Below are positions 1 through 64,000 of a stretch of 64,000 bases of DNA, piece by piece (position 1 is the first letter of the stretch; the number at the start of each line of letters is the position of its first letter). The translations under genes were made by a program, and so were the position numbers. Below the pieces are notes generated by a model. The model did not search any database, was not told the DNA's origin, and worked only from the letters and a program-made list of their open reading frames with translations. Origin of the DNA: Pseudomonadota bacterium (GTDB lineage: Bacteria > Pseudomonadota > Gammaproteobacteria > Burkholderiales > Burkholderiaceae_C); assembly GCA_963204815.1 (NCBI GenBank), contig CAUJHQ010000029.1, forward strand, positions 62,001 through 126,000, given 5' to 3'.

Positions 1-825
1 CACGACCAGCAGCCCGCTGGCCAGCGCCGCCTCGGTGTCGGCCAGCGTCGGCGCGGCCAGCGCGTCGGCCAGCCAGCGTTCGCAGCGGCCCGGCAGCACC
101 GAGACCGCCTGCACCAGCCGCTGCGCGCCGGCCGGCAGCCGCGCCAGCCGCGCCAGCACCACGTCCTGCACGCTGCGCGGCACGCCTTCGCTGCCCGCGC
201 GCAGCAGCTCGGTGACGAAGAAGGGGTTGCCGCCGGTCACGGCATGCACGTCGCCTGCCGGGCGGCGCGCGTGCGCCGCCAGCCGCGCCACCGCCTCGTG
301 GGACAGCCGCGGCAGATCCACCCGCAGCACGTCGCCCGGGTTCAACTCGCCCAGCGTGCGGCGCAGCGGGTGCGTGGGGCCGACCTCGTCGTCGCGGAAG
401 CTCACCACCAGCAGGGCGTGCGTGCGCGCGATGCGGCGGCCGACAAACTTCAGCCAGTCGAGCGTGGCCTCGTCGGCCCAGTGCGCGTCTTCCACGACGA
501 CCAGCACCGGGCGCGCCGGCGCGGACAGCTCGGCCAGCGTGGCGTCGAACAGCGCCGGCCGCGGCCCGCCCAGCGCGGCGCCGAAGCGCACGCCGGCGCC
601 GCGCGCCATGTCCAGCAGCGGCGCCAGCGGCAGCGGGGTCTCCAGCGCGTCGCAGGCGCCCCACCACACGGCCCCGCCGTGGGCGGCGGCCAGCGCACGC
701 AGCACGCTGGTCTTGCCGATGCCGGCCTCGCCAGCCACCAGTGCAATGCGGCCTTCGCGCGCCGCCGCCGCCAGCGCGGCCTGCAGCGCCGCCAGCGCGG
801 CTTCGCGTTCGACGAGTTCGGACAT
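1..825 (-). CDS. AAA ATPase, probable MalT/LuxR-type regulator (3' end outside window)
   Basis: The frame is open from an ATG at 825 to the window edge, so only about 275 N-terminal residues are visible. A Walker A loop (GEAGIGKTS) lies near residues 25-35 and a Walker B-like stretch (VVVEDAHWAD) near residue 110. A later stretch (TGGNPFFVTELL) is typical of the AAA_16/MalT-like STAND ATPases. In that family the ATPase often precedes a ligand-sensing repeat region and a C-terminal LuxR helix-turn-helix, which would lie outside the window, so the regulator call is an inference. The start is the first ATG, close to the N-terminal edge of the ATPase fold. It is divergent from the small membrane protein at 940. 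Confidence 0.7.
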   Translation of the reverse strand, partial: MSELVEREAALAALQAALAAAAREGRIALVAGEAGIGKTSVLRALAAAHGGAVWWGACDALETPLPLAPLLDMARGAGVRFGAALGGPRPALFDATLAELSAPARPVLVVVEDAHWADEATLDWLKFVGRRIARTHALLVVSFRDDEVGPTHPLRRTLGELNPGDVLRVDLPRLSHEAVARLAAHARRPAGDVHAVTGGNPFFVTELLRAGSEGVPRSVQDVVLARLARLPAGAQRLVQAVSVLPGRCERWLADALAAPTLADTEAALASGLLVV

Positions 826-939
826 CGGCAAAAGTCTAAACGGCCAATCCCGCAGGCCGCGAGGGGCCACGCCGGGCTTGCGGCCGCGCGCCGGCGCGCT
901 GCGCCATGATGCAGGCCCGCTCGCTGGAGGTGACCGCGC

Positions 940-1326
940 ATGACGCTGCTGATCTGGACCGTGTTCTCCGTGCTCGCGCTGCTGTGGACGGGCGGCGCCT
1001 GGGCCGGCGCGGCGATCGTGCAGTGGTCGTCCGAGCTGATGGCGAGCGGGCAGGCGGTGGACCTGGGCCGCGCGATGGCGGCCTGGCCGGTGCCGGCCTG
1101 GGCGGCGGCGTTCGTCGACATCACGCTCGTGCATGCGACCCTCGACGCCATCGCCTGGTCGCTCGAATCGCTGCAGGCCGCGGCGCCGTGGGCCGCCACC
1201 GCGGTGGGCTGGCTGGTGCCGGTGGTGTGGGTCGGCTGGGCGTTCGGCCTTGCCGCGCTGCTGGCACTGGCCGGCACGCTGCACTGGCTGGTGCGGCGGC
1301 GCGCGCCGCGACCGCTGCCGGGCTGA
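940..1326 (+). CDS. Small hydrophobic membrane protein of unknown function
   Basis: A 128-residue protein rich in Ala, Trp and Val. It has an N-terminal hydrophobic segment (about residues 1-25) and a long C-terminal hydrophobic stretch (about 85-118) ending in an Arg-rich cytoplasmic-looking tail. No known family was recognised. An ATG preceded by a GGAGG-like sequence (ctggaggtgac) supports the start. It lies between the ATPase gene (opposite strand) and the CoA-transferase operon and could be an independent gene. A role cannot be named from the sequence. Confidence 0.55.
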   Translation: MTLLIWTVFSVLALLWTGGAWAGAAIVQWSSELMASGQAVDLGRAMAAWPVPAWAAAFVDITLVHATLDAIAWSLESLQAAAPWAATAVGWLVPVVWVGWAFGLAALLALAGTLHWLVRRRAPRPLPG

Positions 1327-1369
1327 CCCGCGCGCCGGCGCGGGCGCGGACACGGCATCATCTCGCCCC

Positions 1370-2530
1370 ATGTCCGCCACCGCCCCCACCGCCGACCCCA
1401 CCCGCCCGCTCGCCGGCGTGAAGGTGGTCGAGTTCTGCCAGATCGCGTCCGGCCCCTTCTGCGGCATGCTGCTCGCCGACTTCGGCGCCGAGGTCGTCAA
1501 GGTCGAGCCGCCGGAGGGCGACGCGATGCGCACCTGGCCGCCGCTCTCCGACGGCTACAGCGAGAACTTCGCCAGCCTCAACCGCGGCAAGCGTTCGATC
1601 GCGCTCGACCTGAAGCAGCCGGCCGATCTCGAGGTGGCGCGCCGCCTCGTGCTGGACGCCGACGTGCTGGTCGAGAACAGCCGGCCCGGGGCGATGCAGC
1701 GGCTGGGGCTGGGCTGGGACTGGTTCGCGCCGCGCAAGCCGGCGCTCGTCTACGCATCGATCTCGGCCTACGGGCAGGACGGCCCGCGCGGCGGCGAAGG
1801 CGGCTTCGACGTCACCGTGCAGGCCGCCGCCGGCGTGATGAGCGTGACCGGCGAAGCCGACGGCGCGCCGGTGAAGGCCGGCGTGCCGCTGGCCGACTTC
1901 GCCTCCGGCCTGTACGCCGCCTACACCATCGCGGCGCTGCTGGCACGCGTGCGCGCGGGCGGCGCCGGCGGCCACATCGACGTGCCGATGTTCGCGGCCA
2001 CGCTGGGCATCAGCGCGCTGCAGACGAGCGAGTACTTCGGCACCGGCCGCAACCCGCGCAAGCTGGGCTCGGCGCACCCGCGCAACGCGCCCTACCAGGC
2101 CTACGCGGCAAGCGACGGCTGGTTCGTCATCGCCGCCGGCAACAACCGGCTCTGGCAGTCGGTGTGCGGCGTGGTGGGCACGCCGGAACTGCTGGCCGAC
2201 GAACGCTTCACCACGCCGACCCTGCGCGCGAAGCACCAGACCGAGTTGAAGGCGCTGCTGGACCCGCACTTCGCGGCCCGCAGCGTCGAGCACTGGCTCG
2301 CCGCCTTCGCCGCCGCCGGCGTGCCGCACGCGCCGATCAACGGCTACGGCGAGGCGCTGGCCGACCCGCAGGCCGCGCACCTGAAGCTGGTGCGGCCGCA
2401 GGTGCTGCCCGGCGGCCACGCCACGCGCACCGTGGGTTGCCCGGTACGCCTGGACGGCCGCACCGTCGAGGTCGACACCACGCCGCCCGCGCTCGACGAG
2501 CACGGCGCCCTGCTGCGAGGCAAGGCATGA
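1370..2530 (+). CDS. CaiB/BaiF family III CoA-transferase
   Basis: A 386-residue protein of normal length for family III CoA-transferases, which move CoA between carboxylic acids through a mixed anhydride on an aspartate. The typical N-terminus (LAGVKVVEFCQIASGPFCGM) and the conserved RGKRSIALDL and FDVTVQAAAGVMSVTG blocks are present. Asp176 in VPLADFASG matches the expected catalytic position. The 3' end overlaps the next gene as ATGA, so the two are translationally coupled. Substrates cannot be read from the sequence. The partner genes (a Gln-type thiol dioxygenase and a crotonase-like protein) suggest an organic sulfinate or other short acid; this is an inference. Confidence 0.9.
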   Translation: MSATAPTADPTRPLAGVKVVEFCQIASGPFCGMLLADFGAEVVKVEPPEGDAMRTWPPLSDGYSENFASLNRGKRSIALDLKQPADLEVARRLVLDADVLVENSRPGAMQRLGLGWDWFAPRKPALVYASISAYGQDGPRGGEGGFDVTVQAAAGVMSVTGEADGAPVKAGVPLADFASGLYAAYTIAALLARVRAGGAGGHIDVPMFAATLGISALQTSEYFGTGRNPRKLGSAHPRNAPYQAYAASDGWFVIAAGNNRLWQSVCGVVGTPELLADERFTTPTLRAKHQTELKALLDPHFAARSVEHWLAAFAAAGVPHAPINGYGEALADPQAAHLKLVRPQVLPGGHATRTVGCPVRLDGRTVEVDTTPPALDEHGALLRGKA

Positions 2531-3138
2531 GCGACCACGCCACCGCCACCGACCCGATCGCGCCGCTGCGCGAGTTCGTCATCGCGATGACCGACCTCGT
2601 CGCCCGCCTCCCCGACGAGCGCCGCGTGCTTGCCGAAGGCCGCACGCACCTGGCGCGGCTGATCGCGCACGACGGCTGGCTGCCGGCCGAGTTCGCCGCG
2701 CCGCGCGCCGACCGCTATGCGCAGTACCTGCTGCACTGCGACCCGCTGGAGCGCTTCTCGGTCGTCAGTTTCGTCTGGGGCCCCGGCCATCGCACGCCGG
2801 TGCACGACCACACGGTGTGGGGCCTGGTCGGCCTGCTGCGCGGCGCCGAGCGCTGCGACGAATTCGCCTGGGCCGACGGCCGCCCGCAGCCCACCGGGCG
2901 CTCGCACGTGATGGAGCCGGGCGACATCGAGGCCGTCTCGCCCACCGTCGGCGACTGGCACCGCGTGAGCGCGGCGCTGCCCGACCGGGCGTCGATCAGC
3001 ATCCACGTCTACGGTGCCAACATCGGCGCCGTGAAGCGGCACCGGCTCGACGACGAAGGCCGGATGCTCGACTTCGTCTCCGGCTACGACAGCGCGAGCG
3101 TGCCCAACCTCTGGGACCGCTCGAAGGCGGTGCGCTGA
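2527..3138 (+). CDS. Cysteine dioxygenase-family thiol dioxygenase, probable 3-mercaptopropionate dioxygenase
   Basis: A 203-residue cupin of the cysteine dioxygenase family, which oxidises thiols to sulfinates with a mononuclear iron. The iron ligands His93 and His95 (VHDHTVWG) and His145 (DWHRV) are visible, as is the Ser158-His160-Tyr162 triad (SIHVY). The residue corresponding to the carboxylate-binding Arg60 of mammalian cysteine dioxygenase is Gln66 (RYAQYLL). A Gln here is the mark of the bacterial 3-mercaptopropionate dioxygenase group. The alignment was made by eye. The gene overlaps the CoA-transferase (ATGA) and the crotonase gene (TGATG), so all three are probably one mRNA. Plain cysteine dioxygenase is the alternative. 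Confidence 0.85.
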   Translation: MSDHATATDPIAPLREFVIAMTDLVARLPDERRVLAEGRTHLARLIAHDGWLPAEFAAPRADRYAQYLLHCDPLERFSVVSFVWGPGHRTPVHDHTVWGLVGLLRGAERCDEFAWADGRPQPTGRSHVMEPGDIEAVSPTVGDWHRVSAALPDRASISIHVYGANIGAVKRHRLDDEGRMLDFVSGYDSASVPNLWDRSKAVR

Positions 3139-3836
3139 TGCTGCAGCACCACCACGCCGACGGCGTGACCACGCTGACGCTGGCGCGCCCCGACCGCGGC
3201 AACGCGCTGGCCGCCGACCTCGTCGAGGCGCTGCTCGCGCGTGTGCTCGAAGCCGGCGCCGATGCGGCCGTGCACACGCTGGTGCTGCGCGCCGAGGGGC
3301 GCCACTTCTGCACCGGCCTGGACCTTTCGACGCTGGCGTCCGAGAGCGACGGCGACCTGCTGCACCGCCTGGTGCGCATCGAGACCCTGCTGGCCGCGCT
3401 GTGGCACGCGCCGCTGCGCACGGTGGCCGTCGCGCAGGGACGTACCTGGGGCGCCGGCGCCGACCTCTTCGCCGCCTGCGAGCAGCGCGTGGCGCTCGCC
3501 GGCAGCAGCTTCCGCTTCCCCGGCGCGCAGTTCGGCATCGTGCTCGGCACGCGGCGGCTCGCCGAACGCATCGGCACCGACCGCGCGCGCGCGCTCGTCA
3601 CCGAAGGCGGCGAGCTCGACGCCGTCGCGGCACTGGCCTGCGGGCTGGCGAATGCCGCCACCGAAGGCGCGAACGTTGCGCCGCGGGTGAGCGCCGCCAC
3701 CGCACGTGCCGTGCGCGCCGCCACGCGCGAGGACCGGCGCGACCATGACCTCGCGGCGCTGGTGCGCTCGGCCGCCGAGCCCGGCCTGCGGGCGCGCATC
3801 GCGGCCTACCGCGAGCGCCTGCGCGCCGCCGCGTAG
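3138..3836 (+). CDS. Crotonase (enoyl-CoA hydratase/isomerase) superfamily protein
   Basis: A 232-residue protein with the crotonase core: an oxyanion-hole block (LRAEGRHFCTGLDLSTL) and a second block (VAQGRTWGAGADLFAACE). It is slightly shorter than typical enoyl-CoA hydratases (about 255-260), mostly at the C-terminus. By eye, the two catalytic glutamates of classical hydratases are not conserved: the first position is Asp (GAGADL) and the second falls on Gly in FPGAQFGIVLG. It may therefore catalyse a different crotonase reaction. The start ATG overlaps the dioxygenase stop (TGATG), which indicates coupling and a shared substrate path. Confidence 0.8.
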   Translation: MLQHHHADGVTTLTLARPDRGNALAADLVEALLARVLEAGADAAVHTLVLRAEGRHFCTGLDLSTLASESDGDLLHRLVRIETLLAALWHAPLRTVAVAQGRTWGAGADLFAACEQRVALAGSSFRFPGAQFGIVLGTRRLAERIGTDRARALVTEGGELDAVAALACGLANAATEGANVAPRVSAATARAVRAATREDRRDHDLAALVRSAAEPGLRARIAAYRERLRAAA

Positions 3837-3851
3837 GCGCGAGCGGCGCGC

Positions 3852-5900
3852 TCAGATGCGCGGCGAGACGCGCATCTCGGGCCGCGGCTTCGGCGCCCGC
3901 GGCACGATGGAGTCGCCGCTCGCCTCCATCTCCTGGCCCAGGCCGCGCAGCGCGGCCAGCACATGCAGCGTGAGGTCGCGCTGGGTCGCGTTGTACTGAC
4001 CGTCGGCGGCGACCTGGCGCACCACATCGTCCCACGCCGGGTCCTGCAGGCGCGGGTGGCGCAGCAGTTCCTCGACCAGCGCCGAGAAGGTGCGCAGGCG
4101 GATCTGCTTGTGGTTCGGCCAGCCGTCACCCTGCGCGAAGCGCTGGATCAGGCGCTCGGCGGCGAACTCGCCGGCGTCGGCCAGCGCGTCGATGTGGCGG
4201 CGCTCCATGTTGAGGTTGAGGCCGCCCTCGTCGGGCCGCTGGCTGATCTGCACGATGCGGTCGCGGTAGCCGGGGTACGGGAAGACGATCTGGTCGCGCC
4301 AGTTCTGCATCGTGTCGACCACCTTGCCGAGGAAGTCAAACAGGCCGACCGGCGTGTCGTCGGCCGGCGGCGCCCAGTACTGGCCCAGGCCCTGGCGGTT
4401 CGACTCGGGCAGGTAGACGCGGCCTTCCTGTTCGCTCGCCTTCTTCGCGGGGTCGATCGGGTACACCGGGTGCTCGCCCTTCAGGCCGATCGCGAAGGTG
4501 GGGCGGCCGGGCAGCGGCGCGTCGAAGAAGTGCAGCGGCATGTTGCTGGAGATGCCGCCGTCGCTGAACCACACGCGCTTGGGCGGCGGCACCGGCTGGC
4601 CTTCCTTGCGCAGGCTGAAGTCGTGCGCGTACAGCGGCACCGCCGACAGCAGCACCGGGAAGCTCAGGCTCATGCGCACCGCCACCACCACCGGCAGGTA
4701 GCGGTTCGGCGGCAGGCGGCGCAGCAGCTGGCCGCGCGCGCCGTGCACCGGCGGGTGGCCGGCGTCCTCGACGGCGGAGACGGCGTCCAGCCACTGCATC
4801 ACGCGGGTCGGGAACAGGCGCTCCCACTCGGCGCGGTCGTAGTAGTACTGGCCGGCGTTGTCGCGCAGCGGGATCGCGTAGCACATCTGCTGGCTCACCG
4901 CGGTGGTCATCACCTGCAGGTCGATCTCGCGCGTGCGCGCCGGCCGGTCGGGCGCAGAGGCGACGATGGGCGCGTCCGCCGGCTCGCCCCAGAGGTCGCC
5001 GAAGGTCAGCGGCCGCGGCGTGGCGGCCACGCCGGCGAGGCCGTCGAAGAAGCCGGTGAGCCAGTCGGTCAGCGCCTGCGGGCGTGCCGCCTCGTCGTCG
5101 GCGTGGCCGCTGCACAGGCCCCAGAAGTTGCGCTGCAGGCCGGAGAGCATCGTCATCACGAAACGCGCCGCCGCCAGCCCGATGGCCACCAGGCCGGTGA
5201 GCACGATCCACAGGCTCACCGCGGCCGTGGACATCACGAGCGCGGCACCGAGGCCGACGCGGCCGACGCCGGCCACGAGCGCCGCGTTCAGCGCCACGCT
5301 GGCCGCCAGTGCGAGCAGCACGCGCGGCAGCGTGCCGCCGGGCAGGCGCGCGACGACGACCCAGACCACCACGCACAGCACCAGGCAGGCCAGCAGCACG
5401 CCGGCCGCCGCGCCGGTGCCCAGGCCCGACAGCGCCTGCAGCGCCGGCACGCCGACGAGCGCCATCACCAGCACCGCCAGCAGCACCACGCCCCAGAACT
5501 TGAGCAGCATCGCCGACACGGCGCCGACGATGCGGCCGATCGTGTTCTGCTTGTTCAGCGCGCCGACCAGCACCGCGAAGTGGTCGGCCAGCCAGGGCGC
5601 GGGGCGGAACAGGTGGAACAGCATCGAGCCTTCGCGGCCCGCCACCGCGGGGCTGCCCAGTTGCTGCGGCAGGCGCGCCAGGTCGGCCATCGCGCCGGCG
5701 TTGCGGCCGCTCTGGCGCCCGAATTCGGCGGCCGCGCAGCCGGCCGCCGCGATGGCGCCGGCCGAGGTGCCGCCGACGCTGCGGAAGCGGTACTCGTCGG
5801 CCAGGCGCGCGATCAGCCCGGGGTAGACGACGCCGCTCGTGATGCCGCCTTTCATCACCAGGTCGCAGGGCGGCCGGTCGGCGGGGGGAATCGGGTTCAT
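3852..5900 (-). CDS. Patatin-like phospholipase with internal membrane segments
   Basis: A 682-residue protein. The N-terminal region has the patatin glycine-rich turn (KGGITSGVVYPG) and the nucleophile elbow GTSAG with Ser46; the catalytic Asp447 lies in DGGISSN. Between them, at about residues 105-270, are several long hydrophobic segments, so the patatin domain appears split by a membrane region. Patatins hydrolyse acyl esters of phospholipids. The ATG at 5900 was chosen because GAGGAG lies about 8 bases upstream; an in-frame ATG 45 bases earlier has no such site. It runs convergently with the crotonase gene. Substrate and cellular role are unknown. Confidence 0.85.
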   Translation of the reverse strand: MNPIPPADRPPCDLVMKGGITSGVVYPGLIARLADEYRFRSVGGTSAGAIAAAGCAAAEFGRQSGRNAGAMADLARLPQQLGSPAVAGREGSMLFHLFRPAPWLADHFAVLVGALNKQNTIGRIVGAVSAMLLKFWGVVLLAVLVMALVGVPALQALSGLGTGAAAGVLLACLVLCVVVWVVVARLPGGTLPRVLLALAASVALNAALVAGVGRVGLGAALVMSTAAVSLWIVLTGLVAIGLAAARFVMTMLSGLQRNFWGLCSGHADDEAARPQALTDWLTGFFDGLAGVAATPRPLTFGDLWGEPADAPIVASAPDRPARTREIDLQVMTTAVSQQMCYAIPLRDNAGQYYYDRAEWERLFPTRVMQWLDAVSAVEDAGHPPVHGARGQLLRRLPPNRYLPVVVAVRMSLSFPVLLSAVPLYAHDFSLRKEGQPVPPPKRVWFSDGGISSNMPLHFFDAPLPGRPTFAIGLKGEHPVYPIDPAKKASEQEGRVYLPESNRQGLGQYWAPPADDTPVGLFDFLGKVVDTMQNWRDQIVFPYPGYRDRIVQISQRPDEGGLNLNMERRHIDALADAGEFAAERLIQRFAQGDGWPNHKQIRLRTFSALVEELLRHPRLQDPAWDDVVRQVAADGQYNATQRDLTLHVLAALRGLGQEMEASGDSIVPRAPKPRPEMRVSPRI

Positions 5901-6049
5901 CGCGGGCTCCTCGTTTCGGTTCGGCGGCTCTCGGGCCGGCGGCATTAGAGGCGCAGGCCCTGCGCAGCGTCAACGCCACGAATCGCAGGGGGCGCGGCAC
6001 CGGGCCGCGGCGCGTCGACAATCGGCCACCTGCCGCCGCTGCCGCGCCC

Positions 6050-6640
6050 ATGCACACCACCCTCTTCACGACACCCGTCGTCAACACGCTGCTGCGCGCG
6101 GCCTCGCTCGCCTTCCTGCGCCTGAACGGCTGGCAGGTCGAGGGCCGGCTGCCCGAGACGGCGCGCAAGGCGGTGCTGATCGCCGCCCCGCACACGAGCA
6201 ACTGGGACCTGCCGTACACGCTGATGCTGGGCTTCGCGCTCGACCTCAACCTGTACTGGATGGGCAAGGCCAGCCTGTTCCGCTTTCCGTTCGGGCCGGT
6301 GATGCGCTGGCTGGGCGGCATCGCGGTCGACCGCGGCCGGCGCAACGACCTCGTCGCCGCGTCGGCGCAGGCCATCGCCGACGCCGACGGCCCGCTGCAG
6401 CTGGTGGTGCCGCCGGAAGGCACGCGCGGCAAGACGCGGCACTGGAAGACCGGCTTCTACTTCATCGCGCTGCAGGCGCAGGTGCCGATCGTGATGGCCT
6501 TCGTCGACTACCAGCGCAAGGTGGGCGGCCTCGGGCCGGAGTTCAAGCCGAGCGGCGACGTCGACGCCGACATGGTCGAGATCAAGCGCTTCTACGCCGG
6601 CGTGAAGGGGCGCAACGCCGACCAGTTCGAGGCCTCGTGA
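6050..6640 (+). CDS. PlsC-like lysophospholipid/glycerol-phosphate acyltransferase family protein
   Basis: A 196-residue protein with the acyltransferase HX4D motif (His48 to Asp53, HTSNWD) and the PEGTRG motif at residues 122-127. Both are hallmarks of the PlsC family, which transfers acyl chains to lysophospholipids or glycerol phosphates at the inner membrane. It is a short version, with one weak N-terminal hydrophobic stretch. The stop codon overlaps the GTG start of the next gene (GTGA), suggesting coupling. It is divergent from the patatin gene, so the two lipid-related genes may share a control region (5901-6049). Confidence 0.85.
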   Translation: MHTTLFTTPVVNTLLRAASLAFLRLNGWQVEGRLPETARKAVLIAAPHTSNWDLPYTLMLGFALDLNLYWMGKASLFRFPFGPVMRWLGGIAVDRGRRNDLVAASAQAIADADGPLQLVVPPEGTRGKTRHWKTGFYFIALQAQVPIVMAFVDYQRKVGGLGPEFKPSGDVDADMVEIKRFYAGVKGRNADQFEAS

Positions 6641-7011
6641 CGGTGCCGCTGTCGAGCGCCGACCTGCGCCGGCTCGCCGAGGCCGCGCGCGGCCGCCGCT
6701 GCGAGGCCTGCGCGGTGCTGGTCTGCCCCGGCTGGGAGTCCCTGCCCGCCGGCTTCGACGGCCGCCAGCTGCGCGTGCTGGGCACGCTGCGCCCCGGCGA
6801 AGACGAACCGACGTGGCAGGAGCACCACCCGCAGGGCACGCGCACCGACTCGCCCGCGGCGCCCATCGCGCCCGCCTTCCACCCCTACAACCGCAGCGAT
6901 GCCGTCGCCTGCGTGCATTGCGGGCGCGCCTTCCTGCGCTACACCGAGGCCGGCGGCTACTTCAGCGACGTGCGGCTGCGCGAGCTGGACCCGGCCCTCG
7001 TCGTCGACTGA
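6637..7011 (+). CDS. Conserved hypothetical protein with two CxxC pairs
   Basis: A 124-residue protein that starts at a GTG overlapping the acyltransferase stop. It contains a CEAC pair near residue 22 and a CVHC pair near residue 90, which could bind zinc, and a C-terminal segment rich in aromatic and charged residues (YTEAGGYFSDVRLRELD). No family was recognised with certainty. The overlap suggests co-expression with the acyltransferase; a functional link is not shown by the sequence. Confidence 0.65.
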   Translation: MTVPLSSADLRRLAEAARGRRCEACAVLVCPGWESLPAGFDGRQLRVLGTLRPGEDEPTWQEHHPQGTRTDSPAAPIAPAFHPYNRSDAVACVHCGRAFLRYTEAGGYFSDVRLRELDPALVVD

Positions 7012-7141
7012 CGGCACACGCCTGGTCACAGACCCGGCGCGAGTGTGTCCGCGTCTTCAGATCGGCTTCATGCGCGCGGCCTCCAATGGCGACAGTGCAT
7101 CGATGCCCTGTCACCTCACTTCCATTGAAAGGTTCGCTCCC

Positions 7142-7402
7142 ATGATCACCCGCATCGCCCTCGTCGCCGCCCTCGCCTTCGGCGCCACCGCCGCCTTCGC
7201 CGGCCCCACCTGCAGCGTGCCGAAGGACAAGTGGATGAAGGAGACCGACTTCAAGTCGCAGCTCGTGCAGCAGGGCTACCAGATCAAGACCTTCAAGGTC
7301 ACGAAGGGCAACTGCTACGAGATCTACGGCTTCGACAAGGCGTGCAAGAAGGTCGAGATCTACTTCGACCCGTCCACTGCCGCCATCCTCGAGCAGAAGT
7401 AA
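7142..7402 (+). CDS. Small secreted PepSY-like protein
   Basis: An 86-residue protein with a clear signal peptide (MITRIALVAALAFGATAAFA, cleavage near residue 20). The mature part contains two Cys (NCYEIYGFDKACKKVEIYFDP) and the pattern of a single PepSY module. PepSY modules are small periplasmic domains often found beside cytochromes or peptidases; the next gene encodes a cytochrome b561. The start follows a GAAAGG site. The periplasmic location is well supported; the family call is by pattern only. Confidence 0.7.
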   Translation: MITRIALVAALAFGATAAFAGPTCSVPKDKWMKETDFKSQLVQQGYQIKTFKVTKGNCYEIYGFDKACKKVEIYFDPSTAAILEQK

Positions 7403-7415
7403 GGCGCGCGCCGCC

Positions 7416-7961
7416 GTGCCGAACGCGAACGCGGCCCCGCCCGCCGCGCCCGTGCGGGTGTGGGACCCCTTCGTGCGCCTGTTTCACTGGACGCTGGTGG
7501 CCTGCGTGGTGCTCGACGAGTTCGTGCTCGAAGAGGGCGCGGCGCCGCACGAGTGGGCCGGCTACGTGGGGGCGGCGCTCGTGCTGGCGCGCGTGGTGTG
7601 GGGCTTCGTCGGCACCCGCCATGCGCGCTTCGCCGACTTCTTTCCCACGCCGCGGCGCCTGCGCGAACACATCGCCGCGCTGCGCCAGGGCCGCCACCCG
7701 CACCACGACGGCCACAACCCGCTGGGCGCGCTGATGATGCTGGCGCTGATGGCGCTGGTGCTCGCGCTGGGCATCACCGGCTGGCTGCAGGGCACCGACA
7801 CCTTCTGGGGCGACGAGGGCCTGCAGGACCTGCACGAGGTGCTGGCGCACGTGCTGCTCATCGCCGCCGGGCTGCACGCGGCCGCGGCGCTGGCGATCGG
7901 TCGGCTCGAACGCGTGCGCCTCGTGCGCGCGATGGTCACCGGCGTCAAGCGGCCTTACTGA
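7416..7961 (+). CDS. Cytochrome b561-type membrane protein
   Basis: A 181-residue protein with four hydrophobic segments and the histidines expected to bind heme b: RLFHWT near residue 24, PHEW near 44, DLHEVLAH near 140-144 and LHAAAA near 152. Members of this family carry electrons in the inner membrane, often as the cytochrome subunit of periplasmic dehydrogenases. It starts at GTG, 13 bases after the PepSY-like gene, and is probably co-transcribed with it. The partner dehydrogenase is not identified here. Confidence 0.85.
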   Translation: MPNANAAPPAAPVRVWDPFVRLFHWTLVACVVLDEFVLEEGAAPHEWAGYVGAALVLARVVWGFVGTRHARFADFFPTPRRLREHIAALRQGRHPHHDGHNPLGALMMLALMALVLALGITGWLQGTDTFWGDEGLQDLHEVLAHVLLIAAGLHAAAALAIGRLERVRLVRAMVTGVKRPY

Positions 7962-8038
7962 CCACCGGCCGCGGGCCGCGGTCTCTAGAATCCGTGTCGC
8001 CCCTGCCGGGTGCAACGTCGAACGACCGGAGACCCGAC

Positions 8039-8365
8039 ATGGACCTGAAGCTGCCCATCACGATCATCAGCGAGCTGACCGAGGACGAGGTGCGCGCCCA
8101 GGGCGAGCTCGACCTCGCCAGCGGCGAGATCCGCAAGGTGCAGTACGAGGACTACGACGTCGAGGCCGAAGGCCTGCCGGCCGAGCGCGAGGACTACGAG
8201 TTCACGCTCGGCGTGCTGCGCAACGGCACGCGCGAAGTCGAGTTCCGTGTCGAGGTCGACGCGATGTCGGGCCGCTACTCCGTCACCGCCAGCGAGCTGC
8301 TCGAACTGAAGGGGCGCGCCGCCAAGCTGTTCACGCAGCCGCCGCCCGGCAAGGAACGCGCCTGA
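8039..8365 (+). CDS. Hypothetical acidic cytoplasmic protein
   Basis: A 108-residue protein with no signal peptide or membrane segment. It is rich in Glu and Asp in its first half (SELTEDEVRAQGELDL, QYEDYDVEAEGLP). No family was recognised. The ATG follows a GGAGA site (cgaccggagacccgacatg). It runs convergently with the lipoprotein gene at 8382. Confidence 0.6.
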   Translation: MDLKLPITIISELTEDEVRAQGELDLASGEIRKVQYEDYDVEAEGLPAEREDYEFTLGVLRNGTREVEFRVEVDAMSGRYSVTASELLELKGRAAKLFTQPPPGKERA

Positions 8366-8381
8366 CGGCGCGGCGCCGCGC

Positions 8382-8705
8382 TCAGCGGCGCTTCGACAGC
8401 TCGGCGTTGACCTCGTCGAGCTTGCGGTTGTGCTCGGCGATGGCCGCGTTGCAGGCCGTCACCGCCTGCACGAGGAAGCGGTTCTGTTCGGCGCACAGGC
8501 TGAGGTTGCGGCGGTCGGCGATGGCCACGCCGACCAGGTCGCCATAGGTCAGCCCGGCGGCGATGGCGCCCGGCGCCGCGCAGCCGGGCTGCAGCTGCGC
8601 CGGCGGGATCTCGCAGGCCACCAGCTTGGGGATGACCGGGACGACGGTCGTGCAGCCGGCCGCGGCCAGTGCCAGCGCGGCGATGGCAAGACGGAGCGGG
8701 CTCAT
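8382..8705 (-). CDS. Small lipoprotein, distal member of a spanin-like pair
   Basis: A 107-residue protein with a lipoprotein signal peptide whose lipobox ends at the Cys in LAAAGCTT (about residue 18). The mature part has further Cys residues and a C-terminal helical, charged tail (AEHNRKLDEVNAELSKRR). Its ATG overlaps the stop of the upstream coiled-coil gene (ATGA). An inner-membrane coiled-coil protein followed by a short outer-membrane lipoprotein is the layout of phage spanins. No phage genes are near, so the resemblance is structural only. A cell-envelope role is likely. Confidence 0.7.
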   Translation of the reverse strand: MSPLRLAIAALALAAAGCTTVVPVIPKLVACEIPPAQLQPGCAAPGAIAAGLTYGDLVGVAIADRRNLSLCAEQNRFLVQAVTACNAAIAEHNRKLDEVNAELSKRR

Positions 8706-9202
8706 GGCGCCACCCCCAGCGCGGTCAGCAGGCTGGGCGGGACCTTCACGTTGGCGCATTGTTCGCCCTCCACGGTGGCGACGACCACCTGTTCCTGCTT
8801 CTGCAGCTTGCCGATGTCGGCTTGCGCCGCCAGGCGTTCGGCCTCGCTCTTCGCGGCGGCGAGGCGCGCGCGCGCGTCGGCGATCTCGGCCTGGATGCCC
8901 TGGCGCGAGCGCTGCAGCTCGGCAATGCGCTGGTCGCGCGCCTTCACGGCGCTGGCGAAGGCGGCTTCCTGCTGCTTGAACTCGTCCTTGATCTTCTGCG
9001 TCGCCTGCTCGTGTTCGCTGCCCAGTGCCGCCAGCCGCGCCTGCAGGTCCTTCGTCGTCTTCTGGTACTGCGCTTCGCTCTCGCGCGCCGAGGCCTCGAC
9101 GCGCGCGAGCGCCTCCTTCGCACCGCGCCCGCCCCAGCCGCCCAGGAAGTAGCCCGCCAGGCCGGCGGCGACCATGGCGATGATGAGCACCAGGTTTCTC
9201 AT
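8702..9202 (-). CDS. Inner-membrane anchored coiled-coil protein
   Basis: A 166-residue protein with one N-terminal membrane segment (about residues 3-22), then a long heptad-rich coiled coil over about residues 30-140. The C-terminus carries a single Cys (EGEQCANVKVP) near residue 150. The start follows AAAGGA, 6-8 bases upstream. It is coupled (ATGA) to the lipoprotein gene that follows. Together they could bridge the inner and outer membranes across the periplasm. The function is unknown. Confidence 0.7.
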   Translation of the reverse strand: MRNLVLIIAMVAAGLAGYFLGGWGGRGAKEALARVEASARESEAQYQKTTKDLQARLAALGSEHEQATQKIKDEFKQQEAAFASAVKARDQRIAELQRSRQGIQAEIADARARLAAAKSEAERLAAQADIGKLQKQEQVVVATVEGEQCANVKVPPSLLTALGVAP

Positions 9203-9409
9203 GCAGGGTCCTTTCGCGCCCCGGGCCGGCCCCTGCGGGGCATGGAGGCCGATGGGCGGGCGCACGGTAGCGCAAGCCTTCCGGCACGCACAGGCCTAGG
9301 TCGTGGCCCCGGCGCCGATACAGCGCCTGACACCTGTTGCCGGCCGGCGCGCGCCGGCACCTGTGAACGGGCGGGCCACAAGCACGCCCGGCGGGTTCAC
9401 ACTCGGGGG
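9203..9409. other. Intergenic region between the coiled-coil pair and a secreted-protein gene
   Basis: A divergent gap with no gene seen. It holds a GC-rich perfect palindrome (GCCGGCGCGCGCCGGC) at about 9342-9357. No convincing promoter was read on either strand. Confidence 0.4.
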
Positions 9410-10060
9410 ATGCGTGCCTTCCACCCGCCCCGCCCGGCCCTCGTGGCCACCCTGATCCTGCTGCCGGTGCTGGCGCAGGCCGAAACGCCGGCCCCCAAGG
9501 GCGCCGGCCCGAGCCCCGACGCCGTGGCCGCCTGCGAACGCGCGGCGCGCCAGTCGCTGGCGCCGCAGACCGACCGGCCGGCCGACGTGACCTTCACCGC
9601 CGCACCCACGCTGGATGCCAGCCTGTCGGGCGACAGCCTGGTGGTGCTGCGCGGCGCCGGCCGCTGGCGCAGCGCCACCGGCCCGCGCAGCTTCACCTAC
9701 AGCTGCAACATCGACCCGCGCAACGCCGAGAGCGTGGGCCTGGTGATGCGCGACACCACGCCGCCCGGCAGCGCCGCCGCGGCGCCGCGCCCGCAGCCCG
9801 AGCCCGACCTCAGCCACCTGTCGCCCGCCGCCTGCGAGTCCGGCGCCGCCGCCGCGCTGAAGCGGCGCTGGCCCAACGTGTCGCAGATCAGCTTCGACAG
9901 CGCCACGCGCAGCCTGCAGCAGGAAACGCCGGGCAAGGCCGAACTGCGCGGCCAGGGCCGCGCGATGCCGGGCCCGGGGCAGCCGACGACGATCTTCCGC
10001 TTCGACTGCGAGATCGACCCGCGCGACGGCCGCGTGCAGGGCGTGCGCGTGTCCGGCTGA
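9410..10060 (+). CDS. Secreted protein with two copies of a small Cys-containing module
   Basis: A 216-residue protein with a signal peptide (cleavage near ALAQA, about residue 24). The mature part holds two related modules of about 70-75 residues. Each begins with an (A)AC-x3-A motif (VAACERAARQSL; PAACESGAAAAL) and ends with an aromatic-Cys-IDPR motif (FTYSCNIDPRN; FRFDCEIDPRD). Each module has two Cys, which could form a disulfide in the periplasm. A Pro-rich linker separates them. No named family was recognised. The duplication is read directly from the sequence. Confidence 0.7.
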   Translation: MRAFHPPRPALVATLILLPVLAQAETPAPKGAGPSPDAVAACERAARQSLAPQTDRPADVTFTAAPTLDASLSGDSLVVLRGAGRWRSATGPRSFTYSCNIDPRNAESVGLVMRDTTPPGSAAAAPRPQPEPDLSHLSPAACESGAAAALKRRWPNVSQISFDSATRSLQQETPGKAELRGQGRAMPGPGQPTTIFRFDCEIDPRDGRVQGVRVSG

Positions 10061-10091
10061 AGCCGCGGCCGCGTCCGCGAGAATGCGGCCC

Positions 10092-10352
10092 ATGAACGAA
10101 CCGACCCCGACCCCGCCCGACCTGCCGCCGCTGCCCGACCGCCTGTCGGTCGACCCGCGCAGCCCGCACCACGTGGCCACCGCCTTCCAGCGCGACATCG
10201 GCATCCGCTTCAACGGCAAGGAACGCTCCGACGTGCAGGAGTACTGCATCAGCGAAGGCTGGGTGCGCGTGCAGGCCGGCAAGGCGGTGGACCGCAAGGG
10301 ACAGCCGCTGACGATCAAGCTCAAGGGCACGGTCGAGGCCTTCTACCGCTAG
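10092..10352 (+). CDS. DUF3297 family protein
   Basis: An 86-residue protein with the signature of DUF3297: LPDRLSVDPRSPHH, then GIRFNGKERSDVQEYCISEG and a C-terminal LTIKLKGTVEAFY. The whole family length is present. The function is not established. An in-frame ATG three codons earlier (10083) is possible; 10092 fits relatives better. It ends 8 bases before the aldolase-family gene, so the two may be co-transcribed. Confidence 0.85.
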   Translation: MNEPTPTPPDLPPLPDRLSVDPRSPHHVATAFQRDIGIRFNGKERSDVQEYCISEGWVRVQAGKAVDRKGQPLTIKLKGTVEAFYR

Positions 10353-10360
10353 GAAGCGCC

Positions 10361-11299
10361 ATGCTGCTGACCGCCGACGCCCGCGGCGTCTACCCCATCG
10401 CGCCGACGCCCTTCTTCGACGACGGCCGCGTCGACACCGCCTCGATCGACCGCCTGGTCGACTTCTACCTGCAGATCGGCGCCACCGGCATCACGGTGCT
10501 CGGCCAGCTCGGCGAAGCGCCGAAGCTGGCGCATGCCGAGAGCGTGGACATCGCGCGCCGCATGATCCGCCGCGCGCCGCAGCTGCCGGTGATCGTCGGC
10601 GTCTCGGCGCCCGGGTTCGCGCCGATGCGCGAGCTGACGCAGGAGGTCATGGCCGCCGGCGCGGCGGGCGTGATGATCGCGCCGCCGAACACGCTGCGCA
10701 CCGACGAGCAGATCGTCGGCTACTACCGCCAGGCGGTCGACGCCATCGGCGCCGACGTGCCCTTCGTGCTGCAGGACTACCCGCTGACGTTCAGCGTGCA
10801 GATGACGCCGGCGGTCATCCGCCGCATCGTCGACGAACTGCCGAGCTGCGTGATGCTCAAGCACGAAGACTGGCCAGGGCTGGAGAAGATCTCGGCGCTG
10901 CGCCAATGGGAGCGCGAAGGCAGCATGCGCCACATCGCCATCCTCTGCGGAAACAACGGCCTCTTCCTCGACTACGAGATGGAGCGCGGCGCCGACGGCG
11001 CGAACACCGGCTACGCCTTCCCCGACATGCTGTGCGACGTGGTACGCCTGTCGGCCACCGGCGAGCGCGAGGCCGCGCACGACCTGTTCGACGCCCACCT
11101 GCCGCTGCTGCGCTACGAGCAGCAGCCCGGCGTCGGGCTGGCGGTGCGCAAGTACCTGCTGATGCGGCGCGGGCTGATGACGAGCGCGGCGATGCGCAAG
11201 CCGGCGGCGGCGCTCACGGCCACGGCACGGGCCGAGGTGGAGCACCTGCTGGGCCGGCTGGCGCGGCACGACCCGCGAGCGCGGCTGGGCGCGGGCTGA
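10361..11299 (+). CDS. Dihydrodipicolinate synthase (DapA) family aldolase/lyase
   Basis: A 312-residue TIM-barrel class I aldolase of the DapA/N-acetylneuraminate lyase family. The Schiff-base Lys167 (VMLKHED), the partner Tyr140 (LQDYPL) and the pyruvate-binding GQLGE turn near residue 50 are visible. The GQLGE turn differs from the GTTGE of true DapA and there is no lysine-pathway neighbour. A catabolic 2-keto-acid aldolase or hydratase-lyase is therefore more likely than lysine synthesis. The substrate cannot be told from the sequence. Confidence 0.85.
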   Translation: MLLTADARGVYPIAPTPFFDDGRVDTASIDRLVDFYLQIGATGITVLGQLGEAPKLAHAESVDIARRMIRRAPQLPVIVGVSAPGFAPMRELTQEVMAAGAAGVMIAPPNTLRTDEQIVGYYRQAVDAIGADVPFVLQDYPLTFSVQMTPAVIRRIVDELPSCVMLKHEDWPGLEKISALRQWEREGSMRHIAILCGNNGLFLDYEMERGADGANTGYAFPDMLCDVVRLSATGEREAAHDLFDAHLPLLRYEQQPGVGLAVRKYLLMRRGLMTSAAMRKPAAALTATARAEVEHLLGRLARHDPRARLGAG

Positions 11300-11592
11300 G
11301 CATCGGACCGAGCCTCGGGCTCGCGTATGGGCAGGCCGAGGCCCGAGCACGAAGTCGCGCCATCTGGCGCAACCGCAGGCTGCGCCTCGCGTTGAGCCCA
11401 GTGCCGGTCCGCAGCGGCCGGCCGCGCACGCCCCGCAGCTGGGCTTGCGCCAGAACCGCAGGTACGGTGTCTTCTCGCTGAACGCCAGGCCGCGCGCCGG
11501 CGGTGTCGCGAGAGCCCACGCGCGACCTACCGGTCACCGATGACATCGGCGCCGCCGCCCGGGGCGCGCCCGTGCGGGCCCGCGCCGCCCTG
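11300..11592. other. Gene-free stretch after the aldolase gene
   Basis: No credible coding region was found on either strand. A 7-bp stem with a 17-base loop (11312-11342, GCCTCGG/CCGAGGC) lies 13 bases after the aldolase stop and could be a weak terminator, but there is no T-run. The rest shows no recognisable element. The following bases hold the half-site array described separately. Confidence 0.5.
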
Positions 11593-11657
11593 GTGATGAA
11601 GCAGCCTCACATCGATGGGTGAGGCGCGGCTCACCCACGCGAGTGAGCGCGATTCAC
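11593..11657. promoter_or_regulatory. Array of alternating TCAC/GTGA half-sites upstream of the amide genes
   Basis: Five four-base half-sites alternate in orientation: TCAC 11607, GTGA 11619, TCAC 11631, GTGA 11643, TCAC 11654. The start-to-start spacing is 12, 12, 12 and 11 bases. An extra GTGA lies at 11593. The centre is a perfect inverted repeat GGGTGAG-N6-CTCACCC (11617-11636). The array ends 132 bases before the fmdB start. A near-identical arrangement occurs at 19875-19924. Regular helical-turn spacing argues for cooperative binding of a regulator, perhaps the LuxR-type protein of this locus. That the site works as an operator is an inference. Confidence 0.6.
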
Positions 11658-11789
11658 CGCGGCATGCGATTCGGCGCCGCCGCTGCGCCATCAGTATCGA
11701 CCCGTCGCCCGAAGCCTTCGGGAGCACCGCCTTCACGACCGGCCGCCCGAGCCGGCAAGGCGGGCCACAACACTGGACGGAGACACGCG

Positions 11790-12083
11790 ATGGCCCTTTA
11801 CGAGTACCGGTGCGAGACGCACGGCAACTTCGACATCCAGCGCCCGCTCGGCACCGCGCCGGAGACCGTCGCCTGCGCCGTCTGCGGCGAGCCTTCGCGG
11901 CGCGTCATCTCGGCGCCGATGGTGATGACGTCCACCCGCAGCGCCTGGTCGGCGGCGATCACGCACGCCGAGAAGAGCCGGTACGAGCCCGAGGTGGTGA
12001 GTTCGCTGCCGTCGGCCGGCCCGGGGCGCCGCATCACGACGGCGCAGATGACACCCGCGCTGCGCAGCCTTCCCAGGCCGTGA
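11790..12083 (+). CDS. fmdB: FmdB-type zinc-ribbon protein
   Basis: A 97-residue protein starting MALYEYRCETHG, the hallmark N-terminus of FmdB zinc-ribbon proteins. A second Cys pair (CAVC, about residues 30-33) follows. The first half of the ribbon reads C-x-x-H rather than C-x-x-C (YRCETHG). The C-terminal part is less conserved. FmdB was described as a putative regulator in formamide operons, and here it precedes the formamidase gene. The start has a GGAGA-like site (cggagacacgcgatg). It is the first gene after the TCAC/GTGA array. Confidence 0.85.
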   Translation: MALYEYRCETHGNFDIQRPLGTAPETVACAVCGEPSRRVISAPMVMTSTRSAWSAAITHAEKSRYEPEVVSSLPSAGPGRRITTAQMTPALRSLPRP

Positions 12084-12093
12084 CCCACGCGGC

Positions 12094-12119
12094 GCGCGCC
12101 CCGTGACCGCGGGGCGCGC
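12094..12119. terminator. Strong GC hairpin between fmdB and fmdA
   Basis: A perfect 10-bp stem (GCGCGCCCCG/CGGGGCGCGC) with a 6-base loop starts 10 bases after the fmdB stop. Only a short TTT follows, so it may be an attenuating or mRNA-protecting hairpin rather than a full Rho-independent terminator. Confidence 0.45.
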
Positions 12120-12201
12120 AATTGGTGGGTTTCCAAGAGCGATTGCAAACAGGTTCCGGAACTCCGGAGTGGTCAGCAACTGACGGACGAAAGGTCTCGA
12201 C

Positions 12202-13458
12202 ATGCCCAAGAATCTATTTCCCCTGGACAACACCAAGAAGTTCAAGGACCAGAAGCTGGTCGGCCACAACCGCTGGCACCCCGACATTCCCGCCGCGGTG
12301 ACCATCAAGCCCGGCGAGGTCTTCCGTGCCGACTGCCGCGAGTGGTTCGACGGCGCGATCAAGAACGACGACTCGGCCGACGACATCCGCCACGCGCCGC
12401 TGCCGGGCGTGCACGTGCTCTCAGGGCCGTTCCACGTCGAAGGCGCCGAGCCGGGCGACCTGCTGATCGTCGACATCCTGGAGATCGACGCCTGCGACCA
12501 GGAAGACTCGGGACCGCTCTCCGGCCAGGGCTGGGGCTACACCGGCGTGTTCGCGAAGTCCAACGGCGGCGGCTTCCTGACCGACCGCTTCCCCGACGCC
12601 TACAAGGTGATCTGGGACTTCCGCGGCGACGTCGCGACGTCGCGCCACATCCCGGAGGTGTCGTACACCGGCATCCACCACCCGGGCCTGATGGGCACGG
12701 CGCCTTCGGCCGAACTGCTGGCGCGCTGGACCGCGCGCGAAACGGCGCTCATCGCCACCGACCCGATGCGTGTGCCGCCGCTGGCGCTGCCACCGCTGCC
12801 TGACAGCGCGATCCTCGGGTCGCTGAAGGGCGCCGAGTTCGACCGCGTCGCGCGCGAGGCGGCCCGCACCGCGCCGCCGCGCGAGAACGGCGGCAACCAG
12901 GACATCAAGAACCTGACCGCCGGCAGCCGGATCTTCTATCCGGTCTTCGTGCCTGGGGCGAAGCTGTCGTTCGGTGACCTGCACTTCTCGCAGGGCGACG
13001 GCGAGATCACGTTCTGCGGCGCGATCGAGATGGGCGGGTTCATGGACCTGCACGTCGACCTCATCAAGGGTGGCATGGCCAAGTACGGCGTGAAGGAGAA
13101 CGCCATCTTCATGCCGGGCAACCGCGACCCGCAGTACTCGGAGTGGATCGCCTTCTCGGGCGTCTCGGTCGACAGCAGCGGCAAGCAGCACTACCTGGAC
13201 TCGTGGCTTGCCTACGCGAATGCCTGCAACCACGCCATCGACTACCTGATGAAGTTCGGCTACACGGACATCCAGGCCTACATGATCCTGGGCACGGCAC
13301 CCGTCGAGGGTCGGCTGTCGGGCGTGGTCGACATCCCGAACGCGTGCTCGACGATCTACATCCCGCGCGCCATCTTCGACTTCGACGTGCGCCCGTCGGC
13401 CAAGGGCGCGCCGCACCAGGTCAAGCAGGGGCTGCAAGTGCCTCGATCGAAGAACTGA
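12202..13458 (+). CDS. fmdA: Formamidase/acetamidase
   Basis: A 418-residue member of the FmdA/AmdA family, which hydrolyses formamide or acetamide to ammonia and the carboxylic acid. Typical blocks are GPFHVEGAEPGDLLIVDIL (about residues 74-92), HPGLMGTAPS (about 155-164), GDLHFSQGDGEITFCGAIE (about 260-278) and MILGTAPVEGRLSGVVDIPN near residue 365. The length matches known formamidases (about 405-415). A GAAAGG site precedes the ATG. It is surrounded by fmdB, amiS and a second fmdB, which supports formamide or a short-chain amide as substrate and ammonia supply as the role. Confidence 0.93.
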   Translation: MPKNLFPLDNTKKFKDQKLVGHNRWHPDIPAAVTIKPGEVFRADCREWFDGAIKNDDSADDIRHAPLPGVHVLSGPFHVEGAEPGDLLIVDILEIDACDQEDSGPLSGQGWGYTGVFAKSNGGGFLTDRFPDAYKVIWDFRGDVATSRHIPEVSYTGIHHPGLMGTAPSAELLARWTARETALIATDPMRVPPLALPPLPDSAILGSLKGAEFDRVAREAARTAPPRENGGNQDIKNLTAGSRIFYPVFVPGAKLSFGDLHFSQGDGEITFCGAIEMGGFMDLHVDLIKGGMAKYGVKENAIFMPGNRDPQYSEWIAFSGVSVDSSGKQHYLDSWLAYANACNHAIDYLMKFGYTDIQAYMILGTAPVEGRLSGVVDIPNACSTIYIPRAIFDFDVRPSAKGAPHQVKQGLQVPRSKN

Positions 13459-13478
13459 CCGCACGCCGCGTACGCCAC

Positions 13479-13498
13479 CGGCCGCCCGCGGGCGGCCG
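13479..13498. repeat. 20-bp perfect palindrome after fmdA
   Basis: CGGCCGCCCG followed directly by its inverse complement CGGGCGGCCG, 21 bases after the fmdA stop. It is a likely mRNA hairpin. With the next hairpin it forms a stacked structure between fmdA and amiS. Confidence 0.5.
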
Positions 13499-13517
13499 CT
13501 CGACGCGCCGGGGGTCC

Positions 13518-13544
13518 GGCGCCGGCCCTCCGCAGGCCGGCGCC
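13518..13544. repeat. Second hairpin between fmdA and amiS
   Basis: A 10-bp stem (GGCGCCGGCC/GGCCGGCGCC) with a 7-base loop, 38 bases before the amiS start. It lacks a T-run. It may set differential stability of the fmdA and amiS segments of the mRNA. Confidence 0.45.
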
Positions 13545-13582
13545 GGCCGTCGGCCGCCCACGACACACTGAGGGGACACACC

Positions 13583-14095
13583 ATGCTGGGTCTTGTTCTG
13601 TTCTTCGTCGGCGCCGTGCTGTGCCTCAACGGCCTCTGGCTGCTGGGCCGCATCGGCGACAACGAGATCTCGATCATCAACTACCTCGTCGGCGGCATCA
13701 CGCTGCTGGCTTGCCTGTTTCTCGCCTTCGGGCCGGGCGCCGATGCCGGGTCGATCAAGGCCGCGGCGCTGACCTTGCTGTTCACGTTCACCTACCTGTG
13801 GGTGGCGGCGAACCGGACGAACGGCGCCGACGGGCGCGGGCTTGGCTGGTTCAGCCTCTTCGTCGCCATCACCGCGGTGCCGGTGACGCTGCAGACGCTG
13901 GAAGGCGCCACCACGACGTGGGGCTACTGGTTCGCCATCTGCTGGGCGGCCTGGGCGTTCCTGTGGTTCCTCTTCTTCGTGCTGCTGGCGTTGAAGAAGC
14001 CGATCGCCAAGTTCGTGGGCGGCGTCACGCTGGCCGAGGGCGTGCTCACCGGCTGGTTGCCGGGCTACCTGCTGCTGAACGGCCTGCTGAAGTAG
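13583..14095 (+). CDS. amiS: AmiS/UreI family amide or urea channel
   Basis: A 170-residue membrane protein with about six hydrophobic segments and the family blocks LNGLWLLGRIGDNEISIINY, FTFTYLWVAAN and WAAWAFLWFLFF. AmiS/UreI proteins form inner-membrane pores that let urea or short amides through. The site between fmdA and fmdB genes fits uptake of the formamidase substrate. A GAGGGGA site precedes the ATG. It is separated from fmdA by two strong hairpins. Confidence 0.9.
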   Translation: MLGLVLFFVGAVLCLNGLWLLGRIGDNEISIINYLVGGITLLACLFLAFGPGADAGSIKAAALTLLFTFTYLWVAANRTNGADGRGLGWFSLFVAITAVPVTLQTLEGATTTWGYWFAICWAAWAFLWFLFFVLLALKKPIAKFVGGVTLAEGVLTGWLPGYLLLNGLLK

Positions 14096-14127
14096 GCCGC
14101 GCCCCGGCCTCAGAGGAGCGACGACCG

Positions 14128-14364
14128 ATGCCCCTGTACGACTACCAGTGCGCGGACTGCGGTGACTTCCGCGAGATCCGGCCGATGGCCGAGTCCACCA
14201 GCGCGCAGCCCTGTCCGGTCTGCGGCGTGCCGGCGCCGCGCTCGCTGTCGGCGCCGTTCCTGGGCGGCGGTGCGCCAGGCGGCTGGCTGCGGCCCACGGC
14301 GTCGAACGGCCAGCGCGTGCCATGGCGCGCCGCCTGCGGCCTGGGCTGCACGCACGCACACTGA
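14128..14364 (+). CDS. fmdB: Second FmdB-type zinc-ribbon protein
   Basis: A 78-residue protein starting MPLYDYQCADCGDF with the complete C-x2-C knuckles (CADC and CPVC) of an FmdB zinc ribbon. It differs clearly from the FmdB at 11790, so the operon carries two versions, one at each end. A GAGGAG site lies about 11 bases before the ATG. Its C-terminus carries two further Cys (AACGLGCTHAH). It runs convergently with the receiver/EAL gene. Confidence 0.88.
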   Translation: MPLYDYQCADCGDFREIRPMAESTSAQPCPVCGVPAPRSLSAPFLGGGAPGGWLRPTASNGQRVPWRAACGLGCTHAH

Positions 14365-14392
14365 CGGACCGCGCGAGCCAGGCGCGAGCCGG

Positions 14393-15673
14393 CTAGTGCG
14401 AAGCCCGGCGGCCGTGGCGCAGGAAGTCGGCGACGTCGGCGGGCGCGCAGGCCGGCGCCAGCGCGTCGCCCTGGCCGATGTCGCAGCCTTCCCACTTGAA
14501 GAACTGCGCGTCGGCATCCGTCGAGATGCCGTCGGCGACGGAGACGATGTTCAGCGTCTGCGACAGCGCGATCAGCGACCGCGCCAGCGCCATGCGTTCG
14601 GGCGCGTTGACGACGCCCCGCACGAACAGCCGGTGGATCTTCAGCCGGTCGGGCACGACGTGGTTCAGTCGCTGCAGCGAGATCGTCTGCGCGCCGAAGT
14701 CCACCAGCGTCAGGCTGACGCCGGCGGCGCGCAGCGCGGCCACGGCGTCGCGAACCCCGGCGCCGTCGCCCAGCAGCGCGGCTTCGCTGACCAGCAGGTC
14801 CAGCGTGCCGGGCGCCAGCCCGGACTCGCGTGTCGAGCGCAGCACGGCGTCGAGGGTGGCGCAGTCGCCGACGGACTCGCCGACGAGCGGGATCGACACC
14901 TTCAGCGGGCCGCCATCGCGGCGCTGCCAGGCCCGGCCCCAGAAGCTGGCCTGCGCGAGCATGAATTCGACGATGCGCAAGCGGGTGGCGGCGTCGAAGC
15001 CGGCCACGCCGACGCGTGCCGCAGGCAGCAGGCCCAGCGAAGTCTTCCAGTGCGGCACCAGTTCGATGCCGGTCACCTGGCTCGAGGCCAGCGCCACCTC
15101 CGGCTGCGCCTGCATCAGCACGACGTCGCGCTCGTCGAGGCCGGCGAGTTCGGCCGCCAGCGCGACGCGCGCCGGGTCGTGCGGCAGCGGCGCCGGCGAG
15201 CGGGCGGCGACGCCCGTCCGCCCGCGCAGCGCACGGGCGTGCCTGTAGCCGCGCAGCGCCGAGATGACGATCGAGTGCAGGCGCTGCGCCGTGATCTCGG
15301 TCTTCAGGAAGTAGCCGTTGATCTCGTAGCGACGCATGATGTCGCCCTCCGGCGCGACGCCGGGCTGGCCGGTGCGCAGCACGATCTGCATGTCGATGTC
15401 GCGCCGCTGCTCGCGGATGTGCTGCACCAGCGCGATACCCGCGTCGTCGGTCTCCATCACCACGTCGATCAGCGCGAGCGCGATGTCGGCGTGGCGCGCG
15501 AGCAGGTCGCGCGCCTGGGCGGCCGAGTCGGCGCTCAGCAGCTCGACGTCGCGCCCCTCGAACGCGAGGCCGGCGAGGATCAGGCGCGACATCTCGTGCA
15601 CGGCCGGCTCGTCGTCGACGAGCAGCACGCGCCAGCCGGCGGGCTCGGGCGGAGCCGGGTGCTCAGGGTGCAT
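14393..15673 (-). CDS. Receiver protein with degenerate EAL output domain
   Basis: A 426-residue response regulator. Residues 14-135 form a receiver (LLVDDEPAVHE, ALIDVVMETDDAG). The C-terminal 240 residues match the EAL (c-di-GMP phosphodiesterase) fold, but the catalytic motifs are eroded. EAL reads ELV, DDFG reads VDFG, KIDR reads KIHR and AEG(V)E reads ADGIS. It is probably not an active phosphodiesterase and may bind c-di-GMP or a protein. The start at 15673 overlaps the end of the permease-kinase gene by 11 bases, so it is the likely partner of that kinase. Confidence 0.85.
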   Translation of the reverse strand: MHPEHPAPPEPAGWRVLLVDDEPAVHEMSRLILAGLAFEGRDVELLSADSAAQARDLLARHADIALALIDVVMETDDAGIALVQHIREQRRDIDMQIVLRTGQPGVAPEGDIMRRYEINGYFLKTEITAQRLHSIVISALRGYRHARALRGRTGVAARSPAPLPHDPARVALAAELAGLDERDVVLMQAQPEVALASSQVTGIELVPHWKTSLGLLPAARVGVAGFDAATRLRIVEFMLAQASFWGRAWQRRDGGPLKVSIPLVGESVGDCATLDAVLRSTRESGLAPGTLDLLVSEAALLGDGAGVRDAVAALRAAGVSLTLVDFGAQTISLQRLNHVVPDRLKIHRLFVRGVVNAPERMALARSLIALSQTLNIVSVADGISTDADAQFFKWEGCDIGQGDALAPACAPADVADFLRHGRRASH

Positions 15674-18422
15674 CGGGTCGGGTCCTCGGCAGGGTCCCGA
15701 GCATGCGGCCGACACTCGCCGACCTGCGGGCCACGCGCGGGAAGTGGACGACGAAGCGCACGCCGCGGCCGACGTCGCTGTCGAGCGAGATCGTCCCGTC
15801 GAGCTGGCGCGTCACGATCTGGTTGACGATGTACAGGCCGAGGCCGCTGCCGCCCGCACCGCGGCGCGTGGTGAAGAAGGGCTCGAACACGCGCCCCTGC
15901 AATGCCGCGTCGATGCCGCGGCCGTCGTCGACGAGTTCGAGCCGCACGGCGTCGTCGTCCTCGTCGAGTTGCGCACGCACGGTGATGCGGCCGCCCGGGC
16001 GCTCGCCGCCGAAGGCGTGCTGCATGGAGTTGACGGCCAGATTCGTCACCACCTGCGCCAGCGCGACCGGGTAGCTTTCCAGCTCGATGCCCGGTGCGAT
16101 CTCGATCTGCACCTCAGCGCCGGCCTCCGCCAGGCGCGGCCGGAGGTCGCGCAGCGTGTCATCGACCAGTGCGCGCAGGTCGAAGCGGCGCCGCGTCTCG
16201 CTGATGCGGTCGACCGCGAGCTGCTTGAAGTTCAGCACCAGCTGCGCCACGCGCGTGGCGTTGGAGAGCAGCAGCCGCGCCGACTCGGCGGCATCGCGCA
16301 GGTAGGTCTCGCGCGCCGGTGCGTCGAAACGGCCCGCCTGCTGCAGCACCTGCGCCGCCGCGGTGCGGTCGCTCAGGTACGACGCCGTGCTGACCGAGAT
16401 GCCGACCGGCGTGTTGATCTCGTGCGCGACGCCCGCCACCAGGCCCCCCAGCGACGCCAGCTTCTCGGTCTCGACCAGGCTGGCGCGGGTACGCTCCAGG
16501 TGCTGAACCGATTCGAGCAGTTCGCGTTCGGACTGCTCCTGGCTCTCGTGCGACAGCACGATCCACCAGATGCCGAGCGACGCCACGACCAGCGTCGCGA
16601 CGTACAGGCGCGTCATCACGTGGACCAGGCTGTCGCGGTTCGTCACCTCGTGCAGGTCCATGAAGCGATAGGTCAGCAGGAATGCCGCGCCGAGCAGGGC
16701 GGCCGTGACGCTGAGCAGGCCGAGGAAGCGGCCGAAGCGGCGCAGCACGTGCGGCTGGAAGCGCCGTGGGCGGTCAGCGGCCGACGTGCCCGCGGCCACG
16801 CTCGACGGCGGGCGCTTGCAGAAGTCGTGGCAATGCAGCTCGAGCCCGCAGCACAGCGAGCACAGCGGCCCGCTGTAGAACGGGCAGTGCGTCATGTCGG
16901 GCGCCTCGTACTCGCGCTCGCAGATGCAGCACTCGACGAGCGTCGGTGCCGGCAGGCCGCGGAAGTGCTCGTCGCGCCGGGCGATGTAGTACCGGCCACG
17001 CGTCGCGTACGCGATGGCGATGGCCGACACGAACGACACCGCGAGCGCGATGAAGCCGAAGAACGCGCGCCCGGCGGCACCGAAGACGCCAGCGTAGGCC
17101 AGCAGCGCGACGACGGCGGCGATCACGGTGCCGCCGCAACCGACCGGATTGAAGTTGTAGAGGTGGCCGCGCTTGAACTCGATGTACGGCGGGCTGATGC
17201 CGGTGCGCTTGAGCACGACGAGGTCGGCGACGAGCGCGCCGATCCAGGCGATCGCGACCGTGGAGTACACCGAAAGCACCGCCTCCAGGGTCTCGAAGAT
17301 GCCCATCAGCGACAGCAGCAGCGCGATGACCACGTTGAACACCAGCCAGACCACGCGCCCCGGGTGGTAGTGCGCCAGGCGCACGAAGCAGTTCGACCAC
17401 GCGAGCGAGCCGCTGTAGGCGTTCGTCACGTTGATCTTGACCTGCGACACGGTGACGAAGATCGCCGCCAGCGCGAGCGCCAGCACCGGGTCGCCCACCA
17501 CCTGCCGGTAGGCGTGCACGAACATGTGCGCCGGTTCGACCGCCTGCGCCGCGCTGCTGCCCATGCGCAGCGCCAGCACCGCCAGCAGGCTGCCGGCGGT
17601 GACCTTCAACGCCCCGATGACGATCCAGCCCGGGCCGGCGGTGAGCATCGCCGTCCACCATGCGCGCCGGTTGACTGTGTTGCGGTCGGGCAGGAAGCGC
17701 AGGTAGTCGGCCTGTTCGCCGATCTGCGCCACGAGCGAGAACAGCACGCCCGAAGCGGCGCCGAACATCAGCAGGTTGATGCCGCTGCCGCTGCCGTCGA
17801 GCCCGGCGTAGGCGGTCCACTCGGTCAGCAGTGCCGGGTCCTTGGCGAGGATGTAGACGAAGGGCGCCACCAGCATCACCACCCAGACCGGCTGCGTCCA
17901 TGCCTGCAGCTTGTTGATCGAGGTGACCCCGAAGAACACCAGCGGGATGATGACGAGCGAGCACAGCAGGTAGCCGACCGCCAGGCTCAGGCCGAAGGCG
18001 AGTTGCAGCGCCTGCGCCCAGATGGCGGTCTCGATGGCAAAGAAGATGAAGGTGAACGAGGCGTAGATCAGCGACGTGATCGTCGAGCCGATGTAGCCGA
18101 AGCCGGCGCCGCGCGTGAGCAGGTCGATGTCGACGTTGGCGACACTGCACCAGTACGCGATGGGAAGGCTGACGACGAAGATCACGATCGAGACGATGAC
18201 GATCGCGAGCATCGCGTTCTGGAACCCGTAGCTGAGCGTGATGCTCGCCCCGATGGCTTCGAGCGCCAGGAACGAGATGCCGCCGAGCGCGGTGTTGGCC
18301 ACGGTCGCGGGCGACCAGCGCCGGTACGAGCTGGCGGCGTAGCGCAGCGCGTAGTCCTCGAGCGACTCCTTGGCCACCCATGACTGGTATTCGCGCTTGA
18401 CCCGCAGCATTGCCCGCGCCAC
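15663..18422 (-). CDS. NCS1-type permease fused to a histidine kinase
   Basis: A single 919-residue frame. Residues about 20-480 form a permease of the NCS1 type (nucleobase/hydantoin/allantoin transporters), with about 12 membrane segments. Residues about 497-540 hold a Cys/His-rich knot (ECCICEREYE, HCPFYSG, CSLCCG, CHDFC) that probably binds zinc. Two more membrane segments (about 560-630) follow, then a dimerisation domain with His667 (GVAHEINTPVG) and an ATPase with N (TNLAVNSMQHAF), G1 (DDGRGI) and G2 (GGSGLGLYI) boxes. It is an apparent transporter-sensor, comparable in logic to CbrA (SLC5 plus kinase). Adjacent amide genes suggest a nitrogen compound as signal; this is an inference. 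Confidence 0.9.
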   Translation of the reverse strand: MARAMLRVKREYQSWVAKESLEDYALRYAASSYRRWSPATVANTALGGISFLALEAIGASITLSYGFQNAMLAIVIVSIVIFVVSLPIAYWCSVANVDIDLLTRGAGFGYIGSTITSLIYASFTFIFFAIETAIWAQALQLAFGLSLAVGYLLCSLVIIPLVFFGVTSINKLQAWTQPVWVVMLVAPFVYILAKDPALLTEWTAYAGLDGSGSGINLLMFGAASGVLFSLVAQIGEQADYLRFLPDRNTVNRRAWWTAMLTAGPGWIVIGALKVTAGSLLAVLALRMGSSAAQAVEPAHMFVHAYRQVVGDPVLALALAAIFVTVSQVKINVTNAYSGSLAWSNCFVRLAHYHPGRVVWLVFNVVIALLLSLMGIFETLEAVLSVYSTVAIAWIGALVADLVVLKRTGISPPYIEFKRGHLYNFNPVGCGGTVIAAVVALLAYAGVFGAAGRAFFGFIALAVSFVSAIAIAYATRGRYYIARRDEHFRGLPAPTLVECCICEREYEAPDMTHCPFYSGPLCSLCCGLELHCHDFCKRPPSSVAAGTSAADRPRRFQPHVLRRFGRFLGLLSVTAALLGAAFLLTYRFMDLHEVTNRDSLVHVMTRLYVATLVVASLGIWWIVLSHESQEQSERELLESVQHLERTRASLVETEKLASLGGLVAGVAHEINTPVGISVSTASYLSDRTAAAQVLQQAGRFDAPARETYLRDAAESARLLLSNATRVAQLVLNFKQLAVDRISETRRRFDLRALVDDTLRDLRPRLAEAGAEVQIEIAPGIELESYPVALAQVVTNLAVNSMQHAFGGERPGGRITVRAQLDEDDDAVRLELVDDGRGIDAALQGRVFEPFFTTRRGAGGSGLGLYIVNQIVTRQLDGTISLDSDVGRGVRFVVHFPRVARRSASVGRMLGTLPRTRPDAP

Positions 18423-18531
18423 TCCCGTCGATGTGGGTTCACCGGAAGCAGCGAGCGTATCCCAACCGGCGTGCCGACCGACCCCTGTTTGACCGCATGC
18501 CGGGCCCCGGGGCGGGGCGGTCCATTGCCGA

Positions 18532-18559
18532 TTGACAGACGGACCGCTGCGGTGAGAAT
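18532..18559 (+). promoter_or_regulatory. Predicted sigma70 promoter of the LuxR-type gene
   Basis: A perfect -35 (TTGACA, 18532-18537), a 16-base spacer and a -10-like GAGAAT (18554-18559) point to transcription starting about 100 bases before the regulator ATG at 18667. It is based on sequence match only. Confidence 0.5.
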
Positions 18560-18666
18560 CCGACAGGCTTCACAGGTTCTGAGCCAGTGCCCGGGCCGCA
18601 ACATCAGCCCGCACCGCGCCGGCCGCAACCGACGCAGACGCGGCGCGCAAGCGGAGCTGAATCTTC

Positions 18667-19818
18667 ATGGCGAGGTCGAACACCGGTCCCGAAGGCATCC
18701 CAGCGACGGCGTCGCTGGTGCGCGCCATCCATGCCGCGGCGCTGAATGCCGGTGAATGGCCGTCGGTCCTGGAGCGCCTGCGCGCCCACCTGGACGCCCG
18801 CGTCGTCACGCTGGGGCGCCACGAGTTCGCCACCGGCTCGGATTCGTCGATGGTCGAATCGCCGGGCAGCCAGGCCTTCGGCATCGGCATGGCCGAGTTC
18901 TCGGCGCGCAACCCGTGGTTCCTCTCCAGCGACGACTACCTGCCGGGTCGCGTCATGACGGGCGACGAACTGATCAGCCACAACGACCTGCGCCGCACCG
19001 ACTTCTATCGTGGATTCCTGCAGCCGCGCGGCCTGCTGCACCTTTTGTGCGGCGTGGTCGACCAGCGCCCGCGCAGCGCCCACGTGCTGTCCGCCTACCG
19101 GGCCGAGACGCAGCCACCCTTCGACGCGCGCGAGAAGAGCGAACTCGCGAGCCTGCTCGACCACGTCACGTTGGCGCTGCAGGCCCAGTGGCGGTGGCAG
19201 GAGGCACACGAGCTGGCGCAGGCGCTGCTGGGTCTGTCGGACCACGACGCGAACCCCGCCATTCTCGTCACGGCCGACGGCGAGCCGATCTACAGCAATC
19301 CGGCTGCGCGCCTGCTGCTGGAGCGTCACCACGGCCTTCGGCTCGACGGCTCGCACGTGGTCGCCGCCAGTGCCGGCGAGCGGCGCCTGCTGAGCGAGAC
19401 CATCGCCCGCGTGGCACGCGAAGACGCCGTGCACGACAGCGCTGCTCCGGCGGTTCTGACGATCGCCAACACGCCGCCGCTGCCGCCGGTGGTGGTGGTG
19501 GTGCGGGCGGCCGGCCAGGTCTTCCGCCAGCATGTCGGCGCGCGCCGCGGTCTCGTGATGCTCGCGGTGCGAGGCAGCCATTCCGGGCACGACCCGGCGA
19601 CCTGCGTCTTCGCCCGCCAGTACGAGTTGACGGCAGCGCAGTCGAAGGTGAGCGCGCTGGTCTTCGCGGGCCAGTCGCTGTCGACGATCGCACAGTCGCT
19701 CAACCTCTCCGAGAACACGGTGCGCAGCCACCTGAAGCAGATCTTCCAGAAGACCGACACGCACGGTCAGATGGAACTCGTGCACCTGCACGCGCGCGTC
19801 TGCCCGACGCTGCCGTAG
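18667..19818 (+). CDS. LuxR-family transcriptional regulator
   Basis: A 383-residue protein. The last 65 residues are a LuxR helix-turn-helix (LTAAQSKVSALVFAGQSLST, then IAQSLNLSENTVRSHLKQIF). The N-terminal 300 residues carry no receiver domain and look like a PAS/GAF-type sensing region of unknown ligand. It is divergent from the permease-kinase gene. Binding sites are unproven, but the two TCAC/GTGA arrays flanking the cassette are candidates. A GGAG site precedes the ATG. Confidence 0.88.
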   Translation: MARSNTGPEGIPATASLVRAIHAAALNAGEWPSVLERLRAHLDARVVTLGRHEFATGSDSSMVESPGSQAFGIGMAEFSARNPWFLSSDDYLPGRVMTGDELISHNDLRRTDFYRGFLQPRGLLHLLCGVVDQRPRSAHVLSAYRAETQPPFDAREKSELASLLDHVTLALQAQWRWQEAHELAQALLGLSDHDANPAILVTADGEPIYSNPAARLLLERHHGLRLDGSHVVAASAGERRLLSETIARVAREDAVHDSAAPAVLTIANTPPLPPVVVVVRAAGQVFRQHVGARRGLVMLAVRGSHSGHDPATCVFARQYELTAAQSKVSALVFAGQSLSTIAQSLNLSENTVRSHLKQIFQKTDTHGQMELVHLHARVCPTLP

Positions 19819-19874
19819 CGGCCCGGCGCGGCGACATCGCTCCGGCGGCCTCACCGCCGAAGACGAGACCCGCC

Positions 19875-19924
19875 TCACCCGAATGGGTGAGGTCACGTCA
19901 CCTGCGACGGTGATGGCGACTCAC
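19875..19924. promoter_or_regulatory. Second array of alternating TCAC/GTGA half-sites
   Basis: Half-sites TCAC 19875, GTGA 19887, TCAC 19898, GTGA 19910 and TCAC 19921 are spaced 12, 11, 12 and 11 bases. An extra TCAC lies at 19893. The first pair lies in a perfect inverted repeat CCTCACCC-N4-GGGTGAGG (19874-19893). The array lies 192 bases before the ZIP-like gene and 56 bases after the regulator stop. It mirrors the array at 11607-11657 in order and spacing. Confidence 0.6.
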
Positions 19925-20116
19925 CCTGCAAGATGCCGCGACCCTGCCGCGCGCCGATGAGCCGGCGTGCCCGCGCAGAGGGATTCGACCTCGCGGCGCG
20001 CGGCCTACGATCCGGCATGCCGTCGCCACCGCGACTGCCGGTCGTCCTGCGTCGGGCAAGGTGACCGGCGCAGCCGCGGCCAGGACGACGACGGTGCTCG
20101 CGGGAGGGATCGCGCC

Positions 20117-20899
20117 ATGGGCGGCTTCGACGTCGTGCTGACTGCATGTCTGCTGGTGAATGCCGCCGGCCTCGGCGCCGCCGCGTTCGTGTTGTTGCGG
20201 CCGGGCGCCCGGCCGACAGGGCCGCGTCTGCTCAGCTTCTCGATGGGCGTGCTCGTCGGCACCGTGCTGCTCGAACTGCTGCCGCACCTGTGGGAGGCCA
20301 CGGGCAGCGCCGTCACCGTGGCCGCGATGTTCGCTGCCGCCCTGCTGGTGAGTTGGTGGCTCGACCGCGTGTGTCCCTGCGCCGGGCATCTGCCGGGCGA
20401 CGGCACCGACGGCCATGCCCGTCACCACGCGCCGGTGGCGCCGGCCCGCCGGGGCGCGCTGCTGTGGGTCGGCGACTTCGTGCACAGCGTCGTCGACGGC
20501 GCCGTCATCGGCGGCGCACTGGCGCTGGGGGTCGTGCCGGGCGGTGTGGCCACGATGGCGGTGGCGGTCCACGAAGTGCCGCGCCGCATTGCCGTCGTGA
20601 CGCTGCTCGTGCGCGCCGGGCACCGCCCGCTGCCGGCGTTGCTGATCACGGTCGGCACGGGCGGCGGCACCGTGGTCGGTGGGGCGCTCGTGTGGTGGTG
20701 GGCGCCGGCGATGTCGCTCGTGATGCCGGTCGCGCTCGCGCTGGCGGCGGCGGCCATGTTCTACGTCGCGCTCACGCACTCGTCGGGCCTGTCCGGTGCC
20801 GCATGGCGGCAGCGCTTCGCGGCCGAGCGGGCGCTGCCCTTCGTGGCGGGCCTGCTGATGATCCATTTGTCGCACCACGCACACGAACTGCTGGGTTGA
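20117..20899 (+). CDS. Divergent ZIP-family metal transporter-like membrane protein
   Basis: A 260-residue protein with about seven to eight hydrophobic segments. The ZIP signature of transmembrane helix 4 is recognisable (GDFVHSVVDGAVIGGAL), as is helix 5 (AVHEVPRRIAV). Compared with classical ZIP zinc/iron transporters, the helix 4 Asn after His is Ser and the second Glu of helix 5 is Arg. A His-rich loop (GTDGHARHHAP) lies between. Whether it moves metal is uncertain. The ATG has a GGGAGGGA site upstream. It lies downstream of the second half-site array, suggesting co-regulation with the amide genes. Confidence 0.75.
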   Translation: MGGFDVVLTACLLVNAAGLGAAAFVLLRPGARPTGPRLLSFSMGVLVGTVLLELLPHLWEATGSAVTVAAMFAAALLVSWWLDRVCPCAGHLPGDGTDGHARHHAPVAPARRGALLWVGDFVHSVVDGAVIGGALALGVVPGGVATMAVAVHEVPRRIAVVTLLVRAGHRPLPALLITVGTGGGTVVGGALVWWWAPAMSLVMPVALALAAAAMFYVALTHSSGLSGAAWRQRFAAERALPFVAGLLMIHLSHHAHELLG

Positions 20900-20900
20900 C

Positions 20901-21035
20901 GGCAAGCAGCGGCGGCGCGCGCAGCACATCTTCCGCATCGATCCGCAGCGCTGCCTGAACCGAGGTGCCGGCAAGCCGAAATTCGTTGCCGCCATCCTGG
21001 CGGGTCCGGCAAGCCAGGTCCGGGCCGCGGTCGAG
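20901..21035 (+). pseudogene. Relic of a transposase C-terminus
   Basis: The frame beginning at 20901, directly after the ZIP-like stop, translates to a segment including QHIFRIDPQRC, LNRGAGKPKFVAAIL and AGP. This matches by eye the zinc-ribbon tail of Y-transposases of the IS91-like type (pattern FxIDxxxC-x2-CGxG-x-K-x4-AAI-x3-P), but the second Cys is Arg. No other part of a transposase and no element ends are visible. It is therefore a decayed fragment marking an old insertion or deletion. Confidence 0.5.
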
Positions 21036-21039
21036 CGAC

Positions 21040-21378
21040 CTATCCCAGCTGCTCCGCGAACCGCGACGCCGTGCGCCGGTAGCTCGCGCGCCCGCCCGGC
21101 ACGGTCGCGAAGATGCGCTGCCACTCGGCGCTGCCCAGCACCTCGGGCAGGCGGCGGCGGCGCTCGGCCATGTCGGCCCAGCGGATGATCCAGGTCACGT
21201 TCGGCGGGCCCAGCGGGTCCGGCGTGCCGGTGCCTTCGGGCGCGTCGGCGGTGGCGTACCAGAAGCCGACGACGTCGAGCGCGGCCTTCAGGTACGGGAT
21301 GCCCTCGGCCGCGGCCCAGCGCCGGAAGTCGGCGAAGACCGCCGGGTCGACGTGGTAGTGGCGCACCTCGTACAGCAC
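21040..21378 (-). CDS. NIPSNAP family protein
   Basis: A 112-residue protein starting at a GTG with a GAGGAGA site 8-10 bases upstream. The N-terminus MLYEVRHYHV and the block WIIRWADMAERRRRLPEVLG are typical of the NIPSNAP dimeric ferredoxin-like fold. These small proteins accompany catabolic operons; a biochemical role is not established. It starts 12 bases after the ThDP enzyme stop and is the last gene of the leftward operon from 26099. Confidence 0.8.
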   Translation of the reverse strand: MLYEVRHYHVDPAVFADFRRWAAAEGIPYLKAALDVVGFWYATADAPEGTGTPDPLGPPNVTWIIRWADMAERRRRLPEVLGSAEWQRIFATVPGGRASYRRTASRFAEQLG

Positions 21379-21389
21379 CGGCCGTCTCC

Positions 21390-23120
21390 TCAGCGCCGCT
21401 GCGGAATGCTCTCGTAGTACGGGATCACGACGTCGCCCTCGGCGATCGGCTTCAGCATGAAGTTGACGCGCGGGTGCGTGCACGAAGGATCGGTGTGCAC
21501 GTCGATCAGCGCCGGGCGGCCGCTGTCCAGCGCGCGCTGCATCGCCGGCGCCACGTCGGCGGCGCGCTTCACGGTCTCGGCGTGGCAGCCGAAGCCCTCG
21601 GCGATGCGGGCGTACGAGGTCTCGTCGCTCAGCCGGCTGATGGCGTCGTAGTCCTCGCCGTAGAGCAGCTGCTGGCCGTGCAGCGACATGCCCCAGACGC
21701 GGTTGTTCAGCACCACGGTGACGATGGGCAGCCGGCGCCGCACCATCGTGTCGAGGTCCTGCAGGTGGAAGCCCACCGCGCCGTCGCCGGCGATCTGCAC
21801 CACACGCTTGCCGGGGCGCGCGAGCTGCGCGCCGATGGCGAAGCCCATGCCGGCGCCGAGCAGGCCGAGGTAGCCGTTGTTGATGTACTGGCCCGGGCCG
21901 TCGACGCGGATCGAGTGCGCGGCCCACAGGCCCGACTCGCCGCCGTCGAGCACGTAGCTCGCGCTCGGGCCGGCAACGTCGATGACGGCCTTGGCGGCGT
22001 GGAAGGGGTGGATGCCGTGCGCGAGCTCCGCGGTGGTGTGCTGGCGCGCGTGGCCGTTCTTCGCGTCGGTGGCGCTGCGCGCCCACGCGCTCCAGTCGGG
22101 CCAGCGCGCGCCTTCGCTGGCCGCGAGCAGCGCTTCGATGGCGGAGCCGCAGTCGGCGGCGATCGGCACGTCGATGTCGCGGATGCGGCCGATCTCTTCC
22201 GCGTCGGCCAGCACGTGGATCAGCTTCGCCGCCTTCGGCAGCACCAGCGGCCGGCGGCCGCCGAGCGCCATGCCCGCCTTGGCGCCGAGGATCAGCACCA
22301 CGTCGGGCGCCTGGCCCGCGGCCTGCAGCGCGCCCAGGTTGGCGGCTTCGCTGCCGTACAGCGGGTGGTCCCAGGGCAGCATGCCGAAGGCGCGGCCGTT
22401 GACGAAGACGGGGATGCCGGCACGTTCGGCGAACGTGCGCAGCACGACTTCGCACTGCGCGAAGCGCGCTTCGCCGCCGCACACGATGACCGGCCGTGCC
22501 GCGCCGCGCAGCAGCGCCAGCGCGGCCTGCACCTCGGCCGGCGCCGGGGCCGGCCGCGGGTGTGTCGACAGCCCGGCCGGCAACGTGACCTCGGCCTCGC
22601 GCACCGGCATGTGCATGACGTCGATCGGCACCTCGATCAGCACCGCGCCGCGGCGGCCGGTGGTGGCCTTGCGGATGGCCATCGCCAGCAGATCGGGCAC
22701 GCGTTCTGGGTTCGTGATGCGGTGCGCCCACTTGACGCCCGGCGTCGCCATCGCCACCTGGTCGAAACCGCCCTGCAGCGAACCGCATTCGGCCTCGCGC
22801 AGCGGCGGTGCGCCGACGATGAAGAGCGTGGGCACGCCGTCGAGCTGCGCGTTCACCATCGCGGGGATCGCGTTCAGGTAGCCCGGCCCGGCGGTGACCA
22901 CGCACACGCCCAGGCGGCCGGTGGTGCGCGCGTGGCCTTCGGCGGCATGGCCGGCGGTGGCCTCGTGGCGGAAGTCGACCAGCTCCAGCGCGTGCCGGCG
23001 GCAGCCGCGGTAGAAGGCCTCGAGGTGGCCGCCGTGCAGCGCGAACACGCGCTCCACGCCGGCGGCCTTGAGGGTGCGGGCGATCAGTTCGCCGCCATCG
23101 GTGCGGGGGTCGTCGGCCAT
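21390..23120 (-). CDS. Thiamine diphosphate-dependent enzyme of the acetolactate synthase-like family
   Basis: A 576-residue protein with the three-domain layout of ThDP decarboxylases/ligases. The N-terminal pyrimidine-binding domain has Glu53 in FRHEATAG. A central domain follows, then a C-terminal PP domain with the GDG...NN cofactor motif (GDGAVGFHLQDLDT to VVLNNRVWGM). It is not a typical acetolactate synthase, because the usual HEQ is HEA and no regulatory subunit is adjacent. Neighbouring dehydrogenase, SDR and binding-protein genes suggest cleavage or formation of a 2-hydroxy- or 2-keto-acid. The substrate is unknown. Confidence 0.85.
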   Translation of the reverse strand: MADDPRTDGGELIARTLKAAGVERVFALHGGHLEAFYRGCRRHALELVDFRHEATAGHAAEGHARTTGRLGVCVVTAGPGYLNAIPAMVNAQLDGVPTLFIVGAPPLREAECGSLQGGFDQVAMATPGVKWAHRITNPERVPDLLAMAIRKATTGRRGAVLIEVPIDVMHMPVREAEVTLPAGLSTHPRPAPAPAEVQAALALLRGAARPVIVCGGEARFAQCEVVLRTFAERAGIPVFVNGRAFGMLPWDHPLYGSEAANLGALQAAGQAPDVVLILGAKAGMALGGRRPLVLPKAAKLIHVLADAEEIGRIRDIDVPIAADCGSAIEALLAASEGARWPDWSAWARSATDAKNGHARQHTTAELAHGIHPFHAAKAVIDVAGPSASYVLDGGESGLWAAHSIRVDGPGQYINNGYLGLLGAGMGFAIGAQLARPGKRVVQIAGDGAVGFHLQDLDTMVRRRLPIVTVVLNNRVWGMSLHGQQLLYGEDYDAISRLSDETSYARIAEGFGCHAETVKRAADVAPAMQRALDSGRPALIDVHTDPSCTHPRVNFMLKPIAEGDVVIPYYESIPQRR

Positions 23121-23161
23121 GTTCGTGTCCGTTCGTGAAAGGGAAGGACGCCGCGGCGCGC

Positions 23162-24106
23162 TCAGGCGTCGAAGCGGAAGACGGTCTTGATGCGCCCGGC
23201 CGGCGCGCGGCCGGCCAGCACGTCGCGCACAGCGCGGTCGGCTTCGGCGAAGGGCACGGCCTCGGCCCAGGGGGCGTCGATCGAGCGCACGAGCTCGATC
23301 GCCTCGGCGAACTCGGCCTCGGTGTAGGCGAAGCAGCCGGCGAGCGTGCGGTCGCCGACGATCAGCGAGGCGGCCGACAACGCCAGCGTGTCGTCGTGCA
23401 GGCCGATCAGCGCGACGCTGCCGCCCGGGCGGGTGGCGGCGAGCGCGTCGCGCCGCGTCTGCTCGGTGCCGGCGGCGTCGAAGACGGCGTCGTAGGCGCC
23501 TTCGAGCCGCGGCCCCACGCGCCGCGCACCGGCGGCAAGCGCGTGCTCGCAGCGTGCCGGCACGGGGTCGACGACGTCGATGCCCTGCACGCCGCGCTGC
23601 ACCAGCACGTGCAGCAGGCTCATGCCGACCGAGCCGGCGCCGATGACGGCCACGTTCTCCAGCGGCCGCCCGGCACGCTGCCAGGCGTGCACGCCGTTGG
23701 CCACCGGCTCGACGAGCGCGGCCTGCAGCGGCGTCAGCCCGGGCGCCGGCACCGCGTTGCGGCGCGGCACCACGACCCACTGCGCGAAACCACCCGGCTG
23801 GCGGAAGCCCAGCACGCGCCGCTGCGGGCAGATGTGCGTGAGGCCGCGCGCGCACAGCGCGCACTGGCCGCAGGCGAGCATCGGGTTGACGACGACGAAG
23901 CGGCCGTCGTCCAGCGTTCCGCCGAACTCGTGCCCCAGCACCAGCGGCGGCGGCACCGACGAGACGCCGGTCGCCATCACGTGCAGGTCCGACCCGCACA
24001 GGCCGGCGGCGGACACGCGCACGCGCAGCTCGCCGGGCAGCGGCAGCGGGTCGGGCCGCTCTTCGAGCGCGACCTCGCGCGCGCCGCGGTAGACCAGCGC
24101 CTTCAT
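23162..24106 (-). CDS. Zinc-dependent alcohol dehydrogenase (MDR family)
   Basis: A 314-residue medium-chain dehydrogenase. Catalytic zinc ligands are visible in LCGSDLH and GHEFGG. The four structural zinc cysteines lie in CGQCALCARGLTHIC, and the NAD(P) fold glycines in GAGSVGMSLL. It resembles threonine/polyol dehydrogenases. It is slightly short (relatives are about 340), with compact loops. Its ATG overlaps the SDR stop (ATGA), so the two oxidoreductases are translationally coupled. The substrate cannot be read from the sequence. Confidence 0.87.
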   Translation of the reverse strand: MKALVYRGAREVALEERPDPLPLPGELRVRVSAAGLCGSDLHVMATGVSSVPPPLVLGHEFGGTLDDGRFVVVNPMLACGQCALCARGLTHICPQRRVLGFRQPGGFAQWVVVPRRNAVPAPGLTPLQAALVEPVANGVHAWQRAGRPLENVAVIGAGSVGMSLLHVLVQRGVQGIDVVDPVPARCEHALAAGARRVGPRLEGAYDAVFDAAGTEQTRRDALAATRPGGSVALIGLHDDTLALSAASLIVGDRTLAGCFAYTEAEFAEAIELVRSIDAPWAEAVPFAEADRAVRDVLAGRAPAGRIKTVFRFDA

Positions 24107-24930
24107 GGCGCCAGCCCGCGCAGGAAGTCGGAACCGGCGTAGCCGCCGGGGCGGCGCTGAGCGATGGTGGGGTAGGCGCGCGCGCGCAGGCTGCCGTCCA
24201 TGAAGACCGTCTCGCCGCTCATGTAGGCCGCCTCGTCGCAGCACAGCCAGGCCACGAGGCCGGCGATCTCGTCGGCGCTGGCGGCGCGGCCGGCCGGCAC
24301 GTTGCCGATCCAGGCCTGGCGCTGCGTGGCGGACTGCAGGAAGGGCGCGGTCGCCGGCGTCTCGGTGAGCCCGGGGCCGACGCCGACCACGCGCACGCCG
24401 TGCGGCGCGAGCTCCAGGCCCGCCACCTGGTTGAACATGACGACACCGGCCTTCGCCACGCAGTAGGCCGCGAGCCCTTCGCCCGGCTGCACCGCGTTCG
24501 TCGACGCGATGTTCACCACCGCGCCGCCGCCGCCCTGGCGCAGCATCTGCCGCGACGCATGCTTGGTGCAGAGGAAGACGCCGGTGAGGTCGACGTCCAT
24601 CACGCCCTGCCACTGCGCGAGCGTCATGTCGACGACCTCGGCCGACGTGCCGTAGCCGGCCGCGTGCACCGCGATGTCCAGGCGGCCGAACCGTTCGACC
24701 GTGGCCTGCACGGCCGCTTCGATGTCGGCTTCGCGGGCGACGTCGGCCGCCAGCGCGACGGCTGCGTCACCGAGCGCATCGGCCACCGCCTGCGCGGCGT
24801 CGAGCCGGCGGTCGACGACGGCGACGCGGCCGCCTTCGGCCACCAGGCGCCGCGCCACCGCGGCGCCGATGCCCGAACCGCCGCCCGTGACCCACGCGAC
24901 GCGGCCCTCGAAGCGGCGCGCCGGGTTCAT
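24103..24930 (-). CDS. Short-chain dehydrogenase/reductase
   Basis: A 275-residue classical SDR with the cofactor motif TGGGSGIG (residues 15-22) and the catalytic Ser143, Tyr156 and Lys160 (YCVAK). An Asp at the end of beta-2 (VAVVDRR) suggests NAD rather than NADP. It is coupled at both ends by ATGA overlaps, with the binding-protein gene upstream and the Zn-dehydrogenase downstream. It is probably part of one catabolic route. Confidence 0.9.
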   Translation of the reverse strand: MNPARRFEGRVAWVTGGGSGIGAAVARRLVAEGGRVAVVDRRLDAAQAVADALGDAAVALAADVAREADIEAAVQATVERFGRLDIAVHAAGYGTSAEVVDMTLAQWQGVMDVDLTGVFLCTKHASRQMLRQGGGGAVVNIASTNAVQPGEGLAAYCVAKAGVVMFNQVAGLELAPHGVRVVGVGPGLTETPATAPFLQSATQRQAWIGNVPAGRAASADEIAGLVAWLCCDEAAYMSGETVFMDGSLRARAYPTIAQRRPGGYAGSDFLRGLAP

Positions 24931-26099
24931 TCGCAGGTCAGCGCCGGCGGCGGCACCACCGCCGACGCCGGTTCCAGGCGGCGCAGCGCGAGCCGGCCCT
25001 TGCCTTCGCCGGCCGCTTCCACCTGCACCAGCGCCATCGGGCGCATCAGCTGGTGGTCGGCGCCGCGCATCTCGACGTCGCCGAAGATCGTGTTCGCCTT
25101 CAGGCCGACGAGCGCCTTGCGCACCGCCGCCACGTCGGTGCTGCCGGCCCGCTCGATGGCGGCCTTCAGCACTTCCATCATCTGGTAGTGCTCGGCTTCG
25201 ATGAAGGACGGCGGGCGCTTGAAGCGTTCGACCCAGGCCTTCACGAAGGCGGCGTTCTTCGGGCCCGGATACTCGGGCGAGTAGCTGATGGCCGAGTAGG
25301 CGCCCACCGTGGTGTCGCCCTGGCCGACGAGCGCGATGTCGTTCGTGAAGTTCGACGACACCACGGTCTTGAACTTCGCGAACAGGCCGAACTGCTTCTG
25401 CTGCTTGGCGAAGGTGATGCCGTCGGAGCCGACCACCACGACCGCCAGGCCGTCGGCCGGCTTGGCGACGAGCTGCGAGATGTGCGAGCCGAAGTCGGTC
25501 GTGCCCTGCGCCGCGAACACCGTGGTCAGCACGCTGCCGCCGAGTTCCTCGACGACCGATCGGAAGCGCTTGTTGAAGTCGTGGCCGAGCGCGTAGTCGG
25601 GCGCGATCAGGTTCCAGGTCTTGTGGCCGCTGCTCTTGATGACCGAGCGCAGCACCGCCGCCTGCATGCTGTCGTTCGACGAGGTGCGGAAGTAGTTCGG
25701 CTGGCAGGCCTTGGACGTGAGCTCGTCGGACGACGCGTTGGCGTCGAGCAGCAGCGCGTTCAGCTGCGGCAGGCGCGGCTGCAGCGCGAGCGCCATCGCC
25801 GAGGTGTTGAAGCCGGTCAGGAAGGACACGCCGCTCTGCTCGGTGAGCGACTGCGCCGTCTGCAGCGCGCCGGCCGGCGTGCCGGCATGCGCCTGCACCA
25901 CCACCTCGAAGCGGCGACCGCCGAGCACGCCGCCCTGGGCGTTGAACTGCTCGGCGGCGAACTTCACCGGCTCGATCAGGTGCGCCTGGAAGAACGCGAA
26001 CGGGCCGGCGTCGACCGACATCAGGCCGACCTTGATGGCCTGCGCCTGCGCCTGTGCGGCGAACGCGACGGCGCCCAGGACCAGAAGTCTGCGAAGCAT
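24927..26099 (-). CDS. LivK-type ABC transporter substrate-binding protein
   Basis: A 390-residue periplasmic binding protein of the branched-chain amino acid type (Peripla_BP_6). It has a signal peptide (about residues 1-19, LGAVAFAAQAQAQA) and the repeated two-lobe pattern. No permease or ATPase genes are adjacent, so the protein must use components encoded elsewhere or act as a sensor. It is the first gene of the five-gene operon running to 21040. A promoter with TTGACG and ATAAGG lies about 70-110 bases upstream. Confidence 0.88.
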   Translation of the reverse strand: MLRRLLVLGAVAFAAQAQAQAIKVGLMSVDAGPFAFFQAHLIEPVKFAAEQFNAQGGVLGGRRFEVVVQAHAGTPAGALQTAQSLTEQSGVSFLTGFNTSAMALALQPRLPQLNALLLDANASSDELTSKACQPNYFRTSSNDSMQAAVLRSVIKSSGHKTWNLIAPDYALGHDFNKRFRSVVEELGGSVLTTVFAAQGTTDFGSHISQLVAKPADGLAVVVVGSDGITFAKQQKQFGLFAKFKTVVSSNFTNDIALVGQGDTTVGAYSAISYSPEYPGPKNAAFVKAWVERFKRPPSFIEAEHYQMMEVLKAAIERAGSTDVAAVRKALVGLKANTIFGDVEMRGADHQLMRPMALVQVEAAGEGKGRLALRRLEPASAVVPPPALTCE

Positions 26100-26178
26100 G
26101 CGGAGGTCTCCTCTTGGGGTGGTTCGGGCACCGGGCAGGCCGATCCGAACCGGGCCGCCGCCAGCGTCAATGGACCGA

Positions 26179-26207
26179 CCTTATGCGAAGGTTCGGATTG
26201 ACGTCAA
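26179..26207 (-). promoter_or_regulatory. Predicted promoter of the leftward catabolic operon
   Basis: On the minus strand a -35 TTGACG (26207-26202) and a -10 ATAAGG (26184-26179) are separated by 17 bases. The -35 lies inside a perfect 10-bp palindrome TTGACGTCAA (26198-26207), a possible operator. The sequence CGTCAATGG occurs twice, 37 bases apart, at 26165 and 26202. Confidence 0.55.
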
Positions 26208-26243
26208 TGGTACAACCCTTGACTCTGCAACGCCGCGAGGCGC

Positions 26244-26861
26244 TCAGTCGCCGAGGTCGACCCACCCCGCCAGCGGCACGCCCGCCAGCGCGGCGGGGAG
26301 TTCGTGGTCGGCCACCACCCAGGTGCGCTGCGCGTCGGCGGCGGCCTGCTCGAAGAGCGCCGTCAGCGCGCGGATCGAGGGCGCGTCCAGCGCCGCGAAC
26401 GGCGCGTCGACCAGCGTCAGCCGGGCGCCACTCGCCGCCGCCCCCACCAGCCCCACCTTGCGCCGGCTGCCGGTGGACAGCATGTACAGCGGCTTGGCGA
26501 TGTGCTCGGCGAGCCCGAAGGCGTCGACCAGGCGGCGCTCGAGCGCGCGGTCCCAGCCGGCGTGCAACGCGCGCCGCGCCTCCAGCCAGGCCTGCGCGAC
26601 GGTGGCGTTCGCGGCGGCGTCGGCGGCGTCCTCGAACCACACCGATGCGGTGCCGCGCCGCAGTTCGCCCGCCGTCGGCGCCAGCGTGCCGGCCATCAGG
26701 CGCAGCAGCGTGCTCTTGCCGCGGCCGTCGCCGCCGCGAACCCAGGCCAGCCCGGGGCCGATGCTGAACGACAGGCCGGCCAGCACGTCGGTGCCGGGGT
26801 GGCGGAAGCCCAGGCCGTGCGCCTGCAGCACGGCGCCTGGGGCGGGAGAAGTTGCGGTCAT
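26244..26861 (-). CDS. Small ABC transporter ATPase with altered Walker B
   Basis: A 205-residue ABC ATPase of CcmA-like size. Walker A is GGDGRGKST, the signature is LSTGSRRKV and the switch His lies in VVADHELP. The Walker B reads LTLVDAPFAALD, so the usual catalytic Glu after Asp is Ala. Hydrolysis may therefore be slow or use another residue. No permease gene is adjacent. The ATG at 26861 gives the normal N-terminus. It diverges from the DUF4405 gene. Confidence 0.8.
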   Translation of the reverse strand: MTATSPAPGAVLQAHGLGFRHPGTDVLAGLSFSIGPGLAWVRGGDGRGKSTLLRLMAGTLAPTAGELRRGTASVWFEDAADAAANATVAQAWLEARRALHAGWDRALERRLVDAFGLAEHIAKPLYMLSTGSRRKVGLVGAAASGARLTLVDAPFAALDAPSIRALTALFEQAAADAQRTWVVADHELPAALAGVPLAGWVDLGD

Positions 26862-26993
26862 GCCGCGATTCTGGCGGCGCGGTGGTTTGCGCCAGCGCAA
26901 ACCGCGACGTGCGCGTTGACGCGGCGGCAACCGGGCAGCAACACGCGGCCGCAACACTCGAGCATCGTCAACTCACTTCCCGGATCCAGATCC

Positions 26994-27506
26994 ATGAACC
27001 CCGTGTCGCGCGAGTGGGCCACCCCGCTCACCCTGGGCAGCTTCGCGCTGATGGCCAGCACCGGCGTGCTGATGTTCTTCCACCTCGACAGCGGCGTGCA
27101 GAAGGTGGCGCACGAGTGGCTCGGCTGGGGCCTGGTGGCGGCGGTGGCGTTGCACGCCACGGCGAACGGCAAGGCCTTGCTGCGGCACCTGCAGGCGCCG
27201 GGGCGGCCGCGCGTCATCCTCGCGCTGTGCGCGGTCGCGCTGGCGGGCAGCTTCTTCGTGTCGCTGCCGGGCGGCGAAGCGGCGTCGCCGCCCGTGCTGG
27301 CGCTGCGCGCCGTGGCGCAGGCACCGCTGAGCGCGGTGGCGCCGCTGGCCGGCAAGCCGGTGGCGCAGCTGCGCAGCGAGCTGGCCGCTGCCGGCGTGGT
27401 GGTGGCGAGCGACGACGCGTCGATCGAGAGCGCCGCGAAGGGCGACCGCGAACGCCTGGGCCTCGCGATGCGCGTGGCCTTCGCGGCGCCGGCCGCCGCG
27501 CGCTGA
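26994..27506 (+). CDS. DUF4405-like membrane protein
   Basis: A 170-residue protein with two N-terminal membrane segments carrying His residues (FFHLDSG, KVAHEWLGW, ALHATANG), a pattern seen in DUF4405/cytochrome-like bundles. A third hydrophobic segment (about residues 77-97) and a periplasmic-looking C-terminal region follow. The His arrangement would allow heme binding, but this is not proven. The ATG follows a weak ribosome site. It converges with the PIG-L gene, with no gap. Confidence 0.65.
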   Translation: MNPVSREWATPLTLGSFALMASTGVLMFFHLDSGVQKVAHEWLGWGLVAAVALHATANGKALLRHLQAPGRPRVILALCAVALAGSFFVSLPGGEAASPPVLALRAVAQAPLSAVAPLAGKPVAQLRSELAAAGVVVASDDASIESAAKGDRERLGLAMRVAFAAPAAAR

Positions 27507-28388
27507 CTACGCGTCGACCGCGAGCGCCGCCGCGGCGTCGGCGCCGCCGGGCAGCAGGCGGCCGGCCACGGTGCCGGACGATTCGGCACCGCCGTCCCAA
27601 CGCTGCACGCGGTAGAGCATGGCGAAGCGCATCGACGGCGCGGCCTGGCCGAGGCCGCCCACCCGTTCGGCCCCGCGCCGCACGGCGTCCATGCACTGCG
27701 CGGGCAGGTTCAGGTGGTACGGGTTGCGCGCCACCTCGCCGGCGTGGCAGGCCACCGACGCGGCCAGCCGCGCCACCTGTTCGGTGCTCAGTTCGACCAT
27801 GCGGTTGGGCGCCGCCAGCGTGCCCCAGTACTCGGTTTGCACGGTGGCGAGTCGGAGCGCCGGCCCCACGGCGCGCAGCGCGTCGAGCGCCAGTGCGTGC
27901 GTGCCCACGTGGGCCGGCTGCACGTCGCCGGCGTGCGGGAAGAACAATGCCTGCGGCCGCCAGCGCAGCAGCGCATCGGCCACGGCCTGCACGCAGCGCG
28001 CCCAGTGCGCCGGCGCGCGCTGCGCCACGCCCGGGTCGAGCCGCCCTTCGGCCCGGTGCACGGCGTCCAGCAGCTCGAAGCCCAGCACCGCGCAGGCGGC
28101 CTGCAGCTCGCGCCAGCGGCCTTCGCGGCGGTCCATCGCGCTGCCCAGCGTGACCGGCAGGTTGACGATGCGCCAGCCCGCTTCGCGCAGGCGCAGCGGC
28201 CAGCCGCCGGTGAGGCCTTCGTCGTCGGGGTGGGGCGACAGCAGCAGCGCCACCGGCGCGTCGACCGCGGGCACCGGCAGCGCAGGCAGCGGCGCGGTCG
28301 CCGGCCAGGTGGCGGCCGCCGCGCGCAACCGTTCGGCTTCGCGCACGTAGTGCAGCAGGTCCGGGTGCACGTGCGGCCCGGGGTTCAT
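27507..28388 (-). CDS. PIG-L family deacetylase
   Basis: A 293-residue protein with the zinc-binding motif SPHPDDE near residue 52, typical of PIG-L/LmbE N-acetylglucosamine deacetylases. The distal His motif lies in QPAHVGTHAL. Its ATG overlaps the stop of the upstream binding-protein gene (ATGA). Pairing of a PIG-L enzyme with a solute-binding protein suggests that the ligand is, or carries, an acetylated amino sugar; this is an inference. Confidence 0.85.
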   Translation of the reverse strand: MNPGPHVHPDLLHYVREAERLRAAAATWPATAPLPALPVPAVDAPVALLLSPHPDDEGLTGGWPLRLREAGWRIVNLPVTLGSAMDRREGRWRELQAACAVLGFELLDAVHRAEGRLDPGVAQRAPAHWARCVQAVADALLRWRPQALFFPHAGDVQPAHVGTHALALDALRAVGPALRLATVQTEYWGTLAAPNRMVELSTEQVARLAASVACHAGEVARNPYHLNLPAQCMDAVRRGAERVGGLGQAAPSMRFAMLYRVQRWDGGAESSGTVAGRLLPGGADAAAALAVDA

Positions 28389-29404
28389 CGCGGTGCCTGG
28401 TTGATCTCCTTCTCCCAGCGGCCGATCAGGCGCGTGCGCTCTTCCTTCGAGCCGAACTTCTTCAGGTCGTAGTCGATGAACTTCATCTGCGACGCCGGCG
28501 GCATCAGCGGGTGCAGCGGCGTGTCCTTGTGGGACGGGATCGTGTACGAGCCCGAGGCCGCGGCCAGCGCCTGCGCCGCCGGCGTCAGCTGCCATTCGTA
28601 GAAGCGGCGCGCCGGCTCGGCGTTGCGCGCGCCCTTCACCAGGCTCATGGCGCCGATCTCGTAGCCGGTGCCTTCGCAGGGCACCAGTGTCTTCACCGGC
28701 AGGCCCTGCTTGGCCTCGCCGGCGGCGAGCGCGAGGAAGCCGATCGCGATGCCGGTCTCGCCACGGCCGACGTTCTTCACCGGCCCGGCGCCCGAACGCG
28801 TGTACTCGGAGATGTTCTTGTGCACCGCCGCCATGTACTCGAAGGCCTTGTCCTCGCCGAACAGCTGCACGAAGGTGACGATGCCGGTGTAGGCGGTGCC
28901 CGAGCTGTTCGGGTTGGAGTTCTGCACCTCGCCCTTGTATTCGGGGCGCGCCAGGTCCTTCCAGCAGGCCGGCACGGGCAGCTTCTTCTTCGCGAGCACC
29001 TCGGGGTTGTAGGCCAGGCCCAGCGGGCCCAGGTAGACCGCCACCGCGCGGTTGCCCGCCGCACGCGCCAGCGGCGCTGCCCAGGGCTGCAGCTTGCCGG
29101 CCTCGGGCGACGTGTACGGCGCCGTCAGGTCCTGCTCGGCGGCCTGGATGTGCGGGTCGGCGGTGCCGCCGAACCAGACGTCGGTCTTCGGGTTCGCACG
29201 CTCGGCGTTCAGTTGCGCCAGCACCTCGCCGGTGCTCTTGCGCAGCATGTTCACCTTGATGCCGGTCTCGCGCTCGAAGGTGCTGGCCATCAGGCCGCAC
29301 CACTCCAGCTCGACGCTGCACAGCAGGTTGAGCTGACCCTTGTCCTGGGCGTGGGCGGCGCCGGCGGCGAGCAGGCTGCAGAGGGCGACGGCGATGATGC
29401 GCAT
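28385..29404 (-). CDS. ABC transporter extracellular substrate-binding protein
   Basis: A 339-residue protein with a signal peptide (cleavage after AAHA, about residue 19). It has the fold of Fe(3+)/spermidine-putrescine/phosphonate-type binding proteins (blocks TGIKVNMLRKSTGEVLAQL and YKGEVQNSNPNSSGTAY). No permease or ATPase gene is next to it. It is coupled to the PIG-L gene by an ATGA overlap. The ligand is unknown; the iron-binding tyrosine pair of FbpA is not evident. Confidence 0.85.
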   Translation of the reverse strand: MRIIAVALCSLLAAGAAHAQDKGQLNLLCSVELEWCGLMASTFERETGIKVNMLRKSTGEVLAQLNAERANPKTDVWFGGTADPHIQAAEQDLTAPYTSPEAGKLQPWAAPLARAAGNRAVAVYLGPLGLAYNPEVLAKKKLPVPACWKDLARPEYKGEVQNSNPNSSGTAYTGIVTFVQLFGEDKAFEYMAAVHKNISEYTRSGAGPVKNVGRGETGIAIGFLALAAGEAKQGLPVKTLVPCEGTGYEIGAMSLVKGARNAEPARRFYEWQLTPAAQALAAASGSYTIPSHKDTPLHPLMPPASQMKFIDYDLKKFGSKEERTRLIGRWEKEINQAPR

Positions 29405-29469
29405 GGCGGGTACGGCGGGGGTGGGTGGGTGACCATTGTGGTCGGGCCGCGCGCCGCGCCCGCTTGGCA

Positions 29470-30129
29470 TCAACCCGGGTCGGCGGCCGCGTCGTCGTCG
29501 AGCGCGCGCTGCACGAGCCCGGCCATCGCCTGCGCCCACGGGCACGTGCTCGCGCGCAGCCCGCGCACGGTGCCTTCGCGGTCGGGCCGCGCCTCGTCCT
29601 GGCTGGCCTTCAGCCGGCCTTCGAGGCGGTCGATCGGGATCTCGATGCCGACGACGGCGCGCAGCAGCCGGTCGACGTAGGCCGCCGGCGCGTCGCCCAC
29701 GCGCCACGGCAGCGCCTGGCGCGCCTCGTGCTCGTCGGTGAGCCGGTTCAGCACGCCGAGCAGCCAGTCACGGTCGTCGACCGCACGCGCCACGCCGTGC
29801 GCGTGGACGACGACGTAGTTCCACGTCGGCACCACCTCGCCGTGCGCGGCCTTGCCCGGGTACCAGCCCGGCGTGACGTAGGCCTGCGGCCCCTGGAACA
29901 TCACGACCGACGGCACGGCGGCGCCGAGCGTGCGCCAGACGTCGTTGGCGCGCGACACGTGGCCCACCAGCGTGCCCCGCGGGCCGCGCGTGCGGTCGAC
30001 GAAGAACGGCACGTGGTTGGCAACCAGGCCGCCGGCACCCTGGCACACCCAGCCGCCCAGCGGGTGCGCCGCCATCAGCGCGAAGAGCGCCTCGTCGTCG
30101 CCGAAGCGGTGTCGCGCGGGCACGTACAT
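29470..30129 (-). CDS. paiB: PaiB-type FMN-binding protein/regulator
   Basis: A 219-residue protein with the complete PaiB pattern: MYVPARHRF at the start, LVANHVPF, LVGHVSRAND, WYPGKAAHGEVVPTWNY and a C-terminal KASQDE. The PaiB family shares the split-barrel flavin-binding fold and was first described as a protease-production repressor in Bacillus. The gene follows the LysE/ArgO exporter gene by 9 bases and is probably co-transcribed. Confidence 0.9.
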   Translation of the reverse strand: MYVPARHRFGDDEALFALMAAHPLGGWVCQGAGGLVANHVPFFVDRTRGPRGTLVGHVSRANDVWRTLGAAVPSVVMFQGPQAYVTPGWYPGKAAHGEVVPTWNYVVVHAHGVARAVDDRDWLLGVLNRLTDEHEARQALPWRVGDAPAAYVDRLLRAVVGIEIPIDRLEGRLKASQDEARPDREGTVRGLRASTCPWAQAMAGLVQRALDDDAAADPG

Positions 30130-30138
30130 GCGGTCTCC

Positions 30139-30786
30139 TCAATGGCCCAGCAGCGCCAGCCGCAGCAGCAGCGCCGCCAGCACGAACATCGTCAGGCCGA
30201 TCAGCCCGTCCAGCACCTGCCAGGCGCGCGGCCGCGCGAACCACGGCGCCAGCCAGCGCGCGCCGAAGCCCAGCAGGCCGAACCACGACAGGCTGGCGAC
30301 GCTGGCGCCGGCGATGAACCAGCCGCGCAGCACCGCCGGCTGCTGCGCCCCGATGCTGCCGACGAGCAGCACGGTGTCCAGGTAGACGTGCGGGTTCAGC
30401 AGCGTGAACGCCGCCGCCTGCGCCAGCGCGGCGCCGCGGCCGAGCCCCGCGCCGGCCGCCGTGGCCGTGAGGCGCTGCGCGTGGCGCGCGCGCCGCAGCG
30501 CCTGCGCGCCGTACACCGCCAGGAAGCCGGCGCCGGCGAGCGCGAGCGCGCGCGCCAGGCTGGGGTGGTTGCCCAGCGCCTGCGCCATGCCCAGCACGCC
30601 GGCGGTGATGAGCACCGCGTCGGCGAGCGCGCAGAACGCCACCACCGGCGCCACGTGCTCGCGGCGCAGCCCCTGGCGCAGCACGAAGGCGTTCTGCGCG
30701 CCGATGGCGACGATGAGGCCGAAGCTCAGCGCCAGCCCCTGCAGGAACACGGGCCAGGCGAGTGCAGCGCTGTCGGCAGGGGTCAT
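30139..30786 (-). CDS. argO: LysE/ArgO-type amino-acid exporter
   Basis: A 215-residue membrane protein with six hydrophobic segments. The family motif GLIVAIGAQNAFVLRQGLRR (residues 23-42) and LNPHVYLDTVLLVGS are typical of LysE/ArgO exporters of basic amino acids. It is divergent from the ArgP-like regulator gene, the standard arrangement for this pair. Exporter substrate (Arg, Lys) is inferred from family and neighbour. Confidence 0.9.
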   Translation of the reverse strand: MTPADSAALAWPVFLQGLALSFGLIVAIGAQNAFVLRQGLRREHVAPVVAFCALADAVLITAGVLGMAQALGNHPSLARALALAGAGFLAVYGAQALRRARHAQRLTATAAGAGLGRGAALAQAAAFTLLNPHVYLDTVLLVGSIGAQQPAVLRGWFIAGASVASLSWFGLLGFGARWLAPWFARPRAWQVLDGLIGLTMFVLAALLLRLALLGH

Positions 30787-30860
30787 GGGGCGCAGCTTGC
30801 CAGCCCGGCGGCGTGAAGCCAAACTGTCTCTCCTAACGCCGATGAAGCAGAACTGAATCG

Positions 30861-31757
30861 ATGCTGGACTACGCCGCACTCGCCGCGCTGGCCGCCGTGG
30901 TCCGCGAAGGCAGCTTCGACCGCGCCGCGCGCGCGCTCCACGTCACGCCCTCGGCGGTGTCGCAGCGCGTGCGACTGCTCGAAGAGCGCGTGGGCTGCGC
31001 GCTCGTCGTGCGCGGCCAGCCCTGCCGTGCCACCGAAACCGGCCGCCGGCTGTGCCAGCACGTCGACCGCGTGCGGCTGCTCGAACAGGACCTGCAGGGC
31101 ACGCTGCCCGCGCTGGCGCCGGAGGGCGTGGCGCGCGTGGCGCTGCCGGTGGCCGTGAACGCCGACAGCCTGGCCACCTGGTTCGCGCCCGCGCTGGCGC
31201 GCTTCGCGGCGAACGCGCCGGTGCTGGTGGAACTGGCGGTGGACGACCAGGACCACACCACCGAATGGCTGCGCAGCGGCGCGGTGCTCGCCGCCGTGAC
31301 CGGCACGGCGCGACCGGCCGCCGGCTGCAGCGTGCGCCCGCTCGGCGCCATGCGCTACGTGGCCGCCGCCAGCCCGGCGTTCGTGAAGCGCCACTTCGCC
31401 GCCGGCGTCGGCGCCGGCACGCTGGCGCGCGCGCCCAGCCTGGTCTTCAACACGAAGGACGAACTGCAGGACCGCTGGGTGCGCCGCCTGTGCCACCGCC
31501 ACGTGGAACTGCCGCGCCACACGTTGCCGTCGCCGCAGGCCTTCGTGACGGCCGCTGTCGCCGGCATGGGCTGGGGGCTGCAGCCGCTGGCGCTGGTGGC
31601 GCCGCTGCTCGCGGACGGCGCGCTCGTCGAGCTGGTGCCCGGCACGCCGCTGGACGTGCCGTTGCACTGGCAGCACGCGCGCGCCGCGTCGGCGCTGCTC
31701 GACGGCCTGGGCCGCGAGGTGGCCGCGGCGGCGCGGGCGGCGCGACGGCCGGCCTGA
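30861..31757 (+). CDS. argP: LysR-family regulator of the ArgP/LysG type
   Basis: A 298-residue LysR-type regulator with an N-terminal helix-turn-helix (residues 1-60: AALAAVVREGSFDRAARALH, then VTPSAVSQRVRLLEERVG). The effector domain has the ArgP block VFNTKDELQDRWVRR. ArgP activates the exporter gene in response to Arg or Lys. The divergent exporter 75 bases away supports the assignment, and the intergenic space (30787-30860) should hold its binding site. Confidence 0.9.
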   Translation: MLDYAALAALAAVVREGSFDRAARALHVTPSAVSQRVRLLEERVGCALVVRGQPCRATETGRRLCQHVDRVRLLEQDLQGTLPALAPEGVARVALPVAVNADSLATWFAPALARFAANAPVLVELAVDDQDHTTEWLRSGAVLAAVTGTARPAAGCSVRPLGAMRYVAAASPAFVKRHFAAGVGAGTLARAPSLVFNTKDELQDRWVRRLCHRHVELPRHTLPSPQAFVTAAVAGMGWGLQPLALVAPLLADGALVELVPGTPLDVPLHWQHARAASALLDGLGREVAAAARAARRPA

Positions 31758-31860
31758 CCGCCCGGGCAGCGCCCCCGCGCTTGATCTGCGCCATGTTTTC
31801 GGTGCGCCGCCGCGGCTCTGCTGGGCGCTCGTGAACCTCTCCCCTGCCGGAGGCGCTGAC

Positions 31861-33165
31861 GTGAACCTTTGGGATCCGGGTGACATCGACGACACGGCCG
31901 ACTGGCTGGGCACGGCATCGCGCATGGCGCACGTGGCCGTCGGCGTGTCGAACCTCGACACCGGGGTCTGCGTCGAAGCCAACGAGGCCTTCGGCCGCCT
32001 GTTCCACCTGTCGCGCGCGCAGATCGTGGGCCACTCCGCGGCCGAACTGGGCATCTGGCCGGATGCCGCGCAACGCGATCGGCTGATGGCGACCCTGCGG
32101 CGCGAGGGCCACGTCACGCGCTTCGAGGCGCGCTACCGCAACAGCCTGGGCGAGACCGGCGACCTCGAGATCTCCGCGCGCGTCATCGTCCGCCACGGCG
32201 AGCGCTTCGTGATCGACTTCCTGACCGAGGCGACGACCCAGCGCGAGGTCGTCGAGGGCCTGCGCGTCGCGCAGAGCCGCCTGGGCGTCGTCCTGCGCGC
32301 CTCCGACATGCTCGTGTTCCGGCAGGACGCGGCGCTGCGCTACACCTGGGTGGCGAATCCGGCACTCGGCGCCACGGAGTCCGAGCTCATCGGCCGCACC
32401 GATGAAGACATCATGGGCGCGGAGGCCGCGGCGCCGCTGGTGGCCGTCAAGCGCCGCGTGCTGGCCACCGCCTGCGCGGAGCGGCGCGACGTGTGGGTCG
32501 CGCACAACGGCCAGCTCGGCTGTTTCGACCTCGTCGTCGAACCCGAGCGCGACGCCGCGGGGCGCGTCGTCGGCATCGTCTGCGCCGCGCAGGACATCAC
32601 GCGGCGGATGGCCGCGAGCAGCACGCCGCCGGGCACCGCCGTGCGCACGATCCAGGGCATGAGCTCGCTGATCGGCCGCGAGGCGCTGACGACGCGGCAG
32701 GCCGAGCGCCTGCAGCGCATCGACGATGCGGCCGGGCGCCTGCGCGGGCCGCCCGACCCCACGCCGGCACGCGAGCGCCTGCGCAAGGAACATGCGGGCA
32801 AGCGGGTCGTCGTGGCCGAACACAACCCGGTGATGCGCCTGATGGTCGCCGCGCTGCTGGAGGAAGCCGGCTTGCAGCCGATCGTGGCCGTCAGCGGCGT
32901 CGAGGCGTTCAGCTTCACGATGCAGAGCACGCCCGCGCTGCTGCTGCTCGACATGGAACTGCCGCAGAACGGCGGTGTCGCCGCGGCACGCGCGCTGCGC
33001 ACGATGGCGCCGCCCGCATTGCCGATCGTCGCGATGCTCTCGGTGTCGGCACCGGTCGGTGCGGCGCTGGCACTCGACGCCGACCTCGACGACGTGCTCG
33101 ACAAGCCGGTGGCGGCGGCCCGGCTCTACGAACGGGTCCTCGCATGGCTCTCGGCGGGAACATGA
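31861..33165 (+). CDS. PAS-PAS-receiver protein with a remnant kinase dimerisation segment
   Basis: A 434-residue protein. Two PAS domains lie at about residues 15-130 and 140-250. A receiver spans about 310-430, with Asp364 as the phosphorylation site ([13 protein letters not shown]); the acidic pair at its start is reduced to EH (VVAEHNP). Residues about 264-294 ([20 protein letters not shown] and [11 protein letters not shown]) resemble the second half of a HisKA domain, but the His box and the ATPase are missing. The GTG at 31861 has GGAGG 7 bases upstream and is preferred over the GTG at 31831. Its stop overlaps the hybrid kinase start (ATGA). Confidence 0.85.
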
Positions 33166-36100
33166 ACCGCGGCGCGCCAGGCGTCTCGATGGCGCAGTAC
33201 CTGCGGCGCCTGCTCTGGCTGGCGATGCTGCCGCTGCTGCTGCTGGCGCTGGCGATGGCCGCCGACACGGTGCGCCGCCTGCGCCAGGCCGACGACCGGT
33301 CGGCCGAACTGCTGTCGCGCCAGCTCGGCCAGCAGGTCGAGGAGTCGGTGCGCCAGCGCATCATGGGGTTGGAGTTGCTGGCCGCATCGCCATTGCTGGC
33401 CGAACAGCGGTTCGCCGACTTCCACCGCCGCAGCCAGGTCTTCGCGCGCGAGTTCGGCGGCCAGCTGCTGCTGGCCGACGCGCAGGGCCGCCTGTTGCTG
33501 CACACCGGCGTGCCCTACGGCGAGCCGCTGCCGTCGCTGCCGCGGCCGGCCGGCCGCGCCGCGGTGCCGGAAGCGCTGGCCAGCGGCCGGCCCGAGGTGG
33601 GCGACGTGTTCCTGGGGCCGGTCGTCAAGCGCCCGCTGGTGGCGGTGGCCGTGCCGGTGCGGCGCCAGGACCGGACCGAATTCGTGCTGCTGACCACCAT
33701 CGAGGCGCGCCGCTTCCAGGAACGCATCGACCAGGCCGCCCTGCCCGACGGCTGGCACGTCACCGTGGTCGACAGCCGGCGCGAGGTGATCGCCGGCGGC
33801 TTCGGCGCCGGCGCCAGCGCGGCGCAGGTGGACGACGGCGGCGCGCGGGTCGAGCGCGCCGTGGCCGCCGCGCCGTGGACGCTGCTCGTCGACCAGTCGG
33901 CCGCGAGCCGCCGCGGCCCGCTTCTGGCGGCGATGACCGTGCTCGCGCTGGCGATCGGGGTCGCCACGGCGATCGGGCGCCTCGGCAGCGGCACCGGCGG
34001 GCGGCGCCTCGCGCGCGCGGTGGCGGGGCTGGCGACACGCGACGAACCGCGCGCGGGCGCCGTCGCCATCGCCGAGATCGAGGCCGCGCGCGCCACGATC
34101 GAGGCCGCGGATGCCGCGCGCGAAAACGCGCTGCAGGCGCTGCACCGGTCGCGCGCGCAGCTGGCCGCGCTGGTGGAGCAGGCGCCGCACGGCATCGCGA
34201 TGTTCGACCGCGAGATGAACTACCTGGCGGCCAGCCGGCGCTGGGTGCGGCAGTACGCGCCCGGCCACGACAAGGTCATCGGCCTGAACCACTACGTCCT
34301 TCGGCCCCGGCTGCAGGAGATGTGGAAAGAGGTGCACCGGCGCGCGCTGGCCGGCGAGACGCTCGGCAACGACGCCGAACCCTGGGTCGACGACGAAGGC
34401 CGCGAATACCTGCTGGACTGGGTGGCGCAGCCCTGGACCGACGACACCGGCGCGGTCGGCGGCCTGATCCTCTCGGCCGAGGACGTCAGCGAACAGCGCC
34501 GCACCCTGCAGGCGCTGCAGGAGGCGCACCAGCGCTTCGCCACGCTGTTCGAGAGCGCCCCGGTGGCGATGGTGGTGGGGGCGCTGGACGACCGCCGCTT
34601 CGTCCAGGTGAACGGCGCCTTCGAGGCGCTGAGCGGCTATGCGCGCGACGAGGTGCTCGGCCGCGCCAGCGCCGAGTTCGGGCTCTGGGTCGACGCCGCC
34701 GTCACCGCCGGCGCGTACCGGCAGCTCGACGAGCGCGGCGCACTGCCGCCCACCGAGACAGCGCTGCGCCGCCGCTCCGGGGAGACGCTCGACGTCTCGC
34801 TGTCGGCGTGCCGGGTGTTGATCTCCGGCCGGCCGCACTTCGTGGCCATGGTGGTCGACATCACGCCGCAGCAGCAGGCGCGGCGCGCGCTCGAGCACCA
34901 GCAGGAAGCGCTGGAAGCGCTGGTGGCGCACCGCACCGCCGAGCTGGAGGCCGCCAACGCCACGCTCGCCGAACGCGCCGCCGCCATCGCCGACCTCTAC
35001 GACAGCGCACCCTGCGGCTATCACTCGCTGGCGCCGGACGGCACCGTGTCGGCCGTCAACGCCACCGAACTGGCGATGCTCGGCTACACGCGCGAGGAGA
35101 TGATCGGCCAGCCGTTCTCGCGCTTCATGTCGGCAGCGAGCCGGGCCGCGTTCGCCGAGCGCTACGAAGTCTTCAAGGCCACCGGCAGCGTGCGCGACCT
35201 GGCGTACGAGCTGGTGCGCAAGGACGGCAGCCTGCTGCCGGTGCTGGTGAGCGCGGTGATGGTGCACGACGCGCAGGGGCGTCACGTCGCGAACCGGGCC
35301 GTGCTCGTCGACGACAGCGGGCGCCGCCGGCGCGAGCAGCAGATCGCCGAGATGCAGGTCGAGCTGGCGCGTCGGGCCGACGAGGCCGAGGCCGCGAGCC
35401 GCGCCAAGAGCGCCTTCCTGGCCAACATGAGCCACGAGATCCGGACGCCGCTGAATGCGATCCTCGGCCTGAATCACCTGCTCGCCCGCGACGCCACCGA
35501 GCCGCTGCAGCGCGACCGGCTGGCCAAGGTGGACGGCGCGGCGCGCCACCTGCTGCAGGTGATCAACGACATCCTCGACGTCTCCAAGATCGAGGCCGGC
35601 AAGATGCAGCTGGAGGACACCGAGTTCGCGCTCGACGAACTGCTGGCACGTGCCTACGCGATGGTCGAGGGGCCGGCGCGCGCGAAGGGCCTCGAGCTCG
35701 TGCTCGACACCGACCACACCCCCGCGCAGTGGCACGGCGACCCGACGCGGCTGCTGCAGGCGGTCGTCAACCTGCTGTCCAACGCCGTCAAGTTCACGGC
35801 CAGCGGCTGGGTGCGGCTGGCCGTCGCGCCGGTGGGCCGCGACGATGGCGACGGCGTGCTGCTGCGCTTCGAGGTCAGCGACACCGGCGAAGGCATCGCG
35901 CCCGACGTGCTGCCGCACCTGTTCGGGTCCTTCGAGCAGGCCGACAGCTCGATCACGCGCCGCCACGGCGGCACCGGGCTGGGCCTGGCGCTGACACGGC
36001 ACATCGCACGCATGATGGGCGGCGAGGTCGGCGTCGACAGCCGGCCGGGCATCGGCAGCCGCTTCTGGTTCACCGCGCGCCTGCGCGAAGCCGCCATCGC

Positions 36101-37355
36101 GCGCCCGATGGTCGTGCCGGCGCTGCAGGCCGGGCGGCGCGCGCTGCTCGTCGACGACCTGCCGGAAGCGCTGCAGTCTCTGCGCGATCAGCTGCGCATC
36201 CACGGCCTGCAGGTGGACGCCTTCGCCGACCCGCAGGCCGGGTTCGAGGCGGCCGCCGCGGCGGTGGCGAGCGGGCTGCCGCACGACCTGCTGGTGCTGG
36301 ACTGGCGCATGGGCCCGCCCGACGGCGTGGCGCTGCTGGGCCGGCTGCGCACGCTGCCGGCGCTCGCGGCGGCGTCCGCGGTGCTGGTCACCGCGCACGA
36401 CGACGACACGCTGCGCGCGCAGGCGCAGGCCGCCGGCTTCGACGCCGTGCTCGTGAAGCCGGTCACCTCGTCGACGCTGTACGACACGCTGCAGCGCCTG
36501 CGCCGCGGCGCCGCCGCGCCGCCCGGCCTGCTGCCGCGCGACGCCGCGCTCGAGACCCTGCTGCGCAGCCTCCACGGCGGCCGGCGCGTGCTGCTGGCCG
36601 AGGACAACGCGATCAACCGCGAGGTCGCGGTCGAACTGCTCAGCTCCGCCGGCCTGGCGGTCGAGGTCGCCGAGAATGGCGTGCAGGCGGTGGAGAAGGC
36701 GCTCAACGGCGCCTTCGACCTCGTGCTGATGGACATGCAGATGCCCGAGCTCGACGGCCTGGCCGCGACGCGCCGGCTGCGCGCGACCGGCCGCAGCGAG
36801 CTGCCCATCGTCGCGATGACCGCGAACGCGTTCGGCGAAGACCGCTCGGCCTGCCTGGAGGCCGGCATGAACGACCACCTCGCCAAGCCGGTCGACCCGG
36901 AGCGGCTCTACGCCACCTTGCTGCGCTGGCTGCCGCCGGCCGACTCGACGCCGGCCGCACCGCCGGTGCCACCGCTGGCGCCACCACCGGCCGCGCCACC
37001 GGCGCCGGCCGCGCTGCCGCTGCAGGACCGGCTCGCGGCGGTCGAAGGCCTGAATGTGGCGCGCGCGCTCGTCAACGTGGGAGGCCAGGCCGGCGTGCTG
37101 CGCCGCGTGCTCGACCGCTTCGTGCAGGCCTACGCGGAAGGCGCGGGCACGCTGGACCGCGAACGCGCGCACTCGCTGCGCGGCGCCTGTGCCGCCATCG
37201 GTGCCGTCGACCTGCAGGCCGCGCTTCAGGCCTACGAAGCCGGCACCCTGCGCGAGGGCGGCGCCGTGCCGTCGCCCGAGGCCGGGGAAATCGCGCGCCA
37301 GCTCGGCGAACTCGTCGAGCGCCTGCGCATCGAGCTCGACCGCGACCCGGCGTAG
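33162..37355 (+). CDS. Large hybrid sensor histidine kinase with two receivers and an HPt domain
   Basis: A 1397-residue protein. There is a membrane segment at about residues 15-35, a sensor region to about 245 and a second membrane segment at about 247-270. Three PAS domains span about 330-725. The HisKA domain has His758 ([11 protein letters not shown]), and the ATPase has DTGEGI and GGTGLGLAL. Two receivers carry Asp1047 ([12 protein letters not shown]) and Asp1191 ([13 protein letters not shown]). A Pro/Ala-rich linker leads to an HPt domain with His1337 ([12 protein letters not shown]). The ATG overlaps the stop of the PAS-receiver gene, so a phosphorelay from this kinase to that receiver is likely. 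No DNA-binding output is encoded nearby. Confidence 0.92.
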
Positions 37356-37363
37356 CCAGTACG

Positions 37364-37434
37364 CCTCGCGGAGCTCGGGCCCGGACTGAGGCGACGTTCG
37401 GTCCGCAGGGACCGAATGCCGTCCTCAGCCCGCC
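37364..37434. repeat. Structured repeat, copy A (after the hybrid kinase)
   Basis: A roughly 71-base element, closely repeated 158 bases downstream. Its core is an inverted repeat TTCGGTCC-GCAG-GGACCGAA (37397-37416), flanked by CTGAGG and CCTCAG arms. It starts 8 bases after the kinase stop. It may act as a bidirectional transcription block, but it has no T-run. Confidence 0.6.
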
Positions 37435-37521
37435 CGCGTGAAATCGCGTGCGGGCCTTCGCCAGCCACGGAACGCCTTCCGGCGTCCCGTGCGCAGGCTC
37501 AGTCCGCCCTGCGGGCCGCGC

Positions 37522-37593
37522 CCTCGCAGAGCTCGGGCCCGGACTGAGGCGATGTTCGGTCCGCAGGGACCGAACGTCGTCCTCAGTCCGCCT
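37522..37593. repeat. Structured repeat, copy B (overlaps the ftsZ 3' end)
   Basis: The second copy of the element. Its hairpin (37551-37578) is longer than in copy A: a 12-bp stem GATGTTCGGTCC/GGACCGAACGTC with one G-T wobble. The copies differ at stem positions in a way that keeps or improves pairing. The distal arm runs into the last codons of ftsZ (stop 37583-37585). Confidence 0.6.
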
Positions 37594-38815
37594 GCTTCCG
37601 CAGGAACGCCGGGATCTCGATCTCGTCCATGCCGTTGCTCGCCAGCGCGTCCACCTTGGCGGCCGCCTGCGAACGCGCGCTGCGCCACACGCTGGGGGTG
37701 TTGAGCCCCGTGTAGTCGTGCGCCGGCTGCACCTGCGGCTGGCCCGGGGTGGCCGGCTGGGTCAGGATGGGCAGGTTGTCGGTGCCGGTGCGCAGCTGCG
37801 GTTGCGCCGGCGGGGTCACCACCAGGACCGGTGGCGCGATCGGGCGCTCGGCCTTGCGCGCCACCGAGCTCAGGCCGGTGGCGATGACCGTCACGCGCAG
37901 CTGGTCGCCCAGGCTGTCGTCGTAGGCGGTGCCGTAGATCACGTGCGCGTCGTCGGCCGCGTAGCGGCGGATCGTGTTCATCGCGTTGCGGCTCTCGGCG
38001 AGCTTGAAGGTGCCCTTGCTCGCCGCGATCAGCACCAGCACGCCGCGCGCGCCGCTCAAGTCGATGCCTTCCAGCAGCGGGCACGCCACCGCCAGGTCGG
38101 CCGCCTTCGTGGCACGGTCCGGGCCGGCGGCCACTGCCGTGCCCATCATCGCCTTGCCGGGCTCGCTCATCACCGTCTTCACGTCTTCGAAGTCGACGTT
38201 GACGAGACCGGGGATGTGGATGATGTCGCTGATGCCGCCCACCGCGTTCTTCAGCACGTCGTTGGCGTGCGCGAAGGCCTGCTCCTGCGTGACGTCGTCG
38301 CCCATCACCTCGAGCAGCTTCTCGTTGAGCACCACGATCAGGCTGTCGACGTTGGCTTCGAGCTCGGCGACGCCGTCCTCGGCCTGCTTGCCGCGGCGCT
38401 TGCCTTCGAACTCGAAGGGCTTGGTCACGACACCCACCGTGAGGATGCCCATGTCCTTGGCCACGCGCGCGATCACCGGCGCGGCGCCGGTGCCGGTGCC
38501 GCCACCCATGCCGGCGGTGATGAACAGCATGTGCGCGCCGGCGATGGCCTCGCGGATGCGGTGCTCGGCCTCCTCGGCCGACACGCGCCCCACTTCGGGC
38601 TTGGAGCCGGCGCCGAGGCCGGAGTTGCCCAGCTGCACCAGCGTCGTCGCGGCGCTGCGGTTGAGCGCCTGCGCGTCGGTGTTGGCGCAGATGAAGTCGA
38701 CGCCCTGCACGCCCTGCGCGATCATGTGCTCGACGGCGTTGCCGCCGCCGCCACCGACGCCGATCACCTTGATCTGGGTACCTTCGTTGAACTCTTCGAT
38801 CATTTCGATGGGCAT
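37583..38815 (-). CDS. ftsZ: Cell division GTPase FtsZ
   Basis: A 410-residue tubulin-like GTPase that forms the division ring. The nucleotide motif GGGTGTGAAP (about residues 103-112), the N-terminal IKVIGVGGGGGNAV and the T7 loop VNVDFEDVKT are present. A Pro/Gln-rich linker leads to the C-terminal binding peptide EIPAFLRKQAD, which contacts FtsA and ZipA-type partners. The ATG has a TAGGAGG site 6 bases upstream. It is the last gene of the dcw cluster and is preceded by an 86-base gap after ftsA. Confidence 0.98.
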   Translation of the reverse strand: MPIEMIEEFNEGTQIKVIGVGGGGGNAVEHMIAQGVQGVDFICANTDAQALNRSAATTLVQLGNSGLGAGSKPEVGRVSAEEAEHRIREAIAGAHMLFITAGMGGGTGTGAAPVIARVAKDMGILTVGVVTKPFEFEGKRRGKQAEDGVAELEANVDSLIVVLNEKLLEVMGDDVTQEQAFAHANDVLKNAVGGISDIIHIPGLVNVDFEDVKTVMSEPGKAMMGTAVAAGPDRATKAADLAVACPLLEGIDLSGARGVLVLIAASKGTFKLAESRNAMNTIRRYAADDAHVIYGTAYDDSLGDQLRVTVIATGLSSVARKAERPIAPPVLVVTPPAQPQLRTGTDNLPILTQPATPGQPQVQPAHDYTGLNTPSVWRSARSQAAAKVDALASNGMDEIEIPAFLRKQAD

Positions 38816-38901
38816 GAGAGCCTCCTACTGAGTGAGATGCAGTTGCCGTTGAAAACCGGGGCTTCTGTGATGTGTTCGCTTCAAGCGTCCGAGCCCCTTC
38901 T

Positions 38902-40134
38902 CTAGAAATTTCCGAGGAACCAGTCCTTCGCGCGGCCGAAGAGCGTGCTCACCGAGCCCGCCTGCGCCGCCGCCTTGTGCCCGCGCTGGCGCGCCAGGCG
39001 CGCCTCTTCGAGCAGCCCCATCACGGTGGCCGACCGCGGGTTGGCCACCATGTCCCTCAATGCCGCGCCGTACGTGGGCAGGCCCCGACGCACCGGCTTC
39101 AGGAAGATGTCTTCGCCGAGCTCGACCATGCCCGGCATCACCGACGAACCGCCGGTGATGACGATGCCGCTGGACAGCAGCTCTTCGTAGCCGCTCTCGC
39201 GGATGACCTGGTGCACGAGCGAGAAGATCTCCTCGACGCGCGGCTCGATCACGCCGGCCAGCGCCTGGCGGCTCAGCATGCGCGGCGAACGGTCGCCCAG
39301 GCCGGGCACCTCGACCTGCTCCGAAGGGTCGGCCAGCAACTGCTTGGCGACGCCGTACTCGACCTTGATCTCCTCGGCGTCCTTCGTCGGCGTGCGCAGC
39401 GCCATCGCGATGTCGCTCGTGATCAGGTCGCCGGCGATCGGGATCACCGCGGTGTGGCGCACGCTGCCGTCGGTGTAGACCTGCACGTCGGTGGTGCCGG
39501 CGCCGATGTCGACCACCGCCACGCCCAGGCTCTTCTCGTCGTCGGTCAGCACGGCGGCGGCGCTGGCGCTCGGGTTCAGCACCAGGCGCTCCACCTCCAG
39601 GCCGCAGCGGCGCACGCACTTCAGGATGTTCTCGGCCGCGCTCTGCGCGCCTGTGACGATGTGCACCTTCACCTCGAGCCGGCTGCCGCTCATGCCGATC
39701 GGCTCCTTCACCTCGTGGCCGTCGATGATGAATTCCTGCGGCTCCACCAGCAGCAGGCGCTGGTCGTTCGGGATGTTGATGGCCTTGGCGGTTTCCACCA
39801 CGCGCGCCACGTCCACCGGCGTGACCTCGCGGTTGTCGCGCACGATGACCATGCCGGTGCTGTTCTGGCCGCGGATGTGGCTGCCGGTGATGCCGGTGTA
39901 GACGCTGGTGATCTTGCAGGCGGCCATCATCTCGGCCTCCTTCAGCGCCTGCTGGATGCTCTGCACGGTGGCGTCGATGTTCACCACGACGCCGCGCTTG
40001 AGCCCGTGCGTGCTGGCCACCCCGAGACCGGCGACGCGCAGCTCGCCGTCGGGCAGCACCTCGGCGGCCACGACCATCACCTTCGCGGTGCCGATGTCGA
40101 GTCCGAAGACGAGGTCCTTGTATTCCTTGGCCAT
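38902..40134 (-). CDS. ftsA: Cell division protein FtsA
   Basis: A 410-residue actin-like ATPase that tethers FtsZ to the membrane. Blocks include FGLDIGTAKVMVV at the N-terminus, VVDIGAGTTDVQVY (phosphate binding) and ITGGSSVMPGM. The C-terminal amphipathic targeting helix ends in RAKDWFLGNF. It starts 8 bases after ftsQ. Confidence 0.98.
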   Translation of the reverse strand: MAKEYKDLVFGLDIGTAKVMVVAAEVLPDGELRVAGLGVASTHGLKRGVVVNIDATVQSIQQALKEAEMMAACKITSVYTGITGSHIRGQNSTGMVIVRDNREVTPVDVARVVETAKAINIPNDQRLLLVEPQEFIIDGHEVKEPIGMSGSRLEVKVHIVTGAQSAAENILKCVRRCGLEVERLVLNPSASAAAVLTDDEKSLGVAVVDIGAGTTDVQVYTDGSVRHTAVIPIAGDLITSDIAMALRTPTKDAEEIKVEYGVAKQLLADPSEQVEVPGLGDRSPRMLSRQALAGVIEPRVEEIFSLVHQVIRESGYEELLSSGIVITGGSSVMPGMVELGEDIFLKPVRRGLPTYGAALRDMVANPRSATVMGLLEEARLARQRGHKAAAQAGSVSTLFGRAKDWFLGNF

Positions 40135-40142
40135 GGGCGGTC

Positions 40143-40964
40143 TCAGTTGACGGTCTTCGAATGGGGGTGGGTCAGGGTCGTGGTCGTCACGCCGCGCAGC
40201 CGCACGGCATAGCCGTCGGCGTGGCGCAGGTCGGCGTACAGCAGCGGCTGCTGGTAGCGCGCCGTCACCTGCGCCAGCGTGCGTGCGAAGCGCTCGCTGC
40301 GCGCGACCACCTCGTCCTCGCTGCCGCGGCCGAGCTCCACGGTGGCGCCGCTGTCGAGCTCGGCACGCCACGAGCCGCGGCCGGACAGGTGCAGGCGCTG
40401 CAGGTCGGTGTCCAGCCGCTCGAACACCGCGTGCAGGCGCAGGTACATCGAGAGCATCTCGTCGCTGCGGCCTTCGGGGCCGCTCAGCACGGGCAGGCCG
40501 TCCTCCTCGACGTCGCCGATGTTGGCCTCGAACACCTCGCCGTGGCTGTTGACGAGGCGCTCGTTGCCGTCCTCGCCCTCCCACAGCGCGGCGGCGTGGT
40601 GCTCCTCCAGCCGCACCGCCAGGCGGTCGGGCCAGATGCGCCGCACCACCGCCTGGCGCACCCAGGGCACGGCCTCGAAGGCGGCGCGCGCGCGCTGCAG
40701 GTCCAGGCTGAAGAAGTTGCCCTTCAGCGCCGGCATCGCGTTGGCGCGGATCGTGTTGACGCTGTTGCGCGTGAGCTCGCCGTCGAGCTGGATGGCGCGG
40801 ATGGTGAACAGCGGCACGCGCGTGATCCACAGCACCGCCGCCGCCACCAGCGCGCAGGCGGCCAGCACGTACACCGCGCTGGCGACGCCGTTCATCAGGC
40901 GCACGTCCACCGGCAGCCCGGGCGGGGGCGTGCGCAGGGTGGCGGCGGCGGAACGGCGGGCCAT
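40143..40964 (-). CDS. ftsQ: Cell division protein FtsQ
   Basis: A 273-residue bitopic membrane protein. A short cytoplasmic N-terminus is followed by one membrane segment (about residues 27-47). Next come a POTRA domain (FTIRAIQLDGELTRNSVNTI) and the beta domain (PWVRQAVVRRIWPDRLAVRL). It links FtsA/FtsZ to FtsB/FtsL in the divisome. It lies 7 bases after ddl. Confidence 0.95.
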   Translation of the reverse strand: MARRSAAATLRTPPPGLPVDVRLMNGVASAVYVLAACALVAAAVLWITRVPLFTIRAIQLDGELTRNSVNTIRANAMPALKGNFFSLDLQRARAAFEAVPWVRQAVVRRIWPDRLAVRLEEHHAAALWEGEDGNERLVNSHGEVFEANIGDVEEDGLPVLSGPEGRSDEMLSMYLRLHAVFERLDTDLQRLHLSGRGSWRAELDSGATVELGRGSEDEVVARSERFARTLAQVTARYQQPLLYADLRHADGYAVRLRGVTTTTLTHPHSKTVN

Positions 40965-40971
40965 GCGGGGC

Positions 40972-41918
40972 TCAGCTCCTCGTGCTGTCCAGCGCGGCGT
41001 GCTGCAGGATCTGCAGGCACAGCGCCTCGTAGCTGAGGCCGGCGGCGCGCGCGGCCATCGGCACCAGCGAGTGGCCGGTCATGCCCGGGCTGGTGTTCAT
41101 CTCGAGCAGGAAGGGCTTGCGGTCGGTGGCGCGGATCATCAGGTCGGCCCGCCCCCAGCCGCGGCAGCCCAGCACGCGGTAGGCGGCGAGCGTGAGGCGC
41201 TGGATCTCGGCTTCCTCCGCCGCCGGCAGGCCGCTCGGGCAGCGGTAGCCGGTGTCTTCGCTGAAGTACTTGTGCTCGTAGTCGTAGTTGCCGTCCGGCG
41301 CCTCGATGCGGATGACCGGCAGCGCGCGTGCCGCCACGCCCTGGCCGAGCACGGCGCAGGTGACTTCCTGACCTTCGATGAACTCCTCGCACAGCACGTC
41401 GGCGTCGTACTGCGCGGCCAGCGTGACGGCGTCCTGCATCTGCGAGTAGCCCTGCACCTTCGTGATGCCGATCGACGAGCCTTCGCGCGGCGGCTTGACG
41501 ATGAGCGGCAGGCCCAGCGTGTCGGGCACGGCGACGACGTCCTCGCGCGCCTGGCGGTCCGGCGCCAGCCACTGCCAGCGCGGCGTCGGCAGGCCCTCGG
41601 CGACGAGGATGCGCTTGGTCATCACCTTGTCCATCGCGATCGCGCTCGCCATCACGCCGCTGCCGGTGTACGGGATGCCCAGCAGTTCGAGCGCGCCCTG
41701 CACCGTGCCGTCTTCGCCGTGGCGGCCGTGCAGCGCGATGAAGACGCGCGCGAAGCCGTCGCGCTTCAGGTCGTCGAGCGCGCGCTCGGCGGGGTCGAAG
41801 GCGTGCGCGTCGACGCCCTGCGACTGCAGCGCCTTCAGCACGCCGCCGCCGGACATCAGCGAGACCTCGCGTTCGGCGCTGCTGCCGCCCATCAGGACGG
41901 CGACCTTGCCCAAGTCGT

Positions 41919-41922
<4 letters not shown>
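40972..41922 (-). CDS. ddl: D-alanine--D-alanine ligase
   Basis: A 316-residue ATP-grasp enzyme that makes the D-Ala-D-Ala dipeptide used by MurF. Motifs include [14 protein letters not shown] at the N-terminus, [14 protein letters not shown], the ATP-binding [12 protein letters not shown] and the metal site [16 protein letters not shown]. The length matches DdlB. Its ATG overlaps the murC stop (ATGA). Confidence 0.97.
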
Positions 41923-43315
<1,393 letters not shown>

Positions 43316-43319
<4 letters not shown>

Positions 43320-44389
43320 GACTTGGTGAGACCTTCGATCAGATCGGCCACGCGCGCCGCCGCCTGCGGCTTGCTCATCGCGCGCGCCTTCGTGCCCATG
43401 TCGACCAGCGCCGCGCGGTCCAGGCCGCGCAGCGTGGCGGCCAGCGTCGCCGGCGTGGCTTCGGGCTGCGGCAGGTGGATCGCGGCGCCCTGGCGCGCCA
43501 TGAATTGCGCGTTGTCGCGCTGGTGCGCGGTGGTGCTGATGACCAGCGGCACCAGCACCGACGGCACGCCGGCGGCGCACAGCTCGCTCACGGTGATGGC
43601 GCCGGAGCGGCAGACCATCAGGTCGCACTCGGCCAGCCGGCGCGGCATGTCTTCGATGAAGGGCACGACCTCGGCGACGAGGCCGGCCTGCGCGTAGGCG
43701 GCGCGCACGCTGTCGGCCTGCGCGGCGCCGGCCTGGTGGGTGACGATGGGGCGCTCGGCGGCGGGGATCAGCGCCAGCGCCTTCGGCAGCGTCTCGTTCA
43801 GCACGCGCGCGCCCAGGCTGCCGCCGACCACCAGCACGCGCAGCGGGCCGCTGCGGCCGGCGTAGCGTTCGGCCGGCTCCGGCATCTGCTCGATCGCGGC
43901 GCGCACCGGGTTGCCGGTGACGATGGCGTTCTTCGTCTTCTTCGCGGCGTCGCCGTCGAAGCCGAAGGCCACGCGGTCGGCCACCGGCAGCAGCGCGCGG
44001 TTGGACAGCAGCATCGCGGCGTCGGCATTCACCAGCACCAGCGGCTTGCCGAGCAGGCTGGCCATCAGCCCACCGGGGAAGCACACGTAGCCGCCCATGC
44101 CCAGCACGGCGCTGGGGCCGCGGCGGCGCAGGATGCGCAAGGCATCCCAGAAGGCCTTCAGCAGGCGAAGGCCGCCGGTGACGGTCTCGAAGAAGCTCTT
44201 GCCGCGCACGCCGGTGAAGGCGATCGTGTCCATCGGCAGCCCGGCCGGCGGCACGAGGCGGTTTTCCATGCCGGTGGTGGTGCCGAGCCAGCTGACGCTC
44301 CAGCCGCGGCGCGTCATCTCGCTGGCCACCGCGAGGCCGGGAATGATGTGGCCACCGGTGCCCGCGGCCATGATCACGAGGTGGCTCAT
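43316..44389 (-). CDS. murG: MurG transferase (lipid II synthesis)
   Basis: A 357-residue glycosyltransferase that adds GlcNAc to lipid I at the inner membrane. The N-terminal [13 protein letters not shown] loop, [12 protein letters not shown] and the C-terminal nucleotide-sugar site [18 protein letters not shown] are present. The ATG directly follows the end of a dispersed GC-rich repeat whose terminal GGGGGCT may serve as the ribosome-binding site. Confidence 0.97.
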
Positions 44390-44390
44390 G

Positions 44391-44452
44391 TCAGCCCCCA
44401 GGTCGCTGCGCGCCCGCCCCCCGAGGGGGTGAGCCGGCTTGGGGCGGCCCGG
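44391..44452 (-). repeat. Dispersed GC-rich repeat at the ftsW-murG junction
   Basis: Minus-strand order: GGGCCGCCCCAAG, then CCCCCTCGGGGGGC, then GGGGGCT just before the murG start. It shares these blocks with copies at 51254-51325 and 53402-53443. It fills nearly the whole ftsW-murG gap, in a cluster where most genes overlap. Confidence 0.6.
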
Positions 44453-44459
44453 CGCCGGC

Positions 44460-45707
44460 TCATGCCTTGCCTCCGCGCATCAGCGACCGGTTCTCGATGT
44501 CCACCCGCACGACGATCGCCAGCGCGACGAGGTTCATCAGCACCGCCGAGCCGCCGTAGCTCATCAGCGGCAGCGTCAGGCCCTTGGTGGGCAGCACGCC
44601 CAGGTTGACGCCCATGTTGATGAAGGCCTGCGCGCCCATCCAGATGCCCACGCCCTGCACCATCAGGCCGGCGAACACGCGGTCGATCGCGATCGCCTGG
44701 CGGCCGATGGCGAAGATGCGCCGCGTCATCCAGAAGAACATGACGATGACGGCGGCCACGCCGACGAAGCCGAGTTCCTCGCCGATCACCGCGAGCAGGA
44801 AGTCGGTGTGCGCCTCCGGCAGGTAGTGCAGCTTCTCGAGGCTGGAGCCGAGGCCCTGGCCGAAGATCTCGCCGCGGCCGAAGGCGATCAGCGAGTGCGT
44901 CAGCTGGTAGGCCTTGCCCTGCGCCCACTTCGGGTTCCACGGGTCCAGGTAGGCCAGGATGCGCTCGCGCCGCAGGTCGTCGAAGGCGATGATGAGCGCG
45001 AAGGTGGCGACGATCACCGCCGCGATCAGGAAGAACATGCGGCCGTTGACGCCGCCCAGAAACAGGATGCCCATCGCGATGGTCGCGATGACGATGAAGG
45101 CGCCCATGTCGGGCTGGCGCAGCAGCAGCGCGCCGATGAAGGCGACGGCGACGACCATCGGCCACACCGCCTTCACGAAGTTCTCCTTCACGTCCATCTT
45201 GCGCACCATGTAGCTCGCGGCATACATGGCGATGGCGAGCTTGGCCAGCTCGCTCGGCTGGAAGTTCATGACGCCCAGCGGGATCCAGCGGCGCGAGTTG
45301 TTCACCACCTTGCCGACGAAGGGCAGCAGCACCAGCACCAGCAGCACCAGCGTGCCGACCAGGATGTACGGCGCCTGCTTCTCCCAGAACGAGATCGGCA
45401 CCTGCACCACCGCGAGCGCGACGACGAGGCCGATCGCCAGCGCCATCACGTGACGCGTGAGGAAGAAGGTCGAGGTGTAGTTGGCGAACTTCGGGTTGTC
45501 GGGCAGCGCGACGCTGGCCGAATAGACCATCACGAGGCCCAGCGCCAGCAGCGCGCCGACGACCAGCACCAGCCCCTGGTCGAAGGCGGTGATGCGCGTC
45601 GGCCGCGCGCCGGCGAGGTCGACGCGGTCGCGCACCGGCAGCGCGCCGGGCGCGGCCTCGCGGCGCGTCGACCACCAGCCCTTCAGCGCGTCCAGGCCGA
45701 GCGTCAC
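44460..45707 (-). CDS. ftsW: Lipid II polymerase FtsW
   Basis: A 415-residue SEDS-family glycosyltransferase that polymerises septal peptidoglycan with FtsI. About ten membrane segments are visible, with SEDS blocks [34 protein letters not shown] and [10 protein letters not shown]. The GTG start at 45707 overlaps the murD stop (GTGA) and keeps the frame. Confidence 0.96.
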
Positions 45708-47209
45708 ACCTGCCCCCCGTCGTTCGCCAGCGACTGCACGGCGCTGGCGAACACCTCGGCGCGGTGGCCGTAGTTGCGGAACATGTCCAGGCTGGCGCAG
45801 GCCGGGCTCAGCAGCACGGCGTCGCCCGGCTGCGCCTGCTCGAAGCACCACGCGACGGCGGCTTCCAGCGTGTCGTGGCGCGCCAGCGCCACGCCGCCGA
45901 GCACGGCCTCGATGGCGGCGGCATCGCGGCCGATCGTGGCGACGGCGCGCGCGTGGCGCTGCACCGGCATCGCGAGCGGGCCGAAGTCCTGCCCCTTGCC
46001 GTCGCCGCCGAGGATGACCACCAGCTTGGCCGGCGCCTTGTCGGCGCCCAGCCCTTCGAGCGCGGCCACGGTGGCGCCGACGTTGGTGCCCTTGCTGTCG
46101 TCGAAGGCCTCGACGGCACCGACGTTGCCGATCCACTGCACGCGGTGCGGCTCGCCGGTGTATTCGCGCAGGCCGTGCAGCATCGGCGCCAGCGGGCAGC
46201 CGATGGCGGTGGCCAGCGCCAGCGCGGCCAGCGCGTTGGCGGCGTTGTGGCGGCCGCGCACGCGCAGCGCGTCGGCCGGCATCAGGCGCTGCAGGTGGAT
46301 CTCTTCTTCCTCGTCCTTCTTGCGCTTGACGGTCTCGTCGGCGGGCAGCGCGCGCACCAGCCAGGCCATGCCGTTCTCGACGACGAGGCCGAAGTCGCCC
46401 GGGCGGCGCGGCGCGTCGAGGCCGAAGCGCAGGACCTCGCGCTCGACCGGCTTCGCCCTGCCCTTGCCGGGAACCGGCGCCGGCACCATCGCCTCGACGA
46501 GCGGGTCGTCACGGTTGACGACCATGACCGCACGCTCGCCGAAGATGCGCACCTTCGCCGCCGCGTAGGCCGCCATCGAGCCGTGCCAGTCGAGGTGGTC
46601 CTGCGTCACGTTGAGCACCGTCGCGGCGTCGGGCTCGAAGCCAGCGACGCCGTCGAGCTGGAAGCTGGACAGTTCCAGCACCCACACCTGCGGCAGGCCG
46701 GCCTCGGCGTCGTCCAGGCGCGCCATCAGCGTGTCCAGCATCGTCGGGCCGATGTTGCCGGCCACCGCCACGCTGCGGCCGGCGCGCTCGACGAGCAGGC
46801 CGGTCATCGCGGTGGTCGTCGTCTTGCCGTTGGTGCCGGTGATGGCCAGCAGCTTCGGTGCGTAGTCGCGTTCGCCGCGCAGGTGCGCGAGCGCCTGCAA
46901 GAAGAGGTCGAGCTCGCCCTGCACCGGCTTGCCGTCGAAGCGCGCCGCCTGCAGCACCGGGGCGATGCGGGCGTCGTGCGGCGCCAGGCCGGGGCTCTTC
47001 AGCAGGCGGTCGACGCCGTCCATGTGGGCGTTCGTGAGCGCGCCGCCGAAGAGCTGCGCCTCGGGGCATTCGGCGCGCAGCGCGGCAGCGCCGGGCGGGG
47101 CCTCGCGCGAGTCCCACACGCGCACGGCCATGCCCTGCCGCGTGCACCAGCGCGCCATCGCGAGGCCGCTGTCGCCCAGGCCGAGGATGAGGACGGTGTG
47201 TTGGCTCAT
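45704..47209 (-). CDS. murD: UDP-N-acetylmuramoyl-L-alanine--D-glutamate ligase
   Basis: A 501-residue Mur ligase that adds D-Glu. The N-terminal [16 protein letters not shown], the P-loop [13 protein letters not shown] and the block [13 protein letters not shown] are diagnostic. It is longer than E. coli MurD (438). The extra length includes an acidic/Lys-rich insertion ([16 protein letters not shown]) near residue 300. It starts 7 bases after mraY. Confidence 0.96.
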
Positions 47210-47216
47210 CGTGCGC

Positions 47217-48398
47217 TCACCGCAGCTTCAGGCTCGCCAGGCCCACCAGGCACAGCAGCATCGTGATGATCCAGAAGCGCACCACCACCTGCGTCTCGGT
47301 CCAGCCCTTCTTCTCGAAGTGGTGGTGCAGCGGTGCCATCAGGAAGATGCGCCGGCCTTCGCCGTAGCGGCGCTTGGTGTACTTGAACCAGCTCACCTGC
47401 AGCATCACCGACAGCGCTTCGGCGACGAAGATGCCGCCCATGATGCCGAGCACGATCTCCTGCCGCGTGATGACGGCGATGGTGCCGAGCGCGCCGCCGA
47501 GCGACAGCGCGCCGACGTCGCCCATGAACACCTGCGCCGGGTTGGCGTTGAACCACAGGAAGGCGAGCCCCGCGCCGGCCAGCGCGGCGCAGAAGATCAG
47601 CAGTTCGCCGGCGCCCGGGATGTGCGGGAACAGCAGGTAGCGCGAGTAGTCGGCGCGGCCGACGATGTACGCGAAGATGCCGAGCGCCGAGCCCACCATC
47701 ACCACCGGCATGATCGCCAGGCCGTCGAGGCCGTCGGTGAAGTTCACCGCGTTGCTGGAGCCGACGATGACGAACCAGCTCAGCGCGATGAAGCCGAAGA
47801 CGCCGAGCGGGTAGCTCACGGTCTTGAAGAACGGCACCATCAGGTCGGCCTTGGGCGGCAGGTCGTTGGAAAAACCGCTGGTCACCCAGCGCAGGAACAG
47901 CTCCAGCACGCGCAGGTTGGAGGTCTCCGAGACGCTGAACGCCAGGTACAGCGCGGCGACGAGGCCGATCAGCGTCTGCCAGAAGAACTTCTCGCGCGAG
48001 CGCATGCCTTCGGGGTCCTTCTTGACGACCTTGCGCCAGTCGTCGACCCAGCCGATCGCGCCGAAGCCGAAGGTCACGACCATCACGATCCAGACGAAAC
48101 GGTTGCTCCAGTCGAACCACAGCAGCGTGGACACGCCGATGCCGATCAGCACCAGCACGCCGCCCATCGTCGGTGTGCCGCGCTTGCCCAGGTGCGCCTG
48201 CACGCCGTACTCGCGGATCGGCTGCCCGATCTTCATCTCGGTGAGGCGGCGGATGACCCAGGGGCCGAAGATCAGGCCGATCAGCAACGCCGTCATCGCC
48301 GCCATCACGGCGCGGAACGTCAGGTACTGGAAGACGCGCAGGAAGCCCAGCGCGTCGGGGTAGTTCGCGGCCAGCAGCTGCGACAGCGAGAGCAGCAT
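47217..48398 (-). CDS. mraY: MraY translocase (lipid I synthesis)
   Basis: A 393-residue membrane enzyme that transfers phospho-MurNAc-pentapeptide to undecaprenyl phosphate. About ten membrane segments are visible, with the conserved [22 protein letters not shown] and the His motif [12 protein letters not shown]. The ATG overlaps the murEF stop (TGATG). Confidence 0.97.
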
Positions 48399-51238
48399 CA
48401 GGCTTGCCCTTCCTTCAATGCCTTGACGACGCGTTCCATCGCCATGAAGCGGGAGCCCTTGACCAGCACCGACGCGGCGGCCGGCCCTTCGTGCAGTGCG
48501 GCGACGAGCGCCGGCACGTCGGCGAAGTGGCGCGCCGGCTGCGCGTGCACGCTCATCGCGCCGGCGGCCCACACGGTGTCGATGCCGCGGCGGCGCGCGT
48601 AGGCGCCGACCTCGGCGTGGAACTCGGGGCCGCGTTCGCCGACCTCGCCCATGTCGCCCAGCATCAGCCAGCGCGGGCCGGGCAGCGCGGCCAGCACGTC
48701 GATGGCGGCGATCACGGAGTCGGGGTTGGCGTTGTAGGTGTCGTCGACCAGCGTGACGCTGCGGCCGCCGATCGCCAGCACCTGCGCCTGCGAGCGGCCG
48801 GCCACCGGGCGGAAATCGGCCAGCCCGCGCGCGATGGCTTCCGGCGCCACGCCGGCGGCCAGCGCGCAGGCGGTGGCGGCGAGCGCGTTCTTCACGTTGT
48901 GCAGGCCGGCGATGTGCAGCGCGGTCGTGAACGGCCCGGCCGGCGTGCGCGCCTGCAGCGCCCAGCCGTCGCCGTGCCAGTGCGCCACCGCGGTGACGTC
49001 GGCCGCGCCTTCGAGCGCGAAGCTCAGCACGCGGCGCGTGCCGGCGAGCTCGCGCCAGAGCGCCGAGTAGGTGTCGTCGGCCGGGAACACGGCGGTGCCG
49101 TCGGCCGGCAGGGCCTGGATCGCGGCGCCGTTCTCGCGCGCCACCGCTTCCACGCTGGCCATGAACTCCTGGTGCTCGCGCTGCGCGTTGTTGACGAGCG
49201 CGATCGTCGGCCGCGCGATGGCGGCCAGTTCGCCGATCTCGCCCGGGTGGTTCATGCCGAGTTCGACGACGCCGGCGCGGTGTTCGGCGCGCAGGCGCAG
49301 CAGCGTCAGCGGCACGCCGATGTGGTTGTTCAGGTTGCCGCGCGTCGAGAACGCGGCGTCTCCGTGGGCGGCGCGCAGGATCGCGGCGACCATCTGCGTC
49401 ACCGTGGTCTTGCCGTTGCTGCCGGTGACGGCGACGAGCGGCAGCGCGAAGCGTGCGCGCCACGCCGCGGCCAGCTTCTGCAGCGCGGCCAGCGTGTCGG
49501 GCACTTGCAGGCCGGGCACGCCGGCGCCGAGGCCACGCTCCGCGATCGCGGCGACCGCGCCGGCGCCGATGGCCTGGGCGAGGAAGTCGTGGGCATCGAA
49601 ACGCTCGCCGCGCAGCGCGACGAAGAGATCACCCGCGGCCAACGAGCGCGTGTCGGTGGCGACGCGCTCGAAGGCGATCGCACCGTCGCCGACGACCGTG
49701 GCGCCGGGCAGCAGCGCGGCGGCCTCGCGCAGCGTGAGCATCGTCATGCGCGCCCCCCCGTGCCGGCGCGCCAGCGCGGCGCGCGCCTCGGCCTCGTCGA
49801 GGAAGGGTCGCTTCTCGCCGCGCACCTCCTGGTAGTCCTCGTGGCCCTTGCCGGCGAGCACGACGACGTCGCCGTCGCTGGCTTCGGCGACGGCCGCGGC
49901 GATGGCTTCGCGGCGGTCCTCGATGACGGCGATCTCGTCGTGGCCGGTGACGCCGGCGAGGATCTGCGCCAGGATGGCGGCAGGCGCCTCGTCGCGCGGG
50001 TTGTCGCTGGTGAGCACCACGCGGTCGGCCAGGCGGGCCGCGATGGCGCCCATCAGCGGGCGCTTCGTGGCGTCGCGGTTGCCGCCGCAGCCGAACACGC
50101 ACCACAGGCGGCCGCCGCGCGCGGTGGCCAGCGGGCGCAGCGCGAGCAGCACCTTCTCCAGCGCGTCGGGCGTATGGGCGTAGTCGACGACGACTTCCAG
50201 CCGCGCGTCGCCCACGCGCTGCAGGCGGCCGGGCACCGGCGTCAGCTGCGGCACCACCGCCGCCGCCTCGGCCAGCGGCACGCCGAGCGCGCGCAGGCCG
50301 CCCAGCACGACGATCAGGTTGGACACGTTGTAGTCGCCGATCAGCGTGCTGCGCACCTCGACGGCAGCGTCGCCTTCCTGCAGCGTGAAGGCGAGGCCAC
50401 CGTCGACATAGCGTGGGTTCCAGGCCGACAGGCGCGCCGCGCCCCGCGCGGAGACGGTCCAGACGTCCAGACCGGGAAGCTCGGTGGCCAGGCGCGCGCC
50501 GGCGTCGTCGTCGATGTTGATCGCGGCCGCCTTCAGCCCCGGCCACGCGAAGAGGCCGCGCTTGGCGGCCCAGTACGCGTCCATCGTGCCGTGGAAGTCG
50601 AGGTGGTCGCGCGTGAAGTTGGTGAAGAGCGCGACGTCGATCTGCGTGCCGGCGAGCCGCTGCTCGACGACGCCGATCGACGAAGCTTCCAGCGCGCAGG
50701 CGGCGAAGCCCTGGTCGGCGAAGCGGCGGAAGGCGGCGTGCAGCGTCACCGGGTCGGGCGTGGTGAGGCCGGTGTGCACGACCTCGCCGGGCGCCGCCGC
50801 GGCCCGCGGCGGTTCGCCGATCCCGAGGGTGCCGATCACGCCGCAGCGCCGGCCCAGCGCCGTCAGCGCCTGCGCCGTCCACCACGCGGTGCTCGTCTTG
50901 CCGTTGGTGCCGGTGCTGGCCACCACCTGCAGCGCGGCGCTCGGCCGTTCGTAGTACGCGTCGGCGATGCCGCCGGTGGCGGCCTTCAGGCCGGGCAGCG
51001 TGGCGACGCGCGCGTCGTCGTAGCCGAAGGCCTCGATGCCGGCGTCTTCCACCAGCACCGTCGCGGCACCGGCGGCCAGCGCCTGCGGCACGAAGCGGCG
51101 CCCGTCGGTGGCATAGCCCGGCCAGGCGATGAAGGCGTCGCCCGGCTGCACCTGGCGGCTGTCGGTGCGCAGCGTGCCGCGCACCCATTCCTTCAGCCAG
51201 CGGGCCGCCGCCTCGGGGGACTTCAGGCGCGTCAGCAT
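48398..51238 (-). CDS. murE-murF: Fused MurE-MurF ligase
   Basis: A 946-residue single frame. Residues 1 to about 495 are MurE: P-loop [10 protein letters not shown] near 106, [13 protein letters not shown], and the DNPR motif in SDNPRDEAP, which indicates meso-diaminopimelate as substrate. Residues about 498-946 are MurF: P-loop [34 protein letters not shown]. The junction reads [14 protein letters not shown], with Met498 as the likely ancestral murF start. The ATG at 51238 has GGAGGA 8-12 bases upstream. The fused enzyme would perform two successive steps (addition of mDAP, then D-Ala-D-Ala). The same fusion is known in some Burkholderiales. Confidence 0.96.
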
Positions 51239-51253
51239 CGGCGCGTCCTCCGC

Positions 51254-51325
51254 CGGGCCGCCCCAAGGAGGACGCACGCCCCCTCGGGGGGCAGCGAAGC
51301 GGCAGAGCCGTGAGCGTGGGGGCTC
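51254..51325 (+). repeat. Dispersed GC-rich repeat between murEF and ftsI
   Basis: The same blocks as in the 44391-44452 copy (GGGCCGCCCCAAG, CCCCCTCGGGGGGC, GGGGGCT) but in the opposite orientation relative to the operon. It occupies the 88-base gap between the ftsI stop and the murE start. Confidence 0.6.
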
Positions 51326-51326
51326 A

Positions 51327-53105
51327 TCAGAAGCTCTCCTGTTCCGCGACCACAGGCTTGGAGAGGATCTGCGGCTTGACCTCGATGTCCGGCGGCACCC
51401 CCATCATGCGCAGCGAGTTCTGCACCACCTGGCTGAACACCGGCGCGGCGACGTCGCCGCCGAAGAACACGCCCTTGCTGGGCTCGTCGACCATGACGGC
51501 GACGATGATGCGCGGGTGACTCACCGGCGCCAGGCCGACGAACCACGCGCGGTACTTGTTGGTGACGTACTGGCGCGTCTTCTCGTCCTGCTTGCGCGCG
51601 GTGCCGGTCTTGCCGCCGACCGAATAGCCGATGGCCTGCGCCTTCGGCGCCGTGCCGCCGGAGGCGGTGGCCAGCTGCAGCATCTGGCGCACGGCCTGCG
51701 CGGTCTCGGGCTTCATCACGCGCGCGCCGGCGACCGGGCCTTCCTGCTTGAGGATGCTGACGGGGATGACCTCGCCGTCGCGCGCGAAGACGGTGTAGGC
51801 GCGCGCCAGCTGCAGCAGGCTGGCCGACAGGCCGTAGCCGTAGCTCATGGTCGCCTGCTCGATCGGGCGCCAGGTCTTGTACGGCCGCAGCCGGCCGGTG
51901 ACGGCGCCGGGGAAGTCGATCTGCGGCTTCTGCCCGAGGCCGACCTGCGTGAACAGCTCCCACATCTCGCGCGGCTGCATCTGCATCGCCATCTTGACGG
52001 TGCCGACGTTGCTGGACTTCTGGATCACCTCGGCCACCGTCAGCACGCCGTGCGGGTGCGAGTCGGTGATGGTGGAGCCGGTGATCGTGATGCGGCCGGG
52101 CGCGGTGTCGATCGGCGTGCGCGGCGTGACGCGGCCGGTGTCCAGCGCGAGCGCGGCGGTGAAGGGCTTCATCGTCGAGCCGGGCTCGAAGACGTCGGTC
52201 AGCGCGCGGTTGCGGCGGCGCTCGTCCTTCTGGCTGAGGCGTTCGCCGCCGGGGCTGAAGCTCGGGTAGTTGGCCAGCGCCAGCACCTCGCCGGTCTGGG
52301 CGTCGAGCACGACGACGCTGCCGCCCTTCGCGTTGTGCTCGTTCACCGCATCGCGCAGGCGCTGGTAGGCGAAGAACTGCACCTTCGAGTCGATGGCGAG
52401 CTGGATGTCGTCGCCGTTGACGGCGTCGGTCTGGTCGGCGAGTTCCTCAACGACGCGGCCCAGGCGGTCCTTGGCGACGAAACGCAGGCCGTCGCGGCCC
52501 TGCAGCTGGTTCTGGAAGCGCAGCTCGATGCCCTCGAGGCCCTGGTCCTCGATGTTGGTGAAGCCGACGACGTGCGCGGCCGCCTCGCCTTCGGGGTAGC
52601 GGCGCTTGTACTCGCGCACCTGGTGCACGCCCTTGACGCCCAGCGCCTTGACCTGTTCCCACACCGATTCGTCGACCTGGCGGCGCAGCCAGGCGAAGTT
52701 CGGGTTGCCTTCGAGCCTGGCGTCGAGTTCGGCCGTGCTCATGCCGAGCAGGCGCGCGAGCGCGCGGCGCTGCGTCGGGTCGGCCTGGAAGTCCTTCGGC
52801 AGCGCCCACACCGACGGCGTCGGCACCGAGGTGGCGAGCACGAGCCCATTGCGGTCGAGGATGCGGCCGCGGCTGGCCGGCAGCTCGAGCTGGTGCGCGA
52901 AGCGCTTCTCGCCCTGCTTCTGGTAGAAGTCGCTGCCGATGACCTGGATCCACACCGCGCGGCCGAGCAGCACCGCGAACGCCAGGCCCACCAGCGCCAC
53001 CGCGAAGCGCGACCGCCAGGGCGGCGTCTTGCTCGCCAGCAGCGGGCTCGACGCGTAGTTCACGCTGCGCACGCTGGCGCGGGCAGGGCGCGCGTTGCGG
53101 CTCAT
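51327..53105 (-). CDS. ftsI: Septal transpeptidase FtsI (PBP3)
   Basis: A 592-residue class B penicillin-binding protein that cross-links septal peptidoglycan. One N-terminal membrane segment (about residues 34-54) is followed by the dimerisation domain (SRGRILDRNGLVLATS). The transpeptidase motifs are STMKPF (active Ser), SSNVG and KTGTARK. Its ATG overlaps the ftsL stop (ATGA). Confidence 0.97.
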   Translation of the reverse strand: MSRNARPARASVRSVNYASSPLLASKTPPWRSRFAVALVGLAFAVLLGRAVWIQVIGSDFYQKQGEKRFAHQLELPASRGRILDRNGLVLATSVPTPSVWALPKDFQADPTQRRALARLLGMSTAELDARLEGNPNFAWLRRQVDESVWEQVKALGVKGVHQVREYKRRYPEGEAAAHVVGFTNIEDQGLEGIELRFQNQLQGRDGLRFVAKDRLGRVVEELADQTDAVNGDDIQLAIDSKVQFFAYQRLRDAVNEHNAKGGSVVVLDAQTGEVLALANYPSFSPGGERLSQKDERRRNRALTDVFEPGSTMKPFTAALALDTGRVTPRTPIDTAPGRITITGSTITDSHPHGVLTVAEVIQKSSNVGTVKMAMQMQPREMWELFTQVGLGQKPQIDFPGAVTGRLRPYKTWRPIEQATMSYGYGLSASLLQLARAYTVFARDGEVIPVSILKQEGPVAGARVMKPETAQAVRQMLQLATASGGTAPKAQAIGYSVGGKTGTARKQDEKTRQYVTNKYRAWFVGLAPVSHPRIIVAVMVDEPSKGVFFGGDVAAPVFSQVVQNSLRMMGVPPDIEVKPQILSKPVVAEQESF

Positions 53106-53401
53106 CGCGCCACCCCGGAAGCAACGGCGGTGGCGGCGGCCGGGTCGGCCACGTACTGCGTGACGGCCGGCGTGGCGGTGCGCATCTGCAGCTTCTCGCG
53201 CGCGACCTTCTCCACCCGCAGGTGGGTGGCCTGCGCCTGGCGCTCGGCGTCCAGGCGCTTGAATTCGATGTCAAGCTGGTTGCGCTCGGTCTTCGCGCGG
53301 TCGAGCGCCGCGAAGAGGCGCCGCCCTTCGTAGCTGGTGTTGACGAGCAGCATCGCGCTGCCGATCAGCGCCGCCAGCAGCAGCAGGTTCAGCTTGATCA
53401 T
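53102..53401 (-). CDS. ftsL: Cell division protein FtsL
   Basis: A 99-residue bitopic protein: a membrane segment at residues 3-20, then a coiled coil to about residue 70 ([20 protein letters not shown]). It forms the FtsQ-FtsB-FtsL complex. The ATG overlaps the rsmH stop (ATGA) and lies directly behind a dispersed GC-rich repeat that supplies its GGGGGCT ribosome-binding region. Confidence 0.92.
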
Positions 53402-54405
53402 CGAGCCCCCTGGGCGCCTGCGGCACCCGCCCCCCGAGGGGGACGACCCGACTCGAGACGGCTCGTCGCCGGGTCCGCCGGAACCTCCGTGCGCTCGGCC
53501 ACGCGCATCACCGCCGAGCGCGCGCGCGGGTTGGCACGCACCTCGTCGTCCGATGGCTTCACGCGCGCGACGGCGTGCAGCTTCAGCGGCTTCGGCGGCG
53601 CGAAGAGCGCGCGCCGGTCGGGCACGTCCCGGCTCTCGCGCGCGATGAAGTTCTTGACGATGCGGTCTTCCAGCGAATGGAAGCTGATGACGACGAGCCG
53701 CCCCGCCGGCGCCAGCAGTTCGAGCGCGGCGTTCAGCCCCTGTTCGAGCGCCTCAAGCTCGGCGTTGACGAAAATCCGAAGAGCTTGAAATGTGCGCGTT
53801 GCAGGGTCCTGGCCCGGCTCGCGGGTTTTGACTGCACGAGCCACGAGTGCGGATAGTTCCCCGGTGGTTCGAAGAGGACTCCCGCCTTGCCGGCGAGCAA
53901 CAACCGCCTTTGCAATCGGTACAGCAAACCGTTCTTCCCCATAGTCGCGGATCACCTGTGCAAGAAGGCGCTCGTCGGCGCGGGCCAGGAAGTCCGCGGC
54001 GGTCTCGCCGCGGGTCGTGTCCATGCGCATGTCCAGCGGCGCATCGAATCGGAAGCTGAAGCCGCGCTGCGGGTCGTCGATCTGCGGCGAGCTAACACCC
54101 AGATCGAGCAGCACGCCGTCGACCTGGGTGATGCCGAGCGCGTTCAGTTCTTCGCGCATGGCGGCGAAGCTGGCGTGACGGATCGCGAAGCGCGCGTCGT
54201 CGATCTGCTGCGCGGCGGCGATGGCGGCGGGATCCTTGTCGAAGGCGATCAGGCGGCCCTCGGCCGCGAGCCGCGCGAGCACCGCGCGCGAGTGGCCGCC
54301 ACGGCCGAAGGTGCCGTCGACGTAGACGCCTTGCGGGCGCGCGACGAGCGCGTCGACCGCCTCGGCGAGCAGCACCGTGGTGTGCACGAGCGCCTGGCCG
54401 CTCAT
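53398..54405 (-). CDS. rsmH: 16S rRNA m4C1402 methyltransferase RsmH
   Basis: A 335-residue SAM-dependent methyltransferase. The N-terminal [13 protein letters not shown] motif [28 protein letters not shown] and the C-terminal [13 protein letters not shown] are diagnostic. The last residues ([16 protein letters not shown]) are encoded by a dispersed GC-rich repeat and extend beyond the usual end. A stretch at about 53771-53950, coding for the conserved segment RDYGEERF to ALRIFV, uses AT-ended codons unlike the rest. It is coupled to mraZ by an ATGA overlap. Confidence 0.96.
53402..53443 (-). repeat. Dispersed GC-rich repeat at the rsmH-ftsL junction
   Basis: A partial third copy. Minus strand: CCCCCTCGGGGGGC, then CCCAGGGGGCT, then the ftsL ATG 2 bases later. 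It is translated as the C-terminal tail of RsmH and supplies the ribosome-binding region of ftsL. Confidence 0.55.
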
Positions 54406-54836
54406 CCCCGCACCCGGTTCTGCAGCGATTCGGGGGCGCCGCTGGCGATGGTCATCGCCTCGGTCGCCTCGTAGCGGGCCTTGTCCCACAATTCGAGCCG
54501 GTCCCCCACGCCCATGAAGATCACGTCGCGCTCCAGGCCCGCCCAGTCCCGCAGTTCGGGCGGCACGAGCACGCGCGACGCGCTGTCGATCTCCACTTCG
54601 GTGGCGCTGCCCAGGTACAGGCGGCGCCAGCCGTCGTCCTTCGCCGTCAGCTGCATCAGCTGGGCCTCGAAGGCATCCCAGATCGGACGCGGGTACACGG
54701 TCAGGCAGCGCGCGGGGTCCTTCGCGATCATCAGGCGGCCGTCGACCGACGCCATGAGCAGGTCGCGCCAACGCGAAGGCACGCTGATGCGCCCCTTTGC
54801 GTCCAGCGTGAGCACCGGCCCACCGCGAAATGCCAC
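54402..54836 (-). CDS. mraZ: Transcriptional regulator MraZ
   Basis: A 144-residue protein with two AbrB-like halves: [19 protein letters not shown] at the N-terminus and the second DxxxR block [19 protein letters not shown]. MraZ represses its own dcw operon. An ATG at 54896 would give 164 residues, but it lies inside the operator-like array, and relatives begin just before [14 protein letters not shown]. The GTG at 54836 is therefore preferred, with the GTG at 54845 also possible. The ribosome site is weak. Confidence 0.9.
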
Positions 54837-54896
54837 CAAAGCCACCAGACTGCCCTTTGCCCCACGATTTGCCACCAATGTACCCCGTTTTCCCAC
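54832..54896 (-). promoter_or_regulatory. Probable MraZ operator (10-bp periodic GTGG/GGGG repeats)
   Basis: On the minus strand, G-tracts recur every 9-11 bases: GTGGG 54896, GGGGT 54886, GTGGC 54875, GTGGG 54865, GGGCA 54855, GTGGC 54845, GTGGC 54836. In E. coli, MraZ binds TGGGN repeats separated by 5-base spacers, which is the same 10-bp period. The array overlaps the proposed GTG start, so its downstream end may be coding. Confidence 0.65.
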
Positions 54897-54978
54897 CGGC
54901 GGTCAACGGCGCTTTGTGCCAAAAAATTCAGGCGCATCAAGGACTTAGGCGCGATTCTGGAAGCGTCTCGCCACCCAA

Positions 54979-55001
54979 AAGTCCTTGTGAAATAAGGACT
55001 T
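54979..55001. repeat. Inverted repeat upstream of the dcw cluster
   Basis: AAGTCCTT-N7-AAGGACTT, a perfect 8-bp inverted repeat in an AT-richer stretch. A third half-site AAGGACTT lies at 54939-54946. It sits between mraZ and the divergent membrane-protein gene and could be an operator; TTTT follows on the minus strand, so a weak hairpin terminator is the alternative. Confidence 0.45.
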
Positions 55002-55068
55002 GAGCAATGCTTGTGAAGTGCTTTGTGAGAATGCGGCCGTTTCGCACCCTCTCCCACCTCCGCGCACG

Positions 55069-55410
55069 ATGAACCACTCGAACGACCCGCTCTGGCGCCT
55101 GCGCCATGCGCTGGCCGGCGTTTCGCTGGCCTTGCTGCTGTCGGTGCCGGCGGCGGCGCTGCTGGGGCGCTGGGCGGGCGACCTCTTCGGGGACACCTAC
55201 GCGGTGCGCGCCGGTGTCTACGGCGCGCTGCTGCTCTACGTGGTGGTGGGCGCCGTCGTGCTCTTCGCCAAGGTGGCGCGGCACGAGACGCGCGCGCTCT
55301 CGCCGGGGCGGCTGGCGCTCTGGTTCGCGAGCCTGTGGTTGTGGCCGGCCTTGCTGGCCGTGGGGCGCGGCGGCACGCCGCCGCCGGCGGGGCCTACTGG
55401 CTCTGCTTGA
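55069..55410 (+). CDS. Hypothetical membrane protein
   Basis: A 113-residue protein with three hydrophobic segments (about residues 14-35, 43-66 and 78-96). No family was recognised. It is divergent from mraZ; its 3' end overlaps the end of the carbonic anhydrase gene on the other strand by 17 bases. An in-frame ATG at 55000 exists, but the shorter start at 55069 begins close to the first hydrophobic segment. Confidence 0.6.
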   Translation: MNHSNDPLWRLRHALAGVSLALLLSVPAAALLGRWAGDLFGDTYAVRAGVYGALLLYVVVGAVVLFAKVARHETRALSPGRLALWFASLWLWPALLAVGRGGTPPPAGPTGSA

Positions 55411-56461
55411 TCAGCCGGCCCGAGGCCTGCTGCACCGGCCGCGCGTTCATCGGGTACAGGCGGCCGAAGATGTCGAGCTGCTGCTGCGACAACTGCACCG
55501 GCTGGCGCATCACGATCCACGTGACACCCTCGCTGCACGGCGGCGTCGTCAGCGAACCCATGTAGGTGAAGTAGCGGCGGTCCGGCGGCAGCAGGTGGTT
55601 GAGGTCGATCACCACCGAGGCAGCGACCTCCTCGTTCTTCTCCAGCGGCAGGTTGTTCCAGATCGTCTGCACGATTTGCTGCGCGCTGCCGCGCTCCAGC
55701 AGCACCGCCACCACCGCGAGCTTGCCGTCGCCGTCCTTGTGGACGAGGTGGGCCACCATGTCGAACTGGCGGCCGTCGATGCGCTCTTCGGACGGCCGGT
55801 GGAAGTGGAACTGCACCAGTTCCCACCGCCGCCCACCGACGGTGATGAAGTTGCCCGGCGCCAGGTTCACCTGCACCGTGTGGCCGTTGTCGATGACACG
55901 GAAGCCGCTGGCGCGGTAGTCGAACTGCACCGGCTCCAGGTCGACGGCGATGCCGTCGCGGATGTCGATCGGGCTCTGCCGCTTGCCGGTGCCGCACAGC
56001 GTGAACTCGGGGCGCAACCCGCCCCAGGCCTGCGGGCCGACTTCGCCCTTGTAGGCCCAGTGCAGGTCGTGGCCGCCGTCGGCCTTCTCCGACGCGCCTG
56101 CCGCACGGGCGGCGGCCTTCGGCGCCGCCGCACGATGCCCGGCCTCGGCCGGCGCGGGCGCCGGCGAGCGCGCCGCGACCTGCACGATGTGCGAAGACGA
56201 GTTCGGCGCCTTCGACGCCCCGAGCTTCTCGGTCAGCCGGTCGCGCAGGTGCTCGATCGGGTCGACCTCGGCCTTCGGTGCGGCCTCGGCCTTGGCCGGC
56301 GCTTCGGCCTTCGGCTTCGGCTTGGGCGCGGCCTTCGCGGCGGGCTTGGGCTCGGCATGGGCGTCATTGGCGTGCGCGGGGGGCGCGAGCGCCAGCGCGG
56401 CAGACAAGGCCGCGGCCAGCGGCAGAAGGGTGAACAGCGGCAGACGGCGATGGGTGTTCAT
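55394..56461 (-). CDS. Periplasmic alpha-carbonic anhydrase
   Basis: A 355-residue protein with a signal peptide (cleavage after PAHA, about residue 31), then an Ala/Lys/Pro-rich linker (about 35-130), and an alpha-class carbonic anhydrase domain from about 130. The zinc ligands are His219 and His221 (QFHFHRPSEE) and His238 (MVAHLVH), with the spacing of bacterial alpha enzymes. SLTTPPCSEGVTW and CGTGKRQSPIDI are also diagnostic. It hydrates CO2 in the periplasm. The long charged linker is unusual and may contact the cell wall. Confidence 0.92.
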   Translation of the reverse strand: MNTHRRLPLFTLLPLAAALSAALALAPPAHANDAHAEPKPAAKAAPKPKPKAEAPAKAEAAPKAEVDPIEHLRDRLTEKLGASKAPNSSSHIVQVAARSPAPAPAEAGHRAAAPKAAARAAGASEKADGGHDLHWAYKGEVGPQAWGGLRPEFTLCGTGKRQSPIDIRDGIAVDLEPVQFDYRASGFRVIDNGHTVQVNLAPGNFITVGGRRWELVQFHFHRPSEERIDGRQFDMVAHLVHKDGDGKLAVVAVLLERGSAQQIVQTIWNNLPLEKNEEVAASVVIDLNHLLPPDRRYFTYMGSLTTPPCSEGVTWIVMRQPVQLSQQQLDIFGRLYPMNARPVQQASGRLIKQSQ

Positions 56462-56525
56462 GGGCGGGACTCCGCCCTCGTTATCGGCCGCCGCCCGGCG
56501 CGGCTTGAGGGTGGCGCGGCCCCGT

Positions 56526-57731
56526 TCAGGCCAGGCGCGGCTTGACCCAGAGCCAGGCCACCAGCCCCACGGCCAGCATCGCCGCCGAAGCGACCGCCAG
56601 CGCGACCGTCGAGTGCATCACGAACGGCGCCACCACGCCGGCCACCAGCGCGTTGACGAGGCTGCCGGCGCAGGACTGCACCGACGAGGCCATGCCGCGC
56701 CGGTCGGGCACCAGGTCGAGCACCATCAGCGTCACGGCCGGCACCATCAGCGACCAACCGAAGGCGTAGACCGCGATCGGCGCCACCGCCCACCAGGGCG
56801 ACGGCTCGAACAGCAGGTTCAACGCCACGTTCAGCACCGACACCACGAACATGACGACGAAACCGTGCCGCACCTGGTGGCGCGGCGGGATGCGGCCGGC
56901 GAGCCGGCCCGAGAACCACGCGCCGCCCATCACGCCTGCCACGGTGAGCAGGAAGAACCAGAAGAACTGCTGCGGCCCCAGGCGCAGGTGCTCGCCCAGG
57001 AACACCGGCGCGGACAGCACGTACAGGAACATGCCGTTGAAGGGCACGCCGCTGGCCACCACCAGCGCCATGAAGCGTGCGCTGCGCACCATGCCCCAGT
57101 AACCGGCAAGCAGCGGCCGCGGATGGAACGACTGGCGCGACGCGACCGGCAGCGACTCCGGCAGCAGGCGCCAGTTCGCCGCCAGCAGCAGCGCCCCCAC
57201 GGCGGCGAGGAACCAGAAGATCGACGACCAGGCCGCGTGCACGAAGAGGAAGCCGCCGATCACCGGCGCGATCGCCGGCGCGATGCCGAAGTAGATCGTC
57301 ACCTGCGACATCATGCGTTGCGCATCGGCCGGCGCGAACATGTCGCGGATGATGGCGCGCGACACCACCATGCCCGCCCCCGCCGACATGCCCTGCAGCG
57401 TGCGGAAGACGACGAGTTCGACGATCGAGCCCGACAGCGCGCAGCCCGCCGAGGCCAGCGTGAACACCGCCAGCCCGGCCAGCACCACCGGCTGGCGGCC
57501 GAAGCTGTCGGCCAGCGCGCCGTGGAACAGGTTCATCAGCGCGAAGCCGAGCAGGTAGCTCGACAGCGTCTGCTGCATCTGCGCCGGCGTGGCGCCGATG
57601 TTGGCCGCGATGCCGGCGAACGCCGGCAGGTAGGTGTCGATCGAGAACGGGCCCAGCGTGCCCATGCCGGCCAGCAGCAGCGCCAGCGTCCAGCGCGGGC
57701 CGCGCCAGAGCGAGCGTGCGTGAGGGGTCAT
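56526..57731 (-). CDS. Bcr/CflA-type multidrug efflux MFS transporter
   Basis: A 401-residue protein with 12 membrane segments. The Bcr/CflA subfamily pattern includes GPFSIDTYLPAF in helix 1, ADSFGRQPVVLAGL between helices 2 and 3, and FRTLQGMSAGAGMVVSRAI in helix 4. The start at 57731 is preferred to one 36 bases upstream, since it begins just before the first helix. Substrates are unknown. Confidence 0.88.
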   Translation of the reverse strand: MTPHARSLWRGPRWTLALLLAGMGTLGPFSIDTYLPAFAGIAANIGATPAQMQQTLSSYLLGFALMNLFHGALADSFGRQPVVLAGLAVFTLASAGCALSGSIVELVVFRTLQGMSAGAGMVVSRAIIRDMFAPADAQRMMSQVTIYFGIAPAIAPVIGGFLFVHAAWSSIFWFLAAVGALLLAANWRLLPESLPVASRQSFHPRPLLAGYWGMVRSARFMALVVASGVPFNGMFLYVLSAPVFLGEHLRLGPQQFFWFFLLTVAGVMGGAWFSGRLAGRIPPRHQVRHGFVVMFVVSVLNVALNLLFEPSPWWAVAPIAVYAFGWSLMVPAVTLMVLDLVPDRRGMASSVQSCAGSLVNALVAGVVAPFVMHSTVALAVASAAMLAVGLVAWLWVKPRLA

Positions 57732-57790
57732 CGGGAAGCGCAAAGGCCTGGAGTCTAGCGAGGGCACGGTGGCGGTGATGCAATGCGCCG

Positions 57791-58429
57791 ATGAATCCTC
57801 CGCGCCGCACCCTCCTCGCCGGCACCGCCGCGCTGCTGGCCCTGCCGGCGCTGGCCGCCACGCGCCCCTTCGCCGAGATGACCGACGGCCCGTTCTACCC
57901 GCCGCCGCGCTGGCGCGAACGCTGGCCCGACTGGGACGCCGACCTCACGCGCGTGCAGCGCGGCGCCGAGGCGAGGGTGGCGCGCGGCGAACACTTCGGG
58001 CTCGAACTGGCCGTGCTCGACACCGATGGCCGTGCGCTCGACAACGCGGAGGTCGAGATCTGGCAGTGCGACGCGCTCGCCGCCTACCGCCACCCGAACG
58101 TGGCGCAGGAGCCGGGCCGCTTCGACGAAGGCTTCCAGGGCTTCGGCGCCGCGCGCAGCGGGCGCGGCGGCACGCTGGCGCTGCGCACCATCAAGCCGGT
58201 GCCCTACCCCGGCCGCACGCCGCACATCCACGTGAAGCTGCGCCACCCGAGCTTCGGCGAACGCACGTCGCAGCTGTTCATCGCCGGCGACCCCGGAAAC
58301 GCGCGCGACTTCCTCTGGCGCCGGCTCGGCGCCGAGGAGCGCGCCGCGCTCGACATGAAGCTCGAGCCCGCGCCGGCCGGCAGCGGCCTGCGCTGGGTGG
58401 CGCGGCACCGCCTGGTGGTGCCGGCCTGA
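57791..58429 (+). CDS. Secreted intradiol ring-cleavage dioxygenase family protein
   Basis: A 212-residue protein. The N-terminus NPPRRTLLAGTAALLALPALA is a signal peptide with a twin-Arg start, so export in folded form is possible. The remaining part is the protocatechuate 3,4-dioxygenase-like fold. All four Fe(III) ligands are present: Tyr in LAAYRHP, and Tyr, His, His in PYPGRTPHIHVKL. It has no catalytic partner subunit, so it differs from classical PcaGH. It probably acts on an aromatic diol in the periplasm. The substrate is unknown. Confidence 0.85.
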   Translation: MNPPRRTLLAGTAALLALPALAATRPFAEMTDGPFYPPPRWRERWPDWDADLTRVQRGAEARVARGEHFGLELAVLDTDGRALDNAEVEIWQCDALAAYRHPNVAQEPGRFDEGFQGFGAARSGRGGTLALRTIKPVPYPGRTPHIHVKLRHPSFGERTSQLFIAGDPGNARDFLWRRLGAEERAALDMKLEPAPAGSGLRWVARHRLVVPA

Positions 58430-58436
58430 ATAAAGT

Positions 58437-58888
58437 GTGAAGCGGGCCGATAGGCCGGATTCTGTGCACGCCAGCCGCCTTGCGACGACCGGCGCGTGAC
58501 CGCCATTCCTCTGGGCCCGTGGTCGCCCACGGGCTCGGTGCCACCTACCCGCCGGCTCTGCGGGACCGCATCATCGCCGGCCTACTTGGTGTTGCTGCGC
58601 GTAGAGATTGCCCGTTTCACCCCGGGCGGGCTTGCCCGCCCGGGGTGGCTGCGCGGCACGGGCTTTCGCCCGTGGGTTCGCGCGGCTTGCGCCGCACGCC
58701 CCGGCCGGCTCTCGCCGGCCCCTTGCAGAACACCCGCTGACAGGGACACCGCCCAGACTCGTCTCTGTTGCTCTGATCCTCACCTCGCGGTGGACAGCCG
58801 TTAGCTGCTACGCTGCCCTGTGCAGTCCGGACCTTCCTCCCGTGCCGTGTTTCCACGCTCGCACCGGCGGCGGTCTGGCCCGCTTCAC
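58437..58888 (-). ncRNA. rnpB: RNase P RNA
   Basis: The minus strand begins GTGAAGCGGGCC, which pairs over 12 bp with the end GGCCCGCTTCAC (helix P1). Conserved class A landmarks follow: GAGGAAGGTCCGGACT near 58824-58839, AGAGCAACAGAGACGAGTC, the block GCAGAGCCGGCGGGTAGG near 58549, and the 3' segment ACAGAATCCGGCC. The RNA is the catalytic part of the tRNA 5'-processing enzyme. GATAAT at 58901-58896 is a plausible -10 box and would put the promoter in the start of cysK. Confidence 0.95.
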
Positions 58889-58895
58889 GGAAACG

Positions 58896-58917
58896 ATTAT
58901 CCCAGGAGAGAGTGCCC

Positions 58918-58924
<7 letters not shown>
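58896..58924 (-). promoter_or_regulatory. Candidate rnpB promoter overlapping the cysK start
   Basis: A minus-strand -10-like GATAAT (58901-58896) lies 8 bases upstream of the P1 5' end. The best -35 is a weak CTTTCA (58924-58919) with 17 bases spacing, inside the first codons of cysK. Confidence 0.4.
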
Positions 58925-59835
<911 letters not shown>

Positions 59836-60039
59836 GCGAGCGCGGGCGGCGCCGGCTGCGGCGGCGCCCGGGGCGCCGCCTCCTCGGGTGGTGGCAGCGT
59901 CACGTGCTCGGGGCGGAACCAGGCGAGCGCGGCGCCGATGCCCGTCAGCACCGCCAGGACGGCGGCCAGCCACCACACGACCTGGTCCCGGGCCCTCATG
60001 CCGCGAGTATGCGGCGGCCGTGCCAGGCCGCCGCGCCGC

Positions 60040-60915
60040 TCACTGCGCCTGCTGCAGCGCGCGGATGCGGTCTTCGATCGGCGGGTGGCTGGAGAACAGC
60101 GCCATCAGGCCGCTCGGCTTGGCGCTGATGCCCATCGTCGCGACCGATTGCGGCAGCTGGCCGGGGTCGAGGCCGCCCAGGCGCGCCAGCGCGTTGATCA
60201 TCGGCTGCTTGCGGCCCATCATCTGCGCGGCGCCGGCGTCGGCACGGTACTCGCGCTGGCGCGAGAACCACGCCACGATGATCGCGGCGAGCACGCCGAG
60301 CACGATGTCGAGCACGACGGTGGTCACGTAGTAGCCCACGCCCGGGCCTTCGCGGTCGTTCTTCAGGATGACCTTGTCGACGAAGTAGCCGATCACGCGC
60401 GACAGGAAGACGACGAAGGTGTTCATCACGCCCTGGATGAGCGTCATCGTCACCATGTCGCCGTTCGCGACGTGCGCGACCTCGTGGCCGATGACGGCCT
60501 CGACCTCGTCGCGGTTCATGCTGTGCAGCAGGCCGGTGGACACGGCGACGAGCGCCGAGTTCTTGAAGGCGCCGGTCGCGAAGGCGTTCGGCTCGCCGTC
60601 GTAGATGGCGACTTCGGGCATCTTGATGCCGGCCTTCTGCGAGAAGTTGGCCACGGCGCCGACGATCCAGCGGTGGGTGGGGTCCTGCGACTCGTTGATG
60701 ACCTGCGCACCGGTGCTCCACTTGGCCATCGGCTTGCTCATCAGCAGCGAGATGAACGCGCCGCCGAAGCCCATCACGGCGGCGAAACCCAGCAGCTGGC
60801 CGAGGTTCAGGCCGTTGGCCGTGAGGAAGCGGTTCACGCCCAGCAGGCTGGCCGCGATGCCCAGCACGAGCATGACGGCCACGTTGGTGACGACGAACAA
60901 CAGCACACGCTTCAT
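60040..60915 (-). CDS. htpX: Membrane zinc protease HtpX
   Basis: A 291-residue inner-membrane M48 protease that degrades misfolded membrane proteins. The zinc motif HEVAH has His144, Glu145 and His148; the third ligand lies in [10 protein letters not shown]. Two N-terminal membrane segments and two after the active site are visible. Full length for the family. Confidence 0.96.
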
Positions 60916-60990
60916 GGTCTTGGCGCCCGCTCGGGGCGCGTCGGTTCAGGGATGAGCGCGATGTTAGGGCCCGGCCGGCCCTTTCAAGGC

Positions 60991-61812
60991 TTAACCCCGC
61001 AACCGGACCTGATTCGGCTGCTTCGCCGGCACGAGCTCGAAGCTGTCGGGGTGCTGGCGCAGCAGGCGCGTGGGGGTGCCGCCGCGGCCGATGAGGCCGG
61101 CGTCGCGCAACCGCTCGGCGGCGACGCGCAGTTCGACCGCGCTGCCGCGCAGCAGTTCGGGCATCGCGGCCAGGATCTGGCGCACGCCTTCGGGCCGCTC
61201 GGGCGGCGGCGCCGGTGCGGCGGGCGGCGGCGGCGACGCCTCGACCGCGGCGGCCTTGCGGCGGGTGCCCGACTTGCGGGCCGCCGGCGCTGCCGTCTCG
61301 GCGGACTTCTCGGTCGCCTTATCGGTCGCTCTCTGGGTCGCCTTCCCGGCCGCCTTCGCCGCGGCCCGCGGCGCCGACTTCGCCGCCGTGCTGCGTGCCT
61401 TGCGGTGCGAGAGCACGGTGTAGGCGTCATAGACCGTCATCGTCTCGTCGCCGGTCTTGCCTTCCTGGCCGAGGCCGACGACGCGGCAGCCCTTCTCGCG
61501 CAGCCGGCTCACCAGCGGCGCGAAGTCGGAGTCCGACGACGCGATGGCCACCACGTCGGGCCGCTCGGCGAGCACGAGGTCGATGGCGTCGACCGCCAGC
61601 GCGATGTCGGTCGAATTCTTGCCCGCCGCCAGGTTCACCATCGGCCGGATGCCCAAGCGCTTGAACGCCGCCTGGTGCTTGGCCGCGCTCTCGGCGGTGC
61701 AGTAGGCACGCCGCACGTGCAGCGCGCCGTGCTCGGCCAGCAGCGCCGCCACGGCCTGTTCGATGACGTCGAGCGACACGTTGTCGGCGTCGATCAGCAG
61801 CATGACCTTCAT
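60991..61812 (-). CDS. NYN-domain (LabA/PIN-like) protein with C-terminal OST-HTH/LOTUS-type region
   Basis: A 273-residue protein. The N-terminal 145 residues are a NYN domain with the acidic active-site residues in [17 protein letters not shown] and [10 protein letters not shown], typical of putative RNases. A Lys/Ala-rich low-complexity linker (about 140-200) leads to a C-terminal helical segment ([20 protein letters not shown] to [15 protein letters not shown]), which fits an OST-HTH RNA-binding domain. Its ATG overlaps the pyrC stop (ATGA), so it is translationally coupled to pyrimidine synthesis. No target RNA is known. Confidence 0.85.
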
Positions 61813-62852
61813 GCGAGTCTCCAGTTCAGTGTCTCGCCGCCGCGCAGCGGCTTGATCACCGCGTCGCCGAAGGGCAGCGTCTCCGGCAGCGCCCAGGCCT
61901 CGCGGCGCAGCGTGACGCGCTCGCGGTTGCGCGGCAGGCCGTAGAAGTCGGGGCCGTGGAAGCTGGCGAAAGCCTCCAGGCGGTCGAGCGCGCCGACGGC
62001 GTCGAACGCCTCGGCGTAGAGCTCCAGCGCCGCCGGCGCGGTGTAGCAGCCGGCGCCGCAGACCGACTGCTCCTTCAGCGCCGCCGCGTGCGGCGCGCTG
62101 TCGGTGCCGAGGAAGAACTTCGCGCTGCCCGAGGTGGCCGCCTTCACCAGCGCGTCGCGGTGCACTTCGCGCTTGAGCACCGGCAGGCAGTACCAGTGCG
62201 GGCGCAGTCCACCGACGAACAGTGCGTTGCGGTTGTAGAGCAGGTGGTGCGCGGTGATGGTGGCGCCGGTGTGGGCGTCGGCCGCGGCCACGTACTCGGC
62301 GGCGTCCTTCGTCGTGATGTGCTCGAACACCACCTTCAGCGCCGGGAAGTCGCGCCGCAGCGGCTGCATCACGCGCTCGATGAACACGGCCTCGCGGTCG
62401 AAGATGTCGACCTCGGGGTCGGTCACCTCGCCGTGCACCAGCAGCAGCAGGCCTTCGCGCTGCATCGCTTCGAGCGTGGCGTAGGTCTTCCTGATGTCGG
62501 TGACGCCGGCGTCGCTGTTCGTCGTCGCGCCCGCCGGGTAGAGCTTCAGCGCCACGACGCCGGCCGCCTTCGCGCGCGCGATCTCGTCGGGCGGCGTGTT
62601 GTCGGTGAGGTAGAGCGTCATCAGCGGCTCGAACGACGTGTTCGGCGGCAGCGCGGCGAGGATGCGCGCGCGGTATTCGGCCGCCTGCGCCGCGGTGGTC
62701 ACCGGCGGCTTCAGGTTCGGCATGACGATGGCGCGCGCGAACTGGCGCGCCGTGGCCGGCAGCACGGCGGCGAGCGCGGCGCCGTCGCGCAGGTGCAGGT
62801 GCCAGTCGTCGGGGCGGGTGATCGAGAGCAGGTCGCGGCTCGGGGAAGTCAT
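61809..62852 (-). CDS. pyrC: Dihydroorotase
   Basis: A 347-residue class II dihydroorotase (pyrimidine biosynthesis), the same length as E. coli PyrC. The N-terminus [15 protein letters not shown] carries the first zinc His pair. [16 protein letters not shown] contains the carboxylated Lys, EHITTKDAA gives another His and [13 protein letters not shown] the last Asp/His. The start at 62852 aligns with relatives; an ATG at 62861 is possible. It is coupled with the NYN gene downstream. Confidence 0.96.
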
Positions 62853-62889
62853 GCGGACCATTCTCGCACCCGCCTCCGGCGGGCCGCGG

Positions 62890-63615
62890 TCAGAAGCGGA
62901 AGCCCAGGCGCGCCGAGTACGACGTCGTCTTGCCGGTCTTGTCGCCTTCGGCCGTGATGTCGAACAGACCCAGGTTCAGATGCAGGCCGGCGAACACGCG
63001 CGCCTGCGTCGGGCTTTCGCTCTGCAGCGTGGTGGCGCCGTTCACCTTCGCCGACGTGCGCACCGCGCCGACACCGGCGTAGGGTGTGATGAACGGGAAG
63101 CCCTTCGAGATGGAGACGTCGAACGATGCGTTGCTCAGCGACAGCTGGTCGACGCCCGACAGCTTCGTCGCCGCCACGCGCAGGCCGACCGCCGGCGACA
63201 CCAGGCCGCCTTCGAGCAGCGCCCAGCGCAGTTCGACGCCGGCCAGCTTGGCGTCGACCTTCGGCAGCGTGGCGTAGGTGGCGCCGATGTCGATGCCGAA
63301 CGGCAGGCCCTTGGCGATGCGGATGCCCGGCACCGGCACCGTGCCGGGGATGTCGGCGTTGCCGGCGGCCTTGCTCCAGAGGTCGGGGTACTGGGTGTTG
63401 GTGAAGGCGCTGGCGACGGCGATGTCGAAGCCGGCGACGCCGAGCGGCGCCGCCGAGGCCAGCTGCTTGTAGGACGTGGCCGCGCCGAGGTCCTTGGTGA
63501 ACAGCGCGAACTCGGCCTGGCTCAGGTTGTTGAGCGTGTCGAAGTCGGTGGCCGAGGCGGCCAGCGGCGCGCCCAGCGCGGCCGCACAGGCGGCCAGGGT
63601 GGTGAGTGGCTTCAT
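62890..63615 (-). CDS. Secreted/outer-membrane beta-barrel-like protein
   Basis: A 241-residue protein with a signal peptide (cleavage after AASA, about residue 22). The remainder is rich in alternating hydrophobic and polar strands, with Gly/Ser turns. It ends in [12 protein letters not shown] with a terminal Phe, the sorting signature of outer-membrane beta-barrels. No characterised family was recognised. It stands alone between pyrC and the ABC ATPase fragment. Confidence 0.75.
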
Positions 63616-63772
63616 GGTCGACAACCGTGGGAGTGGCGAACGCGCCGATGCTAGGCGCGCCGGCCGGCGGCAGGCGTGACGAAGGGCAAATCGGGGTGGC
63701 CGCTGCCGCTCAGCGGCGTTGCGCGCGTGGCGGCGCTGCAACAGCCCGCCGGCGCGTCCGGGTGCCGGAGCG

Positions 63773-64000
63773 TCAGTGCTGGAGGATCTTGGAGAGAAAG
63801 TCCTTCGCGCGAGGCGTGCGCGCGTCGGCATTGCCGAAGAACTCGTCCTTCTTGCAGTCCTCGACGATCTTGCCGGCGTCCATGAAGATGACGCGGTGGC
63901 TCACCTTCTTCGCGAAGCCCATCTCGTGCGTGACGACCATCATCGTCATGCCCTCGTTGGCCAGCTGCACCATCACGTCCAGCACCTCGCCGACCATCTC
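63773..64000 (-). CDS. Polar amino-acid ABC transporter ATPase (C-terminal end only)
   Basis: The last 75 residues are visible and the frame stays open to the window edge. The switch region VVTHEMGFAKKVSHRVIFMDAGKIVE and the C-terminus ARTPRAKDFLSKILQH are typical of GltL/HisP-type ATPases for glutamate/aspartate or other polar amino acids. The Walker motifs lie outside the window, as would any partner permease genes. Confidence 0.85.
   Translation of the reverse strand, partial: EMVGEVLDVMVQLANEGMTMMVVTHEMGFAKKVSHRVIFMDAGKIVEDCKKDEFFGNADARTPRAKDFLSKILQH

Follow-up and report, generated by a model that had tools for sequence, protein, structure and literature searches.

Within the window (the whole 64,000-nucleotide stretch of DNA that we analysed), one reverse-strand frame encodes, in this order, an NCS1-fold permease, an eight-cysteine knot, a hairpin of two helices and a histidine kinase (Table 1). 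The ATG at 18410 is a likelier start than the GTG at 18422. Because the ATG of the following response regulator gene overlaps the kinase stop, the pair may be translationally coupled. The amide genes of the window face this operon and do not form one operon with the kinase. On the other side lies a LuxR-type regulator whose cluster is found in 16 of 41 close-type loci of related kinases. A paralogue in the same genome (C8) adjoins urease genes. Between positions 9000 and 22000 of the window we found no riboswitch or other RNA at gathering score, and the same search in five of 38 hybrid-type loci returned one tRNA only.

Table 1. Coordinates of the features at the kinase locus, in window positions.
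Feature	Position	Strand	Basis or remark
Permease-knot-histidine kinase	15663..18410	-	915 aa from ATG 18410; 919 aa if GTG 18422; single open frame
NCS1-fold permease domain, residues ~1-478	16977..18410	-	AlphaFold models vs PDB; alignment A2
Helix-1 pair Leu50-Glu51 (915 numbering)	18258..18263	-	just past predicted helix break at 47-48
Eight-Cys knot, C498-C535 (919 numbering)	16818..16931	-	predicted strands and short helix, treble-clef-like
Two-helix hairpin, probably membrane-spanning, continuing towards kinase	16473..16754	-	predicted helices 553-585 and 592-646
Phospho-acceptor His667, H-box AHEINTP	16422..16424	-	sequence/alignment
HATPase_c domain	15735..16070	-	PF02518, 1.2e-24
Response regulator with degenerate EAL domain	14393..15673	-	PF00072 and PF00563
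Formamidase FmdA, convergent with kinase operon	12202..13458	+	PF03069 5.5e-174; NF045496
AmiS/UreI family amide/urea channel	13583..14095	+	PF02293 2.3e-58
FmdB-type zinc ribbon protein	14128..14364	+	PF09723
Second FmdB-type zinc ribbon protein	11790..12083	+	PF09723
LuxR-type (GerE) regulator, divergent from kinase	18667..19818	+	PF00196

Permease, knot and kinase in a single protein

A sequence-only reading of this DNA had proposed that an NCS1-type permease, a cysteine knot and a kinase are joined in one protein, and we confirm that the fusion is real. Dozens of genomes, some of them named, contain full-length relatives, and a draw of 398 genomes of the phylum yielded matches uninterrupted by stops at 58 places in 52 genomes (at most four candidates were scored per genome, and the kinase halves were not individually confirmed at each place). 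An assembly join, a frameshift or the absence of such fusions from relatives had been named as what would overturn the proposal. Because full-length relatives exist, an assembly error is refuted, and we regard the chance that the fusion is an artefact of assembly or frameshift as negligible. Computation establishes the domain anatomy and its conservation, and likewise the association with neighbouring genes and the family of stand-alone permeases described below.

The C-terminal part has both the H-box and the ATPase domain of a sensor histidine kinase. His667 is present in 80 of 82 aligned rows, the remaining two having a gap at this position. Pfam assigned only HATPase families to the window protein and found in it neither a PAS domain nor HisKA, which it does call in two hybrid relatives, L002 and L131.

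The adjoining regulator belongs to a REC-EAL cluster found in the window and in 13 of the 41 close-type loci, and its EAL domain is recognised by Pfam at 1.3e-31. Catalytic EAL domains carry the signature motifs DDFG and EGVE. DDFG is absent from all 14 aligned regulators, as is Glu at the EGVE place; judged from these residues, this is an EAL output without catalytic signature that probably acts by binding. Since Pfam detects no DNA-binding domain in the regulator, direct control of fmdA by the kinase-regulator pair is not evident. In related bacteria with hybrid-type loci, REC-LuxR/GerE regulators adjoin the kinase, and in alphaproteobacteria a REC-kinase adjoins it with an OmpR-type regulator nearby, in both cases next to urea or amide genes.

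Permease fold and eight-cysteine knot

When AlphaFold models were compared with the PDB, CodB and Mhp1 were the top transporter matches of the permease domain, at 15-17% identity in the structural alignments, which places the domain in the NCS1 fold. The alignments behind the models took part of the rows (59 for A1, 62 for A4). A search of PDB sequences with the permease profile gave a single chance match (E 1.2), so the NCS1 assignment is carried by the fold comparison. PF02133 (cut-off 23.5 bits) gave no match above its cut-off for the window protein or for the 38 permease rows in alignment A2. It did match two of six stand-alone relatives that bear the knot (P0216, 38.6 bits; Klebsiella L129, 37.7 bits), leaving the other four without a match (P0125, P0146, L130 and L131), and it matched the knot-less relative L123 (36.4). 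The stand-alone relative L086 was assigned no Pfam family. In some databases relatives are named purine-cytosine, cytosine or allantoin permease.

All eight cysteines of the knot are retained in 82 aligned rows. The main locus search used the knot peptide as one of six patterns, and its loci are thus a biased test of the knot; a test without that pattern came from loci found by the permease profile alone, which were available for 30 of the 58 places, and all 30 retain the eight cysteines. In the model the knot consists of strands 491-493, 500-502, 506-509 and 514-517 and a helix at 518-523, with pLDDT of 75-87 (full model) or 84-90 (a shorter model). The cysteines are predicted to fall into two sets, 498, 501, 521 and 524 in one and 513, 525, 531 and 535 in the other. 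Pfam matches were all weak (Prok-RING_1 in 2 of 34, best value 0.0053). Against the PDB the knot profile aligned with zinc fingers in part, mainly within its first 20 positions, and we did not use these matches as evidence.

The knot had been viewed as an unusual addition to an NCS1 domain. This did not hold: it is not peculiar to the kinases, because stand-alone permeases of the family end in the same knot (120 of 120 among the matches listed). Stand-alone members from Klebsiella and Acinetobacter retain the CxxC..CxxC set and have lost the other four cysteines, and one from Streptomyces retains five. These patterns bear on an alternative in which the knot senses metal or redox state while the permease serves only as membrane anchor or transporter. 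The retention of the cysteines across aligned rows and profile-drawn loci, their partial loss in some stand-alone members and the presence of a genuine ZIP gene (PF02535) within the window would all agree with a sensory knot, but the same knot caps permeases without a kinase, and the Klebsiella and Acinetobacter losses are those expected of two structural metal sites, although the five cysteines of the Streptomyces member fit this less well. Moreover, the ZIP gene cluster occurs near only 5 of 41 close-type loci and none of 38 hybrid-type loci. We consider a sensory knot improbable. On the same counts we rejected metal sensing through the ZIP gene, which had been suggested from its presence in the locus, as a trait of the family.

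Association with urea and amide genes

The kinase had also been tied to amide-use genes from their proximity in the window, and this tie recurs in beta- and alphaproteobacterial loci and in the phylum-wide genome draw. FmdA is encoded in 35 and AmiS in 34 of the 41 close-type loci; six have no such gene, five of them on contigs of 4 to 13 kb and the sixth, Vibrio L020, with full flanks. Hybrid-type loci contain FmdA (18 of 38), amidase (9 of 38) and urease genes (7 of 38). UrtA, counted at an identity of at least 45% to a TIGR03407-confirmed UrtA, occurs in 21 of 38 and is divergent from and adjacent to the kinase in 18. A looser Urt count (26 of 38 hybrid-type, 5 of 41 close-type) was dropped in favour of this strict one (21 of 38 and 0 of 41) because single-linkage clusters can absorb further ABC genes of the amino-acid type; a binding protein encoded in the window itself (24927-26099) fell into the loose UrtA cluster. 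Cluster representatives were checked by NCBIfam and Pfam, and names were given partly by eye. At least one of FmdA, UrtA, amidase and urease is present in 25 of 38 hybrid-type loci by the strict count and in 29 by looser clusters; the strict count leaves 13 loci with none, several of them well flanked (L062, L067 and L078). Because the companion genes differ between the types, with AmiS missing from all 38 hybrid-type loci and UrtA, by the strict count, from all 41 close-type loci, the ligands of the two types may differ.

In the 398-genome draw, 52 genomes have kinase frames, 41 have FmdA (E<=1e-40) and 39 have both (Fisher p 2.7e-40, uncorrected for kinship). FmdA lies within 12 kb of 39 of the 58 kinase places, and 10 of the 13 kinase genomes lacking FmdA have UrtA within 11 kb. 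On pSymB of Sinorhizobium meliloti, a kinase of the family lies near urtABCDE. Linkage at these levels (35 of 41 close-type loci, 25 to 29 of 38 hybrid-type loci, 39 of 41 FmdA genomes) is consistent with a sensor of urea or short-chain amides.

We analysed the context of six stand-alone permeases, five from plasmid-collection records together with L086, and five of the six adjoin urease or amidase genes. The neighbours are urease genes at Klebsiella L129 and at L133, an aliphatic amidase and an acetate-CoA ligase at L134, an amidase and a formamidase at L131, and a CN_hydrolase at L086; at the Streptomyces locus L130, neither amide nor urea genes lie in the vicinity. The phylum of L086 is a different one; among 249 genomes drawn from it, only L086 itself matched at E<=1e-80.

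The neighbouring genes suggest that the signal for the window protein is urea or a small amide like formamide. Alternatively, the NCS1 domain could sense the classical ligands of its fold, the amide genes being incidental. CodB (cytosine) and Mhp1 (hydantoin) as best fold matches would fit this, as would the database names of relatives, but the genes that recur nearby are those for formamidase, AmiS, Urt, amidase and urease, and no gene for purines or other nucleobases, hydantoin or allantoin was recognised among the recurrent clusters. Sensing of these compounds, included among the candidates of the sequence-only reading, found no support, and we give it little credence.

Helix 1 and a proposed transceptor

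Kinases and stand-alone permeases share 99 invariant positions across 62 rows and differ at a pair of residues in helix 1. This pair is Asp-(Phe/Gln/Tyr) in stand-alone permeases and (Leu/Met/Cys)-Glu in nearly all kinases, so that a carboxylate adjoining the predicted substrate/ion binding site lies one residue further along in the kinases (Leu-Glu51) than in the stand-alone proteins (Asp50-X). In a tree of 65 rows (SH-aLRT support only), the stand-alone permeases all fall on one side of a branch with support 100, and the helix-1 difference may represent a single ancestral substitution. With the outgroup L123 on a very long branch and no single group formed by the close-type kinases, the tree is compatible with both gain and loss of the kinase.

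The kinase might sense transport flux or general nitrogen state via the permease, and not urea or an amide as such. The kinases retain the conserved core, and PMC13022988 describes import of histidine by the transporter domain of CbrA, both of which are compatible with flux sensing; however, kinases and stand-alone permeases part at the helix-1 carboxylate, a difference that would suit a sensor whose coupling is lost or altered. We consider sensing of flux or nitrogen state rather unlikely. Instead, we favour, with a probability of roughly 0.7, the reading that the window protein acts as a transceptor of urea, of short-chain amides (formamide, acetamide) or of both. The scheme that we infer extends to ligand, transport by the fused permease, kinase activity, signal route and target genes. 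The NCS1-fold domain would bind urea or an amide, and the knot and following hairpin would relay a conformational change to the kinase. His667 would then be phosphorylated and pass its phosphate to the response regulator of the overlapping gene, and the output in the window's lineage would be the non-catalytic EAL domain, probably through binding.

One protein family may thus both carry and sense urea or small-amide nitrogen sources. More tentatively, the NCS1 branch with the eight-cysteine, cytoplasmic cap could be an unrecognised family of urea and short-chain-amide permeases. One sub-branch would consist of receptors, in which the different place of the helix-1 carboxylate lets the fold signal its ligand to a kinase, either in place of transport or in addition to it. 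Such a family would take in the permease gene that ends a Klebsiella urease cluster and is currently annotated as a cytosine permease. These readings name a specific putative ligand for a kinase family that 52 of the 398 drawn genomes contain, and they point to a candidate permease for urea within urease clusters. The conversion of transporters into receptors is little understood, with few transporter-kinases studied so far; here stand-alone and kinase-fused permeases, sharing their invariant core and differing at the helix-1 carboxylate, provide matched sets.

Among known systems, the NCS1 permeases CodB and Mhp1 match the permease domain best in structure, but their chains are transporters without a kinase. 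UrtABCDE and AmiS/UreI, encoded near the kinase in hybrid-type and close-type loci, respectively, are transporters of other types that are not homologous to the window permease and are probably targets or partners of the kinase. Among the literature matches listed, from a search thin on subscription journals, we found neither a study of an NCS1-kinase nor a kinase tied to formamidase.

Two transporter-kinases also compare with the window protein. CbrA of Pseudomonas is an SLC5-STAC-PAS-kinase transceptor that binds histidine (PMC13022988) and, like the window protein, joins a transporter domain of LeuT fold to a histidine kinase. The window protein differs in that its permease matches NCS1 best, in carrying the eight-cysteine knot and hairpin where CbrA has STAC and PAS, and in having no PAS domain by Pfam. 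Ks-Amt5 of Kuenenia is an ammonium sensor kinase in which an Amt module is joined to a kinase that lacks PAS, HAMP and STAC (PMC5764959). Here too a transporter module appears re-used as a sensor of a nitrogen compound and fused to a kinase, with Amt and ammonium in the place of an NCS1 fold, a cysteine knot and, putatively, urea or an amide. The window protein is best read as the NCS1-permease counterpart of these two, CbrA and Ks-Amt5.

Relatives and their gene neighbourhoods

From one genome-collection scan, 80 of 151 relatives of the permease-knot-histidine kinase were kept as loci, and the paralogue from the same genome (L002) was added; L001 is the window gene itself, and L003-L008, which match the kinase part only, were omitted. 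The set comprises 41 loci with close-type kinases (798-977 aa as called, mostly 870-920), 38 with hybrid kinases (1043-1207 aa, two truncated by contig ends), one stand-alone permease, with knot and no kinase (L086), and one row cut at a contig end (L077). Pfam found REC, HisKA and HATPase_c in hybrids L002 and L131. Among 398 genomes drawn from the phylum, the long frame occurred in 52, at 58 places, with open frames of 894-1365 aa; a further match, the 552 aa frame of a knot-less NCS1 relative (L123), was excluded.

To count neighbours, we called genes with an in-house script, clustered them and named cluster representatives by NCBIfam and Pfam (UrtA, B, C, D, E, formamidase, urease alpha, beta, gamma, UreE, UreG-type, aliphatic amidase). 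Strict UrtA assignment required at least 45% identity to a TIGR03407-confirmed UrtA. Close-type loci carried formamidase (FmdA; 35/41) and the amide/urea channel AmiS (34/41); hybrid loci carried FmdA (18/38), urease genes (7/38) and amidase (9/38). Strict UrtA was found in 21 of 38 hybrid loci versus none of 41 close-type loci, adjacent to and divergent from the kinase in 18. At least one urea/amide gene was present at 25 of 38 hybrid loci by the strict criterion, versus 29 with looser clusters. In the 398-genome draw, 39 of the 41 FmdA genomes had the kinase (p 2.7e-40, kinship ignored), and UrtA lay within 11 kb in 10 of the 13 kinase genomes without FmdA; FmdA occurred in 30 and the kinase in 37 of 213 genera. 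Counting against the association, Vibrio L020 and several well-flanked hybrid loci (L062, L067, L078) had no urea/amide neighbour. Klebsiella was the source of 340 of the 511 matching plasmid records, most of which align to the permease-knot part of the query only.

Coordinates of the window genes and of genes at related loci
Feature	Locus	Coordinates	Remarks
Permease-knot-histidine kinase	window	15663-18410	minus strand
Response regulator	window	14393-15673	receiver + EAL domain
ZIP-family gene near kinase	window	20117-20899	PF02535; cluster in only 5/41 close-type loci
Part of the Vibrio profundi locus	L020	12720-14996	kinase followed by REC-DUF3369-GGDEF-EAL protein; amide genes absent from locus
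Second family kinase of the window's own genome	L089	9953-13390	hybrid; divergent from urease genes
Hybrid-length relative with knot	L132	11971-15351	Klebsiella IncFIB plasmid; divergent beside urtABCDE-formamidase
Annotated cytosine permease	L129	7947-9554	Klebsiella pneumoniae record; final gene of urease cluster

The permease of L129 may be the urea permease of its cluster. Other stand-alone permeases lay within a urease cluster (Acinetobacter), beside aliphatic amidase, acetate-CoA ligase being encoded two genes beyond (Arthrobacter), near genes for amidase and formamidase as well as a hybrid kinase from the same family (Methylovirgula), and next to CN_hydrolase (L086); the Streptomyces locus had no urea/amide gene nearby. 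Five of the six stand-alone loci examined point to urea or small amides.

The cysteine knot and helix 1

All eight knot cysteines were complete in 82 aligned rows, the single exception being the last cysteine of cut row L077, and in 30/30 loci drawn by permease profile alone. Stand-alone permeases also end in the knot: among the best 120 of 5747 matches to L086 (509-610 aa), every one had eight cysteines, 119 by the first pattern and P0150 by a variant spelling. More distant stand-alone members retain just two CxxC pairs (Klebsiella, Acinetobacter), five cysteines (Streptomyces) or nearly none (Arthrobacter). Judging from the Klebsiella and Acinetobacter patterns, the knot may hold two metal sites, 498/501/521/524 and 513/525/531/535 (919-aa numbering), and form a structural cap that is dispensable in some permeases; the Streptomyces pattern fits this two-site model less well. 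An iron-sulphur or redox role is possible.

NCS1 proteins bind substrate and ion at the break in helix 1, which both structure models place at residues 47-48 (915-aa numbering), just before a distinctive pair. By pattern, stand-alone permeases have Asp followed by Phe/Gln/Tyr (120/120 of the best 120 of 5747 matches; 5/5 plasmid-collection examples). Kinases have Leu/Met/Cys followed by Glu in 117 of the 120 among matches listed (others LD, LL and one unmatched), 40/41 close-type loci (one unmatched), 38/38 hybrid loci and 29/30 drawn loci (one unmatched). By alignment, Asp occupies position 50 in 29/29 stand-alone rows, and Glu position 51 in 18/18 close-type and 15/15 hybrid rows. This carboxylate difference is a possible transporter/kinase switch. 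A branch of the tree sets the stand-alone permeases apart, so the difference could stem from a single substitution.

Adjoining regulators

A recognised regulator adjoined the kinase in 37/41 close-type and 35/38 hybrid loci. DDFG and EGVE are motifs of EAL domains. Since both DDFG and the Glu of EGVE were missing from all 14 aligned relatives of the window regulator, phosphodiesterase activity of this protein is unlikely. Degenerate-EAL response regulators share a conserved QFFKWEGC-type C-terminal ending. Among the 35 hybrid-kinase neighbours, the six scanned were all REC-GerE (LuxR type). Alphaproteobacterial close-type loci examined had REC-kinase proteins (L036, L024, L022) and an OmpR-type regulator (L022).

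Comparison with known systems

Among the papers listed in our literature search, we found no study of the function of this family. The fusion itself can already be seen in database annotation, where the proteins carry names built from their parts, such as signal transduction histidine kinase/purine-cytosine permease-like protein. A Dechloromonas genome table places a 1131 aa histidine kinase two entries ahead of UrtA (PMC2907700); as listed there, its size and place fit the hybrid type. Two papers on Klebsiella report a plasmid-borne cluster for urea transport that includes formamidase (PMC5506382, PMC13060141), and the portions consulted mention no kinase; in another Klebsiella plasmid record, a family kinase divergently adjoins such a cluster. 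From the portions of the reports consulted, the layout resembles the transporter-kinases CbrA (PMC13022988) and Ks-Amt5 (PMC5764959), but CbrA has an SLC5 and Ks-Amt5 an Amt transporter, and the present family differs from each in both transporter and linker.
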